From positions 124,001 to 188,000 of the forward strand of contig NZ_JABTCG010000004.1 of assembly GCF_014610845.1 (NCBI RefSeq): DNA of 64,000 bases, given 5' to 3'. Under the pieces are notes generated by a model. The model was not told where the DNA came from. It saw only the letters and a program-made list of their open reading frames with translations, and did not search any database. The translations under genes and the position numbers were made by a program. Source of the stretch: Maribacter arenosus. GTDB lineage: Bacteria; Bacteroidota; Bacteroidia; Flavobacteriales; Flavobacteriaceae. Within the stretch, counting starts at the first letter, position 1. Each line of letters opens with the position of its first letter. Shown piece by piece: positions 1 through 64,000 of this stretch.

Positions 1-255
1 ATTACCTTGGTAAAGGGCGATCTGCATGGCATTGTCAAGGCAAGGAACCTAAGCGATAAGGTTATGAAGAACATTAAACAGAACCTATTCTTTGCGTTGG
101 TGTACAATACCCTTGGGGTGCCTATTGCCGCAGGGGTACTCTATCCCTTTTTCGGGCTATTGCTCTCCCCGATGATAGCCGCTGCCGCAATGAGTTTTAG
201 CTCCGTTTCGGTAATAGCCAATGCCTTGAGATTACGAACAACTAAAATCGATTAA
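1..255 (+). CDS. copA: Copper-translocating P-type ATPase, C-terminal end (5' truncated by window)
   Basis: Only the last 84 codons are present; the reading frame is open from base 1, so the gene starts outside the window. The visible part begins in the cytosolic segment ([16 protein letters not shown]), followed by the last two transmembrane helices of a P1B ATPase: [21 protein letters not shown], then [22 protein letters not shown]. The [16 protein letters not shown] ending is characteristic of CopA-type pumps, where the Met and Ser residues of the last helix belong to the Cu(I) site. The protein exports cytosolic copper at the cost of ATP. It is followed by a PepSY protein and a CusB-type adaptor, which supports a copper-resistance role. 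The catalytic DKTGT and the metal-binding domains lie off the window, so metal specificity rests on the tail and the neighbours. Confidence 0.88.
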
Positions 256-278
256 GCAGCACGGTCTTTAGGACCTAA

Positions 279-309
279 CTACAAGGTTTCTAAAATCTTG
301 TAGGTTTTT
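279..309 (+). terminator. Probable intrinsic terminator after copA
   Basis: A 7-bp stem CTACAAG/CTTGTAG (279-285 and 297-303) with an 11-nt loop is followed by GTTTTTAAAA. It lies between the copA stop and the PepSY gene, so it may reduce but need not abolish read-through. A second small hairpin, GGTC-TTTAG-GACC, sits just before it at 263-275. Confidence 0.55.
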
Positions 310-338
310 AAAAATGTAAACAAAATAATACATAAACA

Positions 339-1040
339 ATGGTAAAGCGTGAAACAGCCATTAAGATTCGTAAAATACATCGATACCTGGGAATTTTTCT
401 GGGGATCCAATTTCTGCTATGGACGATAAGTGGGCTATATTTTAGTTGGACGGATATCGATGAAATCCACGGGGATCATTTTAAACAGGCAACACCGGGC
501 CGAACGGCTTTTGTAGATTTAGTGGGCACTTCCCAATTAGATTATAAACAGCCCATTACGTCCTTGGAACTTCTTGAAATTGCCGATGAGCCATATTATT
601 GGATCAATGAATCGACACTTATTAATGCCCGTTCGGGAGTTATTAAGGAAGAAGTTACCGAACAGGAAGCCATTAAAGTTGCCCAGCGTTATATGCGTCC
701 TGATTTGGAATTCGACCAAATAAAGAGAATAGCAGGTGTTAACGAACACCACGAGTATAGGGGAAGACCTTTACCGGCTTATGAAATCTCCTATCGAACA
801 GCGGAAAATCTAAAGGCCTATGTTGCCATTGAAAATGGTGCTTTTCAGACCGTTAGACATCGGAAGTGGCGATGGTTCGATTTTCTTTGGATGACCCATA
901 CGATGGATTATCAGGGCAGGGATAACTTTAATACCATTGTTTTAAGGGCTTTCTCCTTTTTGGGACTATTAACCGTATTGAGTGGTTTTATGCTATGGTT
1001 CGTAAGTTCCCCTAGGATTAGAAAGAGAATAATTTATTAA
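339..1040 (+). CDS. PepSY-domain membrane protein
   Basis: This 233-residue protein is of the PepSY-associated TM type. An N-terminal helix follows the basic start (IHRYLGIFLGIQFLLWTISGLYFSW, residues about 13-37). A periplasmic PepSY-like region occupies the middle (EQEAIKVAQRYM near residue 107), and a C-terminal helix (FSFLGLLTVLSGFMLWFV) ends in a basic tail. This topology is known from small PepSY proteins placed next to copper or iron handling genes, where a role in metal or redox processes is presumed but unproven. It lies between copA and the CusB-type adaptor, with a 25-nt gap to the latter, and probably belongs to the same copper-response unit. ATG start at 339. Confidence 0.8.
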   Translation: MVKRETAIKIRKIHRYLGIFLGIQFLLWTISGLYFSWTDIDEIHGDHFKQATPGRTAFVDLVGTSQLDYKQPITSLELLEIADEPYYWINESTLINARSGVIKEEVTEQEAIKVAQRYMRPDLEFDQIKRIAGVNEHHEYRGRPLPAYEISYRTAENLKAYVAIENGAFQTVRHRKWRWFDFLWMTHTMDYQGRDNFNTIVLRAFSFLGLLTVLSGFMLWFVSSPRIRKRIIY

Positions 1041-1065
1041 TTATATAAAAATGTAATCAGAAGAA

Positions 1066-2349
1066 ATGAAAAAAAATATTCTTTATATCGGAATAGCGTT
1101 GATCGGAGGTCTTATGGCCGGATACCTGATTTTTGGGGGTAATTACAACGACACCACTACGAGCGCAACACATGATCACAACCAAGAATCCAAATCGGGT
1201 GAAATGTGGACGTGTTCAATGCATCCCCAGATTCTGCAACCCGAACCGGGGGACTGCCCTATCTGTGGCATGGATTTGATTCCAATGGAATCCGGGGCCG
1301 ATGGTTTGGCAGAAGATCAGTTCAAAATGTCCAAAAATGCATTGGCTCTGGCCGATATCAGAACCACAAAAGTAGGTTACAGTACTTCTGGCGACAACTC
1401 CTTGAAGCTTTCAGGAACTATAGAAGAAAATGAAAAGGCCGTTGCGACCCAAGCATCCTATTTTGACGGACGGATAGAAAAACTGTTCGTGAACTATGAG
1501 GGCGAGGAGGTTAGCATTGGGCAACAATTGGCAACCATATATTCCCCTGAACTCGTTTCGGCCCAACAGGAATTGATAACGGCGGCAAGTTTAAAGGAAT
1601 CCCAGCCCGCTTTGTATACCGCCGTCCGTAATAAACTTAAGCTTTGGAAACTTTCCGAAAAGCAGATAGGCGAGATTGAAAAATCAGGTAAGGTTCGGGA
1701 AAATTTCCCCGTGTATGCCAATGTATCCGGAACGGTTTCTGAAATCATGGTAGAAGCTGGCGACTATATAAAACAAGGCTCGCCATTGTTCAAGATTGCC
1801 GATCTAAATACGGTTTGGGCAGTTTTCGATGCCTATGAAAATCAGGTCTCGCTTTTAAAGGAAGGCCAAAATATCGAAATTATGACCAAGGCGTATCCCG
1901 ATAAAAAGTTCAATGCCAAAATTTCATTTATTAATCCCGTGTTGAATTCAGCGACTAGAACCGTTGAGGTCAGGGCTGTCTTAAATAACCCAAAAGGGGA
2001 ATTAAAACCAGGAATGTTCGTATCTGGTTCATTAAGGCTCGCCTCAAGGACGAAAGACGATACGATAATAATTCCCGAAAGTGCTGTATTGTGGACAGGG
2101 GAACGCTCGGTTATCTATCTAAAGACCGACCCGGACAATCCCGTTTTTGAACTAAGGGAAATCGCTTTGGGCGACGCGATCAATGGAGGATATGTGGTAT
2201 TGTCCGGTTTGCAAAATGGGGATGAAATCGTTACCAATGGCACTTTTACCGTTGATGCGGCAGCACAATTGCAGGGTAAAAAATCGATGATGAATCAAGG
2301 TGGTGAAAAAACGACTACGGGTCATGAAGTACATGAGGGGATGAAGTAG
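1066..2349 (+). CDS. cusB: Heavy-metal efflux RND periplasmic adaptor, CusB type
   Basis: The 427-residue protein has an N-terminal membrane anchor (residues 4-23). Next comes a short heavy-metal-binding domain with the pattern MWTCSMHPQI...PGDCPICGMDL (about residues 46-74), whose Cys, Met and His residues can bind Cu. The rest is a membrane-fusion protein: barrel-sandwich, alpha-hairpin (YSPELVSAQQELITAA), beta-barrel and membrane-proximal domains. Such adaptors link an inner-membrane RND pump (CusA) to an outer-membrane channel and hand Cu(I)/Ag(I) to the pump. No cusA or cusC lies downstream: the gene is followed by the gene-poor scar region, so the partners are either upstream of the window or elsewhere. 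The tail is His-rich (GHEVHEGMK). Metal identity (Cu/Ag versus other) is inferred from the domain and neighbours. Confidence 0.85.
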   Translation: MKKNILYIGIALIGGLMAGYLIFGGNYNDTTTSATHDHNQESKSGEMWTCSMHPQILQPEPGDCPICGMDLIPMESGADGLAEDQFKMSKNALALADIRTTKVGYSTSGDNSLKLSGTIEENEKAVATQASYFDGRIEKLFVNYEGEEVSIGQQLATIYSPELVSAQQELITAASLKESQPALYTAVRNKLKLWKLSEKQIGEIEKSGKVRENFPVYANVSGTVSEIMVEAGDYIKQGSPLFKIADLNTVWAVFDAYENQVSLLKEGQNIEIMTKAYPDKKFNAKISFINPVLNSATRTVEVRAVLNNPKGELKPGMFVSGSLRLASRTKDDTIIIPESAVLWTGERSVIYLKTDPDNPVFELREIALGDAINGGYVVLSGLQNGDEIVTNGTFTVDAAAQLQGKKSMMNQGGEKTTTGHEVHEGMK

Positions 2350-2430
2350 CGCTATTTTTGGTTTGTGACCGGGGAGACCTAAAATATTTCAAACAAAAGT
2401 TTTTACAAATTGAGCATCGTGGGAAAGGAA

Positions 2431-2460
2431 TGGAGAATACCGGAGTAACTTTGTTGCTCC
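2431..2460 (-). repeat. tRNA-Ala 3'-end repeat, copy 1 (att-like)
   Basis: These 30 bp match 4225-4254 at 28 of 30 positions. The first 16 bases (TGGAGAATACCGGAGT on the plus strand) equal the 3' end of the tRNA-Ala gene at 4389-4404. The remainder, GGAGTAAC-NNN-GTTGCTCC, forms an 8-bp hairpin with one G-T pair. On the minus strand a box TACATTTG (2479-2486) stands 6 nt before GGGATAGCTC, which resembles a tRNA 5' half, so this may be a tRNA relic with its middle deleted. Confidence 0.6.
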
Positions 2461-2875
2461 GAGAGCTATCCCGTCTTGCAAATGTAATGGTCCATTCCTG
2501 TCGGCATGGGATCCGGCAACGAAGTATCGGACAACCCCCCATTTGAAACGTCTATTGCAATTGCATACCAAAAAAAGGGGAGCGGTCGGTATGGAGCTCG
2601 CAAATAACCAAAGGAAATACCATTTAATCTGGCATTCCAACTATTAGGTCCCAGGGTTTGTTTGACATCGTTCGCAATTAAGACATGGACGTCGTTTAAA
2701 ACATGGCATATAATATGAGTTCGGCCATCTAAAAAAACAATCCATTTATTTTATAACCCCTCTAGTCTATTGTACTTAAAACCATGTGAAAATAGATGAA
2801 ATACTTGGGCAAAAGGTTGCTCTTAAAAAAATAAAAAGCGATGATTTTTAACACGGGGTTAACTAAATATGTTAC

Positions 2876-2883
2876 TACATTTG
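2876..2883 (+). promoter_or_regulatory. Candidate -7 box of ORF 2905
   Basis: TACATTTG matches TAnnTTTG exactly and lies 21 nt before the ATG at 2905. No clear TTG is seen at the usual -33 distance. Confidence 0.4.
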
Positions 2884-2904
2884 ATAAGGAATTAAGGTAA
2901 AACA

Positions 2905-3258
2905 ATGTTTTATTTTCGACTAATACTTTTTATCGCATTTATTGGCTACAATGATTCGTCATTTCCATTGACCAAAACTTTTAGCGATACTACAACATAC
3001 GCTGACAATAGTGCAGATATTATTTTTCATAATAATAATAACCCGTTCGTAAATTTAACAAACGTAGGGATTGAAGTTTTTTCACCCCAAAACTACCTTC
3101 CAAAACCGAAAGTAGATTATCTTCTAAAAGAACTTAAGAAAATAGTCTTGGCTTCGCACCAAAATATTTTTCATCTCCTATATCTCAGGTATAGCCACAC
3201 AATTGACTTAAGACTTACTAGTTTTTCAATTTCCTATCCTTTTCATTCCTTTCCATAA
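2905..3258 (+). CDS. Hypothetical secreted protein (orphan ORF)
   Basis: I do not recognise this 117-residue ORF. It starts with a hydrophobic stretch (FYFRLILFIAFIGY) that could be a signal peptide or anchor, followed by an Asn-rich segment and a hydrophobic C-terminal part ending in SYPFHSFP. It lies inside the segment bracketed by the tRNA-end repeats. A -7-like box lies just upstream, which is the main argument for expression. No domain is evident. It could be a spurious ORF or the remnant of a larger gene, so confidence is low. Confidence 0.3.
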   Translation: MFYFRLILFIAFIGYNDSSFPLTKTFSDTTTYADNSADIIFHNNNNPFVNLTNVGIEVFSPQNYLPKPKVDYLLKELKKIVLASHQNIFHLLYLRYSHTIDLRLTSFSISYPFHSFP

Positions 3259-3403
3259 ATCTTAAAATCGTACGCGATGCGGGTAGGAAGAGTTTTGACT
3301 TTTCCATATATCATGCATCCCAATTTCAGGCAAGGGGTACGAACATCAACATGTATTGAGGAATTAACAAAATCAATTTTTAGTAATAATAAATCGTATA
3401 GAA

Positions 3404-3907
3404 ATGGATATTTCATTGATTATAGTAGACCTAATCGTAATGGTTAGCGTGTTCTTACCCTACTTTTTATTTATATCAGAGGGGAAAAGGGAAAGAAAAA
3501 GAAAAAGCGCCAAAATTAAACAAGCAATTGGTAATAATAGTTTGAACATCACTCAGGCAGAAAACTGGGGTAATACATATATTGGATTGGATACTAATCA
3601 GAAAAAATTCTTATTCCTTAAAATTACAGCGTCAGAATGTCTAGAACAGCTAGTAGATCTAAACACTTTGAATGGATTTCAAATAATAGAAAAAAGAAAG
3701 GGGATAAAAAGAAAGGGGAAAAAAGAACTGTTGCTCGAAAGACTTGACCTAGAAGTCTTGTTAAAAAACAGCGAACCAATACTCATGAATTTTTATGATA
3801 TCGATCAAATGCTTCAAGAAGATTTCGAACTTCAAAGGATTCAAAAATGGAAGGCCATACTCATTGGCCAACTATCAGCGAAACCTTTTGGAAAAAAGGC
3901 AGCCTAG
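3404..3907 (+). CDS. Hypothetical small membrane-anchored protein
   Basis: This 167-residue protein is not recognised. An N-terminal helix (residues 3-26) is followed by a strongly basic juxtamembrane stretch (GKRERKRKSAKIKQ). The soluble remainder mixes charged and hydrophobic residues as real proteins do (TYIGLDTNQKKFLFLKI, then a Lys-rich KRKGIKRKGKKELLLERLDLEVLL). The topology suggests a single N-terminal anchor with a cytosolic domain. It is the better of the two cargo candidates between the tRNA-end repeats. It has no operon partner: the nearest upstream ORF ends 145 nt before it. Function unknown. Confidence 0.5.
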   Translation: MDISLIIVDLIVMVSVFLPYFLFISEGKRERKRKSAKIKQAIGNNSLNITQAENWGNTYIGLDTNQKKFLFLKITASECLEQLVDLNTLNGFQIIEKRKGIKRKGKKELLLERLDLEVLLKNSEPILMNFYDIDQMLQEDFELQRIQKWKAILIGQLSAKPFGKKAA

Positions 3908-4216
3908 CTTCTGCATAACATACTTTTAAGGGTGATCTTAGGTAGGTGACCATAATGATAGCATGGTATTAACGGCCCTATTTTTTCTGACGTGAAATAT
4001 GTTTATTGTGTTAGCGCACAAAATAAAGGTCGATGAAGCCCCAAGAGCCCTTTTTGTTAGTTGTTATGCTGATGACGATATCCTCAGGCAAAAGGCCAAT
4101 TGACGGCCCATTGATGATGAAAATACCCGAGACGGATGATGCAGCACGTATTGTCTCGGCAAGATTAGAGGCACCTATTATTTTGAAAAAACGTGTACTA
4201 TCCGTACAACATTACT

Positions 4217-4254
4217 GCTTAATGTGGAGAATACCGGAGTAACTGAGTTGCTCC
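4217..4254 (-). repeat. tRNA-Ala 3'-end repeat, copy 2 (att-like)
   Basis: Positions 4217-4240 match the tRNA-Ala 3' end plus its downstream flank at 4381-4404 with one mismatch in 24. Positions 4225-4254 match copy 1 (2431-2460) at 28 of 30, including the hairpin GGAGTAAC-TGA-GTTGCTCC. The two copies bracket about 1.8 kb, and the intact tRNA lies about 130 bp further on. Confidence 0.65.
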
Positions 4255-4348
4255 TTTGTTCGCGCCCTTATGTAAATAGAAAAACTTCTGCTAACGCAGT
4301 CTCTTTATTTCTGTCAAAATGAAAAAATGGCTTTTCTCATTTCTCCAT

Positions 4349-4378
4349 AAAAAAAGCTGTACTTTTTGTACAGCTTTT
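4349..4378 (-). terminator. Intrinsic terminator of tRNA-Ala
   Basis: On the minus strand AAAAGCTGTAC, loop AAAAA, GTACAGCTTTTTTT forms a stem of about 11 bp with a T-run, 10 nt downstream of the tRNA 3' end. Confidence 0.8.
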
Positions 4379-4387
4379 CTGCTTTAT

Positions 4388-4462
<75 letters not shown>

Positions 4463-4551
4463 TTTTTAGGAAGTTCAAAGGAAATACTTTTTGTTCAAGT
4501 ATCAAAATACTGGTATCGTTTTCTTTTATCTAATTATCTTTACCCTAAAAA

Positions 4552-5265
4552 ATGGTGAATTTACAAGGTAAAGTAGCTTATATAACAGGGGGATCCAAAG
4601 GTATTGGTTACGGAGTGGCCCAATCATTGCTTAAGGCAGGTATGAGGGTGGCCATAAGTGGTAGAAGTTTAAAATCTGTTGAGGCTGCGGCCCGGAAATT
4701 GGGGAATAACAAGAATGTTTTGGCCATTGAGTCCGATGTTACGAAACATAAGGATGAGGAGAACGCCATAAAGACCATTCTCGATACCTGGGGAACCTTG
4801 GATGTGGTTTTGGCCAATGCTGGGGTAGGGATTTTTGCTCCGATTGACGAGATGAGTGACGAACAATGGCATATGCTGATCGATACGAACTTAAATGGTG
4901 TTTTCCATACCTTAAAAGCGTCTTTGGATGCGTTGAAAAAATCAAAAGGGTATTACATTACCCTAGCAAGTCTTGCAGGCACCAATTTCTTTGCCACGGG
5001 AGCGGGATACAATGCCTCAAAGTACGGCGTAGTCGGTTTTACCCAAGCAGCCATGCTCGATTTACGGAAATATGATATAAAGGTCTCCACCATAATGCCA
5101 GGCTCAGTGGCCACTCATTTTAACAACAACGAGCCTTCAGAAAAAGATGCCTGGAAGATACAGCCAGAGGATATTGGGGAATTGGTATTGGATCTTTTGA
5201 AAATGCACCCAAGAACGTTACCGAGTAAAATAGAGGTAAGGCCTAGCAGACCGGACAAAAAATAG
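4552..5265 (+). CDS. SDR-family oxidoreductase
   Basis: This 237-residue classical short-chain dehydrogenase has the Rossmann glycine motif TGGSKGIG near residue 12, NAGVG near residue 90, a catalytic Ser in LASLAG and the YNASK catalytic Tyr/Lys pair near residue 158. SGRSLKSV after strand 2 gives an Arg that favours NADP(H). The length is slightly short for the family (about 250), with a trimmed C-terminus. Substrate is unknown. It faces the AddB-like gene tail to tail with 2 nt between their ends and no visible terminator. Confidence 0.88.
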   Translation: MVNLQGKVAYITGGSKGIGYGVAQSLLKAGMRVAISGRSLKSVEAAARKLGNNKNVLAIESDVTKHKDEENAIKTILDTWGTLDVVLANAGVGIFAPIDEMSDEQWHMLIDTNLNGVFHTLKASLDALKKSKGYYITLASLAGTNFFATGAGYNASKYGVVGFTQAAMLDLRKYDIKVSTIMPGSVATHFNNNEPSEKDAWKIQPEDIGELVLDLLKMHPRTLPSKIEVRPSRPDKK

Positions 5266-5267
5266 GA

Positions 5268-8018
5268 TCAAACCTCTTTTTCGATAAAGGGAATCCCAGG
5301 ATCGCAAATTTCGAGTACGAGCTTTTTCAGCTCCACCGTGAAATCCGCAAGGATATCTGGGGTAATCGATCTGTCTTTGGTGCGGGCATTCTTACTGGGC
5401 TTAGTGGCAAAATTCAGCAAACCGGCACTTAAATTCTTAAACGAGATGATTCCTGCTTCAATTGGATTGTTATTTTTTCCTTTGGTGTACATGAGCGAAT
5501 AGCATAATAATTGAAAGGCCTTGCTATATTTATAGTCCTGGGTAATTATCGACCAGTCGAATAACTCCACTTCATTTGCCAGTACGTTGCCCGATTTGTA
5601 GTCGATGATTCGAAGTGTTCCGTCAATTTCATCAATTCGATCTAATTTTCCTTTCAGATGCACCGGAAAGCTTAGCTCCGGAATATCGAGTGCAATTTCC
5701 ATTTTTTCCTCCAACCCTAGGATCTTTACCCGATGTCTTTCAACTTGTTCGACCTCGAGATCTATAAAATTCGTTATATACTTGATAATCACTTGGTAGG
5801 CAATGAGGTTTTTACCACGTAGCACATCGAGGGCGGCATAGGTCTCGGCAAAATGCTTTTGAACCAACCTTTCAATATTGCCCTTCATATCTATAAGAAT
5901 TTGCTTGGTCAAAAAATTACCGACCAAGGGTCTATATAGGTCTTCCAAGGTATCGTGTATGATTGTGCCGAACGTATTGGCGGCGACTGTTTCCTCAACT
6001 TCTGGTAAGTCATCGATGCCCAAGAGGTTTTGCTTGTAGAAATCCAAAGGATTCCTGATATAATTACTGAGGGATGAAGGGGAGAATCCCTTTAGTGCTT
6101 TCCCTTGAATAAGCTGTATAAGCGCTTCGTCCTTTTGAACGCGAACCTCTGTTTTGGGGTCCACTTTTATTTCCGGGACGGCAATGTATTCCGTGATGGG
6201 GTTTTTTAAATTTTCATCGGTCAGTAATTGGGTAATAAGGCGGCTTTTTTCCCCTCCTTCCAAAACGTCCGGTTCAGTATTATAAACGAGGTATATATGC
6301 TTTGCACGTTGTAGAAGACGATAGAAATGATAGGTATAAACCGCATCCTTTTCCTTAAAGGTGGGAAGTCCGAAATTTCTTTTTAGGTCATAAGGGAGGA
6401 AGGAGTTGTTGGACTTGCCCGAAGGAATGATCCCTTCATTCACCGTGGCAAGTATTACGGTATCAAAGTCGAGATTCCGGCTTTCAAGCATGCCCATAAT
6501 CTGTAAACCCTCTATGGGATCTCCTTTAAAGTCGAGCGTATCCAAGGAAACTAGTTCGTTAAAAAGGGCTTTCAGCGATTTTAGATCATTAATAAAGTCG
6601 TGTTCCCCGATTAATGATGCCATTTGGTTGAAAATACCATAAAATCGATTTAGTTCCTCCAAAGCAACGGAGTTGCCCGAAGCTTGGAGTTTTGATCTTA
6701 AAATGGGGATTATGGCCAAACAGCATTGAACAAACTGAATGGGCGAAGGTATTTGCTCAAAAAACAACTTTTCCAAGTAGGGATGATTATCCTTTACAAA
6801 GGATACTAATTGACTTTTCGTTAAAAATGTCAGATTATGGGTTAAAATAGTATGGGTCAGTACTTCGGACGAAGGTAAACCATCTTCATCCAAGAACATA
6901 TGGGTGTAAGGATCGGATAAGAATGCCAAAAGATTTTTATAATACCAACCATGGGCTTGTTTATTCACATAAAGTTCAAGGAACTGGTTAAAGAAATTAT
7001 CAAAGGAGGTCTTGTTCAAAGGAAAACCCATGGTAATATTTACCTTTTCGATTTCATCTGGCAATGAATTGAGTAATGCATTGAGCAATGATTCATCATT
7101 TAGGACCACTGCTGTTCGGGTCAAGGTTCCGTTGTGTTCAAGGGCCATCTTTTTAAGTAGTGTACCAATATATTTTGATTGGGACACACTTTTGGGCACA
7201 CCGATTACCTCAATCTTCTTTTCTTGTGTAAAATATGAACTTATTCCCTTAAGCTTATTTTGATTAAAGTAGGGCCATGTTTTTTGATGGTTCCGTATAA
7301 AGAATCCCGCATCATGAATTGGGTCATTCAAAAAATAAGAATCCAAATCCCAATAGATATCGGCATTCTCCGTTTGCAATATGCTTTGGATTATGTTACT
7401 TTCAGCTGTATTAAGTGCATTGAAACCAATAAAAACATAGCGATTTTCGTTGTGGGATTTTAGAAAGGCTTCTAATTCCTCATAGGCTTTCCGATAAATA
7501 AGTCCCTGATGTCCGATACCTTTAGCCAGCAATTGTGTATTGAACGTGGTATAAAGATTTTCCAAGGAATTCCAAAATGCGATATATTCCTTCACCATTT
7601 TGGTTTTTTCCGCTGCCAAATACCAGTGGTTTATTTCTTGAATGGCCGATAAGTTGGAGAATAAGCGTCCCGTATCTATAAGATATCTATCGATTTCATT
7701 GAAATCTTGTAATAAGGTCTGCCCCCATTTGGAAAAATCAAGGAAAGTTTCCTGTCCATTTTCACAATGTTCAAGGTAGGCATAGTAAAGCTCAAAAAGT
7801 TGTTGGGTATTTGTCGCGGTCGAAAGCCCTGAGATCTTACATACGAATTCTTCGATACTATATATTTCAGGCGAGAATATGGGTTTTAGGGTAATTTTCG
7901 AAATTCCTTTTTTTAGATAGGAACCTGCCCTTTTACTGGGGAGAACAAATACGGTATTTTCAAATGAACCGTGTTCATTATAATAAGTATGCACTACGTG
8001 TTCAAGAAAACTGTCCAT
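5268..8018 (-). CDS. addB: AddB-like PD-(D/E)XK exonuclease of the AddAB repair complex
   Basis: The 916-residue protein starts at the ATG at 8018; a TTG two codons upstream also exists. The N-terminal part is an inactivated helicase-like fold (VFVLPSKRAGSYLKK near residue 25, lacking a Walker A). The C-terminal part is a RecB-type nuclease: FSPSSLSNYIRNP, GKLDRIDE and LRIIDYKSG carry the catalytic Asp, Asp and Lys. With the AddA-like protein at 10747-13854 it should process double-strand breaks for RecA. The Cys that opens the 4Fe-4S site in Bacillus AddB (CP before the nuclease domain) is Asn here (IRNP), and only one Cys lies near the C-terminus, so the cluster is probably absent. It lies downstream of the ompA terminator, so it may depend on read-through. 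Confidence 0.82.
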   Translation of the reverse strand: MDSFLEHVVHTYYNEHGSFENTVFVLPSKRAGSYLKKGISKITLKPIFSPEIYSIEEFVCKISGLSTATNTQQLFELYYAYLEHCENGQETFLDFSKWGQTLLQDFNEIDRYLIDTGRLFSNLSAIQEINHWYLAAEKTKMVKEYIAFWNSLENLYTTFNTQLLAKGIGHQGLIYRKAYEELEAFLKSHNENRYVFIGFNALNTAESNIIQSILQTENADIYWDLDSYFLNDPIHDAGFFIRNHQKTWPYFNQNKLKGISSYFTQEKKIEVIGVPKSVSQSKYIGTLLKKMALEHNGTLTRTAVVLNDESLLNALLNSLPDEIEKVNITMGFPLNKTSFDNFFNQFLELYVNKQAHGWYYKNLLAFLSDPYTHMFLDEDGLPSSEVLTHTILTHNLTFLTKSQLVSFVKDNHPYLEKLFFEQIPSPIQFVQCCLAIIPILRSKLQASGNSVALEELNRFYGIFNQMASLIGEHDFINDLKSLKALFNELVSLDTLDFKGDPIEGLQIMGMLESRNLDFDTVILATVNEGIIPSGKSNNSFLPYDLKRNFGLPTFKEKDAVYTYHFYRLLQRAKHIYLVYNTEPDVLEGGEKSRLITQLLTDENLKNPITEYIAVPEIKVDPKTEVRVQKDEALIQLIQGKALKGFSPSSLSNYIRNPLDFYKQNLLGIDDLPEVEETVAANTFGTIIHDTLEDLYRPLVGNFLTKQILIDMKGNIERLVQKHFAETYAALDVLRGKNLIAYQVIIKYITNFIDLEVEQVERHRVKILGLEEKMEIALDIPELSFPVHLKGKLDRIDEIDGTLRIIDYKSGNVLANEVELFDWSIITQDYKYSKAFQLLCYSLMYTKGKNNNPIEAGIISFKNLSAGLLNFATKPSKNARTKDRSITPDILADFTVELKKLVLEICDPGIPFIEKEV

Positions 8019-8028
8019 GGCCAAAAAT

Positions 8029-8061
8029 AAAAAAAGCCCTGACCAAATCGTCAGGGCTTTT
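8029..8061 (-). terminator. Intrinsic terminator of the OmpA-family gene
   Basis: On the minus strand AGCCCTGAC and GTCAGGGCT pair (8035-8043 and 8050-8058) around a 6-nt loop and run into seven T. It lies between the OmpA stop and the AddB start. Confidence 0.88.
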
Positions 8062-8087
8062 AAAATATTATGAGATTTTAAATCTAC

Positions 8088-9428
8088 TTATTTCACTAAG
8101 TTGATTTCAACTCTTCTGTTTTGAGTTCTACCAGCTCTTGTGTTGTTAGTGGCGATAGGCTTAGCCTCACCGTAACCAATAGCAGTTAACCTGTCTGCTG
8201 AGATTCCTTCTTTGATCAAGAAGTCTCTAACAGAGTTAGCACGCTTTTCAGATAATGATTGGTTCAATTTTTCGCTACCAACGCTGTCTGTATGCCCTTC
8301 AACCGTAAATTTAGCAGTAGGATATTCATTCAAGATCTTAATGATATCTACAAAGACAGATACAGTTTCAGTTTTTAAAGTTGCTCTACCAGTATCGAAC
8401 AAGATAGTTCTAGCATAATCATTCAATTGTTTTTGAACTTCAGCAGTTACTTCTGGGCAACCTTTGTTGGCCACAGTACCAGCAACGTCTGGACATTGGT
8501 CATCTTTGTCTAATACACCATCTCCGTCTTTATCAGCCCAAGGACATCCTTTGTTTTCTGCAGGACCTGCTTCGTTAGGACATGCGTCATCTTTATCAGC
8601 AACACCGTCACCGTCAGCATCAGGACAACCAGCAAGAGCAGCTACACCAGCTTCATTAGGACAAGCATCGTCTTTATCAGCAACACCGTCACCATCAGCA
8701 TCAGGACAACCGTTCATTTCTTTAGAACCGGCAGCGTTAGGACAGCTATCTTTGCTATCTTCGATACCATCACCATCAGAATCAGGACAACCATTGAAAG
8801 CCTCTAGACCAGCAACTTCAGGACAAGCATCATCTTTGTCATAAATGCCGTCACCATCAGTGTCGGTACCACCGAATTTCACGGAAATACCAGCTAAATG
8901 CTGCATGTGCTTAACACCATAATCCTCAAAAGCATGCTTATAAGAAGACTGAACGGTAAGACCAATGTTTTCTGTAAACCAGAAATTAAGTCCCAAACCT
9001 CCATTAATGGTTCCAGCACCAATTTCATCAACCCAAGTGTAACCACCACCGATTTCAATAAACGGATCGATTACCCTATCTTTAAGAAAGTTGTACTTAA
9101 TAGTACCATCAATGGCATAATGTGATAAATCATCAACTTCGGTATCTCCAAAATTGCTTATTTTATTTAAAGAACCTCTAGCACCTACAGAGAAACCATC
9201 TCCTACAGATCTAGATACGCCTACGTAAGAAATAGAAGGAAGAATGTTCCAATGGTCAGTCGCGTTAAAGAACTCATTACCGAAAGAACTTACATCACCG
9301 GTTGGATATACGTCAACGGCATTTACCCCAAAACTGATTTGCCAAGGGTTATTCTCGTCTTGCGCTTGTATGTTGTTAAAGCCTACAACAAGTAGGGCAA
9401 CAACCAATAATTTGCTAAGATGTTTCAT
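8088..9428 (-). CDS. OmpA-family outer-membrane protein with thrombospondin type 3 repeats
   Basis: The protein has about 446 residues from the ATG at 9428. It has a signal peptide ending in NIQAQ, an N-terminal eight-stranded beta-barrel of about 165 residues, and five Ca-binding TSP3 repeats (pattern DxDGDGVxDKDDxCP). The C-terminal OmpA domain carries the peptidoglycan-binding signature [21 protein letters not shown]. It links the outer membrane to the cell wall and is usually among the most abundant proteins in Flavobacteriia. That fits its own strong promoter and terminator, which make it a separate unit inside the kbl/addA/addB run. The repeat DNA (about 8470-8870) is internally repetitive at the nucleotide level too. 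Confidence 0.92.
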
Positions 9429-9462
9429 GTTCAAAATTTTAAGTTTAAGTGTTTATTAGCTG

Positions 9463-9492
9463 CAAATGTAAGTTGTTAAATATTATTAACAA
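9463..9492 (-). promoter_or_regulatory. Promoter of the OmpA-family gene
   Basis: The minus strand reads TTG (9490-9492), 19 nt, TACATTTG (9463-9470). This is a full match to the Bacteroidota TTG-N19-TAnnTTTG promoter and predicts a leader of about 30 nt. It is the best promoter in the window. Confidence 0.75.
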
Positions 9493-9541
9493 AAATATAT
9501 TCCTATTTTTTTTAACGTAATTTAAAGGAATAATGATGCAT

Positions 9542-10735
9542 TTAAACGATTTTCAATATTTTGCCTACTTCGACGAACGCCTTAATGGCCTTATCGATAT
9601 GGTCCGTTTCATGGGCAGCCGATAGCTGCACGCGAATACGGGCTTTTCCTTTAGGGACCACAGGATAGAAAAATCCGATGACATAGATGCCTCTATCTAA
9701 TAACATATTGGCCATTTGTTGTGATAATTTTGCGTCATATAGCATCACGGGAACTATGGCCGAATCCCCGTCGATGAAGTCAAAACCTGCTTCTTTCATT
9801 CCTTTTTTGAAATATTCCGTATTCGATTGAAGTTTATCGCGTAATGAATTGTCATTGGCAAGCATATCGAAAACCTTTAAGGAAGCCCCAACAATCGATG
9901 GTGCTAAGGAATTTGAAAAGAGGTAAGGCCTTGACCGCTGTCTTAGTAGTTCAATGATTTCTTTTTTCCCAGTCGTATAACCGCCCATGGCACCGCCGAG
10001 GGCCTTGCCCAATGTGCCTGTGATTATATCGACACGACCCATTACCCCTTTTTCTTCCAATGTTCCTTTGCCAGTTGCCCCAATAAAGCCAGCCGCGTGG
10101 CATTCGTCGACCATTACCAAGGCATCGTACGTATCGGCTAGGTCACATATTGTATCCAAAGGTGCCAATACACCGTCCATAGAGAATACCCCATCGGTTA
10201 CGATTAATTTAAATCGGGCATTGTCTTTTTGCGCCTGGATCAACTGTTGCTCAAGATCTGACATATCCCCATTGGCATATCGATATCTTTTTGCCTTGCA
10301 TAAACGAACCCCATCAATAATAGAGGCATGGTTCAATGCATCCGAAATTATGGCATCCTCGGGGCCCAGCAAAGGTTCGAAAACACCCCCGTTGGCATCG
10401 AAGGCGGCAGCATATAATATGGTATCCTCAGTTTCATAGAAGGCCGCTATCTTTTGTTCCAGTTGTTTATGTATGTCTTGGGTTCCACATATAAAGCGAA
10501 CCGATGACATACCAAAACCATGGGTGTCCATCGTATCCTTGGCGGCTTGAATCACTTCCGGGTGCGATGAGAGCCCTAAATAATTATTGGCGCAGAAATT
10601 GATCACCTCTTCCCCTGTCGATAGTTTTATTACTGCCGCTTGTGGGGATGTGATGATCCTTTCACTCTTAAATAGTCCGTCATTTTTAATGGACTCCAGT
10701 TCGTCAGTCAGAAACTGTTTTATTTTTCCGTACAT
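9542..10735 (-). CDS. kbl: Glycine C-acetyltransferase (2-amino-3-ketobutyrate CoA ligase)
   Basis: This PLP-dependent alpha-oxoamine synthase of 397 residues starts at the ATG at 10735; a TTG two codons upstream is the alternative. It has the full family length. The PLP lysine sits in GTLGKALGG, and [12 protein letters not shown] supplies the cofactor-stacking His and the Asp near residue 210. It joins glycine and acetyl-CoA to 2-amino-3-ketobutyrate, or works in reverse in threonine breakdown with threonine dehydrogenase, which is not in the window. The gene begins 11 nt after the AddA-like gene, so the two are probably co-transcribed. 8-amino-7-oxononanoate synthase (BioF) is the main alternative in the same fold; the strong Kbl-type N-terminus ([16 protein letters not shown]) favours Kbl. 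Confidence 0.9.
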
Positions 10736-10746
10736 AGTCAATAGTT

Positions 10747-13700
10747 TTAAACATATTCGATATTTATATCGTCATTGATATAGGTTATTATCTTATTTTC
10801 TATGGTATACCCCATATGCTCCAAAACTTGGGCATAGGTGTTTACCTGTTCTTTATAGGTATTGTTTTGCTTTCCGGTTTTATAATCTATGATGGTGGCA
10901 TGATTATTTTTGATTACAATACGATCAGGTCGAAGAATCTCACCTTTTCCAGTAATGATTTCTTTTTCATTCCTTATGATATTTCCTTTAGAAAAATATC
11001 CTTTTAAGGCATCATGGCTTACTACGGTCCTAATCTTCTTTTTCAGGAGAGGAACCGATTCCATATCGATTATGCCCTTTCGTTCCAAATCCGTAAAAAC
11101 AGAATCAACATTGTCCTCCGTTTCGATAAGCCCCAAGATATGATGGATCAAATTTCCTTGAGTGATAGCCTCCTCTTGAGCCGTATCCCATAGCATTCCT
11201 GCTTTAGTGATTATCTTAAACCTTGGATTTTCCTTATTGGAATACTGATAATGGACGGGTCTTTCTTTAGTAGCGTTCTTATTCTTTGGGATATGGTTCA
11301 CTAACTTCCCAAAAGAATAGACAGTCTGGGTATCGCTCCAAAGGTGTTTTTCTTTTAAATAGTGTACAAAAACATCGGAATAATGCGTTTTCCTGTCAGA
11401 TTTTAAAGCGCCGGTTTCTTTTAGGGATATAATATACAAGGCTCTTTCCGCCCTTGTCAATGCTACATATAGTATATTAAAGGCGTCCAATTCCAATTTA
11501 TGTTGTTCTTCCTCATAAGCAAGTAACGCATTTTGATTGTAATCAACCACTTCTTTCTTCTTATTGATCAATGCCTCTGTAAAACCCATGAACTGCGATG
11601 AATCGACGGGGAGCCATAATTTTGGGTCGATCTCTTTGTATATATTTGAATTGGCATATGGAAAAATAACGATGGGGAACTCCAGTCCCTTAGACTTGTG
11701 AATGCTCATGATTTTCACGGCATTCAAATTGTCAGGAGCGGCAATGCTATGTTTGTTTTTTTTCTTTTCCCAATAAGTTAAGAAGGTGACCAAGCCTGTT
11801 CCCTCTTTCTGTTCTACTTCCAGGACGATATCCAATAGGAAAATGAGGTAAGCGTCTGAGTCCTTGACCAAATCAAACTTTTTGATGGCAAGTTCCAAAC
11901 CGTCATATACGGACATATTCCTTAAGTTAGATAATCTAAATCCATATTTCTCCTCCAAGAAACTTTCCAAATAAGATAGATGGTCACTTAAGACCGAATG
12001 CACATTTTGACCTTTCCCTAAAAGGAAATACAAAATATTGTAACTCGCTTCCAAATCTTCTGGGTGTAGACTGTAATGCAAAAGATTCATTAAAAATTGA
12101 ACTTTTTCATTGTTGGCGATCAAAAGGGAGTCCGGAGAAATAATCGGAATTTTGTTGACAGTCAAGTAATCTGCAAGGATAACGCTATGCTTATTGTCCC
12201 TGACCAAAATGGCGATATCATTAAATGTAAAATCTTCCCGAAGAATATTTTGGATAGTATTGAGCACTTCTTCGCAATAAAGGTCATTCAAGTCTTGATC
12301 TTCCTGTGCTTCAAGAAAGGTGATTTGTACATGCCCCCCCTTTTTCATATTGATTTTTTGTCGATTGCCCTGTTCGAATAATTCTTGGTAAAGTTGATTG
12401 TTCAAAAACGGACAGGTAACCGTAAAAAAGTCATTATTGAAATTTATGATTTCTTCATGGCTTCGATAATTCGATGGTAGATTGTAGGTTTTTGGTTGAA
12501 TAACAAAAGGATTGGTATTTTCATTGACCAAGTTCAGGAATTGTTCTGCATTTCCTCCCCGCCAGCGATAAATGGCCTGTTTGGCATCACCGACCAAAAA
12601 CAAGGAACCTTTGTTCCCTTGATGATCTTCCCCTTCCAAGGCATTGCTTATCAGGGGTATAAGGTTGTTCCATTGCAATTGGGAAGTGTCCTGAAATTCG
12701 TCGATTAAATAATGACGGTATTTCTCACCTAGGCGTTCATAGATAAATGGGGCAGGTTGATTTTTTATTTCATTGGAAATCAAGGTGTTGAATTCCGATA
12801 TTAAAAGCTGGCCCCTTTCTTCCTGTAGGGCTTTCACTTCTTTTTGAATGGCATTCAATACCGTAAGGGGAACAATATTCGTCAAAACATTTGCGAGATA
12901 TGCCCGTTGAACCAAATTTTCTTTTATATCCAGATATATAGTGCGCAAATCGGGGATTAGATTATCGTTAGGAACGGTAATACCGGCTTTTAAGACTTTA
13001 TTTTCATAGAGGTCTTCAGACAATTTGTTATTGTACAATTTTGAAAGTGAAAATTCCTTATTGATAATTTTCTTGAAATGATTGGGAAGGGTTTCTCTGG
13101 AAAAGGATTTAAAGTCAACTTTATTTTCATCGATGAGATTTAAGGCTCGCTTTGCAAGCACTGTTACCTTTGTCTCAATACTGCTGGTTTTAGCCCGAAG
13201 CAGTTCCCTCAAGGCTAGGAAGTCATTTATTTTTTTTTCTTTTAGAAGAAATAGATGGTCTGTATTGTTTTCGTCAAAGAGCAATTTCCCTATTTTGTTC
13301 AGATCGAACGAAATATCCCAACTTTTGTCCTCGTCTATCTTATCCAAGGCAAACTCCATTAGTACTTCCGTCAACGCTTTATCTTGGCCTACTTTTTCCA
13401 ATAAATTGTCGATTGCCTCATTCAATAATAGTTCGGTATCAAGAATAACCTCAAAATTCTGGGCTATCTTCAGGTCCTTGGCAAATGTTCTAATGAGCCT
13501 ATGGTTAAACTTATCTATGGTCGAAATATCGAAGAACCCATAATTATGTAAAATCAGTTTTAAGGTTGTTTTGGCCTTTTGTCGCAAAGTTTCGGGATCA
13601 ATTCCCAATTCCTCTTTCAGTTCATTAAACATAACAGAAGCTTCGTCAGCTGATTTGACCGATGAAAATTCAAAAAGACTGCTTAGGATCCGCTCTTTCA

Positions 13701-13854
13701 TCTCGTTGACCGCCTTATTGGTAAAAGTAACGGCCAGAATTTGACTGAATGTTTGGTTCGATGAAAGGACTGTTTTTAGATATTCCTTGGTCAGGGTATG
13801 GGTTTTTCCCGAACCTGCAGATGCATTATATATTTTAAAGGGATATCCTGACAC
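10747..13854 (-). CDS. addA: AddA-like UvrD-family helicase-nuclease
   Basis: This 1035-residue protein starts with GTG at 13854. Helicase motif I is [11 protein letters not shown] near residue 10 and motif II is [11 protein letters not shown] near residue 390. The UvrD C-terminal motif [12 protein letters not shown] and the motif VI region [16 protein letters not shown] follow. A RecB-type nuclease closes the protein (ILRPDRIVI...[11 protein letters not shown], residues about 980-1005) with the Asp and DYK active site. It unwinds and degrades broken DNA ends as the motor subunit of an AddAB complex with the protein at 5268-8018. It is divergent from sodA with a 118-bp gap. The order addA-kbl-ompA-addB separates the two subunits by two unrelated genes. 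Confidence 0.87.
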
Positions 13855-13930
13855 TGATTTTTATCTGCAAATTACATAATCTATAATTGTTCTTAACAAT
13901 TTATTGGCTGAATTAGTCTGTTAAAAAATG

Positions 13931-13938
13931 TAAATTTG
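13931..13938 (+). promoter_or_regulatory. -7 box of sodA
   Basis: TAAATTTG matches TAnnTTTG exactly and lies 34 nt before the sodA ATG. The best upstream TTG (13904-13906) is 24 nt away, a little far. Confidence 0.5.
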
Positions 13939-13972
13939 GACAACATTTTACCTAACATAAAAATTATAAATT

Positions 13973-14581
13973 ATGGCTTTTGAATTACCTAAATTACCTT
14001 ACGCATACGATGCATTAGAACCACATATTGATGCAAGGACCATGGAAATACACCATACTAAGCACCATAATGGTTATACGAATAATCTAAATGCCGCCAT
14101 CGAGGGCACCGATTTGGCGAAGAAATCCATTGAGGATATTTTGACCAAGTTAGACATGGCCAATTCTGCGGTCCGGAACAATGGAGGTGGTTTTTACAAC
14201 CATTCCCTATTTTGGGAAATCATGTCCCCGAATGGTGGGGGTCAACCCAAGGGTGAATTGGCGAATGCCATAAAAGAAGCTTTTGGTTCATTTGATGCTT
14301 TCAAGGAAAAATTCAGCAAGGCCGCTGGTACTCGATTTGGTTCGGGATGGGCTTGGCTTTGCGTTCATAAAGGCGGTAAGGTTGAGGTATGCTCTACCCC
14401 TAACCAAGACAATTCCCTAATGCCGAATACAGGCTGTGGGGGCTACCCGATTCTTGGCTTGGATGTTTGGGAACATGCCTATTACTTAAATTACCAAAAC
14501 AGAAGACCGGATTACATAAATGCTTTTTTCAATGTAATCAATTGGGACAAAGTTGCGGAACGTTATCTTGCCAATAAATAA
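13973..14581 (+). CDS. sodA: Superoxide dismutase, Mn-type
   Basis: The protein has 202 residues, normal for Fe/Mn SOD. Metal ligands are His27 (IHHTKHH), His77 (FYNHSLFW), Asp164 and His168 (LDVWEHAYY). The Gly-rich stretch before His77 and the Gln in NQDNSLM are the Mn-type arrangement; an Fe enzyme would carry its Gln next to the second His ligand instead. Cambialistic use cannot be excluded. There is no signal peptide, so it is cytosolic. It has its own promoter and a strong terminator, hence is monocistronic. It converts superoxide to hydrogen peroxide and oxygen. Confidence 0.95.
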
Positions 14582-14594
14582 TAGAGATCAATTC

Positions 14595-14636
14595 AAAAAA
14601 ACCCCCTTAAATCGACGATTTAAGGGGGTTTTTTTG
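14595..14636 (+). terminator. Intrinsic terminator of sodA
   Basis: CCCCCTTAAAT and ATTTAAGGGGG (602-612 and 618-628 past 14000) form an 11-bp stem with loop CGACG, followed by eight T. It lies 15 nt after the sodA stop. Confidence 0.92.
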
Positions 14637-14645
14637 TTTCATATA

Positions 14646-14719
14646 ATAGAAAAGGGCGGAGAAGCCTCCACCCTTTTCGTCCCAAATCTTACCATAAACT
14701 TAACCTACTTATGCTATGG
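14646..14719 (-). ncRNA. Small RNA unit A of four (novel family candidate)
   Basis: On the minus strand the unit begins CCATAGCATAAGTAGG (5' end near 14719) and carries the 39-nt core shared by all four units; this copy differs at one position (TTTATGG for TTCATGG). The core runs into a terminator hairpin, GGGTGGAG-GCTT-CTCCGCCC then TTTT (14650-14677). The stem has one non-Watson-Crick pair, which is G-U on the minus strand but C-A on the plus strand, so the minus strand is the likely RNA. No reading frame is conserved among copies. It may be related to a known Flavobacteriia RNA motif (for example Flavo-1 in Rfam), which I cannot check here. Confidence 0.7.
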
Positions 14720-14724
14720 CAACA

Positions 14725-14732
14725 CTAAAATA
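14725..14732 (-). promoter_or_regulatory. -7-like box of small RNA A
   Basis: The minus strand reads TATTTTAG, one mismatch from TAnnTTTG, exactly 5 nt before the conserved core. Confidence 0.5.
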
Positions 14733-14849
14733 CTGGTATTGTGGTAAATAAAAAAGAAATTTTAACAAATTTTAGGTTTATATTCTATAGTTTGTGTGGT
14801 ATACAACCTTCAAAAGGTAAGGTTACCCCTGTTAATTACTGAGGTTTCC

Positions 14850-14925
14850 ATAATAAAAAAGGCAGGACAATGTCCTACCTTTTTTCCCCAAATCTTACCA
14901 TGAACTTAACCTACTTATGCTATGG
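14850..14925 (-). ncRNA. Small RNA unit B of four
   Basis: The core lies at 14886-14925 on the minus strand and is identical to units C and D over 39 nt. The terminator (14855-14885) is AGGTAGGAC-ATT-GTCCTGCCT followed by T5. Its stem sequence differs from the other units but still pairs, and its single wobble is G-U only on the minus strand. The predicted RNA is about 70-75 nt. Confidence 0.75.
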
Positions 14926-14930
14926 TCCAG

Positions 14931-14938
14931 CAAACATA
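14931..14938 (-). promoter_or_regulatory. -7 box of small RNA B
   Basis: The minus strand reads TATGTTTG, a full match to TAnnTTTG, 5 nt before the core. No clear -33 TTG is seen. Confidence 0.6.
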
Positions 14939-15153
14939 GTGTATAACTAAAATGTGGGGAAAGGTTTTAGACAAACTCCCTGATCTCTAGTTGAAATGCG
15001 TATTACCAGGTTTATGGTTACATATGATGTAGGAAGGGTGTGTCTTTTTAGGAAAAAGAGTAAATCGAGAGGGAGATCCAGCCCAATGGCGGGGTTAATT
15101 CTACCAACTATTTTAAAATCCGCTTACGGTCGTTGCAAAATAGGGTCTCATTA

Positions 15154-15226
15154 AAATAAAAAGGTGGGGCATTGCCCCACCTTTTTCCCCAAATCTTACC
15201 ATGAACTTAACCTACTTATGCTATGG
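15154..15226 (-). ncRNA. Small RNA unit C of four
   Basis: The core lies at 15187-15226 on the minus strand and is identical to B and D. The terminator (15158-15186) is a perfect GGTGGGGC-AAT-GCCCCACC stem with A5 before and T5 after. Upstream it shares a diverged copy of the flank of unit B. Confidence 0.75.
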
Positions 15227-15420
15227 TCCTCCAAACATAGGGTTAAACTTAAAAGTGAGGAAAGGTTTTAGATGAAAACCCATATACTTGGTTGAAGTGC
15301 GAAGATCGACAAAAAAACAGGTTTTTAGCCCATGATTTAATTCTGTTTACTTGGTTGAAATTTAAATTGGCCATGGATGAATATCGATGGGAAGGGTGTA
15401 ACTATTTAAGAAAGGATTAA
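15227..15420. repeat. Flank of small RNA C, homologous to the flank of B (14926-15060)
   Basis: Both flanks share CAAACATAG, GGAAAGGTTTTAGA, GTTGAA-TGCG and GGAAGGGTGT in the same order with scattered changes, so B and C are a tandem duplication of about 300 bp. The C flank also repeats TACTTGGTTGAA twice (near 15287 and 15349). Units A and D do not share this flank. Confidence 0.55.
15232..15239 (-). promoter_or_regulatory. -7 box of small RNA C
   Basis: The minus strand reads TATGTTTG, a full match, 5 nt before the core. Confidence 0.6.
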
Positions 15421-15486
15421 AAAGATTTTGAGCCCCTTACTTTTTAGATTTTCTGTCTTAGGAGGTTAAAATTTGGAGGCTTATAT

Positions 15487-15561
15487 AAATAAAAAAGGTG
15501 GAGAAGTCTCCACCTTTTTTGCCCCAAATCTTACCATGAACTTAACCTACTTATGCTATGG
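15487..15561 (-). ncRNA. Small RNA unit D of four
   Basis: The core lies at 15522-15561 on the minus strand and is identical to B and C. The terminator (15491-15520) is GGTGGAG-ACTT-CTCCACC with A6 before and T6 after. It is the unit closest to the purF 3' end, with about 60 nt between its -7 box and the purF terminator hairpin. Confidence 0.75.
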
Positions 15562-15566
15562 CAAGT

Positions 15567-15574
15567 CTAAAGTA
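15567..15574 (-). promoter_or_regulatory. -7-like box of small RNA D
   Basis: The minus strand reads TACTTTAG, one mismatch from TAnnTTTG, again exactly 5 nt before the core. Confidence 0.5.
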
Positions 15575-15621
15575 GGCGGGCATACTCCCTTAAAGGCTAT
15601 AAACACGATGAACTGCGGAAA

Positions 15622-15661
15622 TTATCGATGAAATGCACAATTTTATGTATTTCATCGATAA
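15622..15661 (-). terminator. Hairpin after purF
   Basis: A perfect 13-bp inverted repeat, TTATCGATGAAAT and ATTTCATCGATAA, with a 14-nt loop starts 5 nt after the purF stop. There is no long T-run on the minus strand (only TTATCGATAATTTCC), so it may protect the mRNA end rather than terminate efficiently. Confidence 0.5.
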
Positions 15662-15666
15662 AACTA

Positions 15667-17565
15667 TTAATATGCCCTTTCGTTCTTTCCTTCGTAAAAG
15701 TTGATAAATGCCCTGTTTACTACTTTATTGCCTCCTGGCGTAGGATAGTTTCCTGTAAAGTACCAGTCCCCTAGATTATGGGGGCAGGCTTCATGAAGAC
15801 TTTCTATGGTTTGGTATATGATCTTGACTTCGGCCTTAATGTCTTCAGGACTTAGAAGTTCCCCGATTTTATCGGAAATCTGATTTGCTGTAAAAGGCGC
15901 ATAAAAATCCTTCACATAGTTCACGATTTCATGGTCCTTTGAAGTGACTTGCTCAACGCATTTGTTGTAAATCAATTCGACCTTATCCAATGAGTTGTTA
16001 TCCTCATGTAACGCAAGTGCAGCTTTGAATGCCACAAAATCCTCTAGTTTGGCCATATCTATGCCGTAACAGTCCGGATACCTGATCTGAGGTGCCGAGG
16101 AAACCACAATTATTTTTTTAGGCGACAACCGATCTAATATTCTTAGGATACTTTTTTTAAGGGTTGTACCCCTAACTATGCTATCATCGATTATGACAAG
16201 ATTATCGTCCTTTTCGACAGAACCATAAGAAATATCATATACATGGGCGACAAGGTCATCCCTACTGCTGTCCTGGGTAATGAACGTTCTGAGTTTCGCA
16301 TCCTTTATGGCTACCTTTTCGATTCTTGGCCGTATTTCAAGAATTTCATGCAGTTCTTTTTGGGTTATCTTTGAGCCGATTGAAAGGATTTGTTCTTCCT
16401 TCCTTGAATTTAAATAATTCTGGGCTTCTTTGACCAAACCGAAAAAGGAAGTTTCTGCCGTATTCGGTATGTACGAGAAAACCGTATTCTTAATATCATG
16501 GTCTATAGCCTTCAGGATTTGAGGGAAGAGAAGTTTACCCAATTCCTTGCGTTCCTGATAGATTTCCTTATCGCTTCCCCGAGAAAAATAAATACGTTCA
16601 AACGAACAGGCTTTTCTTTCTTTGGGTTTTAAAATTTCCTTGATGGCGGAACTGCCGTCTTTTTTAATGATGATCGCGCTGCCAGGAGTAAGTTCTTTGA
16701 CTTCTTCATAAGGAACATTGAATACGGTTTGTATCGCCGGTCTTTCAGAAGCCACTACTACAACTTCATCATCCTTATAGTAGTACGTAGGTCTAATGCC
16801 CGAAGGATCTCTAAGAACAAACGCATCCCCATGGCCCAACATTCCGGCCATCGCATAACCTCCATCCCAATTTTTCGCGGCCCTCTTAAGGATCTTATTC
16901 AGTTTTAATCTTTTGGCTATCAATGGGGAAGCCTCTAATTTGTTATAACCTTCTTTTTTGATCTGTTTGTATAATTTGGCAACAGCATCATCTAAAAAAT
17001 GACCTATTTTCTCCATTACGGTTACGGTGTCGGCCATTTCCTTGGGATGTTGCCCGATTTGCACAAGGTTATCGAAAAGCTCATGAACATTGGTCATATT
17101 AAAATTACCGGCAACAATAAGGTTACGGTGCATCCAATTGTTCTGTCTTAGGAAAGGGTGTACATTTTCTATACTGTTCTTTCCGAACGTCCCATAACGA
17201 ACATGCCCCAAAAGTACCTCACCGATATATGGAATGTTTTTTTTCTGGGCCACAACATCATCCTTGTATTCAGGATGTTCTTGAAATGCCACATTGATTC
17301 GGTCATTGATTTGGTCGAAAATATCTTGTATCGGCTGTTGTTCTACGGAACGAACCCGGCTCATATATCTTTCCCCGGGGTTCATATCCAGCTTTATGCT
17401 CGCAAAACCGGCGCCATCCTGTCCGCGATTGTGCTGTTTCTCCATCATCAGGTACATCTTATTTACCCCGTAAAAAGCAGTTCCGTATTTTTCTTTATAG
17501 TATGATAAGGGTTTAAGTAAACGGATTACCGAAATTCCACATTCATGCTTAATTGCGTCGCTCAT
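15667..17565 (-). CDS. purF: Amidophosphoribosyltransferase (PurF-type)
   Basis: This 632-residue protein is longer than typical PurF (about 480-510). The N-terminal Ntn glutaminase starts at Cys9 (KHECGIS), preceded by eight residues that must be cleaved to free the nucleophile, as in propeptide-type PurF. NRGQDGAG (46-53) and HVRYGTFG (121-128) belong to the glutaminase. The C-terminal PRTase carries the PRPP loop VIIDDSIVRGTT (457-468) and IRYPDCYGID. It converts PRPP and glutamine to phosphoribosylamine, the first step of purine synthesis. purN lies 1.8 kb upstream on the same strand. Bacteroidota often carry a second PurF paralogue, so this could be the non-canonical copy. The PfkB gene precedes it across a terminator. 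Confidence 0.85.
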   Translation of the reverse strand: MSDAIKHECGISVIRLLKPLSYYKEKYGTAFYGVNKMYLMMEKQHNRGQDGAGFASIKLDMNPGERYMSRVRSVEQQPIQDIFDQINDRINVAFQEHPEYKDDVVAQKKNIPYIGEVLLGHVRYGTFGKNSIENVHPFLRQNNWMHRNLIVAGNFNMTNVHELFDNLVQIGQHPKEMADTVTVMEKIGHFLDDAVAKLYKQIKKEGYNKLEASPLIAKRLKLNKILKRAAKNWDGGYAMAGMLGHGDAFVLRDPSGIRPTYYYKDDEVVVVASERPAIQTVFNVPYEEVKELTPGSAIIIKKDGSSAIKEILKPKERKACSFERIYFSRGSDKEIYQERKELGKLLFPQILKAIDHDIKNTVFSYIPNTAETSFFGLVKEAQNYLNSRKEEQILSIGSKITQKELHEILEIRPRIEKVAIKDAKLRTFITQDSSRDDLVAHVYDISYGSVEKDDNLVIIDDSIVRGTTLKKSILRILDRLSPKKIIVVSSAPQIRYPDCYGIDMAKLEDFVAFKAALALHEDNNSLDKVELIYNKCVEQVTSKDHEIVNYVKDFYAPFTANQISDKIGELLSPEDIKAEVKIIYQTIESLHEACPHNLGDWYFTGNYPTPGGNKVVNRAFINFYEGKNERAY

Positions 17566-17577
17566 CGCTTCTCTAGA

Positions 17578-17607
17578 TTAAAAAAGCCCTGGCAATTATT
17601 GCAGGGC
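17578..17607 (-). terminator. Intrinsic terminator between PfkB gene and purF
   Basis: On the minus strand GCCCTG(CAAT)...(ATTG)CCAGGGC is followed by six T, ahead of the purF start. It may set a lower level for purF than for the kinase gene. Confidence 0.7.
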
Positions 17608-17613
17608 GTATCA

Positions 17614-18540
17614 TTATTGTAATTCAATATCAAATTGGGTCAAGGCTTTAAATTGATGCAACCTCTTGTTTATTTCATCCCGCTTAAGATCTACCATTCT
17701 TTCTGTGCCGAAACGTTCTACACAGAAAGAAGCCAAGTTGGACCCATGGATTACCGCATTTTTTATATTGTTGAATGATGCATTCCCGGTTGCCGCCAAA
17801 TATCCGGCAAATCCACCTGCAAAGGTATCACCAGCCCCTGTGGGATCGAACACTTCTTCCAAAGGTAGCGCTGGCGCAAAGAAAACATCGTCTTTATGAA
17901 ACAACAATGCGCCATGTTCGCCTTTTTTGATCACCACATATTTAGGTCCCATTTTCTGGATTTCCTCTGCCGCCTTTACCAAGGAATACTCATGTGTGAG
18001 TTGACGGGCTTCCCCATCATTGATGGTAATAATATCGGTATGTTTAATAACGCGCATCAACTCTTCGAGGGTATTATCCATCCAAAAATTCATGGTGTCA
18101 AGAATAACCAACTTGGGCCTTTTTGTCATTTGATCAATAACACTCATTTGAATGTCCGGGTGTAAATTACCCAACATGACAACATCGGCGGTTGTAAAAT
18201 TTTGGGGCACCACTGGTTTGAAATCGGCCAAGGTGTTCAATTCGGTCACCAATGTATCCCTAGAATTCAAATCGTTGTGGTATTTGCCTTTCCAGAAAAA
18301 GGTTTTACCCCCTTTTACCACTTCGAGTGATGTAATATCGATATTCTTATTCTTAAGCAAATCGATATATTCTTGCGGAAAATCATCGCCAACGATAGAT
18401 ACAATTGCTGATTGCACGTCAAATTGGGAGGCTGCGAGGCCAATAAAGGTTGCTGCACCACCCAAAATCTTATCTGTCTTCCCAAAAGGAGTTTCAATAG
18501 CATCGAAGGCAACGGTACCGACAATCAACAATTTTCCCAT
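17614..18540 (-). CDS. PfkB-family sugar/nucleoside kinase
   Basis: The start is taken at the ATG at 18540 (MGKLLIVGTVAFDAIETP), because the 14 upstream residues do not look like family sequence. This gives 308 residues. The ribokinase fold has an N-terminal LGGAATFIGLAAS substrate loop and a C-terminal VFDPTGAGDTFAGGFAGYLA motif with the catalytic Asp and anion hole. The substrate is not clear; adenosine/nucleoside or ribose-type substrates would fit the purine neighbours (PurF downstream, PurN upstream), but this is inference. Its promoter overlaps an 18-bp palindrome. Confidence 0.85.
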   Translation of the reverse strand: MGKLLIVGTVAFDAIETPFGKTDKILGGAATFIGLAASQFDVQSAIVSIVGDDFPQEYIDLLKNKNIDITSLEVVKGGKTFFWKGKYHNDLNSRDTLVTELNTLADFKPVVPQNFTTADVVMLGNLHPDIQMSVIDQMTKRPKLVILDTMNFWMDNTLEELMRVIKHTDIITINDGEARQLTHEYSLVKAAEEIQKMGPKYVVIKKGEHGALLFHKDDVFFAPALPLEEVFDPTGAGDTFAGGFAGYLAATGNASFNNIKNAVIHGSNLASFCVERFGTERMVDLKRDEINKRLHQFKALTQFDIELQ

Positions 18541-18557
18541 CAATTGAAATTTTGGTG

Positions 18558-18565
18558 CAAATATA
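18558..18565 (-). promoter_or_regulatory. -7 box of the PfkB kinase gene
   Basis: The minus strand reads TATATTTG, a full match to TAnnTTTG, 17 nt upstream of the ATG at 18540. Confidence 0.55.
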
Positions 18566-18567
18566 CA

Positions 18568-18585
18568 GTATTGGAATTCCAATAC
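18568..18585. promoter_or_regulatory. 18-bp perfect palindrome upstream of the PfkB gene (candidate operator)
   Basis: GTATTGGAATTCCAATAC is a perfect palindrome starting 3 bp upstream of the -7 box, so it covers the -10 to -30 interval of the promoter. That placement suits a dimeric repressor site. No regulator gene is adjacent. Confidence 0.5.
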
Positions 18586-18734
18586 CCACCCCTGTTGATA
18601 TCAAATCATTAAATTTGTTGACAGGGATATTTTTTTGTTATAAAGGCTAAAAGAGCATCCTAATATATGTTACCTATTGCTTGCTCTGTGCCCATAATAG
18701 ACAAAAGGATTGATTGATTAGTAAGTGGTATATT

Positions 18735-19370
18735 TTACTTCCTCCCAAAATCAGCGGGAATTTCCCCCCAGGCCTTGGTTTCCCATTTTACGATAGGTGT
18801 GTCATAAGAGTTGGTTTTTAACCACGTTATGGCCCTCCGCACCAAATCAAAAAGGGTTTTGTTTTCAGCTGTTTCCTGTAATTTAGTGTTACAGGTCTTT
18901 TTTCGAACCCAACTCATAGCAGTTCTCGAGTCGGTATAGATAATACGATCACTCTTCTTCTGCTTTAAAAAGGCCAACCCATGTACAATGGCCAAAAATT
19001 CCCCAATATTATTGGTTCCCTGTTTAAACGGCCCTTGCTTGAACAGTTTTTTGCCGGTTTTCGTATCGACCCCTTGGTATTCCATAATACCGGGATTTCC
19101 ACTCGAAGCGGCATCAACAGCGATGGAATGAAAATCAGGCTCCCCGATTATAAGAAGTTGTTCTTGGGTTAAGCTTGGGGCCGTATTCTTTTTCCCCTTA
19201 TATTCCTCATAGTTGGAGTTATAGGCTTTTTTGGCCTGGTCAAAGGTGGGGAACGATTTATATTGGGCCCCTTTATAACCTGTTATCGCTGCCTTACAAT
19301 CTTCCCAGGTGGTGTAGACCCCGGGTCTTTTTCCTTTCCAGACGACATAGAATTTATCCTTTTTTGCCAT
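18735..19370 (-). CDS. rnhA: Ribonuclease HI with viroplasmin N-terminal domain
   Basis: The 211-residue protein opens with a caulimovirus viroplasmin/RNase H1 N-terminal domain (FYVVWKGKRPGVYTTW, residues 7-22). This binds RNA-DNA hybrids. The RNase H domain follows with catalytic Asp86 (VDAASSGNPG), Glu124 (NNIGEF), Asp147 (IYTDS) and Asp207 (PADFG). It removes RNA from RNA-DNA hybrids such as R-loops and primers. Its ATG shares one base with the purN stop (TAATG), so translation is probably coupled to purN. Confidence 0.93.
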   Translation of the reverse strand: MAKKDKFYVVWKGKRPGVYTTWEDCKAAITGYKGAQYKSFPTFDQAKKAYNSNYEEYKGKKNTAPSLTQEQLLIIGEPDFHSIAVDAASSGNPGIMEYQGVDTKTGKKLFKQGPFKQGTNNIGEFLAIVHGLAFLKQKKSDRIIYTDSRTAMSWVRKKTCNTKLQETAENKTLFDLVRRAITWLKTNSYDTPIVKWETKAWGEIPADFGRK

Positions 19371-19945
19371 TATTGGTCCAATAATAGTTGGGCTATGATT
19401 CTTGGAAAATGTTCATATTCCAGTGTATGTACTTTCTCTGCAATATCGTCGGCACTGTCTTCAGGAAGTATTGCTGTTTTCGCTTGATGTATGATGGCCC
19501 CTTCATCGTAATGCTCATTTACAAAGTGAATGGTAATTCCAGTTTCCGTTTCATTATTTTCTTTTACGGCATTGTGGACCTTTGGGCCATACATACCCTT
19601 ACCTCCATATTTTGGTAGCAAGGCGGGATGTATGTTGATAATTTTATTCGGGAAGGCCTCTATGATCTTTTCGGGTATTTTCCATAAAAAACCCGCAAGG
19701 ACGATTAGATTGGGATTTACACCTTTAAGAATGTCAAGTATGCAATCGGTTTCTTGAAAAGCAATTTTATTAAAATACAAAGCACTGACATTCAATTTGT
19801 TACATCGGTCTAAAACTTTGGCATCCCTTTTGTTAGTCAGTACCATGGCTATAGTAACTTTTGGCTTATCCTGAAAATACCGAATTATATTTTCAACGTT
19901 GGATCCAGAACCAGAGGCAAATAGAACAATTTGTTTGGTTTTCAA
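19370..19945 (-). CDS. purN: Phosphoribosylglycinamide formyltransferase
   Basis: This 191-residue GART transfers formyl from 10-formyl-THF to GAR in purine synthesis. It has the N-terminal GSGSN phosphate loop, NIHPALLPKYGGKGMYG with the catalytic Asn and His, and ITIHFVNEHYDEGAII with the catalytic Asp. The start is TTG at 19945 (KTKQIVLFASGSG follows directly); no in-frame ATG precedes it before a stop. It overlaps rnhA by one base. It is divergent from acpP, as in many Flavobacteriia. Confidence 0.93.
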   Translation of the reverse strand: MKTKQIVLFASGSGSNVENIIRYFQDKPKVTIAMVLTNKRDAKVLDRCNKLNVSALYFNKIAFQETDCILDILKGVNPNLIVLAGFLWKIPEKIIEAFPNKIINIHPALLPKYGGKGMYGPKVHNAVKENNETETGITIHFVNEHYDEGAIIHQAKTAILPEDSADDIAEKVHTLEYEHFPRIIAQLLLDQ

Positions 19946-20158
19946 AAATAATGGATTTTAATATGAAAAATAGTGTTGTTGTTTTCAGTATTCCGTAAAG
20001 AAAAAGAACCCGGATTATAGAACATAGCAGGCACATTGTAATAAAAAAGGGCTATAATTGACGATCTATGTACTTTTCCTTAAAACGTTACCTAAGAAAT
20101 TATTTTGGGCTAAATTAATACTCTTGTGTTTAAATTTCTTAAATTACTAGACATTTTA

Positions 20159-20199
20159 ACCTTAAAAGGTAATATTAATACCAAAGTTTTTTATTTTTG
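20159..20199 (+). promoter_or_regulatory. Promoter region of acpP with inverted repeat
   Basis: TATTTTTG (20192-20199) matches TAnnTTTG exactly, 33 nt before the acpP ATG. An inverted repeat ACCTT-AA-AAGGT (20159-20170) lies where the -33 element would be. Whether it binds a lipid regulator is unknown. Confidence 0.5.
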
Positions 20200-20232
20200 C
20201 CAACAATTTAAATTTTTAAAACCAATATTATT

Positions 20233-20466
20233 ATGTCAGACATTGCATCAAGAGTTAAGGCTATCATCGTTGATAAGTTAGGAGTTGATGAAAACGAAGT
20301 TGTATCAGAAGCTAGCTTTACCAACGACTTAGGGGCAGATTCACTGGATACGGTTGAGTTGATTATGGAGTTCGAGAAAGAATTCGATATTCAAATCCCT
20401 GATGATCAAGCTGAAAATATCGCAACAGTTGGCCAGGCCATAAGCTATATAGAAGAAGCAAAGTAA
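20233..20466 (+). CDS. acpP: Acyl carrier protein
   Basis: The 77-residue acidic protein has the phosphopantetheine attachment Ser in [15 protein letters not shown] (Ser37 region), normal length and helical layout. It carries acyl chains as thioesters during type II fatty-acid synthesis in the cytosol. fabF follows after 101 nt that include a terminator-like hairpin, and the set acpP-fabF-rnc is a common bacterial arrangement. Confidence 0.97.
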
Positions 20467-20495
20467 TCCTATGATTTCTTGAATACGTTGATAAT

Positions 20496-20534
20496 TATCC
20501 ATGCGGTAAATATGCTGCATGGATATTTTTATTT
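20496..20534 (+). terminator. Terminator-like hairpin between acpP and fabF
   Basis: TATCCATGC (20496-20504) and GCATGGATA (20517-20525) form a 9-bp stem followed by TTTTTATTTAA. As part of an otherwise co-directional run, it probably lets most transcripts stop after acpP, giving more ACP than FabF. Confidence 0.65.
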
Positions 20535-20567
20535 AATTTCACTTGGCTTAATACTAAAGTTAGTTCA

Positions 20568-21818
20568 ATGCAATTAAAGCGAGTTGTAGTTACAGGATTG
20601 GGTGCGTTAACACCTATTGGCAATACTATCAGTGAGTACTGGGACGGTTTGGTTAATGGTAAAAGTGGTTCTGCGCCTATAACTTACTTCGATACCGAAA
20701 AGTTCAAGACCAAGTTTGCCTGTGAACTTAAAAACTTCAATGCCGAAGATTTTTTTGACAGAAAGGAAGCACGTAAACTAGACCGCTTTGCACAATATGC
20801 CCTGGTTTCCTCTGATGAGGCGATACTTGATTCCAATTTGGACCTTAATGTTATCGACAAATTCCGGGTAGGTGTAATCTGGGGCGCAGGTATTGGTGGT
20901 TTAGAGACCTTTCAAAACGAGGTAATAAACTTTGCACAAGGTGATGGTACCCCAAGGTTCAATCCTTTTTTTATCCCTAAAATGATTGCGGATATCGCCC
21001 CCGGCAATATATCGATCAAGCATGGATTTATGGGTCCTAATTATACAACAGTATCTGCCTGTGCTTCATCGGCCAATGCGATGATCGATGCGTTGAACTA
21101 TATTCGTTTGGGCCATTGCGATGTTATTGTTTCTGGTGGTAGTGAAGCTGCCGTTACCTTGGCTGGTATGGGAGGATTCAATGCCATGCATGCACTTTCA
21201 ACCAGAAATGAGAGTCCTGAAACAGCTTCAAGACCATTCGATGCCACTAGGGATGGCTTTGTTTTGGGAGAGGGCGCTGGAGCGCTTGTATTAGAGGAAT
21301 ATGAGCATGCCAAGGCAAGAGGTGCTAAAATATATGCAGAGGTACTTGGTGGGGGAATGTCCAGTGATGCCTATCATATGACCGCACCACATCCTGAGGG
21401 TATAGGAGTAGTCCAGGTTATGAAAAACTGCTTAAGGGATGCAGGGTTACAACCTGAGGATATTGATACCATCAACACACACGGTACTTCAACACCCTTG
21501 GGAGATGTTGCCGAACTATTGGCCATATCCGAGGTTTTTGGAGCGCATGCACCAAAAATCAATATCAATTCTACAAAATCAATGACCGGCCATTTGTTAG
21601 GTGCAGCAGGTGCGATTGAGGCCATAGCATCCATATTGTCTATGGAACATGGTATTGTTCCTCCTACGATAAACCATACGACGGTTGATGAAAATATTGA
21701 CCCAAAGCTCAACCTTACCTTAAATAAGGCACAAAAAAGGGATGTTAAAATAGCGATGAGCAATACCTTTGGGTTTGGTGGTCATAATGCATGTGTTGTT
21801 TTTAAGAAAATCAGTTAA
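20568..21818 (+). CDS. fabF: 3-oxoacyl-[ACP] synthase II
   Basis: The 416-residue condensing enzyme has a Cys-His-His triad: Cys in TVSACASSANAM, His in NTHGTSTPLGD and His in STKSMTGHLLGAAGAIE. It has the usual KASII length and ends with the Gly-rich NTFGFGGHNACVVF. It elongates acyl-ACP with malonyl-ACP. rnc starts 8 nt after its stop. Confidence 0.96.
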   Translation: MQLKRVVVTGLGALTPIGNTISEYWDGLVNGKSGSAPITYFDTEKFKTKFACELKNFNAEDFFDRKEARKLDRFAQYALVSSDEAILDSNLDLNVIDKFRVGVIWGAGIGGLETFQNEVINFAQGDGTPRFNPFFIPKMIADIAPGNISIKHGFMGPNYTTVSACASSANAMIDALNYIRLGHCDVIVSGGSEAAVTLAGMGGFNAMHALSTRNESPETASRPFDATRDGFVLGEGAGALVLEEYEHAKARGAKIYAEVLGGGMSSDAYHMTAPHPEGIGVVQVMKNCLRDAGLQPEDIDTINTHGTSTPLGDVAELLAISEVFGAHAPKININSTKSMTGHLLGAAGAIEAIASILSMEHGIVPPTINHTTVDENIDPKLNLTLNKAQKRDVKIAMSNTFGFGGHNACVVFKKIS

Positions 21819-21825
21819 TCATTTT

Positions 21826-22557
21826 ATGAATTTTGCATCCAATATATTCAATTCCCATTCCAAACAGGATGGGGATTTTTTTTTGGGGATTACCGAAATT
21901 CTGGGCTTTAAGCCGAAGAAACTGGAAATTTATAAAAAGGCCTTTTTGCATAGGTCGTTGAATAAAAAAGACAAAAAAGGCAACCCAATGAATTATGAAC
22001 GCCTTGAGTTTTTAGGCGATTCCATGCTAGGGACCATTATTTCGAGACATCTATACAATGAAGTTCCCGAAGGCGATGAGGGTTATCTTACCAAAATGCG
22101 TTCGAAAATCGTAAGTAGGGAACATTTGAACGAATTGGGCAAAGATCTGAACTTGATTAAATTTGTAGAGAGTAGAATTCCCAAAACCCATTTCGGCGAT
22201 AACATCCATGGCAATGTATTTGAAGCCTTGGTAGGGGCCATTTATTTGGATCGGGGCTACAAGTATTGTGAAAAATTCATTCATGAAAGGGTAATCGTGC
22301 CTTATGTTGATATAGAACAATTGGAAGGTAAGGTCATAAGCTATAAGAGTTTGATTATTGAATGGTGCCAAAAACAAAAAAAGACCTTTCACTTCGATGT
22401 ATATGAAGATACCGGGAACGATGAATTAAAGCATTTTGCGGTAAAGCTATCCATAGGGGATAAAGTGGTGGCAAAAGCACGGGCAACTTCTAAAAAGAAA
22501 GCAGAGGAACGCGCTTCAAAACGCGCATTTTTCGCCCTTCAAGATAGAATAGGGTAG
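21826..22557 (+). CDS. rnc: Ribonuclease III
   Basis: The start is the ATG at 21826 just after fabF; a longer reading frame from 21769 overlaps fabF and adds 19 residues unlike the family. The product has 243 residues. The signature YERLEFLGDSMLG is near residue 65, the second acidic cluster GNVFEALVGAIYLD is present, and a C-terminal dsRNA-binding domain ends ARATSKKKAEERASKRAFFAL. It cleaves double-stranded RNA, including rRNA precursors. Confidence 0.94.
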   Translation: MNFASNIFNSHSKQDGDFFLGITEILGFKPKKLEIYKKAFLHRSLNKKDKKGNPMNYERLEFLGDSMLGTIISRHLYNEVPEGDEGYLTKMRSKIVSREHLNELGKDLNLIKFVESRIPKTHFGDNIHGNVFEALVGAIYLDRGYKYCEKFIHERVIVPYVDIEQLEGKVISYKSLIIEWCQKQKKTFHFDVYEDTGNDELKHFAVKLSIGDKVVAKARATSKKKAEERASKRAFFALQDRIG

Positions 22558-22671
22558 CACAATATCAATTAATTGAAAAAACAGCATTTTTGTTTGAACA
22601 AAAATAGCTTTAGCCTTTAGGGGCTTAGGCAATATATTTTATTAATCCTATATTTACGTTTTTGAAGGCAT

Positions 22672-23136
22672 ATGGCGACAGTGCATAAAATTAGCGGGGA
22701 TTTTTACGAGGAATCCTTTACCCTAATCGCATTACATAGTACTATGCCCGATTTTTCGATAGTGTACGCTATTAATGAGGCACTCATGTCCTCATTTGTA
22801 AGGGTATCAAAAGATCTGGAATTGTCCGAATATGAGGCATTTCCATTTTTTGAATGGCAAGATGATAAACATGACAGGTATTGGACATTAATCTCCAATG
22901 AAAGCTTGAAGAAAGAGCGTTTGATGCGAGATGACCTTTTTCAAAATGAGCCCTCATATGCTAAACGCCATTTGATTCCGGAATACAAGGATGTCGATTA
23001 TTTTATCAAGATTGAACACGATGATGACTTAAATGAAGCACTTTTGTTAAAAAAATTAATGACCATACCAAGAATAATCACCGCATATAGTTTAAATGCG
23101 GATATTTTGAAATCAAGAAACAACTTAATTTTTTAG
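22672..23136 (+). CDS. IPExxxVDY family protein
   Basis: This 154-residue protein carries the family signature IPEYKDVDYF near residue 103. The family is restricted to Bacteroidota and has no assigned function. It has no signal peptide or membrane segment. It lies between rnc and pyk, 3 nt ahead of pyk, an arrangement seen repeatedly in Flavobacteriia, so it is probably co-transcribed with pyruvate kinase. Confidence 0.9.
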   Translation: MATVHKISGDFYEESFTLIALHSTMPDFSIVYAINEALMSSFVRVSKDLELSEYEAFPFFEWQDDKHDRYWTLISNESLKKERLMRDDLFQNEPSYAKRHLIPEYKDVDYFIKIEHDDDLNEALLLKKLMTIPRIITAYSLNADILKSRNNLIF

Positions 23137-23139
23137 TTA

Positions 23140-24582
23140 ATGTCAAATAAAAAAAAGACGAAAATAGTTGCAACGCTGGGTCCTGCTACAAGCACAAAGG
23201 AAGTTATAATTGACATGATAGAAGCCGGTGTTGATGTCTTTAGGATTAATTTCTCCCATGCCGACTATGAAGATGTAAAGGAACGTGTAAATATGATTCG
23301 TGAGATCAATACTGAAATGGATACCAATATTGCCATTTTAGGGGACTTGCAAGGACCTAAACTTAGGGTTGGAGTCATGGCTGAAGAAGTGGTTGTTGCT
23401 CCAGGTGACGAAATCACCTTTGTAACCGGGGAACCATTTGAAGGAAATTCTGAAAGGGTATATATGAACTATACCGCTTTTCCAAAAGATGTAAATCCCG
23501 GGGAGAGAATCTTGTTGGATGATGGGAAATTGATGTTCGAAGTGGTTTCAACGAATAAAAAAGACCAAGTAAAGGCCAAGGTGGTTCAAGGAGGACCATT
23601 GAAATCCAAAAAGGGAGTAAATTTACCGAATACCAATATTTCATTGCCCGCCCTTACCGAAAAAGACATTGAGGATGCCATTTTTGCCATTTCCTTGGAT
23701 GTCGATTGGATTGCTTTGTCCTTTGTTAGACATAGTCAAGACATTATCGACCTTCAAAATATCATCAAGGAGCATGCAAAACAGAAAATCCCGATTATTG
23801 CTAAAATCGAAAAACCGGAAGCGGTTGAAAATATAGATAAGATTGTCTCTTATTGTGACGGCTTAATGGTCGCCCGTGGCGATTTGGGTGTTGAAGTTCC
23901 TGCCCATGAGGTACCCTTGATTCAGAAAAAACTGGTTTTGCGCGCCAAAAAGGCCAGGATACCGGTTATTATTGCCACCCAAATGATGGAGACCATGATT
24001 ACCAGTCTAACCCCAACAAGGGCAGAAGTAAATGATGTGGCGAATTCAGTTATGGACGGCGCAGATGCGGTAATGCTTTCAGGGGAGACCTCAGTCGGCA
24101 ATTACCCTGTACAGGTTATTCAAAAAATGGCGAGTATCTTATCAAGTGTTGAGAATTCAGAGCTGATTTCAGTTCCACAAGAACCACCACATATTAGAAC
24201 CAATAGATATATCACCAAATCGGTATGTTACCATGCGGCCATCATGGCCAATGAGATAAAAGCCAAGGCCATCTCTACTTTAACCAATAGTGGCTATACG
24301 GCTTTTCAAATCTCTGCATGGAGACCCAGTGCCCTTATTCTGGTGTTTACCTCAAATAGGAGAATTTTAACCCAACTTAATTTACTTTGGGGAGTTAAGG
24401 CCTTTTATTACGATAAGTATGTTTCAACTGATGAGACCATTGAGGATGTGAATGGCATTGCGTGCAAAAAAGGGTATTTGGAAGTTGGCGATATGTTGAT
24501 CAGTTTGGCAGCTATGCCCATTAAAGATAAAGGAATGGTGAACACGCTTAGGGTCACAGAAATCCAGACGTGCAATATCTAA
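23140..24582 (+). CDS. pyk: Pyruvate kinase
   Basis: The 480-residue enzyme opens with KKTKIVATLGPATS. It has the K+/PEP-binding residues in RINFSHADYEDV, the catalytic Lys and metal-binding Glu in IIAKIEKPEAVENID, and MVARGDLGVEVP. ATQMMETM and MLSGETSVGNYPV follow, with a full C-terminal regulatory domain. It converts phosphoenolpyruvate and ADP to pyruvate and ATP, the last step of glycolysis. No terminator is evident downstream. Confidence 0.97.
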   Translation: MSNKKKTKIVATLGPATSTKEVIIDMIEAGVDVFRINFSHADYEDVKERVNMIREINTEMDTNIAILGDLQGPKLRVGVMAEEVVVAPGDEITFVTGEPFEGNSERVYMNYTAFPKDVNPGERILLDDGKLMFEVVSTNKKDQVKAKVVQGGPLKSKKGVNLPNTNISLPALTEKDIEDAIFAISLDVDWIALSFVRHSQDIIDLQNIIKEHAKQKIPIIAKIEKPEAVENIDKIVSYCDGLMVARGDLGVEVPAHEVPLIQKKLVLRAKKARIPVIIATQMMETMITSLTPTRAEVNDVANSVMDGADAVMLSGETSVGNYPVQVIQKMASILSSVENSELISVPQEPPHIRTNRYITKSVCYHAAIMANEIKAKAISTLTNSGYTAFQISAWRPSALILVFTSNRRILTQLNLLWGVKAFYYDKYVSTDETIEDVNGIACKKGYLEVGDMLISLAAMPIKDKGMVNTLRVTEIQTCNI

Positions 24583-24894
24583 TCCTCTCCAAATTCGTTC
24601 GGATGCCATAAAACGGTTTTTTTTTGGAATGGTCAAGATTATTTGGAATTTTCATCAGCTTTACGCCACTTCTCGAAAGGATATGACAAATGAAATCTTG
24701 GCATATCGAGGCACTGTTCATATGCCATTCTGACATTTCCCATTAGGACTTTTTTAATAATCAAGAGGTATAAATCTTAAGGAATTTATAAAACTGATTA
24801 TGGTTGTATCCCAAGTTCGGTTTCGGCATTCATTTTGCCTAGATGATTATGTTTTAAATGTAAAAATTGATTGTCTAACTAAATTTTTGTATTT
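24583..24894. other. Intergenic region pyk-hsp20
   Basis: No gene is supported in these 312 bases. A 7-bp inverted repeat GGCATAT/ATATGCC (24700-24706 and 24720-24726) with a 13-nt loop is the only clear structure. No CIRCE-like operator was seen ahead of hsp20. Confidence 0.5.
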
Positions 24895-25371
24895 ATGGGT
24901 ACTTTAGTAAAAACTGGAAATGGGAGTTTGGCAAAAACAACTACCAGTGGCCAAACTTTCCCAACGTGGTCTACTTGGATGGATGAACTATTCAATCGGG
25001 ATTTACCTTCTGTTTTCACTTCCAACTTCAATACAGGGATAACGCTCCCAAAGGTGAACATCAGGGAAACCAAGGACGCCTATTTTGTTGATATGGCCGT
25101 ACCAGGAATGAAAAAATCTGATTTCCATATCGATTTAGACAATAAAGTGTTATCTATTTCAACTGAATTGAATGAAAGGGATGAAAAGGAGATGGAAAAT
25201 TACACCCGAAGGGAATTTGGATATGCCTCGTTTAAACGTACATTTTCGCTGCCGGAAACCATCAAAGAGGAGAAGATAAAAGCAGCGTATACCGATGGTA
25301 TTCTAAGCATTCATCTTCCCAAGAAAGAGGAGGCCATTCAAAAACCGCCTCGAAATATTAAAATTTCATAA
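24895..25371 (+). CDS. Hsp20/alpha-crystallin small heat-shock protein
   Basis: The 158-residue protein has a variable N-terminus (about 45 residues with WSTWMDELF). The alpha-crystallin domain runs from LPKVNIRETKDAYFVDMAVPG to AAYTDGILSIHLPKK, with the conserved A-x-x-x-G-x-L signature. A short tail carries an I-K-I-type ending (NIKIS). It binds unfolding proteins without ATP in the cytosol. It has its own strong terminator, so it is monocistronic. Confidence 0.94.
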   Translation: MGTLVKTGNGSLAKTTTSGQTFPTWSTWMDELFNRDLPSVFTSNFNTGITLPKVNIRETKDAYFVDMAVPGMKKSDFHIDLDNKVLSISTELNERDEKEMENYTRREFGYASFKRTFSLPETIKEEKIKAAYTDGILSIHLPKKEEAIQKPPRNIKIS

Positions 25372-25376
25372 TCATT

Positions 25377-25420
25377 ATCAACGTAGATCGTCTTTGACGA
25401 TCTACGTTGATTTTTTTTTA
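25377..25420 (+). terminator. Intrinsic terminator of hsp20
   Basis: ATCAACGTAGATCGTC and GACGATCTACGTTGAT form a perfect 16-bp stem with loop TTT and then nine T. It starts 5 nt after the stop. Confidence 0.95.
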
Positions 25421-25620
25421 CAATGAACGTTTGTCCTTGCGGTGTTCATGAAGAAAGTAAGTTTTAATTAAAATTGCAACACACACCTAATCGGTTTTTT
25501 GTTGTGAACATATCGGAATCGGATATAGTAGTAAGCAGGAAGAATAGAAGAGATCCCAACTATTTTCGAAAACGATGTGCTAGAGCCCTAAATATTTTTT
25601 AATCTTAAAATTATGGTACT

Positions 25621-26118
25621 ATGAAAAAATATGGCCTACTGGTTCTATCTGCACTAGTAACCCTGAGTTGCAATAGCCAGGAAAAGAAAAATGAGGATAA
25701 AGACGAAATAAAGGGTAAAGAAGAAATTGCAGAAACCCCAAAGGGTAGTTGGAAGGTCAATAGGGAATTCGATGAGGACGGCAACCTTATACGTTACGAC
25801 TCCATCTATTCATGGTCCTCAAATACAGATTTAAATGATCTGGCTTCCATGAATAAGGATAGTGTCCTGAAATCGATGCAATCAAGGTTCTATAGGAGTT
25901 TTTCCGATTTTAATAGCGAAGGGTTCCCAGATATATTTGTGAGGGATTCTCTATTTACCAGACGGTTTTTTACCGACGATTTTTTTGAAAGTGAATTCGG
26001 TCAAGATTTTATGGATATTGACCGGGTTAGGGAACGAATGGAAAATATGCAGCGAAAGTTTTTGGAACGTTACCAATCTGAATTTGATGAATTTAAAGAA
26101 GATGGTTCTGATGGATAG
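25621..26118 (+). CDS. Hypothetical lipoprotein
   Basis: This 165-residue protein is not recognised. A lipoprotein signal peptide ends at LVTLSCNSQ, with Cys17 as the lipidation site, followed by a Lys/Glu-rich linker (EKKNEDKDEIKGKEE). The mature part is very acidic and rich in Phe, Asp and Glu (LFTRRFFTDDFFESEFGQDF) and ends in a likely helix (MENMQRKFLERYQSEFDEFKED). It stands alone between hsp20 and dinB. Function unknown. Confidence 0.75.
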   Translation: MKKYGLLVLSALVTLSCNSQEKKNEDKDEIKGKEEIAETPKGSWKVNREFDEDGNLIRYDSIYSWSSNTDLNDLASMNKDSVLKSMQSRFYRSFSDFNSEGFPDIFVRDSLFTRRFFTDDFFESEFGQDFMDIDRVRERMENMQRKFLERYQSEFDEFKEDGSDG

Positions 26119-26167
26119 TTCGTTGCTGAACGTAAACCGTTTAGGTATGTTACTATGACTGATGCCC

Positions 26168-27268
26168 TTAAAAATCGAACTGCAATTGTACCGAAACCGA
26201 GTCTTCTTTAGATTCGGTTTTCTTTTTCTCGTTATTAAGGTTTGCCAGAGAAATTCCCAACAGGCGTACCGAGTTTTCCATTTTTTCCTGATAGAGTAAT
26301 TCCTTGGCGTTTTCCAGGATTAATGCTTTTTCCGCTATAAAATAAGGAAGGGTTTTACTTCGAGTCTGTAATGTAAAATCGCTGTATTTGATTTTTAGGG
26401 TTAGAGTCTTTCCTGCTATGTTCGATTTTTTCAAACGTTTTTCAAGTTCATTGGCAATGTGCTCCAAACGCTCCAACATAAAGATCTCGCTGCTCAGATT
26501 CTCGTTGAATGTACGTTCCGCGCCTACGGATTTTGGAATTCGATGTGGTTTAACCTCACTATGGTGAATGCCCCGAACCACATCAAAATAATAAGAACCG
26601 CTCTTCCCAAAATTAGCTTCTAAAAATTCGAGCGGTTTTTCTTTAAGCTCTTTTCCTGTAAATATGCCCAACTTGTACATTTTATCTGCAGTGACTTTCC
26701 CTACGCCATAAAATTTACGTATTTCCAAATCTTCTAAAAATTGCAATACCTCTTCAGGATTTACGGTTTTCTGACCGTTGGGTTTGTTGAAGTCACTGGC
26801 GACCTTGGCAATGAATTTGTTTATAGATATTCCGGCCGATGCCTTTAGGCCAACTTCATCAAAAATACGTTGTCGAATTTCCTGGGCAATTAAAGTTGCG
26901 GATGGATTCCCCTTTTTGTTTACCGTGACATCCAAGTAGGCCTCATCGAGCGAAAGGGGTTCTACCAAAACGGTGTAATCGAAGAATATGTTACGTATTT
27001 GTTTCGATATTTCTTTGTATCTAATGAATCGGGGTTTTACGAATGTCAGTTGGGGACAGTTTTTCTTAGCCAAATAACCACTCATCGCACTGCGGACCCC
27101 ATACTTGCGAGCCTCATAATTTGCTGCTGAAACAACACCCCTTATTTCATTGCCTCCTACGGCCAGAGGTTTTCCCTTGAGATCGGGATTATCAAGTTCT
27201 TCCACGGAAGCATAGAAGGCATCCATGTCTACATGAATGATCTTTCGTGTTGGGAAATCCGTTTTCAT
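26168..27268 (-). CDS. dinB: DNA polymerase IV (Y family)
   Basis: The 366-residue polymerase has the catalytic Asp in HVDMDAFYASVEE (residues 12-24) and the Asp-Glu pair in PLSLDEAYLDVT. A helix-hairpin-helix thumb (FYGVGKVTADKMYKLG) and the little-finger domain follow. The C-terminus ends QLQFDF, which matches a beta-clamp-binding motif (QLxxDF-like). It performs translesion synthesis. No LexA-type box was identified upstream. Confidence 0.95.
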   Translation of the reverse strand: MKTDFPTRKIIHVDMDAFYASVEELDNPDLKGKPLAVGGNEIRGVVSAANYEARKYGVRSAMSGYLAKKNCPQLTFVKPRFIRYKEISKQIRNIFFDYTVLVEPLSLDEAYLDVTVNKKGNPSATLIAQEIRQRIFDEVGLKASAGISINKFIAKVASDFNKPNGQKTVNPEEVLQFLEDLEIRKFYGVGKVTADKMYKLGIFTGKELKEKPLEFLEANFGKSGSYYFDVVRGIHHSEVKPHRIPKSVGAERTFNENLSSEIFMLERLEHIANELEKRLKKSNIAGKTLTLKIKYSDFTLQTRSKTLPYFIAEKALILENAKELLYQEKMENSVRLLGISLANLNNEKKKTESKEDSVSVQLQFDF

Positions 27269-27394
27269 CTGATGATGATTATTTTTTTATAAGTCAGAGG
27301 TAAATCGCAAACGTCTATAATGATTGATGTCAAAATTTGTTATGGCTCATTTCATATTGTAAATTTATAATAACTTTTAACAATTTTAGTTTAG

Positions 27395-28054
27395 GTGAAA
27401 ACAGCGATAATTTTAGGGGCTACCGGGTTGACAGGAGGAAAATTGTTAGAACTTTTGTTGAATGACCCGAACTATACTAAAATTAAACTGTTCTCTAGAA
27501 GTTCTGTCGGCATTTCTGACCCTAAAATAGAGGAATATCTTGGCGATATGTTCAATTTGAATGACTTTAAGGCTCAATTCACGGGCGAAGAAGTTTTCTG
27601 TTGCATTGGCACAACAAAGTCGAAAACCCCTAACAAGGAGTTTTATAAAAAAATCGATTTCGGTATTGCTAAAAGTGCAGCCCTACTTGCAAAAGAGAAT
27701 GGAATAAAGACATTTATCGTTATTTCCGCATTGGGCGCCAATGCGAAGAGCCCAATTTTTTATAATAGGATAAAGGGCCAAATGGAAGAAGCGGTTTTGC
27801 AAATGCAAATACCTAAAACACATATTCTTCAACCTTCACTGATAGGAGGTAAACGCGAGGAACGGAGAATCGGCGAATGGATCTTTAAACAATTGATGAA
27901 AGTGGCCAATCTGGTCATGGCTGGACCGTTGAAGAAGTATAAATCAATTCACCCTATCAGTATTGCCAAGGCCATGGTTTGGATCGCCAATAATGAATAC
28001 GAAAGGGTAAGGATACCTTCCGATGTCATCCAGGATTTGGCCCAAAGGCATTAA
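27395..28054 (+). CDS. NAD(P)-binding oxidoreductase, HTATIP2/FMP52-like
   Basis: The 219-residue atypical SDR has the N-terminal nucleotide motif GATGLTGGKLLELLL. A conserved ISALGANAKSPIFYNRIKGQMEEAV supplies Ser and the Tyr-x-x-x-Lys pair. The LQPSLIGGKREERRIGEW region is typical of HTATIP2/FMP52 relatives. The start is GTG at 27395. Substrate unknown. It is divergent from dinB and is followed by the mannoside cluster on the same strand after 103 nt. Confidence 0.82.
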   Translation: MKTAIILGATGLTGGKLLELLLNDPNYTKIKLFSRSSVGISDPKIEEYLGDMFNLNDFKAQFTGEEVFCCIGTTKSKTPNKEFYKKIDFGIAKSAALLAKENGIKTFIVISALGANAKSPIFYNRIKGQMEEAVLQMQIPKTHILQPSLIGGKREERRIGEWIFKQLMKVANLVMAGPLKKYKSIHPISIAKAMVWIANNEYERVRIPSDVIQDLAQRH

Positions 28055-28094
28055 TAATTGGTTAAAAACAGTCAGCAAAAGTAAATTTATTTTA

Positions 28095-28110
28095 ATATGT
28101 ATAGACATAT
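28095..28110. promoter_or_regulatory. Candidate GntR/HutC-type operator of the mannoside cluster
   Basis: ATATGTATAGACATAT is a 6-bp inverted repeat around ATAG. Its core GTATAGAC (28099-28106) fits GTnTAnAC, the site type bound by HutC/UTRA GntR regulators. It lies 48 bp before the first gene of the cluster, which encodes such a regulator (36907-37644). Confidence 0.5.
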
Positions 28111-28125
28111 GAACATATTAATTTT

Positions 28126-28133
28126 TATCTTCG
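28126..28133 (+). promoter_or_regulatory. Possible -7 box of the mannoside cluster
   Basis: TATCTTCG is one mismatch from TAnnTTTG and lies 24 nt before the ATG at 28158. The operator candidate would then cover its -33 region, consistent with repression. Confidence 0.35.
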
Positions 28134-28157
28134 TAGGACGTTAGCGCATACTGACCC

Positions 28158-29927
28158 ATGAAAAGAAGAACGTCCCAATATTTAATTCCTATTAAAAAGA
28201 AAAATCACGATGAATCATCTTATGATATTTATCCTTCGTTTCCACTTGAAAATGGAGTTATCAAAAAAGGGTATGCCACTTTGGCGGAAGAATTGGCCAG
28301 TGAAGAAACAGTGATTTTAGATGGATATGTTGGCGTCGATTGGGATGAGGTAATTGCCTCTTTGAGGGAAGCATTTGAAAAAAAGGGACTACGAACGTCA
28401 TTCCAAAATATAAGCACTTTCTTGAAAACTGAGGATGATATTTCATCCTTAATAACTCCGTTTTTAGGGGGCAATGACCCTATTTTCGGTTATATAACCA
28501 CTGTAGAGATCGGCGATTATTTCGTGCATGAAAAAATGGGTCATTTCAAAATAGACCCAAAAGCCAATGTCAACATAATATATGGTACAGGGGCAAGTAC
28601 ACTTGGTGTAGAAGGCAAGTTGGTCTATTTTGATCTACCTAAAAATGAACTACAATTTCGCATGCGTGCCGATGCCATAACAAATTTTGGTTTTAGTTTG
28701 TCAAAAGACCATAAACAAATGTATAAGCATTTTTACTTTGTCGATTGGCCTATGCTCAACAGGGAGAAAAAGAGACTGCTACCCAACATTTCAATCATAG
28801 TAGATCAACAAAGACCGGGAAATCCGGTGTGGATGGATGGGGAAGAACTGAGGGATGTCCTAAAAAGAATGTCAAGATCCTATTTCAGGGTCAGGCCTTG
28901 GTTCGAGCCTGGGGTTTGGGGCGGACAATGGATGAAAGAAAGGTTTAAAGACCTGAATCCGGATGTGCCCAATTACGCCTGGTCTTTTGAGATGATCGTA
29001 CCTGAGAACGGTTTGCTATTTGAAAGTGACGGAACTTTATTAGAGGTTTCGTTTGACATGCTGATGTTCCAGAACAGTGCGAATATTTTGGGAAAAGCAG
29101 GGAAACGATTCGGAGACGAATTTCCTATACGATTCGACTTTTTGGATACATTCGATGGAGGAAACCTATCGGTGCAATGCCACCCGAAACCGGAGTATAT
29201 CAAAAAGGAGTTCGGGGAAAATTTTACACAGGATGAAACCTACTATATTTTGGATGCCGAAGAGGATGCCGAAGTGTATTTGGGTTTTCAGGAAGGAATT
29301 AATAAATCGGATTTCAAAAGCGCCTTAGTTCACAGTTATAGAACCAAAGAGGAATTGGATGTTGAGAAATACGTACAGAAATTCCCATCTAAAAAACACG
29401 ACCTTTTTTTAATTCCCTATGGCACCATCCATTGCTCGGGTACTAATAACATGGTCTTGGAAATCAGTGCAACACCTTACATTTTCACCTTTAAGATGTA
29501 TGATTGGCAACGCTTGGACCTAGATGGTAACCCAAGACCTATGAATATTGAAAGGGCCTTTGAAAACCTCAATTTTGAAAGACAAGGGGAAAAGGTGCCC
29601 GCAACCCTTATAGCCAAACCGGAAATTGAAGCATCGGGAGAGGATTGGGAGATGATCCACTTAGAAACACACCAAGATCATTTTTATGATATCTATAGGT
29701 ATGAGTTCAACAATGAAGTATCTGTCGCTACCAACAATCAATGCCATGTATTGATGTTGGTCGAGGGACAATCCATTGAATTGGTTGTTGAGGGATTTAG
29801 CCCTCAAATCTTCCATTATGCCGAAACGTTTGCTGTTCCTGCAGCCGCTGAAAAATATCTGCTTATAAATAAGGGAGATAAAAAGGCAAAGGTCGTTGTT
29901 TCTTTTGTAAAGGATGAAGCTTGCTAA
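28158..29927 (+). CDS. Class I mannose-6-phosphate isomerase with extra N-terminal domain
   Basis: The 589-residue protein has class I isomerase motifs in its second half. PWFEPGVWGGQWM is near residue 248, LSVQCHPKPEY near 338 holds the Zn-binding Gln, His and Glu, and IPYGTIHCSG is near 421. These match the LSVQxHPxxE and VPAGTIHA motifs of ManA. The first about 200 residues look like a nucleoside/uridine-kinase-type fold (ETVILDGYVGVDWDEV) but lack a Walker A, so they are probably non-catalytic. It should convert mannose-6-phosphate to fructose-6-phosphate in the cytosol, draining the mannose released by the GH92 enzymes. First gene of the cluster; the next gene starts 11 nt later. Confidence 0.8.
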   Translation: MKRRTSQYLIPIKKKNHDESSYDIYPSFPLENGVIKKGYATLAEELASEETVILDGYVGVDWDEVIASLREAFEKKGLRTSFQNISTFLKTEDDISSLITPFLGGNDPIFGYITTVEIGDYFVHEKMGHFKIDPKANVNIIYGTGASTLGVEGKLVYFDLPKNELQFRMRADAITNFGFSLSKDHKQMYKHFYFVDWPMLNREKKRLLPNISIIVDQQRPGNPVWMDGEELRDVLKRMSRSYFRVRPWFEPGVWGGQWMKERFKDLNPDVPNYAWSFEMIVPENGLLFESDGTLLEVSFDMLMFQNSANILGKAGKRFGDEFPIRFDFLDTFDGGNLSVQCHPKPEYIKKEFGENFTQDETYYILDAEEDAEVYLGFQEGINKSDFKSALVHSYRTKEELDVEKYVQKFPSKKHDLFLIPYGTIHCSGTNNMVLEISATPYIFTFKMYDWQRLDLDGNPRPMNIERAFENLNFERQGEKVPATLIAKPEIEASGEDWEMIHLETHQDHFYDIYRYEFNNEVSVATNNQCHVLMLVEGQSIELVVEGFSPQIFHYAETFAVPAAAEKYLLINKGDKKAKVVVSFVKDEAC

Positions 29928-29938
29928 AACCAAAACAT

Positions 29939-32900
29939 ATGATTTACCCTAGATTTCAAATTTTAATTGTCACGCTTGTATGGTTCACTTCTTTCCAAGC
30001 GCAAGAATCAACGGTTTGGCAAATTGGAAAATCCAATGATAGCAGCTCGGAGTTCGCTTTGGCAAATTCTGGGTATACGAAGTTTTTAGAGTATGATTTT
30101 GGCTGGGAAGACCGTTTTTTTTTAATCGGCTTCTCTGATGAAAAGAATGACTTTCCGTTCGTCTTGCCAGGGGCAACGGATTATTGGGGGGGTACTTCAG
30201 GACTGGCAGGTATACGCCCACATGAAATAAATATTCTGTTTGGAATCAGCGAAAAACCGAGCAATGCCTCTTGGAGATTGGTTGTTGATGTTTTGGATTG
30301 TAACCCTGAAACACCACCCTTATTTAAAGTAAGCGTCAATGATGAATCATGGAAGTTCAAGCTCGATAAAGGACAGAATGCTGAAGCCTTAAAAGGGGTT
30401 AATAAGGATACCAAGGAACAAAAATTGAGTATCCCTATTCCGGAAGGATTGATAAAAAGTGGGGGTAATAGAATACAATTAACAACTCTGGAAGGCAGTT
30501 GGTTGGTTTTCGATCAAGTTCGTTTGGAAGGACCTGAAAACGTGAAGTTGATAAAGCCCCAAAACGCATTCTTAAGAAGTGTAACCGCCGCAGATTATGA
30601 ATTGAAGATAAATAGGAAAGAAATTCAGCCTTTGCTATTGGATGTCCAGCATCTTTCAGGAAATCCATTGCTTCAAGTGCAGTTAGATGGTCAAGTGATA
30701 TTCAAAGAAACCGTGGAGCATGGGCGAAGCATTTATGAAGCACCCATGACAGCGGTAAAGACATCAAAAACCAGTAGATATACTGTTTTAGTAGACGCCA
30801 AAGTTATAGAAGAAGGAACAGTGGAAAGAAGTCCACAAAAACTAAACATGCTTTCGGACTATGTTGACACCAAAATAGGCACAGGGCATTCCAGATGGAT
30901 GATCGCACCTGGACCATGGATGCCATTCGGGATGGTAAAAATAAGTCCGGACAACCAAAAAAGTGGCTGGCAAGCAGGGTATCAACCTTCATTTGAAAGT
31001 GTGGGCACATTTAGCCATATCCACGAATGGACTATGGCCGGTTTGGGGACTTTTCCAACCAATGGCCCTTTGGTTACCGAGGTAGGGAACCCCGGAGACC
31101 CCGATTCCGGTTATCGTTCACGTGTTGACAAAAATACCGAGCAGGCGCCGTTGGGGTACTATTCCGTTTTTTTAAGTGATTATAAGATCAAGGCGGAACT
31201 TACCGCTACAACACGCGCTAGTTTTCAGCGGTACACCTATCCAAAAGATAAGCCCAATTCCAGAATACTAGTCGATTTACAAACACCTTCGGAATACAAC
31301 TATAAGATTGAAGAAGCTTATTTTAAGAAGGTAAACGATTATAAGCTTGTAGGTTATAGTAAGCAAATATCCCCTTCAGTTTGGGGAGAAGGTTATTATA
31401 GGAAACAATATGTGGAAGATGGTGATCAACCCAAGGAATGGGACGATATAGCACAAGAGTATACCGTACATTTTGTGATGGAGTTTGATGCCCCAATCAA
31501 GGATTTTGGTGTCTGGGTGGATGGCGAAAAAGAAGGAAAGGATGATGTCGCCATTACGAATACTGTGGAATTTAAAGTTGAAAATCCGGAAGATGTAGTG
31601 GCCTTTGTTGAATTTGATACCAAGGATAATCAAGTTGTACAGATAAGAACCGCAATTTCCTATGTAAGTATAGATAATGCTGCCCTCAATTTAGAGGAAG
31701 AAATAACTAAACCTTTTGGTTGGCGCTTTGACAAAGTTCGTGAGAATCAAGAAAATGCATGGAACGATTTATTCGAGAGGGTCCTGATTACATCGAATGA
31801 CCGATTGGAAAAAACACGGTTTTATTCAAACATGTACCGTGCTTTGGTAAGTAGGAATATATTCAGTGATATCGATGGTAGTTGGGTCGATGCCGAGGAG
31901 CAGGTTCAAAAAATCGAAGACCCCAATGGAGTGGCTTTAGGGTGTGATGCCTTTTGGAATACGTTTTGGAATTTAAACCAATTTTGGAATTTGGTAACAC
32001 CGGATTGGTCATCGAAATGGGTGAATTCACAGTTAGGAATGTATGATGCCAATGGCTGGTTGGCCAAAGGACCTGCTGGGATGGAATATATTCCGGTAAT
32101 GGTAGCAGAACATGAGATTCCACTGATTGTGGGGGCCTATCAAATGGGCGTTGGCAATATCGATTCAGAAAAAGCCTTTAAAGCTGTTTATAAAATGCAG
32201 ACCACTTTAGGGCAAAAGGTCGGGAATGGTTATGCAGGGAATAGGGATTTGGAGCCTTATCTAAAATACCATTATGTGCCGTATAACAAAGGGCGTTTTT
32301 CAAATACCCTGGAATACTCCTTTGATGACTTTGCGGTTTCCCAACTAGCCAAAGCTTTGGGTAAGAATAAGGAATATGAAGAATTTATACAAAGAGGGTA
32401 TTGGTGGAAAAATGCGATAAATCCAGATAGCGGGTTTGCCCATTTAAGGCATTCTGATGGTTCGTGGTTCCCAGATTTCGACCCTATTAAAACGGCAGGT
32501 AATTTTCAGTATGTTGAAGGTAATGCGTGGCAGTTAACCTTTTTTGTTCCACAAGATGTGCCTGCACTGGCGGCCATTGTTGGTGAGGGGGAATTTGCAA
32601 ATCGTTTGGACGATGGTTTTATGGTGAGTAGTCCATGGCGATACAATGCACCCAACGAGTTGTATTGGGATTTTCCGGTTACACAAGGCAATCAACAATC
32701 CATGCATTTTTCATTCTTGTTTAATTGGGTTAAAAAACCGTGGTTAACACAGAAGTGGAGCAGGGATATTGTAGATCGGTATTACGGTTTTGGGTTATCC
32801 AATGCTTATTTAGGCGATGAGGATCAAGGCCAAATGAGCGCATGGTTCTTGATGGCCTCTTTAGGTCTTTTCCAAACCGATGGTGGGGTTCGTGTAGACC

Positions 32901-33181
32901 CTATCTATGAAATAGGAAGTCCAATTTTTGAAAAGGTCGAGATAGATTTGGGAGGGCGATACGAAAGAGGTAATTCATTTGTTATTGAAGCGAAAAATAC
33001 ATCGTTCAACAATAAATATATACAAAAAGCCACTTTGAATGGTAGGGAACTGAAGAATTTTTGGTTTCCGTCAAGTGAGTTGTTGAAAGGTGGGGAATTA
33101 GAGTTGATCATGGGTCCCGAACCCAATTTTGATTGGGGCATACAAGAATTGCCGAAAAGTTCAAAACAAATTGAAAAATGA
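29939..33181 (+). CDS. GH92 family alpha-mannosidase, secreted
   Basis: The start is the ATG at 29939, which opens a signal peptide (MIYPRFQILIVTLVWFTSFQAQ); a TTG at 29921 overlapping the previous gene is less likely. The product has 1080 residues. After an extra N-terminal region (about 20-295) with beta-sandwich character, the GH92 module begins at YVDTKIGTGHSRW. It contains PWMPFGMVKISPD, GTFSHIHEW and, near residue 959, GDEDQGQMSAWFLMASLGLF, the region of the family's catalytic acidic residues. GH92 enzymes are Ca-dependent inverting exo-alpha-mannosidases acting on yeast mannan or N-glycans. It overlaps the next GH92 gene by 4 nt (ATGA). Linkage specificity cannot be read from sequence. 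Confidence 0.88.
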   Translation: MIYPRFQILIVTLVWFTSFQAQESTVWQIGKSNDSSSEFALANSGYTKFLEYDFGWEDRFFLIGFSDEKNDFPFVLPGATDYWGGTSGLAGIRPHEINILFGISEKPSNASWRLVVDVLDCNPETPPLFKVSVNDESWKFKLDKGQNAEALKGVNKDTKEQKLSIPIPEGLIKSGGNRIQLTTLEGSWLVFDQVRLEGPENVKLIKPQNAFLRSVTAADYELKINRKEIQPLLLDVQHLSGNPLLQVQLDGQVIFKETVEHGRSIYEAPMTAVKTSKTSRYTVLVDAKVIEEGTVERSPQKLNMLSDYVDTKIGTGHSRWMIAPGPWMPFGMVKISPDNQKSGWQAGYQPSFESVGTFSHIHEWTMAGLGTFPTNGPLVTEVGNPGDPDSGYRSRVDKNTEQAPLGYYSVFLSDYKIKAELTATTRASFQRYTYPKDKPNSRILVDLQTPSEYNYKIEEAYFKKVNDYKLVGYSKQISPSVWGEGYYRKQYVEDGDQPKEWDDIAQEYTVHFVMEFDAPIKDFGVWVDGEKEGKDDVAITNTVEFKVENPEDVVAFVEFDTKDNQVVQIRTAISYVSIDNAALNLEEEITKPFGWRFDKVRENQENAWNDLFERVLITSNDRLEKTRFYSNMYRALVSRNIFSDIDGSWVDAEEQVQKIEDPNGVALGCDAFWNTFWNLNQFWNLVTPDWSSKWVNSQLGMYDANGWLAKGPAGMEYIPVMVAEHEIPLIVGAYQMGVGNIDSEKAFKAVYKMQTTLGQKVGNGYAGNRDLEPYLKYHYVPYNKGRFSNTLEYSFDDFAVSQLAKALGKNKEYEEFIQRGYWWKNAINPDSGFAHLRHSDGSWFPDFDPIKTAGNFQYVEGNAWQLTFFVPQDVPALAAIVGEGEFANRLDDGFMVSSPWRYNAPNELYWDFPVTQGNQQSMHFSFLFNWVKKPWLTQKWSRDIVDRYYGFGLSNAYLGDEDQGQMSAWFLMASLGLFQTDGGVRVDPIYEIGSPIFEKVEIDLGGRYERGNSFVIEAKNTSFNNKYIQKATLNGRELKNFWFPSSELLKGGELELIMGPEPNFDWGIQELPKSSKQIEK

Positions 33182-35565
33182 GATATCTAGCAACATCACT
33201 TTTCGTTTTCTTATGTCTTGTAGGCTGTAATGAAGATATGGCGTTGGAAAGGCCGTTACTTGACCTGACACAATATGTAGACCCCCAAATAGGATCGGTA
33301 CATGGGCGATGGTTTTTTTATACCCCCGCAGCACGGCCTTTCGGAATGGCAAAATTGGCGCCACATACCAATGCCTATAATAGTTTGGGCAGTTGGGGGC
33401 CAACTGGCTATGATGATCGTCACACCTCTATTGAGGGTTTTGGCCATTTTCATGAATTTCAAATTGGCGGATTGGTATATATGCCAATCGTAGGAGATTT
33501 AAAAACCGTTCCCGGTACTTTGGAGGATCCGGACAGTGGCTATCGATCTCGATTCAATAAGTCCAATGAATCTGCCAAGCCAGGTTATTATTCGGTCTTT
33601 TTGGATGATTATGGAATAACGGCCGAACTGACCTCGACCGAAAGGGTAGGATATCAACGGTATACCTTTCCCAAGTCAGAGGAAGCCCATTTAATAATCG
33701 ATATAGGCCATAAACAAGGGGAAAGCAGCGATGTTACCGATGCCTTTGCCCAAATCGTGAACCCCAACGAAATAGAGGGGTATATTGAAACATATCCCGA
33801 GTATGTGAAATTTTGCGATCCAGGAAAAAGGGTAAAAATGTACTTTGTGGCCAAACTCAACAAAGAACCATTACGAACCGGAAGTTTTGTGGACAGTTTA
33901 CAAAAAAAGGATGCTATAGATACTAAAGGCGTTAACAATGGTTTGTACCTGACCTTTGCCATGGAACAGGATGAAGTGCTGGAAATACAGACCGGTTTAA
34001 GCCATACCTCAATTGCCAATGCCCGTTTTAATTTAGAGACGGAGTCTTTGGGTAAAACATTTGATACGGTAGCAAAGGAGTCCCAGGAGATATGGAATGA
34101 AAGATTGAACCGCATTGTAGTTGAAGGTGGTCAAAAAAAGGATAGGATCAAGTTTTACACAGGGCTGTACCATGCCTTATTGGGTCGGGGCCTGTCAAGC
34201 GATGTTAATGGGGATTATCCTTTGATTGATGGAAAAATAGGCCGTACCGAATTGGACGAATCAGGTAATCCAAAGTATCAGCATTATAATACCGATGGTA
34301 TTTGGGGAGGGTTTTGGAATTTAAGCCAATTATGGGCGTTGGCTTATCCTGATTACTTTAGTGACTACATACAATCGAATATCGATTTTTATAAAGATCG
34401 CGGATGGCTTCACGATGGGGTCGCGAACGGTGTTTTTACGAATGGGGTTCAGACCAATTTTCAAGGTTTGTTATTGGCTTCGGCCTATAATGTGGGAATT
34501 CGTGATTTCGATATCAGAACCGGATATAAAGCGGCCCTTAAGAATGAATTGGAGTACCATGGTCGTAATTTGGGTAATGGCAAATACGATCTAAGTTATT
34601 TTGTAAAGAATGGTTATGTGCCTTACAAGGATACGATAATCTCTAATGGTTGGGTTTTCAATTTCGGGGCTTCCCATACGTTGGAGTATAGTTTTAGCTC
34701 CTATGCCGTGGCCCAAATGGCGAAAGGCAGAAATGACAAAACCAGTTATGACAAGTTGATAGCGCAGTCGGATTATTATAAAAATCTATTTGATTCTGAA
34801 ACTAAATTCATGCGACCCAAACTTGAGGATGGTTCGTTTATTAAGGAATTCGACCCTATGAAAGGTTGGGATGGCTTTCAAGAAGGAAATGCCTACCAAT
34901 ATACCTGGTATGTACCCCATGATCCTGCTGGACTCATTGCCTTAATGGGTAAACCATTATTCAATGAACGTTTGGAGACCATGTTCACCGATGCCCAAAA
35001 AAGCATGTTCGGTGGTGGTTCTGAAGAAATACATAGTTTTTCGGGGGTTGAAAAATTGTACAACCATGGCAACCAGCCTTGTTTACATAACCCTTGGTTA
35101 TTCAACTATTCCGGTAAGCCATGGCTTACCCAAAAATGGGTACGTACCATTTGTAATGAATTCTATGGAACGGAGCCTCTACATGGTTATGGGGTTGGCC
35201 AGGACGAGGACCAAGGTCAACTTGGAGCTTGGTATGTCATGGCATCCATGGGTTTGTTCGATGTGCAGGGTCATACTTCGGCAAAACCCTCTTTACAATT
35301 TGGGAGTCCCTTATTTGAAAAAATAACCATACAACTCGATGAAAACTATTATGGGGGTAGGGAACTGATTATCGAAACCAAAAACCAACATCCGGATAAT
35401 CTATACATACAATCCCTCAGCTTTAACGGGGAACCAATTGCTAAAAATTGGATGTACCATAAGGAATTGACGCAAGGAGGAAAGCTCGTTTTTGACCTTG
35501 GCCCCCAACCTAATCTAGATTGGGGTACCGATACCCCTCCACCCTCAATGTCTAACGAAAAATAA
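33178..35565 (+). CDS. GH92 family alpha-mannosidase, lipoprotein
   Basis: This 795-residue protein has a lipoprotein signal peptide (FLCLVGCNED, Cys17), so it is probably anchored in the outer membrane or periplasm. It is almost entirely GH92 module: YVDPQIGSVHGRW near residue 32, RPFGMAKLAPH, IEGFGHFHEFQIGG and GQDEDQGQLGAWYVMASMGLF near residue 675. It is a paralogue of the preceding protein without the extra N-terminal domain. The VGCN lipobox and the ATGA coupling to the first GH92 suggest sequential trimming of the same glycan. The next gene begins 7 nt later. Confidence 0.88.
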   Translation: MRYLATSLFVFLCLVGCNEDMALERPLLDLTQYVDPQIGSVHGRWFFYTPAARPFGMAKLAPHTNAYNSLGSWGPTGYDDRHTSIEGFGHFHEFQIGGLVYMPIVGDLKTVPGTLEDPDSGYRSRFNKSNESAKPGYYSVFLDDYGITAELTSTERVGYQRYTFPKSEEAHLIIDIGHKQGESSDVTDAFAQIVNPNEIEGYIETYPEYVKFCDPGKRVKMYFVAKLNKEPLRTGSFVDSLQKKDAIDTKGVNNGLYLTFAMEQDEVLEIQTGLSHTSIANARFNLETESLGKTFDTVAKESQEIWNERLNRIVVEGGQKKDRIKFYTGLYHALLGRGLSSDVNGDYPLIDGKIGRTELDESGNPKYQHYNTDGIWGGFWNLSQLWALAYPDYFSDYIQSNIDFYKDRGWLHDGVANGVFTNGVQTNFQGLLLASAYNVGIRDFDIRTGYKAALKNELEYHGRNLGNGKYDLSYFVKNGYVPYKDTIISNGWVFNFGASHTLEYSFSSYAVAQMAKGRNDKTSYDKLIAQSDYYKNLFDSETKFMRPKLEDGSFIKEFDPMKGWDGFQEGNAYQYTWYVPHDPAGLIALMGKPLFNERLETMFTDAQKSMFGGGSEEIHSFSGVEKLYNHGNQPCLHNPWLFNYSGKPWLTQKWVRTICNEFYGTEPLHGYGVGQDEDQGQLGAWYVMASMGLFDVQGHTSAKPSLQFGSPLFEKITIQLDENYYGGRELIIETKNQHPDNLYIQSLSFNGEPIAKNWMYHKELTQGGKLVFDLGPQPNLDWGTDTPPPSMSNEK

Positions 35566-35572
35566 ATAGAAA

Positions 35573-36865
35573 ATGAAAAGATCGATGGCTTTTATCTTAA
35601 GCCTAGTATTACTTGGCTGCTCAACCAAAAATGAGAAAAAGGAACTTGCCGATAAAATACTGGCCGATAAGCAATTCACTGAAGTAAAAGAAAGGGCACT
35701 GGCCGTTGTCAAAACCGGATTCAACGCAGGGGATGGCTATCGCGAGGTTTGGATTCGGGATTATAACACCTTTATTGAGCTATCAGCAGAAGTATATCCT
35801 CCCAAGGAATTAAAGGAAAACCTTTTGGTGTTTTTTAGAATGCAAGGCGATGATGGGAATATTATTGACGGGTTTACCCCTGCGGAAGCAATTTCCAAAG
35901 AAGAAACCGATTTTAGTTATTCAGATTTGGAACCACGTTATGCCGGTCATAAGAACACCGTGGAAACAGACCAGGAAACCTCTTTGATACAGACCGTGTA
36001 TAAGTATGTAAAAGTTACTGGGGATACCACTATTCTAGATGTTGAAATTGGGGATAAAACCGTCGCCGAACGTATGGAATGGGCCATGCAATTTTTAATA
36101 GACAAACGCTTCTCCACCGAACATGGGTTAATTTGGGGTGCAACAACAGCCGATTGGGGCGATGTGCAACCAGAGCACGGCTGGGGGGTCGATATAGATG
36201 CGAATACCCATAGGGCCATTGATATCTATGACAATGCCATGTTAGTTATAGCCTTGGACAATTTGGTGGAATTGTTACCACAAACAAGAACTAAATGGCT
36301 TCCCATCCGCAATCAATTGGCGAAAAATGCAAAAAAATGGCTTTGGGATAGCGAAGCCAAAAAATTCATACCTCATATTTATTTGGATGGTTCGCCATTT
36401 CCGGAAGATTTTAATGAGAATGAAATTTATTACTTTGGAGGCACGGCAGTAGCTATAGAGGCAGGGTTGCTGACCAAGGAGGAAATAAAAACATCTATTG
36501 ATGAAATGGTTTCGAGGGTAAAGCAGGCAGGTGCCCCCTCAATTGGGCTGACCTTATACCCTCCTTATCCCGCAGGATACTTTGAGAACCAAATCATGAA
36601 TCCCGAATACAATTACCAAAATGGAGGTGATTGGACCTGGTTCGGGGCACGTATGATCCAGCAAATGGTGAATTATGGTTTTGTTGCCGATGCCTATGCA
36701 CAAATATTACCGATGACCGATAGGGTAATCAAGAACGATGGGTTCTATGAATGGTATACCGTGGATAATAAACCGAAAGGATCTGGTACTTTTCGAGGTT
36801 CGGCAGGTGTACTTTATACTGCAATACGTACATTTGAAGAATGGGCTAATTCCATTAAGGAATAA
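35573..36865 (+). CDS. Six-hairpin (alpha/alpha)6 glycosidase-like lipoprotein
   Basis: The 430-residue protein has a lipoprotein signal (LVLLGCSTKN, Cys17). The mature part resembles alpha-toroid glycosidases: REVWIRDYNTFIELS near residue 58, DGFTPAEAI, TVETDQETSLIQTVYKYV, TADWGDVQPEHGW near residue 205 and YNYQNGGDWTWFGARM near residue 345. Asp and Glu residues in these motifs are candidates for acid/base catalysis. I cannot assign a GH family. In context it should remove a non-mannose or differently linked sugar from the same glycan. It overlaps nothing and ends 41 nt before the regulator gene. Confidence 0.65.
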   Translation: MKRSMAFILSLVLLGCSTKNEKKELADKILADKQFTEVKERALAVVKTGFNAGDGYREVWIRDYNTFIELSAEVYPPKELKENLLVFFRMQGDDGNIIDGFTPAEAISKEETDFSYSDLEPRYAGHKNTVETDQETSLIQTVYKYVKVTGDTTILDVEIGDKTVAERMEWAMQFLIDKRFSTEHGLIWGATTADWGDVQPEHGWGVDIDANTHRAIDIYDNAMLVIALDNLVELLPQTRTKWLPIRNQLAKNAKKWLWDSEAKKFIPHIYLDGSPFPEDFNENEIYYFGGTAVAIEAGLLTKEEIKTSIDEMVSRVKQAGAPSIGLTLYPPYPAGYFENQIMNPEYNYQNGGDWTWFGARMIQQMVNYGFVADAYAQILPMTDRVIKNDGFYEWYTVDNKPKGSGTFRGSAGVLYTAIRTFEEWANSIKE

Positions 36866-36906
36866 ATGGGAAAATATCAAAAGAACAATAGGGGAACAGT
36901 TTGAGG

Positions 36907-37644
36907 ATGGACTTTAAATTAGACCATAACAGCCCTGTTCCACTCCACGCACAAATAGAGGGATATCTCAGGTCGCTGATCGTTCAGGATGCATATCTAA
37001 GTGGAAAGTGTTTTTTGCCAAAGGAAGTAACCTTGGCCAAAAAATTAGGGGTTTCCAGGAATACCGTACGTCAGGCGGTCAATACCTTGGTAAATGAGCA
37101 GCTCATTGAACGCAAAAAAGGGGTGGGCACCAAGGTGGTCAACAATAAAATCGCAACACGGCTCGACAATTGGATCAGTTTCACCAAGGAAATGCGAAAA
37201 CAGGGCATCGAAGTGGTCGATTATTTGGTTACTATTTCCCTTGAAATTGCACCGGATGAAGTTTATGAGGCCTTAGCTACTCCGAAATCCAAAAAAATAT
37301 GGAAACTTGAAAAAATTAGGGGATCCAAAAATGCTAAATATTTGTATTCCGTATCTTATTTTCATCCGAGAGTGGGTATAACAGGGAATGAAAATTTTAA
37401 GACGCCATTGTACGAATTGCTTGAAGACACCCATGATACCATTGTGGCCACTTCCAAGGAACGAATCAGCGCGATAAAAGCGGACAAAAAACTGGTTTCC
37501 ATCCTAGAAGTCCCTTCTAAAGCTCCTATTTTAAGGAGGGAACGGTTGGTATGTGATCCAGGGGATAGGCCTGTTGAATTCAATATAGTGTATTATCATA
37601 CCGATTACTTTACGTACGACATTGAAATAAAAAGAGAACTTTAA
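36907..37644 (+). CDS. GntR-family transcriptional regulator (HutC/UTRA subfamily)
   Basis: The start is taken at the ATG at 36907, two codons into a TTG-started frame. The product has 245 residues. The winged helix-turn-helix covers residues about 5-72 (LPKEVTLAKKLGVSRNTVRQAV, then ERKKGVGTKVV). A UTRA ligand-binding domain covers the rest, with the typical ending PILRRERLVCDPGDRPVEFNIVYYHTDYF. UTRA proteins usually bind sugar phosphates and leave DNA when ligand is present. It sits inside the mannoside cluster and probably represses it from the GTATAGAC palindrome at 28095-28110. Confidence 0.9.
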   Translation: MDFKLDHNSPVPLHAQIEGYLRSLIVQDAYLSGKCFLPKEVTLAKKLGVSRNTVRQAVNTLVNEQLIERKKGVGTKVVNNKIATRLDNWISFTKEMRKQGIEVVDYLVTISLEIAPDEVYEALATPKSKKIWKLEKIRGSKNAKYLYSVSYFHPRVGITGNENFKTPLYELLEDTHDTIVATSKERISAIKADKKLVSILEVPSKAPILRRERLVCDPGDRPVEFNIVYYHTDYFTYDIEIKREL

Positions 37645-37655
37645 ATACAGATTTT

Positions 37656-38585
37656 ATGAATGATCAAATTGCCATTGGAGTGGATATAGGCGGAAGTCAT
37701 GTTACTAGTGCAGCGGTTGATTTAAGAACGTTTGAAATTCTTGAAAACACCACTTTTTCTGCCCATATAAACAATAAGGCATCAAAGGATGTGGTGCTTC
37801 AAGATTGGAGTAAGGCTATAAATAAGACCATTGAAAGTACTTCAATGCAGCGTAAAGTAGATATCGGATTTGCCATACCTGGCCCTTTTAACTATAAGAC
37901 AGGGGTGGCCTTATTCGAGGGGGATAATGATAAATATGAAAGCCTGTACAAGGTCTCGATTCCCCATGAATTGCCAAAATTCATTAATAGTGACCAAGTG
38001 AACCTTAGATTTCTTAATGATGCCACCGCTTTTGGTGTAGGGGTCTCCACACAGGGGAAAGCCAAGAATTGCCGTAAGGTTATTGTTGTGACCTTAGGAA
38101 CAGGTTTTGGATCGGCATTTATTAATAATGGGGTCCCTCAGGTCAATTCCAATGATGTTCCAAAAGATGGTTGTCTATGGGACAAACCCTATAAATCAGG
38201 CATAAGCGATGATTATTTCTCTACGCGGTGGTGTATTGAACGCTATTTTGAAATCACAAAAAAAAGAGTGAAGGGCGTAAAGGAAATTGCTGAGGCCGAT
38301 TCTGAGGGTTCAAAAACCGTATTTAGGGAATTCGGGGCCAATATGGCCGAATTTATGATTCCATATATTGCGAATTTTCAAGCTGAAATCATTGTCATGG
38401 GTGGAAATATTTCCAAGGCAAGCCAACTATTCCTGCCCACCTTAAAGAGCGAATTACACAAAGCAGGATTGCAATTGCAATTTGAGGTATCGCCATTAAT
38501 GGAGGATGCAGCTATTATCGGTAGTGCCAAACTCTTTGTGCCCGACTTTTGGGACATGGTTAAAAATGAACTTCCTAAACTTTAA
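37656..38585 (+). CDS. ROK-family sugar kinase
   Basis: The 309-residue protein has the ATPase phosphate-1 motif IAIGVDIGGSHVTSAAVD, FLNDATAFGVG with the catalytic Asp region, and VTLGTGFGSAFINNG (phosphate-2). The Zn-binding CxCGxxGCxE motif of most ROK sugar kinases is missing; the corresponding stretch reads DGCLWDKPYKSGISDDYFSTRW. It probably phosphorylates mannose (or another hexose released here) before the isomerase at 28158 acts. The gene starts 11 nt after the regulator stop and runs to 10 nt before the transporter start. Confidence 0.85.
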   Translation: MNDQIAIGVDIGGSHVTSAAVDLRTFEILENTTFSAHINNKASKDVVLQDWSKAINKTIESTSMQRKVDIGFAIPGPFNYKTGVALFEGDNDKYESLYKVSIPHELPKFINSDQVNLRFLNDATAFGVGVSTQGKAKNCRKVIVVTLGTGFGSAFINNGVPQVNSNDVPKDGCLWDKPYKSGISDDYFSTRWCIERYFEITKKRVKGVKEIAEADSEGSKTVFREFGANMAEFMIPYIANFQAEIIVMGGNISKASQLFLPTLKSELHKAGLQLQFEVSPLMEDAAIIGSAKLFVPDFWDMVKNELPKL

Positions 38586-38595
38586 ATTATACTAT

Positions 38596-39762
38596 ATGGT
38601 TTCTAAAAAAATTCAACCCAGTAAATTATTTCCGGTATTCCTGACCTTTATTGTGATGGGCTTTGTCGATATCGTTGGGGTTTCGACCGGATATGTACAG
38701 AAAGATTTTGGTCTTTCCGATTCAATGGCCCAGTTTATTCCATCCATGGTGTTCCTATGGTTTTTTGTTTTTTCTATACCAGTAGGTATCCTTCAGGACA
38801 AAATCGGCAAAAAGAAAATGATGAACCTTGGGATCATCATTACCATTATAGGGTTGTTGATTCCTTTTATTTATTATTCTTTCGCAGTAATATTGATTGC
38901 CTTTGTTTTTATGGGCATAGGGAATACCATAGTTCAGGTGGCGGCAAGTCCACTTTTACAAGAGGTTACACCAAAGGAAAAACTTTCAAGTTTTTTAAGC
39001 CTTTCCCAGTTTATAAAAGCCATTACTTCGTTGACAGGACCTATTATTGCCACGTATTTGGCAATCACCTATGACAAATGGATTTTAGTGTTCCTTGTAT
39101 ACGCCATTATATCAGTGGCGAATGTGCTATGGCTTTCAACTACAAAGATCGAAGAGAATATCAAATCCGAAACGCCGGCCACCTTTAGTTCTTGTATGAA
39201 ATTATTGACCAATAGATTTGTACTTACCATGGTTATTGCCATTTTTCTTATCGTTGGCGCCGATGTAGGAATGAACTCCAACATTCAAGGGTTTTTAATG
39301 AAACTTCACGGACTTACTTTGGAAAATGCCTCCTATGGGATTAGCATTTATTTTACGGCACTTATGATCAGTAGGTTTGTTGGGGCCATTTTATTACAGT
39401 TTTTAAAGCCTGTATTTTTTTTGGTGACCACTACGGTTCTTGCGATTATTGGAACGCTGATGATTATGTTTTCCGCAACTGAAATGATGGCCTATATCGC
39501 TATTTTCATTGTAGGTCTTGGGGCGGGCAATCTGTTTCCTTTGGTATTTTCAATAGCCATAAACAAAATGCCCTCTAGATCCAATGAGATATCGGGCCTA
39601 TTGATCATGGCTATCGTAGGTGGGGCTATTATTCCACCGATTATGGGCTATGTAAGCTCTACTTCTGGAATCATAGGAAGCCTCGTGGTACTTGTTCTGT
39701 GTTTTGCGTATATGTTGATCATCCCTTTTTCAACAAAGAAGGATAAGCCAGATATGGCATAA
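38596..39762 (+). CDS. MFS sugar transporter (FucP/FHS-like)
   Basis: The start is taken at the ATG at 38596 (MVSKKIQPSKLFPVFLTF); the longer frame overlaps the kinase gene. The protein has 388 residues and 12 predicted helices. VDIVGVSTGYVQKDFGLSDSMAQFIPS in helices 1-2 resembles the FHS (fucose/glucose-galactose proton symporter) group, and GILQDKIGKKKMM is the MFS loop 2-3 motif. It likely imports mannose or a related hexose across the inner membrane. Last gene of the mannoside cluster. Confidence 0.85.
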   Translation: MVSKKIQPSKLFPVFLTFIVMGFVDIVGVSTGYVQKDFGLSDSMAQFIPSMVFLWFFVFSIPVGILQDKIGKKKMMNLGIIITIIGLLIPFIYYSFAVILIAFVFMGIGNTIVQVAASPLLQEVTPKEKLSSFLSLSQFIKAITSLTGPIIATYLAITYDKWILVFLVYAIISVANVLWLSTTKIEENIKSETPATFSSCMKLLTNRFVLTMVIAIFLIVGADVGMNSNIQGFLMKLHGLTLENASYGISIYFTALMISRFVGAILLQFLKPVFFLVTTTVLAIIGTLMIMFSATEMMAYIAIFIVGLGAGNLFPLVFSIAINKMPSRSNEISGLLIMAIVGGAIIPPIMGYVSSTSGIIGSLVVLVLCFAYMLIIPFSTKKDKPDMA

Positions 39763-39790
39763 AAAAATTGAAGCATTTATAGTTTTCAAG

Positions 39791-39823
39791 AATCCCCATA
39801 TTTTTTATGGGGATTATTGCTTT
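39791..39823 (+). terminator. Hairpin at the end of the mannoside cluster
   Basis: AATCCCCATA and TATGGGGATT form a 10-bp stem with a T-only loop. Only ATTGCTTTC follows, so termination may be partial. Confidence 0.5.
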
Positions 39824-39859
39824 CATTTATATACTTTTAGTTTTGAATACCTTTCGATT

Positions 39860-40327
39860 ATGGTTGAAATAGAGCGCAAATTCTTGGTTAAAGGGGATAC
39901 CTATAGAAAGGAAGCATCCTCAAAAACCAGAATAGTCCAAGGTTTTTTGAACACACACCCTAACCGGACTGTTCGTGTAAGAGTGAAAGGGGATTTAGGC
40001 TTTATAACGGTGAAGGGAATATCGAATGGATCTGGCACATCCCGATTTGAATGGGAAAAAGAGATCGACCTTAATGAGGCAGAAGCTTTGCTCCAATTGT
40101 GTGAAGAAACCGTGATTAAAAAAAATAGGTATGAAATCCCTCTGGGGAATTACATTTTTGAAGTAGACGAATTTCTAGGGGCAAACGAGGGGCTTGTTAT
40201 CGCAGAGATTGAACTGCAAGACGAAAAGGAGGTGTTTGAACGCCCTGAATGGCTTGGGGAAGAAGTAACCGGCGATCTAAAATATTATAATTCGATATTA
40301 AGTAAACAACCTTATAAGTCATGGTAA
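39860..40327 (+). CDS. CYTH-domain protein (triphosphate tunnel family)
   Basis: The 155-residue protein starts with the CYTH signature VEIERKFLV (ExExK) and has the Arg/Lys-rich strands NRTVRVRVKG, GFITVKG and FEWEKEID expected to line the triphosphate tunnel, plus FEVDEFLG and VIAEIEL for metal-binding acids. Members hydrolyse inorganic triphosphate or act as class IV adenylate cyclases; the short single-domain form favours a triphosphatase-type activity. It is 1 nt ahead of the YciI gene, so the two are co-transcribed. Confidence 0.88.
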   Translation: MVEIERKFLVKGDTYRKEASSKTRIVQGFLNTHPNRTVRVRVKGDLGFITVKGISNGSGTSRFEWEKEIDLNEAEALLQLCEETVIKKNRYEIPLGNYIFEVDEFLGANEGLVIAEIELQDEKEVFERPEWLGEEVTGDLKYYNSILSKQPYKSW

Positions 40328-40328
40328 A

Positions 40329-40814
40329 ATGAAGTATTTAACGTGTATATTGGCGCTGTTGAGTTTATTAGCATGTCAGGAGCAACAAAAAGTACCCCAA
40401 AAAATCGAGGAGGTCGTAAAAGAAAAATCCATCAGGCAAATCAATGAAGAACTGGTTCTAAAAGGATATAAAACCTTCGATTTTGTTGATGAAACCACAA
40501 AGGACACCATTCTCATGCAACAATATTTTATTGCCTTTCTAAAAAGGGGGCCAATTCGTTCGCAGAACAAAACGGAAGCCGATAGCCTACAAGCCTTGCA
40601 TCTAGAACATCTTGGCCGAATGTACAACGAAGGTTATGCAGATATATCCGGACCCTTTGGTGATGATGGCGATATCCGTGGTATTACCATTTATAACACC
40701 CCAACATTGGAAATGGCAGATAGCCTGGCCAATATGGATCCCATGGTAAAAGCCGGAAGACTAGTAATTGAAATTCACCCATGGTGGGCTGCTAAAGGGT
40801 TCCCCTTGCGTTGA
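40329..40814 (+). CDS. YciI-domain lipoprotein
   Basis: The 161-residue protein has a lipoprotein signal ending LLSLLACQEQ (Cys16). A linker rich in Lys/Glu is followed by a YciI-like alpha/beta domain: MQQYFIAFLKRGP near residue 62, HLEHLGRMYNEGYADISGPFGDDGD and a C-terminal GRLVIEIHPWW. YciI proteins form small dimers with a His/Asp site and unknown chemistry. The signal peptide makes this an exported version. The start codon is 1 nt after the CYTH stop. Confidence 0.75.
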   Translation: MKYLTCILALLSLLACQEQQKVPQKIEEVVKEKSIRQINEELVLKGYKTFDFVDETTKDTILMQQYFIAFLKRGPIRSQNKTEADSLQALHLEHLGRMYNEGYADISGPFGDDGDIRGITIYNTPTLEMADSLANMDPMVKAGRLVIEIHPWWAAKGFPLR

Positions 40815-40820
40815 TTTTCA

Positions 40821-41216
40821 TCAGCGGGCAAGAATACCCTTAATTTTAAGTAGTGGAATTTGGGTCAGATTCTTTTCTGAAATCGATTCTTTTTTAAAGA
40901 TAAACCGCTTTTCGTAGAGTTGGCCATGTAAGTAGTATGTAACATAAAACTCATTGTTCAAATCAAGAACTTCTTTCAGAACGAATTCCAGTTTTTGATA
41001 GGATTTGGACTCTAACGCCTCCATACGATGTCTCATCGTGGCGGTTTTTATATCGCCATGGTATCCTTTTGAAACAACGAAAACCATTTCAATAGGGAAA
41101 CTTCCATCATTTATTAGGTACGCATTCCATTCTTTAGAGCGGAAGTCGTCATTCCATTCGTATAGCATTGCGACATAAACATCTTTGACGACCGGGATTT
41201 CAATGTCTTTTTTCAA
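40821..41216 (-). CDS. Conserved hypothetical protein downstream of pheS
   Basis: This 131-residue protein starts at TTG (41216), 9 nt after the pheS stop, and is read with pheS. It has no signal peptide or membrane helix. It has alternating beta-strand character (VYVAMLYEWNDDFRSKEWNAYLINDG, FYVTYYLHGQLYEKRFIF) and could be a small beta-sandwich. I do not recognise a named family. It ends 6 nt from the end of the convergent YciI gene. Confidence 0.7.
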   Translation of the reverse strand: MKKDIEIPVVKDVYVAMLYEWNDDFRSKEWNAYLINDGSFPIEMVFVVSKGYHGDIKTATMRHRMEALESKSYQKLEFVLKEVLDLNNEFYVTYYLHGQLYEKRFIFKKESISEKNLTQIPLLKIKGILAR

Positions 41217-41225
41217 AAGGGAAGT

Positions 41226-42245
41226 CTATAGGGTACTTTTGAATTGTTCCAAAAAGCGAACATCATTTTCACTCAACAATCGAATATCCGATATTTGATG
41301 GAGCAATAGGGCAATGCGATCAATTCCCATTCCGAAAGCAAAGCCTGAGTATTCCTTGGAATCGATGTTGCAATTTTCAAGTACATTGGGGTCTACCATA
41401 CCGCATCCCATAATCTCTAACCAACCCGTGCCCTTGGTCATTTTATAATCGGTTTCCGTTTCCAAGCCCCAATAGACATCAACTTCGGCACTGGGTTCGG
41501 TAAAAGGAAAATAGGAAGGACGAAGCCTGATTTTTGATTTGCCAAAAAGCTCGGTGGTAAAAAATTGTAGGGTTTGTTTTAAATCGGCAAAAGAAACATC
41601 CTTATCAATATATAATCCTTCCACCTGATGGAAAAAGCAATGTGAACGGGCGGAGATGGCCTCGTTTCGATATACCCTGCCTGGCGAAATGGTTCGTATG
41701 GGAGGTTTGTTGTTTTCCATATAACGTACTTGAACCGATGAGGTGTGCGTACGCAATAAGATATCAGGATCAGTTTGGATAAAAAAAGTGTCCTGCATAT
41801 CCCTTGCAGGATGATATTCAGGCAGGTTCAAAGCGGTGAAATTATGCCAATCATCCTCAATCTCGGGACCTTCGGAGACATTGAAACCAATTCTTGAGAA
41901 GATATCGATAATCTGGTTTTTCACAATGGAAATAGGATGTCTTGCCCCAAGGGCCATAGCTTCCCCAGGACGGGTTAAATCGCCATACTTCCCTGTATCT
42001 TCCGTTTTGCTTTCAAGTGATTCCTTTAGTTCGCTCACTTTTTCGGTAGCAGCTAATTTCAACTGATTGATCGACTGGCCAAATACCTTCTTTTGATCAT
42101 TGGGCACGTTTTTAAAGGCTACAAAAAAATCATTCAACAACCCTTTTTTCCCTAAATATTTTATTCGGAAAGCCTCAATAGCTTCTTTGGATTCGGCTGT
42201 GAAGTTTTCGACTTCCGCAATATGTTCCTTTATCTTATCGATCAT
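41226..42245 (-). CDS. pheS: Phenylalanine-tRNA ligase alpha subunit
   Basis: The 339-residue class II synthetase subunit has an N-terminal coiled-coil arm (residues 1-85). The catalytic core has RHPISIV, motif 2 [22 protein letters not shown] and motif 3 [12 protein letters not shown]. It joins Phe to tRNA-Phe as an alpha2-beta2 enzyme. pheT is not in the window, so the two subunit genes are separated, as is common in Bacteroidota. It has a clear promoter upstream. Confidence 0.96.
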
Positions 42246-42263
42246 GGTACTGAACTAAGAAGA

Positions 42264-42292
42264 CAAATTTAAAACAATATACCAAAGTACAA
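42264..42292 (-). promoter_or_regulatory. Promoter of pheS
   Basis: The minus strand reads TTG (42290-42292), 18 nt, TAAATTTG (42264-42271), a full match to the Bacteroidota promoter pattern, 18 nt before the ATG. Confidence 0.65.
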
Positions 42293-42308
42293 TCAAAATA
42301 GAACCAAT

Positions 42309-42346
42309 AAAAAACCGTGCCTTAATCGAAAGCACGGCTTTTTTTT
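42309..42346 (-). terminator. Intrinsic terminator of the SulP gene
   Basis: On the minus strand GCCGTGC and GCACGGT pair around an 11-nt loop and are followed by six T. It starts 2 nt after the SulP stop and just upstream of the pheS promoter. Confidence 0.85.
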
Positions 42347-42348
42347 GC

Positions 42349-44226
42349 CTAACTCTTCGGTAGATGTTTATTTTCTACATGCGATTTTATCCACCTCGTG
42401 CACTCTTTGAAATTTTTAAAGATATGTTCCTCTGGAATAAAGTCGGGAATGATATCGATACGTTCCATCATATATCTTGGCTGGCTTTGTAAATCAACAA
42501 AGAGAACGGTAATATTGTTCTTATTCAGTTCCTGAAGAACATCTTCCATGGCATAAAGACCTGACTGATCCATATACTGCATTCGATCTAGCCGGATGAT
42601 GACGTAAGAGGCTGTTTTAGGAATTTGGTCGGCGAGTATTTGAAAGTCGCTGGTCGTACCAAAGAATAACGGCCCCTTTATATGCTTTATAAAGACTTCT
42701 TCTTTAAATTCTTCTGGGAAAATGCTTTCATCGGCCCATGCCTTTTCCTTATTCAGGGATTTCACATCTGATCGTTCTGCAGTGAGATCACCAATTTTTT
42801 TCATGAACATCAAAGAAGCAATTACCAAACCAATACCTACTGCATATACCAGGTTCCAAACCGTTGATAATACCAAAACAACCAACATCACTACCACCTC
42901 GGAGCTTAGTTTCAAGGGACCGAATTCAATGTCTTTCGGAAGATTGGGAATTGCTTTAAGGCCTTTATAATCCATTACGGCGATACCCACGGTAATTAGG
43001 ATACCCGCTAAAACTGCAGCCGGGATCTGGGAGGCAATTGGCCCCATCGCAAGTAAAATGAACAACAGTAATATACCGGCTATCATCCCTGACAATTTGG
43101 TCTTACCTCCAGATTTGATATTTACAACTGTTCGTATGGTCGCACCTGCCCCAGGTAACCCTCCAAAAATGGCCGCTATGGTATTTCCAATTCCTTGCCC
43201 TACCAATTCCTTGTTCGGATTATGTTTGGTTTTGGTCATGTTATCGGCAACAACAGAGGTCAACAGGGAATCAATGGCCCCCAATAAGGCCAGGGTTAAT
43301 GCCGTAAAAATATAGGGGGATATAGCCCCAAGTTTGAATTCGGTAATAATTTCAAGATTGGGCATAGGAAAGCCTTCGGGAATTTTTTCTATCGTCCTAT
43401 AATCAAGCCCAAAGCCATAGGCGATACCGGATACAACCAGAAGTGCCACTAATGTACTGGGAACAGCGGTAGTAATGCGCTTAAACCCGTAAATGATAAA
43501 AATGGTAGCCAAGGCAAGGCCAAGTTCCAGCCAATTGATGTTTTTCAAGGCATTTGGTAAAACCTTGACGGCACCGATAACCCCTGAGGCTTCTTTGGCC
43601 GCCAAGGTACTGGCCTCTTGCAAAATTGTCTTTTCGGTTACTTCATTAGACCTTTCAATGGTTTCTTTGAAGTTTTCCAATACCAAGATACCCTCTCCGG
43701 CCTCTTCCCTCAAAATATTCTCCAATATCAACTCCTCGGCTTGAGGTTTAAAAGGTTCTACCCAGGATTCATCCTCTTTGGGGTAATAGCCTAATGCAGG
43801 TAATATCTGTGTAACTAGGATAATGACCCCAATAGCCGTCATAAACCCAGAAACTACGGGATACGGGATGTACCTGATGTATCTTCCAACGCCTATAAAG
43901 CCTAATCCAATTTGCATGAGGCCAGCCAATAAAAATACAGTTAAAATAGCTGGGAGTGCTTTTTCCACACTACCGTCATAGACAGCGATGATGCCTGCAA
44001 TGATGACCATACTCACGGCGGTCATAGGGGCTGTTGGTCCAGAAATTTGGGTGTTGGTACCCCCAAAAAGTGCAGCGAAAAAACTGATGAATATTGCACC
44101 ATACAGTCCGGCACTTGGTCCTAACCCTGAACTTACCCCAAAGGCAAGTGCCAATGGTAATGCAACGATGCCTGCTGTGATTCCCCCTAAGAGGTCTCCT
44201 TTAAAATGAGCGAAAAAGTTTTTCAT
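42349..44226 (-). CDS. SulP-family anion transporter with STAS domain
   Basis: The 625-residue transporter opens DLLGGITAGIVALPLALAFGVSSGLGPSAGLY (about residues 11-42), has the SulP signature GGTNTQISGPTAP (55-67), about 12-14 helices, and a C-terminal cytosolic STAS domain (about 500-610, YVIIRLDRMQYMDQSGLYAMED). A hydrophilic segment of about 80 residues (150-230) separates two helices and is longer than usual. The neighbouring carbonic anhydrase suggests bicarbonate as substrate (BicA/DauA-like group); sulfate is the alternative. Confidence 0.87.
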   Translation of the reverse strand: MKNFFAHFKGDLLGGITAGIVALPLALAFGVSSGLGPSAGLYGAIFISFFAALFGGTNTQISGPTAPMTAVSMVIIAGIIAVYDGSVEKALPAILTVFLLAGLMQIGLGFIGVGRYIRYIPYPVVSGFMTAIGVIILVTQILPALGYYPKEDESWVEPFKPQAEELILENILREEAGEGILVLENFKETIERSNEVTEKTILQEASTLAAKEASGVIGAVKVLPNALKNINWLELGLALATIFIIYGFKRITTAVPSTLVALLVVSGIAYGFGLDYRTIEKIPEGFPMPNLEIITEFKLGAISPYIFTALTLALLGAIDSLLTSVVADNMTKTKHNPNKELVGQGIGNTIAAIFGGLPGAGATIRTVVNIKSGGKTKLSGMIAGILLLFILLAMGPIASQIPAAVLAGILITVGIAVMDYKGLKAIPNLPKDIEFGPLKLSSEVVVMLVVLVLSTVWNLVYAVGIGLVIASLMFMKKIGDLTAERSDVKSLNKEKAWADESIFPEEFKEEVFIKHIKGPLFFGTTSDFQILADQIPKTASYVIIRLDRMQYMDQSGLYAMEDVLQELNKNNITVLFVDLQSQPRYMMERIDIIPDFIPEEHIFKNFKECTRWIKSHVENKHLPKS

Positions 44227-44370
44227 AAAGTTATTTATATAAGTTATTTGGCCTGTATGAATCTATTTTTTAGATAAATAAATCTCAAAGGGCTTGAATA
44301 TTTATTTTCATTGGTTAATGTCCGTCTGAAAGGTGATGTATTAAAAAATAAGTAGGATGCCATCACCATA

Positions 44371-44997
44371 TTAATCCAAATGATATATTTCCATTATATT
44401 CTTGAGTATACCTTCAAAATCTATTTTTAGGTCTATAAGCTTGCCGGTGTGTATATCAAAGACCCAACCGTGCACTTTAAGTCCTCGATCTCGGTATGCC
44501 TTTTGAACTGCCGCGGTCTTAATTAGATTTACACATTGCTCTTGTACATTGAGTTCAACCAATCTGTCATATTTTTTATCTTCATCTTCGATGGCGTTCA
44601 GTTCATCTTTATGAATTCGAAATACATCACGAATGTTACGTAGCCAAGGATTCAAAATACCTAGATCAGCAGATTGCATGGCCGCTTTTACACCTCCGCA
44701 TGAATAATGGCCACAGACCACTACATGATTCACTTTTAAATGTTCAACGGCATAGTTGACAACGGACATGACATTCAAATCTATACTGATGACCATATTG
44801 GCAATATTACGATGTACAAATACTTCGCCAGGCCCCATTCCCATTAAATCCTCAGCGGTCACCCTACTATCGGAGCAACCGATATAGAGTAATTCAGGGT
44901 TTTGACCTTTACCCAATTCGTCAAAGAATTTAGGGTCGGTAGCTAGTTTTTCTTTTATCCACTTCTCGTTATTTTTAAAGACGTTATCCACTTGCAT
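44371..44997 (-). CDS. Beta-class carbonic anhydrase
   Basis: The 208-residue protein has the Zn ligands and active-site pair in YIGCSDSRVTAEDL (Cys, Asp, Arg) and HYSCGGVKAAM (His, Cys), with VFVHRNIANMV between. It interconverts CO2 and bicarbonate in the cytosol. It is upstream of the SulP gene on the same strand with a 144-nt gap, so the pair probably handles bicarbonate together. Confidence 0.94.
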   Translation of the reverse strand: MQVDNVFKNNEKWIKEKLATDPKFFDELGKGQNPELLYIGCSDSRVTAEDLMGMGPGEVFVHRNIANMVISIDLNVMSVVNYAVEHLKVNHVVVCGHYSCGGVKAAMQSADLGILNPWLRNIRDVFRIHKDELNAIEDEDKKYDRLVELNVQEQCVNLIKTAAVQKAYRDRGLKVHGWVFDIHTGKLIDLKIDFEGILKNIMEIYHLD

Positions 44998-45181
44998 ATT
45001 ATTTAGTTTTAAGATGTTAAGTTACTCATTCTACAGATAACCAATATCGAATTAGGAGTCCTATCAAAAAGACACACATTCGATAAATAGTCAATGATTA
45101 TACGATTTCACCCTAGGATGCAGAATCCTAGGATATTATTTCCTTGGCACAAATACCTGGTTATTAGGAAATTATCATGAA

Positions 45182-45484
45182 CTAGATGGATTGTTCAGGA
45201 GGAGGTAGAACAATATCAGGGGTAAGGTCGTAAAGTCCTAATATATAGAAATCATATAAACCTAGGCTTTGTAGATGGGCTAACATGGAAAAATCCGAGG
45301 TATTACTTTCCAATATCAGTTTCTCATCAATATTATTTTTCCCTTGCTCTGGCTGCTCTTCTTCGGTTAAATTAGTGGTAAGGACAGAGTTCCCGTCGTT
45401 ATTGAACAGTGTAATGACCGACGGTGTGAATATGGCAAAAATCCATACGAATAGTAAAGTAGAAAGGATGTTCGTCCTTTTCAT
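45182..45484 (-). CDS. Hypothetical single-pass membrane protein
   Basis: The 100-residue protein is read from the ATG at 45484; 6 more codons are possible upstream. One N-terminal helix (NILSTLLFVWIFAIFTPSVITLF) is followed by an acidic linker and a C-terminal stretch LYDFYILGLYDLTPDIVLPPP. The family is not recognised. A full -7 box 18 nt upstream of the ATG supports expression as an independent gene. It lies between the carbonic anhydrase and the Bat operon. Confidence 0.6.
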   Translation of the reverse strand: MKRTNILSTLLFVWIFAIFTPSVITLFNNDGNSVLTTNLTEEEQPEQGKNNIDEKLILESNTSDFSMLAHLQSLGLYDFYILGLYDLTPDIVLPPPEQSI

Positions 45485-45501
45485 GGAATACTGGTTTTGC
45501 A

Positions 45502-45509
45502 CAAATATA
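45502..45509 (-). promoter_or_regulatory. -7 box of the hypothetical gene 45182-45484
   Basis: The minus strand reads TATATTTG, a full match to TAnnTTTG, 17 nt before the ATG. Confidence 0.5.
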
Positions 45510-45542
45510 AAAGTATAGCTTTGATTGTCTGTTAACGAAATA

Positions 45543-46301
45543 CTAAAAATCTTTCAACAATCTTATACTTTCTGAGGTTACCCAACCCGATTTGCCATCT
45601 GCGATCTTGATTTTTTTCCAATCATTAAGTTCATCGAGAACATTCACCTTAGTGCCTTCATGTAGCACGAACAGGGGTTCACTTCTTATATTGGGCTCCA
45701 TCTTTATCTGCACTTCACTATCGAAAACAATCGCAGGTTGATCGGTCATATAATCATTGTATTGCACAAGGGCGAATACCACCGCCATTACCGATATCAT
45801 TAAAGATACGATGCTGGCAACGAAAGCAATTCTTTTGCGCATCGCGTATTTAAAATAATAAAAGGCGATGTATAACAAAACAAAAAGAATCATGAATGCA
45901 ATCCCTACATAGCTCCATTGGTCGAAGGAAAGAACCCCCGTTATGGTATTGTATATCCTTGCAAGTCCGGTTTCGGGAATAACCTCAATGGCATCGAGTG
46001 TCATATTTCTTGCATAGGAAAGATTGTTCTTTATTTCAGGATCATTTGGGGAAAGTAAGAGTGCCTTTTCATAGTTGTATATACTTGGGGCAATCTGGTT
46101 TAATTTATAGTAGGCATTACCCAAATTAAAATAAAGGGCAGCGGAATGCTGTCCATTATCCAAAATCCCGTTATAATATTCGATGGCTTTTAGAAAGTCG
46201 CCATTATTATAAGCATCGGTAGCCTTATCGAAAAGCGCTATATTTTGTGCATTCCCTATAAAGGCGGTCAATAATACAATGATGTAAAGTAACTTTTTCA
46301 T
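45543..46301 (-). CDS. batE: BatE: TPR and SH3-like protein
   Basis: The 252-residue protein has a signal peptide (ILLTAFIGNAQN-like), two to three TPR units (DFLKAIEYYNGILDNGQHSAALYFNLGNAYYKLN), two TM helices (SYVGIAFMILFVLLYIAFYYF and VASIVSLMISVMAVVFALV) and a C-terminal bacterial SH3 domain (GTKVNVLDELNDWKKIKIADGKSGWV). BatE proteins close Bat aerotolerance operons, where they are thought to help a periplasmic complex. It follows batD with a 3-nt gap. Confidence 0.88.
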   Translation of the reverse strand: MKKLLYIIVLLTAFIGNAQNIALFDKATDAYNNGDFLKAIEYYNGILDNGQHSAALYFNLGNAYYKLNQIAPSIYNYEKALLLSPNDPEIKNNLSYARNMTLDAIEVIPETGLARIYNTITGVLSFDQWSYVGIAFMILFVLLYIAFYYFKYAMRKRIAFVASIVSLMISVMAVVFALVQYNDYMTDQPAIVFDSEVQIKMEPNIRSEPLFVLHEGTKVNVLDELNDWKKIKIADGKSGWVTSESIRLLKDF

Positions 46302-46304
46302 TGC

Positions 46305-48080
46305 TTATAGTTGTTTATCAAGATTAGAGATGACTTCACTTGCCTTATCATAATCCTGATGCATCTGTACATCTGAAAATGGACTGTAACGTGCCATCTC
46401 ACAATTTTTCAATAAGCCGATAAAGCCTTCCTTGGTTTCCACTTCAACTTCTTTCTCGGTCAATAGGCTGGCAATTTTATCTTTACTGAATTCAGAAGTC
46501 TCGATCTTTAATTTGGCCTTTAGATAATTATGTAGAGCTTTTTCCAAAGCGATATAGAATGCATCCTTCTTCCCCAAGGTTTTTTTGGCCTCTGACAAAT
46601 ATTTCCTAGCCAATTTATTGGCTTTTTTAATTTTATTTCCTTCAACATCACTCGCTATGGCTTCACGTTTTTTTCTGAATATGATAGCTAAAGGTATTAG
46701 GGCTAAAGGTAATAACCACCATAAATAAAAATACTTGGAACTAAAGAAATAATCGCTGTTTTTGGCAGTAAGTTCTGGATTGAGTTTAATAAAATTGAAC
46801 TGGTTTCCTGTGGTCACCACTCTTTGTTTGGAATTTATGGGATTGTTGGCCATGGTTCCTGAAGAATTGGCAGGACCTTCAATCACATTGATCATTATTT
46901 CTTCAGAATTAATGGTATGATAGGTTTCGGATTTTGGATTAAAATAACTGAACGAAATACTGGGCACAGGGTATTTTCCCTTGAAAGAAGGGACAATCGT
47001 ATAGCTATCACTTACCTTACCCTGCATTCCCGACAAAGTAGTACGTACATTTTCATTGTGTTCCGGATCATAGACCTCTAGCGAACTTGGCAATTCCGGT
47101 GTTGGTAATTGAAACAATTTAAGATTCCCTTTTCCACGCACTTCAACTATGGCTTGAAGTGATTCTGAGGCATTTAAATGGGTTTTACTAGTAGTGACCG
47201 AAAAATCGAATTCACCGACAGCACCTCCAAAATCGGTAGGTTTCCCAGCTGTCGGCAATGCTTTAACATTGATGGTGCGATTACCAGCAGATACCGTTTT
47301 ATTAGTCTGGCTATAAATTCTTCCACCGAAAAAGTCACGTTTATTTGTGGGAACGTCAACCGTTACATCGAGTGAGAGGGGTTCTATGTCCAATTTACCC
47401 GATTTTTGGGGGAAGAGTACCACCCGTTTTAAGACTACATAACGGTATGCCTTGCCTTTATAGGTGCCATTTTCGGTATTCAATCGTTGTACGGGAATAT
47501 CTTGGCTCCAAAAGTTATTGTATTTCGGATTATCCAATGGGCGATAATTTGAAACACGTATAGAGGGACTCACATAAAGTTTGTAGACCACACTTATTTC
47601 TTCGTTCAAATATGGATTTGTTTTTGACACTTCTGCCACTAAGTGGAGGTTATTGTCCGCATAATCATCGACGGTCATATCGTCGTTAGGCTTTTCTACC
47701 GCGGCGGTTACCTCTACAGTTTTGGCCAAGGATTTATACACCTTTCCATCGATAACTATCGAGGCTTGTTTAATAGTGAATTTGCCCCGTCCCGTAGGGG
47801 CCAAGGTATAGGAGTAGGTTTTTGAATAGGAACGTACCCCATTTACCCAAGAAGAGCTTATGGCCTGCAATGGACCCGATATGACGCGAAATCCATCAAA
47901 ATCGGGGGGTGAAAAATCATCACCATCCCTATTCATCGTAAATTCGATGCGTAGCCTTTCATTGATGCCCAACTTTTCCTTGCTCAAATTCGCTTCAAAA
48001 GTTACGGCATTGTCCTGAGCACCCATTGTGAGCGCTATGAACAATAATGGCAGTAATGATATATAATATTTAAATCCCAT
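46305..48080 (-). CDS. batD: BatD-family protein
   Basis: The start is the ATG at 48080; a TTG four codons upstream overlaps batC. The product has 591 residues. A signal peptide precedes a long periplasmic part with BatD repeats (VTFEANLSKEKLGINERLRIEF). A TM helix follows (YFYLWWLLPLALIPLAIIF, near residue 460), then a cytosolic coiled-coil-rich tail (ANKLARKYLSEAKKTLGK). BatD belongs to the oxygen-tolerance operon first described in Bacteroides. It directly follows batC. Confidence 0.88.
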   Translation of the reverse strand: MGFKYYISLLPLLFIALTMGAQDNAVTFEANLSKEKLGINERLRIEFTMNRDGDDFSPPDFDGFRVISGPLQAISSSWVNGVRSYSKTYSYTLAPTGRGKFTIKQASIVIDGKVYKSLAKTVEVTAAVEKPNDDMTVDDYADNNLHLVAEVSKTNPYLNEEISVVYKLYVSPSIRVSNYRPLDNPKYNNFWSQDIPVQRLNTENGTYKGKAYRYVVLKRVVLFPQKSGKLDIEPLSLDVTVDVPTNKRDFFGGRIYSQTNKTVSAGNRTINVKALPTAGKPTDFGGAVGEFDFSVTTSKTHLNASESLQAIVEVRGKGNLKLFQLPTPELPSSLEVYDPEHNENVRTTLSGMQGKVSDSYTIVPSFKGKYPVPSISFSYFNPKSETYHTINSEEIMINVIEGPANSSGTMANNPINSKQRVVTTGNQFNFIKLNPELTAKNSDYFFSSKYFYLWWLLPLALIPLAIIFRKKREAIASDVEGNKIKKANKLARKYLSEAKKTLGKKDAFYIALEKALHNYLKAKLKIETSEFSKDKIASLLTEKEVEVETKEGFIGLLKNCEMARYSPFSDVQMHQDYDKASEVISNLDKQL

Positions 48081-48085
48081 TTGAA

Positions 48086-48943
48086 TTACCAATCCTTTTC
48101 ATTTTTGACTTTAGCTCCCTTGACTTTTTTAGCATCGATCTTTTCCTGTACTTTCTTTTCCTCGTTTTGCATGGCCTCTAACAGATTTTGAATTTGTTGT
48201 TTCGACAGTTGATTGGGTCTTGGTTGTTGCTGTTGTTGTTCTTGGGGTTTATCACCTTGTTCAGGTTGCTTTTTATCTTCCTCTTTTTTATCCCCATCAC
48301 CTTCTTTGTTGTCCTCTTTCTTTTCGTCCCCTTTATCACCTTGATCATTTTTATCACTGTCGTCCTGATCTTTTTGGTCCTCCTTATTATCCCCTTCGTT
48401 CTTTTGGTCCTGTTCCTGGTCTTGTTTGTCTTTTTGGTCTTGGTCGTCTTTATTATCGTCGTTCTTTTGTTGCTCGTCTTGTTGTTTTTTCAAAAGTTCT
48501 TTGGCCAATGCCAGATTGTAACGGGTTTCCTCATCTTTGGGATTGTTTCGTAAGGCCTCTTTATAGGCTTCGACAGCCTTTTCATATTCTTTTTGTTTCA
48601 TGAAGACATTACCCATATTATGGTAAGCCTTGTGCTTATCCTCCTTGGCAGTGGCCACTTCCCCTGCCTGCTTATACCTTCCAAAGGCTTCACTATAGGT
48701 TTCTTTATTGTAATAGGCATTTCCCAAATTATAGGGGGCTGCATTATTCTCACCACTTTTTGCAATGGCTTTTCGGTAATCCACTTCGGCTGAGACGAAG
48801 TCATTCTCGGACAAGTCCTTATTTCCCTCCCAGGTCAGGTCAGTAGATTCGATTTGTGCTTTTTCTTTCCGTTTTTCCTCTTTCCTATCTTGTGCAAAAC
48901 TGGACAGAGTGACGAAAAACAATAAAAGTACAATCTTGTTCAT
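48086..48943 (-). CDS. batC: BatC: TPR protein with low-complexity acidic tail
   Basis: The start is the ATG at 48943 (MNKIVLLLFFVTLSSFAQ, a signal peptide), 1 nt after the batB stop. The product has 285 residues. Three TPR units (GNAYYNKETYSEAFGRY; EEVFKEAL-type helices) lie at residues about 45-135. A highly repetitive Asp/Gln/Lys/Glu stretch follows (residues about 140-240) and a short charged tail. The low-complexity stretch makes long but meaningless ORFs on the opposite strand. Confidence 0.88.
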   Translation of the reverse strand: MNKIVLLLFFVTLSSFAQDRKEEKRKEKAQIESTDLTWEGNKDLSENDFVSAEVDYRKAIAKSGENNAAPYNLGNAYYNKETYSEAFGRYKQAGEVATAKEDKHKAYHNMGNVFMKQKEYEKAVEAYKEALRNNPKDEETRYNLALAKELLKKQQDEQQKNDDNKDDQDQKDKQDQEQDQKNEGDNKEDQKDQDDSDKNDQGDKGDEKKEDNKEGDGDKKEEDKKQPEQGDKPQEQQQQQPRPNQLSKQQIQNLLEAMQNEEKKVQEKIDAKKVKGAKVKNEKDW

Positions 48944-48944
48944 A

Positions 48945-49997
48945 TTATGCTGCTTCTTTATGATTTTCATTGAAAAGATTTAACTTTTTAAGCCATTTGG
49001 TCTTTTTATCCAGAATAAAAATGTCTAAAAAAAGAAATAAAAGCCCTGCTCCTAAAAACCATTGAAATTGATCTTTAAATTCGGCAAATTGTTTGGCTTC
49101 AAATTCGGTTTTATCCATTTGCAAAAGGATTTCCTTTATGCGTTCTACGGCATCACCTGTATTGGCCCCGTCTATATATTCCCCATTGCCCTCACTGGCA
49201 ATTTCAAGCAATACGGCCTCATTGAGTTTGGTGATCACGACTTCACCTTGTGCATCTTTTTTGAGGCTTTCGACGATACCATTTCTTTTTATAGGTATAG
49301 GGGAACCTTTGCTTTTACCCACACCAATGGTGAAAATTCGTATACCTGCTTCCACGGCATCATCAACGGCTTTTAAAGTGGTATCTTCCGAATGGTCTTC
49401 CCCGTCAGAAACAATGAACAGCACCCGATTGGTCTGCTCTTCATCATCATAATAAGTTGTAGCCAATTCCAAAGCTTCATTTATGGCTGTTCCTTGGGAA
49501 GTAAGCATATCGGTATTCATATTTTGTAAGAACATTTTGGCGGCACCATAATCCGTGGTTATGGGTAATTGGGGAAATGCCTGACCGGCATAAGCGATGA
49601 TACCGATACGATCACTGGCGAGTTGGTTTATGATTTCTGAAACCAATCGCTTGGCTTTTTCCAATCGGTTTGGCGCTATGTCCTCGGCCAACATGCTTTT
49701 CGAAACATCAACCGCAAATACAATATCGACCCCTTCCCGTTTTACGGTCTCTAATTTGGTGCCGATTTTAGGATTCACGAGCCCTAGGGTTAAGAATGTT
49801 AATCCCAATAGGAAGAACAGTAACTTAAGAACCGATTTGAAGTTCGATTTTGAAGGGGTCAAACGTTGAAACAGGGCGGATTCGGCAAATTTTTTCTGGG
49901 TTCGTTTTTTCCAGATGTGTTGGAATATGAACAGTACCACCATTACAGGAATAATGGCAAGAAGATAAAAATATATTTTTTCGTCTAATTGGATCAT
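48945..49997 (-). CDS. batB: BatB: VWA-domain membrane protein
   Basis: The 350-residue protein has two N-terminal helices (YFYLLAIIPVMVVLFIFQH and LLFFLLGLTFLTLGLV), then a von Willebrand factor A domain with the MIDAS motif VDVSKS (residues about 94-99), and a C-terminal helix (WFLGAGLLFLFLDIFIL). It sits in the inner membrane with the VWA domain outside. It starts 3 nt after the batA stop and is a paralogue of BatA. Confidence 0.9.
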   Translation of the reverse strand: MIQLDEKIYFYLLAIIPVMVVLFIFQHIWKKRTQKKFAESALFQRLTPSKSNFKSVLKLLFFLLGLTFLTLGLVNPKIGTKLETVKREGVDIVFAVDVSKSMLAEDIAPNRLEKAKRLVSEIINQLASDRIGIIAYAGQAFPQLPITTDYGAAKMFLQNMNTDMLTSQGTAINEALELATTYYDDEEQTNRVLFIVSDGEDHSEDTTLKAVDDAVEAGIRIFTIGVGKSKGSPIPIKRNGIVESLKKDAQGEVVITKLNEAVLLEIASEGNGEYIDGANTGDAVERIKEILLQMDKTEFEAKQFAEFKDQFQWFLGAGLLFLFLDIFILDKKTKWLKKLNLFNENHKEAA

Positions 49998-50000
49998 AAG

Positions 50001-50999
50001 CTATATAAAACTTCTAAAAAGAGTATTGCGCAGTAACCATTCCAGCAATAGTAAAGCGCCTGCAAAGAGTACCCATGGCCGAAATTTTTCTTCGTATTTG
50101 TAATATTTGAATTCCTCTATTTCTGTTTTTTCCAATTTATTGATTTCCTCATAAATGGCCTCCAATTTCTCATTGTCAGTAGCCCTAAAGTACTGCCCTC
50201 CAGTGGCCTTTGCAATATCCTGTAACAACTTCTCATCGATCTCTACTTGCCGCATACCGTATCTAAAAGAACCATCTGCATTATAGGCGATGGGAGATAG
50301 GGCATTGCCATTTGTGCCAAGCCCAATGGTATAGGTTTTTATGCCATATTCCACGGCTAGGTCCGCGGCAGTTTGGGGTTCAATAAAACCGGAATTATTT
50401 ACACCATCGGTCAAGAGAATAATTATCTTGCTGATCGCCTTGCTTTCTTTCAATCGGTTGACCGAAGTCGCCAATCCCATACCAATCGCCGTACCATCGT
50501 TCAATTGCCCATAGGTAATTTCACGAAGCGAATTCAATATTATCGCTTTATCGCTGGTAATTGGGGTTTTGGTATAGGCTTCCCCGGCATATGCGACAAG
50601 ACCGATCCTATCGTTTGGCCGTTCTTTGATAAAATCAGAGGCCACCTCTTTAAGCGCCGACAATCGATTTGGTTTTAAATCCCTTGCCAACATACTCGAG
50701 GAAACATCGATTGCCATGACTATATCGATCCCTTTTGTTGTTTTGGTCCTGGTGGAGATATCCTCGGTCTGTGGTCGTGCCATGGCAACGATAATCGCGG
50801 CCAAGGCCAATAGTCTGAAAGCGTACAATACCGGTTTTAACTTAGGGAGGAATCCACGATCCGAAAAACCATTTATACTCGATATTTTAAGGGAAGCCGA
50901 TAATTCATTGCGCTTAAAAAAATACCATAGGATTGCCAGTGGAAGCAATAAAAGCAACCAAAAAAATTCTGGATTCGCAAATGATATATTCTCTAACAT
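50001..50999 (-). CDS. batA: BatA: VWA-domain membrane protein
   Basis: The 332-residue protein has N-terminal helices (FFWLLLLLPLAILWYF and RLLALAAIIVAMA), a VWA domain with MIDAS motif AIDVSSS near residue 95 and TDG near residue 195, and a C-terminal helix. It pairs with BatB. Its start codon shares or abuts the stop of the upstream BatD-like gene (TTAAAC junction at 50999-51002), indicating translational coupling. Confidence 0.9.
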   Translation of the reverse strand: MLENISFANPEFFWLLLLLPLAILWYFFKRNELSASLKISSINGFSDRGFLPKLKPVLYAFRLLALAAIIVAMARPQTEDISTRTKTTKGIDIVMAIDVSSSMLARDLKPNRLSALKEVASDFIKERPNDRIGLVAYAGEAYTKTPITSDKAIILNSLREITYGQLNDGTAIGMGLATSVNRLKESKAISKIIILLTDGVNNSGFIEPQTAADLAVEYGIKTYTIGLGTNGNALSPIAYNADGSFRYGMRQVEIDEKLLQDIAKATGGQYFRATDNEKLEAIYEEINKLEKTEIEEFKYYKYEEKFRPWVLFAGALLLLEWLLRNTLFRSFI

Positions 51000-52661
51000 T
51001 TAAACTTCTGTTTTAACCTCTATAGTACTTAATACGCGATTTATGATTTCTTCCGCATAGGGATCCCCATCTTGCCAGGTTAGTAATACTTGTTGTTGAA
51101 ACCCTTTACCACCGAAACTAAGGATAACATATTTTCCTCTGACAAGTTCTTCGGATTCGGGGATTTTGAATTTTCCGTTGCCATAGGTTTTTATTCCCTT
51201 AACTCCTGTTACCGTTACAAACTCCTCTTGTTTCGTAACTATATTTTTGGCCCCTTTTGCTTCAAATCCTTTTAAGAGTTGATCTATGGTCTTTTCGAAT
51301 TCAGGTTCGGCAGGCTGTGTAAATGTGGTTGAGGTCGTTGCCAAGGTCAACAAGGATTTGTCATCCCTGAACATAAAGGATTGAAGTTCCTTTATATTCG
51401 CTTTGGCCTCTGCAGGGATATTCACTTTCTGGCGAACCAAGACCTCTGGCGATTCCAAATGTATGGGCGGATACCCATAGGAACTAGCCACCCAATCACT
51501 ATCCAGAAGATTTTTGGTGGGGTGTCCTGTAACCGTATCCCAAACTTGGGTAACACCATAATAACTTATAAGGGCGATTGCGGAAATCAAAATTGCACCT
51601 AGAGCAGCGGAGCCTGCCATTACCCATTTTTTACGTTGAAGTTTTTGGGTCAACTCTTCTTGGTATTCCTCTTGGGCCATTAGTTCCTCAAGGGTAGGTT
51701 CAGGAATAGCCTCATGGGTTTTTACTACAATTTGTTCCACTGCTTTTCTATCCTGCAGGGCAACATTGGTAGCCGGTTTTGATTTGGCGAATTTAACCAA
51801 ATCGGCGGTCTGTAAAATACTTTTAAATTGATTTATTGTGTCCCTGTCGAGATTAAGCTCCCCAGCATCCTTCATCATCTCCAACTTAAGGATCAATTCA
51901 TCGGTCGTACTTTCAAGGGCCGAAACATTGACATCTTCCTCTAAGTAAGAACGTACAATATCGGTGAGTTCGGAATAGTATTGTTTGTATTCATCTTGGA
52001 TGAGGTATTTTGAATTGTCCAATTTTTTTAATTCCAATAACGCACGGTCATAAGGGGGCAGTAAGGCTTCCTTTTCCGCTTCGGACAGGTTTTTTTTTCG
52101 AAATACGAACCAGTACACTAGTCCTGCAACAATAGCCAAGATTACTAAGACGCCCAATAGAATTTTCCACCATCCAGAGTTGCTTTTCTCTACCTGGATC
52201 AATGGTTTTATATCGTACATCTTTTGGGCCATGGTATCGACGGGAACGGTGGCCACATCAATACGTAAAGAGTCTGTAAAATATCCTTTTCCGTTGATTT
52301 CGATACGTTGGGTCGGCAATGTGTAAGAACCGGAGTCAAATTGGGTCAAGGCATAGGTTTTCATTAGCATAATCCTATCCTTTTTACGTGTGGTGTCCGT
52401 AGCAAAGGCCTCCACAGTTTCTAAGGGAGAGAATGTTTGTCCCTCTGGAAAGATGACGTTATCAGTAGAATCAACTTCCACTGTTACCTTGAAATTCAGT
52501 TGATCGCCTATTTTAATAAAGGTGGTGTCAACCTCCGAGGACACACTCGGGAGGGTTTGGGCAAACCCGATACTAGAAATACAAAACGAAGATAGGAAAA
52601 GACCGCACATAAAAATTGTGCGCGAACTCCAAATTCGTATTTCGTTAAAACTGAATTTCAT
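51000..52661 (-). CDS. BatD-like membrane protein of the Bat operon
   Basis: The 553-residue protein has a signal peptide/anchor (TIFMCGLFLSSFCISSIGFAQ), a periplasmic BatD-like beta domain (residues about 40-160), and a TM helix (WWKILLGVLVILAIVAGLVYWFVF). A DUF4381-like cytosolic segment follows, with a helical KEALLPPYDRALLELKKLDNSKYL. A second helix near residue 360 precedes a C-terminal domain of unknown role. It lies between the DUF58 gene (1-nt overlap) and batA, the usual place of this protein. Confidence 0.78.
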   Translation of the reverse strand: MKFSFNEIRIWSSRTIFMCGLFLSSFCISSIGFAQTLPSVSSEVDTTFIKIGDQLNFKVTVEVDSTDNVIFPEGQTFSPLETVEAFATDTTRKKDRIMLMKTYALTQFDSGSYTLPTQRIEINGKGYFTDSLRIDVATVPVDTMAQKMYDIKPLIQVEKSNSGWWKILLGVLVILAIVAGLVYWFVFRKKNLSEAEKEALLPPYDRALLELKKLDNSKYLIQDEYKQYYSELTDIVRSYLEEDVNVSALESTTDELILKLEMMKDAGELNLDRDTINQFKSILQTADLVKFAKSKPATNVALQDRKAVEQIVVKTHEAIPEPTLEELMAQEEYQEELTQKLQRKKWVMAGSAALGAILISAIALISYYGVTQVWDTVTGHPTKNLLDSDWVASSYGYPPIHLESPEVLVRQKVNIPAEAKANIKELQSFMFRDDKSLLTLATTSTTFTQPAEPEFEKTIDQLLKGFEAKGAKNIVTKQEEFVTVTGVKGIKTYGNGKFKIPESEELVRGKYVILSFGGKGFQQQVLLTWQDGDPYAEEIINRVLSTIEVKTEV

Positions 52662-53527
52662 TACCCTCTTCTTTTAAAATAGCCCAATAGCTTTTTTACA
52701 TAACTCTCATCAACCCTGCAACTTAAAACCCCACACCCGGATTTGGTAAAGGTTTCCTGAAAATATTTGACCCTTTGGCGATGATGTTCCCCATATGCCA
52801 TACGCACCTTCTTCGATTGGGTGTTCACCAACCGCAAGGTTCCGGTTTCTGAATCCTGCATCTGCACCATTCCTAGGTTAGGAATATTTTCCTCACGTTC
52901 ATCATAGACACGAATACCGGTTACATCATGTTTGTTTCCCGTAATCTTAAGGGTTTTTTCATACCCCTCGTCAATGAAATCGGAAAGCACAAAGACAATG
53001 GCTTTCTTCTTCATTATATTGGTTAGGTATTTCAGTGCTTCGGCAATATTCGTTTGATTGCTTTTGGGCTTAAACTCCAATAATTCCCTAATAATCAGTA
53101 AAACGTGCGATTTTCCTTTTTTAGGTGGAATATAAAGCTCGGCCTTATCTGAAAATAATAAGAGTCCTACTTTATCATTGTTTTGCATGGCAGAGAATGC
53201 CAATGTTGCAGAAATTTCGGTGATAATTTCTTTTTTAAATTGATTGGTGGTGCCAAAAAGTTCAGAGCCACTCACATCGACCATCAACATCATTGTAAGT
53301 TCCCTTTCTTCTTCAAAGACCTTTACATAAGGTTCGTTGTAACGAGCCGTAACATTCCAATCGATACTGCGTACATCATCGCCGAACTGGTACTGCCGTA
53401 CCTCACTGAAAGTCATACCCCTACCTTTGAAAGTAGAATGATACTCCCCTCCAAAAATATGATCGGAAAGACGACGGGTCTTGATCTCGATCTTACGAAC
53501 TTTCTTTAGTAATTCTTTGGTGTCCAT
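52661..53527 (-). CDS. DUF58-domain protein of the Bat operon
   Basis: The start is the ATG at 53527 (MDTKELLKKVRKIEIKTRRLSD); a longer frame adds 17 residues unlike the family. The product has 288 residues. It opens with the DUF58 signature HIFGGEYHSTFKGRGMTFSEVRQYQFGDDVRSIDWNVTAR (about residues 24-63). A VWA-like region with MMLMVDVSGS follows. DUF58 proteins accompany MoxR ATPases and probably act as substrates or partners for complex assembly. It overlaps the next gene by one base. Confidence 0.9.
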   Translation of the reverse strand: MDTKELLKKVRKIEIKTRRLSDHIFGGEYHSTFKGRGMTFSEVRQYQFGDDVRSIDWNVTARYNEPYVKVFEEERELTMMLMVDVSGSELFGTTNQFKKEIITEISATLAFSAMQNNDKVGLLLFSDKAELYIPPKKGKSHVLLIIRELLEFKPKSNQTNIAEALKYLTNIMKKKAIVFVLSDFIDEGYEKTLKITGNKHDVTGIRVYDEREENIPNLGMVQMQDSETGTLRLVNTQSKKVRMAYGEHHRQRVKYFQETFTKSGCGVLSCRVDESYVKKLLGYFKRRG

Positions 53528-53611
53528 CTTTTTAAGTAAACAGAATTCAGTATTCAGTATCACTTTTGTGCAGTACACTGGTTACTGCTTACTGTTTACT
53601 ACCGACCTTTT

Positions 53612-54613
53612 TTATGGTACTTCAACCTCATTCACAATTTTATTTATGATTTCCTCAGAAGTAATATTCTCTGCCTCGGCCTCGTAAGTAAGGCCTATCC
53701 TATGTCGCAGTACATCGTGAACCACAGCTCTTACGTCCTCAGGAACTACATAGCCCCGACGTTTAATGAAAGCATAACATTTGGCTGCATTCCCAAGATT
53801 TATACTACCACGAGGGGAAGCTCCAAAGCTGATCAGGGGTTTTAGATTTGCCAGATTGTACTTTTCAGGATAGCGTGTGGCAAAAACGATATCCAATATA
53901 TATTTTTCTATTTTTTCATCCATATAGACCTCTCTTACCGCCTTTTGGGCACTTAAGATCTGTTTGGTGGTAATAACGGGATTTACCTGATCGTATGCTC
54001 CCATTAAATTCTGGCGCATGATTAGTTGTTCTTCGTTCATTTTAGGATAATCGATCACGGTCTTCAGCATAAATCGATCGACCTGGGCCTCTGGCAGAGG
54101 ATATGTACCTTCTTGTTCCACTGGGTTTTGGGTAGCCATAACCAAAAAAGGTTGATCCAGTATAAAGGTTTCATCGCCAATGGTCACTTGCCTTTCTTGC
54201 ATAGCTTCCAAAAGGGCCGATTGTACTTTTGCCGGGGCCCTATTGATTTCGTCGGCCAAGACGAAGTTGGCGAATATGGGGCCTTTTTTTATGGAAAAGT
54301 CGTTTTCTTTGATATTGTAGATCATAGTACCCACCACATCGGCAGGTAAAAGATCGGGTGTAAACTGTATTCTGCTAAAACTTCCTTTTACTGCTTTGGC
54401 CAAGGTGTTGATCGCAAGTGTTTTTGCCAGTCCGGGAACTCCTTCCAATAAAATATGCCCTTGTCCCAACAGACCGATTAGCAACCTTTCGACCATGTGT
54501 TTTTGGCCTACGATCACTTTGTTCATTTCCAACATCAATAAGTCTATAAAAGCGCTGTCTTTGGCAATTTTTTCATTCACCGCGCTTATGTCTACTAAAG
54601 TATTTTCTTCCAT
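53612..54613 (-). CDS. moxR: MoxR-family AAA+ ATPase
   Basis: The start is the ATG at 54613 (MEENTLVDISAVNEKI); upstream codons are non-conserved. The product has 333 residues. Walker A is LEGVPGLAKTLA (near residue 55), Walker B VLADEINRAPAKVQSALLEAM, sensor 1 MATQNPVEQEG and the Arg finger region PEAQVDRFMLK. MoxR ATPases act as chaperones for VWA proteins; here it heads the Bat operon and should serve BatA, BatB and the DUF58 protein. The DUF58 gene begins 84 nt downstream. Confidence 0.93.
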   Translation of the reverse strand: MEENTLVDISAVNEKIAKDSAFIDLLMLEMNKVIVGQKHMVERLLIGLLGQGHILLEGVPGLAKTLAINTLAKAVKGSFSRIQFTPDLLPADVVGTMIYNIKENDFSIKKGPIFANFVLADEINRAPAKVQSALLEAMQERQVTIGDETFILDQPFLVMATQNPVEQEGTYPLPEAQVDRFMLKTVIDYPKMNEEQLIMRQNLMGAYDQVNPVITTKQILSAQKAVREVYMDEKIEKYILDIVFATRYPEKYNLANLKPLISFGASPRGSINLGNAAKCYAFIKRRGYVVPEDVRAVVHDVLRHRIGLTYEAEAENITSEEIINKIVNEVEVP

Positions 54614-54777
54614 ATATTTAATTGCATTTTTGGGTATTGGCCATCTTTGATCCAAACAGGGGTGCAAATTGAAAATTAATTCACTGTATCGCTGTTAATG
54701 ATTGGTTAAAAATTCACGAAAGCCCTTATTTTTATGAAGTTTTTAAGTGATTTCTTTTTAAATTCACACACTTGTGG

Positions 54778-54785
54778 CAAACATA
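54778..54785 (-). promoter_or_regulatory. Candidate -7 box of the Bat operon
   Basis: The minus strand reads TATGTTTG, a full match to TAnnTTTG and identical to those of small RNAs B and C. It predicts a leader of about 160 nt before moxR. No clear -33 TTG is seen. Confidence 0.4.
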
Positions 54786-54896
54786 ACTTCTTTTTTTAAA
54801 TATATCCTATGAACTGATATTAGTTCCCAAGAGTAAAAACTAATTTTCAAGTGAAATATGGGCAAAGAAGTTCATAGTTCTAGAGACACTAACATT

Positions 54897-55652
54897 ATGG
54901 GCAAAATAGCTTTAATAACTGGAGCAACTAGCGGCATAGGTCGTGCAACCGCACAACTTTTCGCTAAAAATAATTTCAACTTGGTCCTCTGTGGGAGACG
55001 CCAAAAACGCTTGGGCGAGTTACAGAAAGAACTTGGGACATTGACCAAAGTACATATCCTAAAATTTGATATCAGGAACAAGGAAGATGTCTCCCGACAG
55101 ATCAGTTCATTACCTCCTGAATTTTCGGATATTGATGTTTTGGTAAACAATGCAGGGAATGCCCATGGGTTGGATCCCATTGAGGAGGGCAGCCTTGATG
55201 ATTGGGATGCCATGATCGACATCAATGTAAAAGGGTTGCTCTATGTATCAAAGGCGGCATTGCCCATCATGGTCTCGAAGAAGGCCGGGCATATCATTAA
55301 TATCGGATCAACCGCAGGCAAGGAAGTGTATCCGAGGGGTAATGTGTATTGTGCCAGTAAACATGCCGTTGATGCCATTAACCAAGGCATGCGTATAGAT
55401 CTCAACCAATATGGCATACGGGTAGGGGCGGTGAACCCAGGACTAGTAGAGACCGAATTTAGCCAGGTGCGCTTTAAAGGGGATAATAGTAAGGCGTCAA
55501 AGGTCTATGAAGGATTTCAACCCTTGCGGCCCGAAGACATTGCCGATATTATTCTTTTTGTTGTTACCCGGCCCTATCATGTGAACATTGCCGATTTAGT
55601 GGTAATGCCGACGGCCCAAGCATCTTCCACAATTGTCAAAAAAGAGCTATGA
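54897..55652 (+). CDS. SDR oxidoreductase, YdfG-like
   Basis: The start is taken at the ATG at 54897 because MGKIALITGATSGIG is the usual N-terminus; an in-frame ATG at 54858 adds 13 residues. The product has 251 residues. TGATSGIG, NNAGNAHG, IGSTAG and YCASK (Tyr/Lys) mark a classical SDR, and the family pattern with CGRRQKR after strand 2 favours NADP(H). YdfG acts on 3-hydroxy acids such as L-allo-threonine and serine; the substrate here is unproven. It overlaps the next gene by 4 nt (ATGA). Confidence 0.88.
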   Translation: MGKIALITGATSGIGRATAQLFAKNNFNLVLCGRRQKRLGELQKELGTLTKVHILKFDIRNKEDVSRQISSLPPEFSDIDVLVNNAGNAHGLDPIEEGSLDDWDAMIDINVKGLLYVSKAALPIMVSKKAGHIINIGSTAGKEVYPRGNVYCASKHAVDAINQGMRIDLNQYGIRVGAVNPGLVETEFSQVRFKGDNSKASKVYEGFQPLRPEDIADIILFVVTRPYHVNIADLVVMPTAQASSTIVKKEL

Positions 55653-56785
55653 TCAACAAACGCTTATTGGTAAAAAATCTTCTCGCACATAACGACGAGA
55701 ATAGCTTTTACGATAAAAAGCGTTTTATCGCTATTGGTCATAAAGAAGGCAAGGCCAAATTCCTTAAACATGTATGTGCCTTGGCCAACAGTAATCCAAA
55801 AAACCATTCGTTCATTGTAATCGGTGTTGAGGATGGGGACAACGCCCTTGTTGGAGTTGATTTTTTCGATGACAGCAAAATCCAGAATCTCGTCAATGCC
55901 TATTTGGAGAACCCACCCTTGATATCCTATGAGAATATTCCCTTTCCGCATCTGCCAGAGGGTAAGGTTATAGGCTTGGTCACGATAAAGTCTAATGGGC
56001 GTGTGTGTTCCTTGAAAAAGAATATCTGGAAATATTATGGTGGTTCCGTTTTTTTCAGGGAGGGGAGTATAAGTATGCCCAAGGCCTATGATATTGAGTT
56101 GAAGGACATTAACTCTGAGGTCGTTGCCACTATTGAACAACATGCTCGAAACAATATTGAGTTAACATTGGATGGGGTCATCGACTTTATCAATAATAGG
56201 CATAAAGACCTGGAGAGTAATTATAAGGTGTTTAAAGAACAATTTGTGGTTTGTTGGGCAGGCCTTGCCAAAAAGGTGAAATCCAAGACCTATTTATCAA
56301 GGGTTGATATTGAACTGATCAACGAACAAGTAAAACTGTTTTATTCCACCTTGGATGAGGTCATAGTCGATTACAATGAAGACAGCTTCACCATCACCGA
56401 GTATGTTCGGTTAGGCCTTGGTAAAAGCCAAAAATATTATCCATTAGAGGAGGTAAAGATCATTTTTGAAGATAAAGGTACCTATCAGATCCAAGGGCAG
56501 ATGATTTTTGACCCCCCCAAGTACGATACCAAAACTTTGCACCATATTTTCAATACGAACAACGCCTTACTCATGAAGCTGGAGAAAGGTCTTGTATTAA
56601 GGGCTGCCGAAAAGACGGATTTGGCCCAGTTACCGGCCACCTATCTTATTTGTTTCTTTAATGGTTTTGAAGAGGCGAAGGACCAAATGGAAAAAGCACG
56701 TACATTTTTAAAAAGAACAGACCAAAAAATTTATAATTCACTAAAGGAAACCTTGCGTATTTTAAGGAAGGTAAAGTACAATTAG
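55649..56785 (+). CDS. AlbA_2/Schlafen-like putative nucleic-acid-binding protein
   Basis: The 378-residue protein has an N-terminal AlbA_2-type domain (residues about 25-130: HKEGKAKFLKHVCALANSN and SFIVIGVEDGDNALVGVDF). A C-terminal helical part ends in EEAKDQMEKARTFLKR and ILRKVKYN. AlbA_2 domains bind DNA or RNA, sometimes with nucleotide. The rest is not recognised. The ATGA overlap couples it to the YdfG-like gene, a pairing I believe recurs in Flavobacteriia, but the functional link is unclear. Confidence 0.68.
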   Translation: MINKRLLVKNLLAHNDENSFYDKKRFIAIGHKEGKAKFLKHVCALANSNPKNHSFIVIGVEDGDNALVGVDFFDDSKIQNLVNAYLENPPLISYENIPFPHLPEGKVIGLVTIKSNGRVCSLKKNIWKYYGGSVFFREGSISMPKAYDIELKDINSEVVATIEQHARNNIELTLDGVIDFINNRHKDLESNYKVFKEQFVVCWAGLAKKVKSKTYLSRVDIELINEQVKLFYSTLDEVIVDYNEDSFTITEYVRLGLGKSQKYYPLEEVKIIFEDKGTYQIQGQMIFDPPKYDTKTLHHIFNTNNALLMKLEKGLVLRAAEKTDLAQLPATYLICFFNGFEEAKDQMEKARTFLKRTDQKIYNSLKETLRILRKVKYN

Positions 56786-56883
56786 CCATACTTGCTAGAG
56801 TTTTTCGAAGTAGAAAAGCAATACTCTTGTTCGAAAGGTTAATTAGGGGGTTAGATTGGAATACATTGACTAATTACCTGTAT

Positions 56884-56903
56884 TTTTTAATGTACATTAA
56901 AAA
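56884..56903. promoter_or_regulatory. 20-bp perfect palindrome between the AlbA_2 and DUF3124 genes
   Basis: TTTTTAATGTACATTAAAAA is perfectly palindromic. It could serve as an operator for the DUF3124 gene 114 bp downstream or as an AT-rich terminator stem after the AlbA_2 gene. Confidence 0.4.
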
Positions 56904-57016
56904 GATAACCACTTGTTTGAAAAGCAATCAAACAAAATGCGTATTTTGTAACAAATGTTGACTTGAAAAATCCGTATGAAAAAGGAAATTCGCTTTAATC
57001 AATAAATTCAACCGAT

Positions 57017-57526
57017 ATGAGACTATCTTTAGTAATGATTTTAGGCACATTGGTTCTTCTCAGTTGTCATGAGGAAAAAGAGATCAGTTCCATCAATCCT
57101 GAAAACTGGTCAAAACGAGGCATTGACATTAGTAAAAAGGATAGTTTGGAATATGGTAAAACATATCTTTCGATCTATTCGCAGATATACAGTATTTCTG
57201 AGCACAAAACCCACAACCTTACTTCCATGATAAGTTTAAGGAATACCAGCGATAAGGATACTATTTATGTGCTAAAGGCCAATTATTATGATACCCATGG
57301 CGAACACGTTAGAACTTATTTTAATACCCCGATTTATTTGAGGCCCTTGGAAACTGCGGAAATAATCATCGATGAAATCGATGTTTCAGGAGGAACGGGT
57401 TCAAATTTTATTTTTGAATGGAAAATCCCAAAGGGTTGTTCGGAACCTTTATTTGAAGGGATAATGAATTCGACCATGGGACAGCAAGGACTTTCGTTCG
57501 CCACACAAGGAAAACGGATAGAATGA
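57017..57526 (+). CDS. DUF3124-domain lipoprotein
   Basis: The 169-residue protein has a lipoprotein signal ending LVLLSCHEE (Cys17). The mature part matches DUF3124: YGKTYLSIYSQIY, THNLTSMISLRNTSDKDTIYVLKANYYDTHGE, RPLETAEIIIDEIDVSGGTGSNFIFEW. The family is exported and uncharacterised. It is alone: the gaps on both sides exceed 90 nt. Confidence 0.88.
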   Translation: MRLSLVMILGTLVLLSCHEEKEISSINPENWSKRGIDISKKDSLEYGKTYLSIYSQIYSISEHKTHNLTSMISLRNTSDKDTIYVLKANYYDTHGEHVRTYFNTPIYLRPLETAEIIIDEIDVSGGTGSNFIFEWKIPKGCSEPLFEGIMNSTMGQQGLSFATQGKRIE

Positions 57527-57623
57527 TAAGGAATAGGAGTGCCATCATACCCTTTTTGGTGGTGTGACAAGCCTTGGAGTCTTATCTATAATATCTACTA
57601 CGGAATTAATGTTATGTCGATGT

Positions 57624-59558
57624 TTAGCTGGTTTTCGATAACCAGAACAATTCGTAAGGCCTTACTACCAATTTGCCATTTACGAACTTCACCTTTGACC
57701 CCGAAATAAGATTAATGGGGTTCGATTTTGACCCATAGGACTTAAGGGAAATTTCATCTACGGTCTGAGGAACTTCGTCAAAATTACATACCACCAGTAC
57801 ACCTTTGTCATTGACTGAGGGTCTTTCGTAGACCAAAATGTGCGCATTGTTGGTATCGTACAAAACCAAGTTATTATTATCAGCGAACACTTCGTGTTCT
57901 TTGCGTATGCGAATCAAATGCTGCAGAGTAAAGAATATCTTGGATTGATGGTTTTTTAAAACATCGAGTTGGTCAATAGTCCTCCAATCTTGGTGGGGCC
58001 GGTTGATCCATCGACTATCTTCTTTTTTATCCGAATCCGTTGTATACGTATAGTCGTTCAAGGTTCCTATTTCATCCCCTGCATAAATTAGGGGTATGCC
58101 ACCATAGGATAGCACAAGACCATGCATCATGATTATTTTATCAATGGCTTGGTCTATTTTAGCCTGGTTCTTTTGTTCAAGGGCCTTTTCCAATCCCAAT
58201 AAGGAGGCAGCGCTTCCGGTTATCCTTCCATCACCTGTTTTCGGATTGTACATGAACATTTGACCTTTCGCTGGAGACCAATCGATATTTTGACAATAAT
58301 AATCCAAAAGAAATTTGCGGTGCGATTGGGCATCCCAGCCAATATCGTGGATATGATGATCTTCGAACCCAAGACCTATATCATCATGGCATCGTATATA
58401 ATTGATCCAGGTGGTTTCCTTAGGCTTTTTCGGCAGATTAAGTATGTTTTTATACAGTAATACCGTTTTTTTTGTGGCGATAGCATCCCATAACAAGGCC
58501 ATTAGGGTAGCATTGTAGGCAATTTCACACTCGTTTCCCTTCAAATTCCCCGTACCGAAATATTTTATGATTTCTTTCGGGGCGACGATGGCCTCTGCCA
58601 AAAAAACGACTCCTGGAGCGATTACCTGCAGGCACATCCTGAACAACGAAATCAATATATGTGCCTCGGGCAGGTTTTGGGACAGGGTATCCAGTTTTTT
58701 CCACATAAACGCCAGGGCATCCAAACGCACCACATCCACACCAAGATTCACCAGCTTTACCAAATTGGCCAACATTTCGATAAAGACCAAGGGATTCGAA
58801 TAATTAAGATCCCATTGGTATTGGTTAAAGACGGTCATAACCCATTTTTGCATTTCGGGGTTGAAGGTGAAATTACCTGGGGAGGTCATTGGGAATATTT
58901 CAGGAAGCGTATTCTCATATGCATCGGGAAGGGTACGGTCTGGGTAAATATGGTAATATCCTTGGTATTTTTTCTCGCCCGCCATGGCTTTTTTTGCCCA
59001 AGGGAATTCGTTGGAAGTATGATTGGCGACAAAATCCAACATTAGGAACATATTCTTGTCGCGCATTTTTTCGGTAAGCCTTAAAAGGTCATTTTTTGTG
59101 CCAAACTTTTGGTCTACCTCGTAGTAACTGTTTACTGCATATCCTCCGTCATTCTCACCCTTGGGGCGCGGTGTAATGGGCATCAGGTGAATAAAATTCA
59201 CCCCTAATTTTTCAAGATACCCTAGTTTGTTTTCCAACCCCTTTAGGTTTTCATTGAAATGATCAACGTATAACTGCATACCGACCAACTGTTCGGACTG
59301 ATACCAATTTTCCTGCTTCAAACGCATTATGTCAAGTGATTTAAGCGAAGAAGGCCTTTGCTTAAACAGAACAGGAAGCGTGTCCAAAAGTTGCTTAAAT
59401 GAGTTCTCGAATTCTTTTTCTGGATAAAGCGAAAAAAACAAATCCTTGATCAAAGTGAGATTGGTGGCCATCCTCTGTTCAAAGAGTGCTTCTACATCGC
59501 TAGTTCGCTTTTTTTTGGTTTCAAAAGCGAGATATTTATGAAGGGATGCTTGATTCAT
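57624..59558 (-). CDS. Amylosucrase-like GH13 enzyme
   Basis: The 644-residue protein has the amylosucrase length and N-terminal helical domain (residues about 1-95). The catalytic barrel has LMPITPRPKGENDGGYAVNSY (130-145), DFVANHTSNEF (175-185), the nucleophile Asp280 in VVRLDALAF, acid/base Glu322 in VVFLAEAIVAP and the stabiliser Asp in CHDDIGLGF. The GH13_4 group makes alpha-1,4-glucan from sucrose and releases fructose, or hydrolyses sucrose. The fructokinase gene upstream overlaps by 4 nt, which strongly supports sucrose as substrate. There is no signal peptide, so the enzyme is probably cytosolic. Confidence 0.87.
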   Translation of the reverse strand: MNQASLHKYLAFETKKKRTSDVEALFEQRMATNLTLIKDLFFSLYPEKEFENSFKQLLDTLPVLFKQRPSSLKSLDIMRLKQENWYQSEQLVGMQLYVDHFNENLKGLENKLGYLEKLGVNFIHLMPITPRPKGENDGGYAVNSYYEVDQKFGTKNDLLRLTEKMRDKNMFLMLDFVANHTSNEFPWAKKAMAGEKKYQGYYHIYPDRTLPDAYENTLPEIFPMTSPGNFTFNPEMQKWVMTVFNQYQWDLNYSNPLVFIEMLANLVKLVNLGVDVVRLDALAFMWKKLDTLSQNLPEAHILISLFRMCLQVIAPGVVFLAEAIVAPKEIIKYFGTGNLKGNECEIAYNATLMALLWDAIATKKTVLLYKNILNLPKKPKETTWINYIRCHDDIGLGFEDHHIHDIGWDAQSHRKFLLDYYCQNIDWSPAKGQMFMYNPKTGDGRITGSAASLLGLEKALEQKNQAKIDQAIDKIIMMHGLVLSYGGIPLIYAGDEIGTLNDYTYTTDSDKKEDSRWINRPHQDWRTIDQLDVLKNHQSKIFFTLQHLIRIRKEHEVFADNNNLVLYDTNNAHILVYERPSVNDKGVLVVCNFDEVPQTVDEISLKSYGSKSNPINLISGSKVKFVNGKLVVRPYELFWLSKTS

Positions 59559-60505
59559 TCGATGGCAAGAAGTTGTTCCAGATTGGGCAAGGACGGAATT
59601 GCGCCAAAGTTAGTGGTTGTCAATGCACCGGCCTTATTGGCTATCTTAACAAAATCAATTAACAAATCAATATTTTCAAGAATTTCCAAAGGGTCATGTA
59701 AACCGGCTATTTGGTAGAGTAAGCAACCGATAAAGGCATCCCCAGCCCCTGTTGTATCTACCGGATTTACCGGTATGCTTGGGATGGTGTGTTTGGTGGT
59801 TTCGGTGCTTAGTAAAGTACCTTCACCACCTAGGGTTATGGTTATGACCTTCGTACCTACTTCGTGCAAAAACTCACAACATTCCTCTAAATTTACCTTG
59901 CCCGATATTAGACGGGCCTCTTCCAAACTAAATTTGCATAAATGCGCTTTCTGCACAAAAGGCATGCATTTTTTTACAAAGATATTTTCATCACCCTTCC
60001 AAAGGTCACTTCGAAAATTGGGATCAAAACTAATAAAGGCATTTTGGGTCAGGGCATCAAAAAAGTACCGCCCATAAGCATCTTCCAAATCCCCACCTAA
60101 TAGGGCCGTGGCGGCACCAAGATGCACTATATTGTTTTGGAACGATTTTTTAATCTTAGAATCATATTTCAATTTCTTATCCGCTCCACGACTAAACACA
60201 AAATCACGTTCCCCATCTTCCGCGATAGAAACAAAAGCAAGTGTTGTAAAGTTTTTAGAGCGTTGTGCCAGGCTAATATCAACATGGTTGTCCTCTAAAA
60301 CACCTAGTAAAAAGGATCCGAATTGATCTTCTCCCACACAACCGATGAATTTGCTTAAGCCGCCCAGTTTGGCAATAGCGCAGGCCACATTTGCAGGGGC
60401 TCCACCTGGTTTTTTTGTGAACACTTCAGCTTTCGCGAGATCGTTCCCTTGATTTTCAGCTACAAAATCGATCAATAATTCCCCAATACAATAAACTTTC
60501 TTCAT
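59555..60505 (-). CDS. Fructokinase (PfkB family)
   Basis: The 316-residue protein opens YCIGELLIDFVAEN, with the KKPGGAPANVACAIAKLGG substrate loop and the C-terminal VDTTGAGDAFIGCLLY motif carrying the catalytic Asp. The GGAPANVA form is typical of fructokinases. It phosphorylates the fructose released by the amylosucrase-like enzyme to fructose-6-phosphate. First gene of the two-gene sucrose unit. Confidence 0.88.
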   Translation of the reverse strand: MKKVYCIGELLIDFVAENQGNDLAKAEVFTKKPGGAPANVACAIAKLGGLSKFIGCVGEDQFGSFLLGVLEDNHVDISLAQRSKNFTTLAFVSIAEDGERDFVFSRGADKKLKYDSKIKKSFQNNIVHLGAATALLGGDLEDAYGRYFFDALTQNAFISFDPNFRSDLWKGDENIFVKKCMPFVQKAHLCKFSLEEARLISGKVNLEECCEFLHEVGTKVITITLGGEGTLLSTETTKHTIPSIPVNPVDTTGAGDAFIGCLLYQIAGLHDPLEILENIDLLIDFVKIANKAGALTTTNFGAIPSLPNLEQLLAIE

Positions 60506-60974
60506 TATTTTATGTACTTGTAGAGCCCAAGGTAATTACAAAATGGGACTTATTCCAAAATTTTATATGAATTTCTAGTGAAGTAAGTCTGAAAGGCGTC
60601 TCACCATTCGGTCAAAAGGCAGTACACCTTTTTACTATTTCGCAGACTTCTATCAGGATGACATTTTAGCTTGACATACCGCACATATTGTTGGTTGAAT
60701 CGTAGATGTCCAAAATTCTTGCTTTATTGGCAATCTCTCCTGGATGAATTCTTTGTTGTGGTGTGGTAATTGTTTCGTTTTATACTTCGGAAGAGGCTAC
60801 TTTTGTTACATTCGAATTTTGTTTTGGTCGAGCAATTCAATCCACGATTTATCGCATCCATCATTATAAAATTAATGGAATGCAAAAAGCGCATTAAAAT
60901 ATAGCATAGTGGCTGAAGACACTACTATATTCCAACACGCTTTGGCGCATTACTATCTGAAACCCCTTACATTT
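60506..60974. other. Intergenic region fructokinase-nrdJ with possible coding relic
   Basis: No intact gene is supported in these 469 bases. On the minus strand, around 60670-60790, one frame reads TPQQRIHPGEIANKARILDI... and ends CGMSS then stop, which looks protein-like but lacks a start. A repeated GCGCATTA occurs near 60888 and 60946. Confidence 0.4.
60894..60937 (-). terminator. Possible hairpin terminator of nrdJ
   Basis: On the minus strand AATATAG-TAGTG and CACTA-TG-CTATATT pair imperfectly around TCTTCAGC and are followed by TTTAAT. It lies about 40 nt after the nrdJ stop. Weak T-run. Confidence 0.4.
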
Positions 60975-63518
60975 TTAACCACACTTGGACGAACCGCAAT
61001 CCGTACAGGTAAGACAGCCTTCTTGGTAGATTAAATTGGTTGATTTGCAATTGTCACATTTTTGTCCTTTGGCCATGGTACCATCTTCAACGAACCGTTT
61101 TAAAGCTCGTGCTACCCCATTTTTCCAGGTATTTATCGATTCACCTTCCAATTGAAGGCTATTGATCAAATCCACTATTTTTTCAATCGGCATCCCGTGG
61201 CGTAAGGTGCTCGAAATCAGTTTAGCGTAATTCCAAAATTCTGGATTGAATTTATGTGAAAGTCCTTCGATGGTCGTCTTGTATCCCCTTTTGTTCTCGT
61301 ATTGAAAATCGTAGCGTGAGGTACCATCTTCATTCCTATTTTTAATGATCAAGCCTCCTTCGACCCAACGAGGTATTAAGATACCGTCCTCATCATCGGC
61401 CAATCCGGTGAAGATTTCGTAGGGTTTATCATCAATTAGACCAATAAAGGCAATCCACTTTTCCTTATTGTTTTGAAAACGAACAACATCGGCCTCCAAT
61501 ACTTCAGGTCGTTTTGTTGGGAATAAGGTCAATTTTTCTTCGGCCTCGGGTTCATTGGAAAGCAATACCCCAGATCGAGAACCATCACGGTAAACCGTCA
61601 CCCCTTTACAACCCGCTTTCCAAGCTTCCAAATATAAGGTACCCACTAATTCTTCCGGGGCATCATTAGGCAAGTTAATGGTGACACTGATAGAGTGGTC
61701 TACCCATTTTTGTACCGCCCCCTGTAAACGTACCTTGCTCAACCAATCAACATCATTGGAGGTTGCCTTGAAATAAGGGGATTTCTTTACGATTTTATCA
61801 AGAGCGGCTTGGCTGTACGATTTTTCCGTGTCCAGGTTATTGGCCTCCATCCATTGTTTGAATCCATGGTGGAAAACCACATATTCCTCCCATGAATCGC
61901 CAACTTCGTCAACGAAAGTCACTTTCGCATTCTTATCGTTGGGATTAACTTTTCGCCTACGTTTATAAATGGGAAGAAAAACAGGTTCTATCCCCGATGT
62001 GGTCTGTGTCATTAGGCTTGTTGTACCGGTCGGGGCAATGGTCAATAATGCAATATTACGACGACCGTATTCCAACATTTCGTAATATAATTTTTCATCG
62101 GCTTCTTTGAGTCGCAGAATAAAAGGATTATCCTTTTCCCTTTCGGCATCAAAAATCTCGAACGCTCCGCGATCCTTGGCAGCATGCACTGAAGCTCGGT
62201 AAGCTTCCAGGGCAATTGTTTTATGTACTTCGACCGAAAATTCGTTGGCTTTTTCACTACCGTACCGTAATCCTAAAGCCGCCAACATATCACCTTCGGC
62301 AGTTATACCGATTCCGGTTCGCCGACCATTAATGGCCTTTTCCTTTATTTTTTGCCATAACCGTATTTCCACGGCCTTGGTTTCTTCCAATTCCGGATCA
62401 GCAATGATCTTCGCTAGAATACCATCGACCTTTTCCAATTCCAAGTCGATAATATCATCCATAATGCGCTGGGCTGCTGCAATATGTTTTTTAAATAGTG
62501 GGAAGTTGAATGCTGCTTTTTCAGTGAACGGTTCTTCCACATAGGAGAATAGGTTTATGGCCAATAATCTACAGGAATCGTAGGGGCATAAGGGAATTTC
62601 ACCGCAGGGGTTGGTCGATACCGTTTTGTAACCAAGATCAGCATAGCAATCGGGCACTGATTCATTGATAATCGTATCCCAGAACAAAATCCCAGGTTCT
62701 GCGGATTGCCAAGCATTGTGTACAATCTTACTCCATAATTTATTCGCTTCGATTTCCTTCGAAAATCTTGGATCAGCACTATGTATGGGAAACTTTTGGG
62801 TGTAATTGGTATTGTTCTCCACCGACTTCATGAAGTCATCATCTATTCGCACAGAAACGTTGGCTCCCGTAACCTTACCTTGTTCCATTTTGGCATCAAT
62901 AAAATCCTCGGCGTCGGGATGATTGATGGAAACTGATAACATTAAAGCTCCACGGCGACCATCTTGGGCCACTTCCCTAGTCGAATTTGAATAGCGTTCC
63001 ATAAAGGGCACAAGACCTGTCGAGGTCAATGCCGAATTTTTTACGGGCGAGCCTTTTGGTCGTATATGGGAAAGGTCATGGCCTACACCACCACGACGTT
63101 TCATTAATTGTACTTGCTCTTGATCTATTTTCATGATTCCCCCATAAGAATCTGAATTACCGTCATTTCCTATGACAAAACAATTGGATAACGAGGCTAT
63201 CTGATAGGGGTTGCCTATACCTGCCATAGGGCTGCCTTGGGGTACAATATATTTAAAGTACTTGATCAAATCATATATCTCCTTTTCAGATAGGGGATTG
63301 GGGTATTTTTGCTCAACGCGGGCAATTTCCTTTGCTATCCGATGATGCATATCATCGGGGTTGAGTTCATAGATATTCCCTTCAGAATCTTTAAGGGCAT
63401 ATTTGTTTACCCATACTTGGGCCGCTAAATCGTCGCCTTTGAAATAGGCCAAACTGGATTGATAAGCTTCTTCTTGGGAAAATGTTTTCCTTTGGGATTG
63501 GATTGTTTTTAATTGCAT
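60975..63518 (-). CDS. nrdJ: Adenosylcobalamin-dependent ribonucleotide reductase (class II)
   Basis: The start is the ATG at 63518 (MQLKTIQSQRKTFSQEEA); the frame is open for 28 more hydrophobic codons upstream that do not fit the family. The product has 847 residues. SLSNCFVIGN holds the first redox Cys, TNPCGEIPLCPYDSCRLLAIN the active-site Cys and Glu, and TTSLMTQTTSGIEP the substrate region. A C-terminal zinc ribbon has CDNCKS and CTDCGSSKCG. It reduces ribonucleotides to deoxyribonucleotides with a B12 radical and works with or without oxygen. Single gene, no NrdR gene in the window. Confidence 0.93.
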   Translation of the reverse strand: MQLKTIQSQRKTFSQEEAYQSSLAYFKGDDLAAQVWVNKYALKDSEGNIYELNPDDMHHRIAKEIARVEQKYPNPLSEKEIYDLIKYFKYIVPQGSPMAGIGNPYQIASLSNCFVIGNDGNSDSYGGIMKIDQEQVQLMKRRGGVGHDLSHIRPKGSPVKNSALTSTGLVPFMERYSNSTREVAQDGRRGALMLSVSINHPDAEDFIDAKMEQGKVTGANVSVRIDDDFMKSVENNTNYTQKFPIHSADPRFSKEIEANKLWSKIVHNAWQSAEPGILFWDTIINESVPDCYADLGYKTVSTNPCGEIPLCPYDSCRLLAINLFSYVEEPFTEKAAFNFPLFKKHIAAAQRIMDDIIDLELEKVDGILAKIIADPELEETKAVEIRLWQKIKEKAINGRRTGIGITAEGDMLAALGLRYGSEKANEFSVEVHKTIALEAYRASVHAAKDRGAFEIFDAEREKDNPFILRLKEADEKLYYEMLEYGRRNIALLTIAPTGTTSLMTQTTSGIEPVFLPIYKRRRKVNPNDKNAKVTFVDEVGDSWEEYVVFHHGFKQWMEANNLDTEKSYSQAALDKIVKKSPYFKATSNDVDWLSKVRLQGAVQKWVDHSISVTINLPNDAPEELVGTLYLEAWKAGCKGVTVYRDGSRSGVLLSNEPEAEEKLTLFPTKRPEVLEADVVRFQNNKEKWIAFIGLIDDKPYEIFTGLADDEDGILIPRWVEGGLIIKNRNEDGTSRYDFQYENKRGYKTTIEGLSHKFNPEFWNYAKLISSTLRHGMPIEKIVDLINSLQLEGESINTWKNGVARALKRFVEDGTMAKGQKCDNCKSTNLIYQEGCLTCTDCGSSKCG

Positions 63519-63603
63519 TTGTGAATAATATGGTTTTAAGTGCTTAGTAAGAAAGTATAAAAGTAGACAAAAAGAAAAGAATTGATTTATGACAAATGTC
63601 ATA

Positions 63604-63625
63604 AAGTATACAAGAAAATATACTT
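63604..63625. promoter_or_regulatory. Inverted repeat upstream of nrdJ
   Basis: AAGTATA and TATACTT (7 bp each) flank 8 nt, about 90 bp upstream of the chosen start. It could be an operator. It does not match an NrdR box, and no cobalamin riboswitch core was found nearby. Confidence 0.35.
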
Positions 63626-63806
63626 AAAACACAGATAATCAGGTAAATAAAAAATTATCAACAAAATAAAGTTAACAAATTTATTTAAGTGTTCATTTTG
63701 ATTCCGTAACAATCCAAATCATGGTCAGACCAATAATTTATTGGGTTTTCCACTTTGGAACATATAAAGAATTCCTTACCTTTTAACAAATTAAAAAATT
63801 GGCAAC

Positions 63807-64000
63807 ATGAACTTATTTGATGAAATAAAAAACAAACTGAGTCACGAATTTATTGATATTATCGAATGGTTGGACACTTCAAATGATACCATTGTCCATA
63901 GGTTTGAAAGATATCAGAATGAGATCAAGAACAACGCGAAATTGATCGTTCGAGAAGGGCAAACGGCCGTATTTGTCAATGAAGGACAATTGGCGGATGT
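63807..64000 (+). CDS. SPFH-domain protein, N-terminal part (3' truncated by window)
   Basis: The first 64 codons are visible from the ATG at 63807: NLFDEIKNKLSHEFIDIIEWLD, then a Glu/Arg/Lys-rich segment and KLIVREGQTAVFVNEGQLADV. This resembles the SPFH-type 'virion core protein' family (YdjI/YdjL-like), in which REGQxAVFVxxG begins the SPFH fold. It is divergent from nrdJ with about 290 nt between. The remainder lies beyond the window, so the call rests on this short motif. Confidence 0.65.
   Translation, partial: MNLFDEIKNKLSHEFIDIIEWLDTSNDTIVHRFERYQNEIKNNAKLIVREGQTAVFVNEGQLAD

Follow-up and report, generated by a model that had tools for sequence, protein, structure and literature searches.

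The window analysed here is a 64,000 nt stretch of the Maribacter arenosus genome in which a superoxide dismutase gene (sodA-like) and a purF-like gene converge on a gap of 1.09 kb, between the stops at 14581 and 15667, that holds no plausible gene (Table 1). The sole reading frame of at least 60 aa in this gap is a TTG-started frame of 64 aa (14553-14747) overlapping the end of the sodA-like gene and unit A. As both neighbours score below the curated NCBIfam cut-offs their names serve as labels only.

Four tandem copies of a 39-nt core lie in the gap on the minus strand, three of them identical and one with a single change. The initial annotation had described these cores, the gene-free region of about 1.1 kb and an intrinsic terminator after every core, and all of this was confirmed, with a minus-strand hairpin and T-run present at all four units. 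The imperfect terminator stems of units A and B likewise proved to have U-G pairs on the minus strand that correspond in the alignment to A-C on the plus strand. Core matches in the shuffled window averaged 0 over 100 shuffles and the folding z-scores of the units were -4.24, -4.31, -4.60 and -4.32. A pattern search of the whole 4.17-Mb genome with up to 3 mismatches found these 4 copies only, and a covariance model gave the four units 67-73 bits with the next best match in this genome at 21.

Table 1 Features of the array and its neighbours in the Maribacter arenosus window
Feature	Position	Strand	Details
Superoxide dismutase gene (sodA-like)	13973..14581	plus	Conserved convergent neighbour; best NCBIfam match superoxide dismutase [Mn], 265 bits, cut-off 363
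sRNA unit A	14648..14720	minus	Core 14681-14719 (1 mismatch); predicted start G at 14720; terminator hairpin 14650-14677; sodA-proximal type, U in UUUAUGG, GGGACGAAAA before terminator
-7 box TATTTTAG of unit A	14725..14732	minus	First base at -12 from predicted start
CACAATACCAGTA block before unit A box	to about 14757	minus	Conserved in sodA-proximal-type units
sRNA unit B	14854..14926	minus	Core 14887-14925; predicted start A at 14926; terminator hairpin 14855-14885
-7 box TATGTTTG of unit B	14931..14938	minus	
Operator-like repeats of unit B	14968..14996	minus	TTTCAACTA at -70 (1 mismatch to TTTCATCTA), GTTTGTCTA at -50 (3 mismatches)
sRNA unit C	15157..15227	minus	Core 15188-15226; predicted start A at 15227; terminator hairpin 15158-15186
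-7 box TATGTTTG of unit C	15232..15239	minus	
Operator-like repeats of unit C	15269..15297	minus	TTTCATCTA at -50 (exact), CTTCAACCA at -70 (3 mismatches)
sRNA unit D	15490..15562	minus	Core 15523-15561; predicted start G at 15562; terminator hairpin 15491-15520; GGGGCAAAAAA type; of the four units closest to purF
-7 box TACTTTAG of unit D	15567..15574	minus	
Operator-like repeats of unit D	15605..15633	minus	TTTCATCGA at -71 (1 mismatch), GTTCATCGT at -51 (3 mismatches)
purF-like gene	15667..17565	minus, same strand as units	Conserved neighbour; best NCBIfam match TIGR01134 purF, 135 bits, cut-off 350

A conserved array in the Flavobacteriaceae

Using a 38-nt core pattern with up to 3 mismatches we found matches in 43 of 149 sampled family genomes (42 of 148 genera), and a reversed control pattern gave no match in the same 149 genomes. 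At least 120 stretches with the core were retrieved from a named collection by an exact 33-nt pattern, the genera among the matches listed being Maribacter, Zobellia, Arenibacter, Muricauda/Allomuricauda, Robiginitalea, Eudoraea, Cellulophaga, Kordia and others. The initial annotation had proposed a covariance model search over the class and a scan against Rfam including Flavo-1, and both were carried out. Building a covariance model of the core on 10 units and applying a threshold of E 0.01, we obtained matches in 311 of 397 Flavobacteriaceae genomes, representing 192 of 237 genera, and in 6 of 295 genomes of a class-wide draw. Since all 6 of the latter fall in the Flavobacteriaceae the RNA looks confined to this family within that sample, in which the kinship of the 269 non-matching genomes is not listed. 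Scanning the array against Rfam 15 yielded no family at its threshold, Flavo-1 was absent from the 89 matches up to E 10, and the weak matches of unit D that were displayed align mainly via the terminator.

The surroundings of the array are conserved as well. Among the 140 loci listed, which comprise 20 from the genome draw and 120 of those retrieved from the named collection with some overlap, a purF-like and/or a sodA-like neighbour is present in 137 (both in 101, one in 36), neither being found at L103, L107 and L142. In the listed loci the units lie downstream of purF on the purF strand and face sodA. A neighbour match was also obtained for 39 of 41 further model-found loci, a set that takes in diverged variants and three loci of the own genome; the two exceptions, L145 and L167, both come from G223. 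In G014 the array is split: a unit adjoining purF and another adjoining sodA are separated by about 219 kb (L153 and L168). For two further genes, labelled uvrD and pfkB, the best matches point to a RecB-like helicase and a PfkB-type kinase, respectively. When viral contigs were scanned with the purF-like protein no match was obtained, a result that is uninformative.

Across the 327 distinct units from the loci listed a 40-nt core is near-invariant, flanked by variable bases both up- and downstream. This constancy is partly by choice, because the named-collection loci were retrieved with the exact 33-nt pattern; when further copies in the listed loci were sought with up to 5 substitutions, 338 of 352 matches were one of two versions. 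The model-found variants have few changes and keep the stem ACCAU/AUGGU, the loop AGUAGGUUAAGU and the linker A(A)GAUUUGGGG. Among the loci listed, the sodA-proximal unit has U for C before AUGG in 68 of the 74 multi-unit arrays with sodA in view, against C in 166 of 169 other units of those arrays, which indicates that the unit positions are old and that the core has been kept in all types. One unit of Maribacter antarcticus (L043, around 6679) has an altered linker, AACATGTGTG, with the remaining core kept, and is possibly a decaying copy.

The RNA is predicted to fold into a 5' hairpin formed by ACCAU/AUGGU with AGUAGGUUAAGU in its apical part, followed by a single-stranded linker AGAUUUGGGG and the intrinsic terminator. 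Almost no covariation is seen in the 5' hairpin, as the hairpin hardly varies. An inner 3-bp stem, although paired in 94% of cells, was rejected as a conserved element on account of the variable length of the 5' side of the loop. Within the fold the seed is open in its GUAGG part, and its UUA takes part in this weak inner stem with about 90% pairing. The best terminator stem measures 10-14 bp in all 327 units scored and comes in 99 different sequences. On the RNA strand these stems contain 107 G-U against 3 A-C oppositions, counted by a script that treats both alike, so the argument from G-U pairs for strand and for selection on structure holds at scale, with the reservation that the sequences are related and the events not independent.

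Two further repeats were observed that touch on the array. Between purF and unit D (15622-15661) lies a 19-bp inverted repeat, 89% complementary (TTATCGATGAAATGCACAA / TTATGTATTTCATCGATAA), which contains the operator-like site TTTCATCGA. A repeat around CGCTTATCTNNCCGAACACTA, followed by the RNA's linker motif as GTAAGATTTG, was seen at L207 and L267 (own genome) and L404 (G052), and at L267 it adjoins what we read as an integrase-like gene. This second repeat may be the end of a mobile element that shares the linker motif by chance.

Promoters and a putative control region

Each unit is preceded by a TAnnTTWG box whose first base lies at -12 and which ends 5 nt before the predicted start (327 units from the loci listed), and this start is A or G, directly before CC, in about 99% of units from the same loci. 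The position of the box relative to the start equals that given for sigma-A in F. psychrophilum in the part of the source that was available (PMC9723704). Together the separate box, purine start and terminator fix the strand and the ends of an RNA of about 72 nt in the absence of transcription data. The earlier proposal of a multicopy family of about 70-nt RNAs is strongly supported by this conserved start, by the G-U asymmetry and by occurrence in hundreds of genomes, with no transcript seen.

Further upstream, units B, C and D carry a pair of TTTCATC-type repeats spaced 20 bp, one of each pair with 3 mismatches, and none was found upstream of unit A. We scored such 9-mers in the loci listed as four consensus words with up to 2 mismatches, classing units by sequence type and not by place. 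The -71 site is present in 94 of 133 units of the GGGGC type and 84 of 128 of the middle type, and the -51 site in 49 of 133 and 69 of 128 respectively. Of all 261 units of these two types, 200 have one or both of the sites and 96 have both. Other tested offsets gave 1-8 matches with one exception of 25. In the sodA-proximal type the repeat occurs in only 1 of 63 units at each site, yet the CACAATACCAGTA block is strongly conserved. Given that most units other than the sodA-proximal ones have at least one repeat, and over a third both, a transcription factor, itself inferred from these sites, probably acts on several copies at once to set their dose. The distance between the two sites, about two helical turns, suits a dimeric activator, conceivably one of the LytTR family to judge from its layout.

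Complementarity to the gldK leader

Candidate targets were sought in the start regions of 714 genes from the window and 40 further stretches of the same genome, about a fifth of it in all. In 200 genes loop complementarity showed no global enrichment in start regions (shuffled-seed fraction 0.48). Of the complements of 36 core 7-mers, TAACCTA was found in 10 start regions against 4.2 expected, with 1 occurrence upstream and 2 downstream. Four 7-mers were flagged well above expectation, three containing the start codon and the fourth being ATCTTAC, the complement of the linker-side GUAAGAU, which was found in 7 start regions against 2.1 expected and also 5 times upstream and 4 downstream. Genome-wide, the 12-mer loop complement with at most 1 mismatch has 8 sites beyond the 4 units compared with 96 for the reversed control; 6 are in genes (one on the sense strand, inside the gene) and 2 between genes. 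The linker complement YCCCAAATCT has 36 sites beyond the units where the reversed control has 8; most of the 36 run antisense within genes, 8 are sense within genes and none lies at a sense-strand gene start, and this complement was rejected. We read the excess as an effect of codon use. At the sodA coding start the mean duplex with the loop beats 95% of shuffles, a pairing that is not claimed here because it falls in conserved codons.

Following the 714-gene scan, in which the best energy match was L295 with a site about 48 nt upstream, we chose gldK. Its start region, AAUUUAACCUA, can form 11 bp with the loop including one G-U, from -15 to -5 relative to the AUG. The gene was identified by NCBIfam as the T9SS ring complex lipoprotein PorK/GldK (606 bits, cut-off 350) and the reading frames downstream are, to judge from gene order and sequence, gldL-, gldM- and gldN-like. 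UspA, the second-best energy match of the same scan, was not conserved (AACCTAC in 2 of 30 relatives) and, being picked likewise, was taken as a negative control for the gldK test.

A gldK match was obtained in 59 of 60 drawn family genomes, of which 57 could be parsed; the other two, L342 and L354, both without the RNA, have no start in view. TTAACCT, to which the near-invariant loop AGUAGGUUAAGU is complementary, lies shortly upstream of gldK in 36 of 43 genomes with the RNA versus 1 of 14 without it, taking the nearest ATG as start, and in 34 of 43 versus 1 of 14 under a first start-codon rule. Under the latter rule the distance from its first base to the start is 12-18 nt, with two exceptions (22 and 23) among the site-bearing leaders. 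TTAACCT is the commonest 7-mer of the gldK leaders from genomes with the RNA (36, the next reaching 23), stays while the flanks of the site differ between clades, and is rare in distinct other leaders (3 of 123 sodA-like, 0 of 71 purF-like, 0 of 30 helicase, 0 of 6 PfkB-type). The exact 7-mer is missing from 7 of the 43 RNA-bearing genomes, or from nine under the first start rule. The site is 57-86% unpaired in a mostly open leader.

The single genome with the site and no model match at E 0.01, G015, was found to contain a strongly diverged unit of 23.9 bits (L403, minus strand, mid-locus) with none of the four neighbour genes alongside. Stem, linker and terminator are kept in this unit and its greatly altered loop, AUAGGUUUA, has one mismatch to TTAACCT, which suggests that the model misses further diverged or moved copies. 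In this sensitive scan of the 16 no-match genomes weak matches were also obtained in G003, G052, G055 and G058, none of them unit-like. Recoding G015 as RNA-positive, post hoc, gives 37 of 44 versus 0 of 13. One genome of a supported clade otherwise possessing both RNA and site (G041) has no RNA match at E 1 and a leader with TTAACCG, with the reservation that the assembly consists of 250 contigs.

The Fisher p-values obtained, 4e-7 (36/43 vs 1/14) and also 3e-8, both ignore phylogeny. On a short GldK tree of 160 columns, with 3 of 54 inner branches well supported and G015 coded negative, 8 changes are required for the RNA and 10 for the site. The supported branches offer three independent pairs, on average concordant in 2.7 and conflicting in 0.0, a number that cannot reach 0.05, and of four pairs starting from the site 2.6 agree and 1.4 do not differ. 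Tree-corrected support for the co-occurrence of RNA and gldK site is thus thin.

Pairing of loop and linker together with the gldK leader was no better than shuffles overall (fraction 0.14). In one clade (L355, L357, L358, L363 and L366) the leader can pair with loop and linker in the right order, the linker contributing -8.6 to -10.1 kcal/mol, and the two-site pairing of L321 also reaches -8.6 kcal/mol. The linker may add pairing in one clade or bind something else.

Proposed action, known systems and alternative readings

We favour, with moderate confidence, a reading in which the units encode sibling sRNAs of about 72 nt that act in trans on the gldK leader, although expression, pairing, repression and regulator are all inferred. 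Each unit would be transcribed from its own vegetative-type promoter, starting at the conserved purine of RCCAU. A transcription factor bound at the TTTCATC-type repeats (about -71/-51) would set the joint dose, with the sodA-proximal unit under a different conserved promoter, and the loop would pair with TTAACCT just before the AUG of gldK, which encodes a ring-complex lipoprotein of type IX secretion, and repress translation of this gene. Repression is the likelier sign since the predicted pairing, in a mostly open leader, would occupy the stretch before the AUG required by the ribosome. The full chain, from a response-regulator-like factor at the repeats through the purF-sodA array to translational control of gliding and type IX secretion via the gldK operon, with the sodA-proximal sibling regulated separately, remains a tentative proposal. 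Trans action had been inferred in the initial annotation; the recurrent match to the gldK leader speaks for it and experimental demonstration is lacking.

In design the array can be grouped by analogy with LhrC, Qrr and FopS in the class of sibling sRNAs. With that class it shares near-identical genes with their own promoter and terminator, as sequence features without expression data, and a conserved complementarity to an unlinked mRNA start, here the gldK leader, where function is inferred. The Qrr RNAs of Vibrio are siblings with a near-invariant core, separate promoters and upstream regulator sites; they are mostly dispersed and depend on sigma-54 promoters (-24/-12), LuxO and Hfq. The array in the window is in contrast tandem and has a TAnnTTWG promoter. 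No -24/-12 pair is conserved in the aligned upstream profiles as read by eye, a box at -12 to -5 being found instead, and the Qrr model is absent from the 89 Rfam matches up to E 10, so that the earlier description as Qrr-like stands as a comparison of design only, the array having no Rfam match at threshold. LhrC lies in tandem copies in one intergenic region, and its seed and targets differ from those of the window RNA. In the accessible part of one report this multicopy sRNA of Listeria is linked to the two-component system LisRK (PMC4132741). Both RNAs are multicopy but Listeria belongs to a different phylum, and the sequences were compared only through the Rfam scan. Closer to the present family, Rfp18 of F. 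psychrophilum is described, in a source available in part, as a conserved flavobacterial sRNA whose third stem-loop pairs with metalloprotease mRNAs (PMC9723704). The window RNA has two stem-loops; identity is not formally excluded as the sequences were not compared.

The alternative that survives best is that the same sRNA family does its main work on other or many mRNAs, the gldK site being conserved on account of something else, for instance translation initiation or a site for a protein. We consider this unlikely without discounting it. The whole 40-nt core is frozen and not the loop alone, the linker AGAUUUGGGG is equally constant and brings no better pairing with the gldK leader than shuffles do, and the complement of GUAAGAU exceeds expectation in start regions, though it also occurs up- and downstream of them. 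Against this the gldK 7-mer co-occurs with the RNA while the flanks of its site are unconserved between clades. Even under the favoured reading of trans action on gldK, near-invariance over 40 nt exceeds the needs of one 7-nt target, making other targets or a protein partner likely.

Multiple copies, and the constancy of stem, loop and linker including positions unneeded for pairing, would also be expected of decoys that titrate a protein (CsrB-like or a sponge for an RRM protein) with the copies setting the dose. We regard this as improbable, as a single copy appears to suffice in many genomes (a lone unit is present at 41 loci, some of them ended by contig edges) and the gldK 7-mer would be left unexplained.

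There is still less to recommend the idea that the RNAs target the starts of SusC-like transporter genes in the manner of FopS (Rfam RF04319). According to the available part of its description FopS is a Bacteroides set of multicopy near-identical sRNAs of about 65-70 nt with sigma-A-type promoters, made up of 9 intergenic, 4 antisense and one 3'-UTR RNA, which represses by pairing at the translation start of susC (PMC11697453). The window array resembles it in phylum, copy number, length, promoter type and, by prediction, repression through pairing near a start codon, but is tandem at one locus and has gldK and not susC as predicted target. A further FopS criterion is binding by the RRM protein RbpB, and the Rfam model gave at best 19.8 bits where 56 are required. 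TonB/SusC receptors found no support as a target class, with no complementarity excess in 30 leaders of 36 plug-domain matches (shuffled-seed fractions of 0.22 with the loop and 0.60 with the linker), a weak class-level test in one genome. Finally, the constant position, following the purF-like gene and preceding the sodA-like one, might suggest that the units belong to a purF 3' UTR or act as a cis element of sodA, a reading we can practically set aside given that each unit has its own -7 box at fixed distance and its own terminator, that the array strand is opposite to sodA and that the two G014 copies lie at two places, one by purF and one by sodA.

In open-access titles and abstracts, with partial coverage, we found no description of the window RNA family. 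To our knowledge few sRNAs of the Flavobacteriaceae have a known role. A 2017 study of F. columnare, to judge from the accessible part of the source, reported candidate sRNAs without Rfam matches (PMC5395568). An RNA so constant, in 192 of 237 sampled genera, is likely to be important to the basic biology of the family, and if the control of gldK is true this would be, among open-access titles and abstracts, the first case in which gliding and type IX secretion are controlled at the level of RNA.
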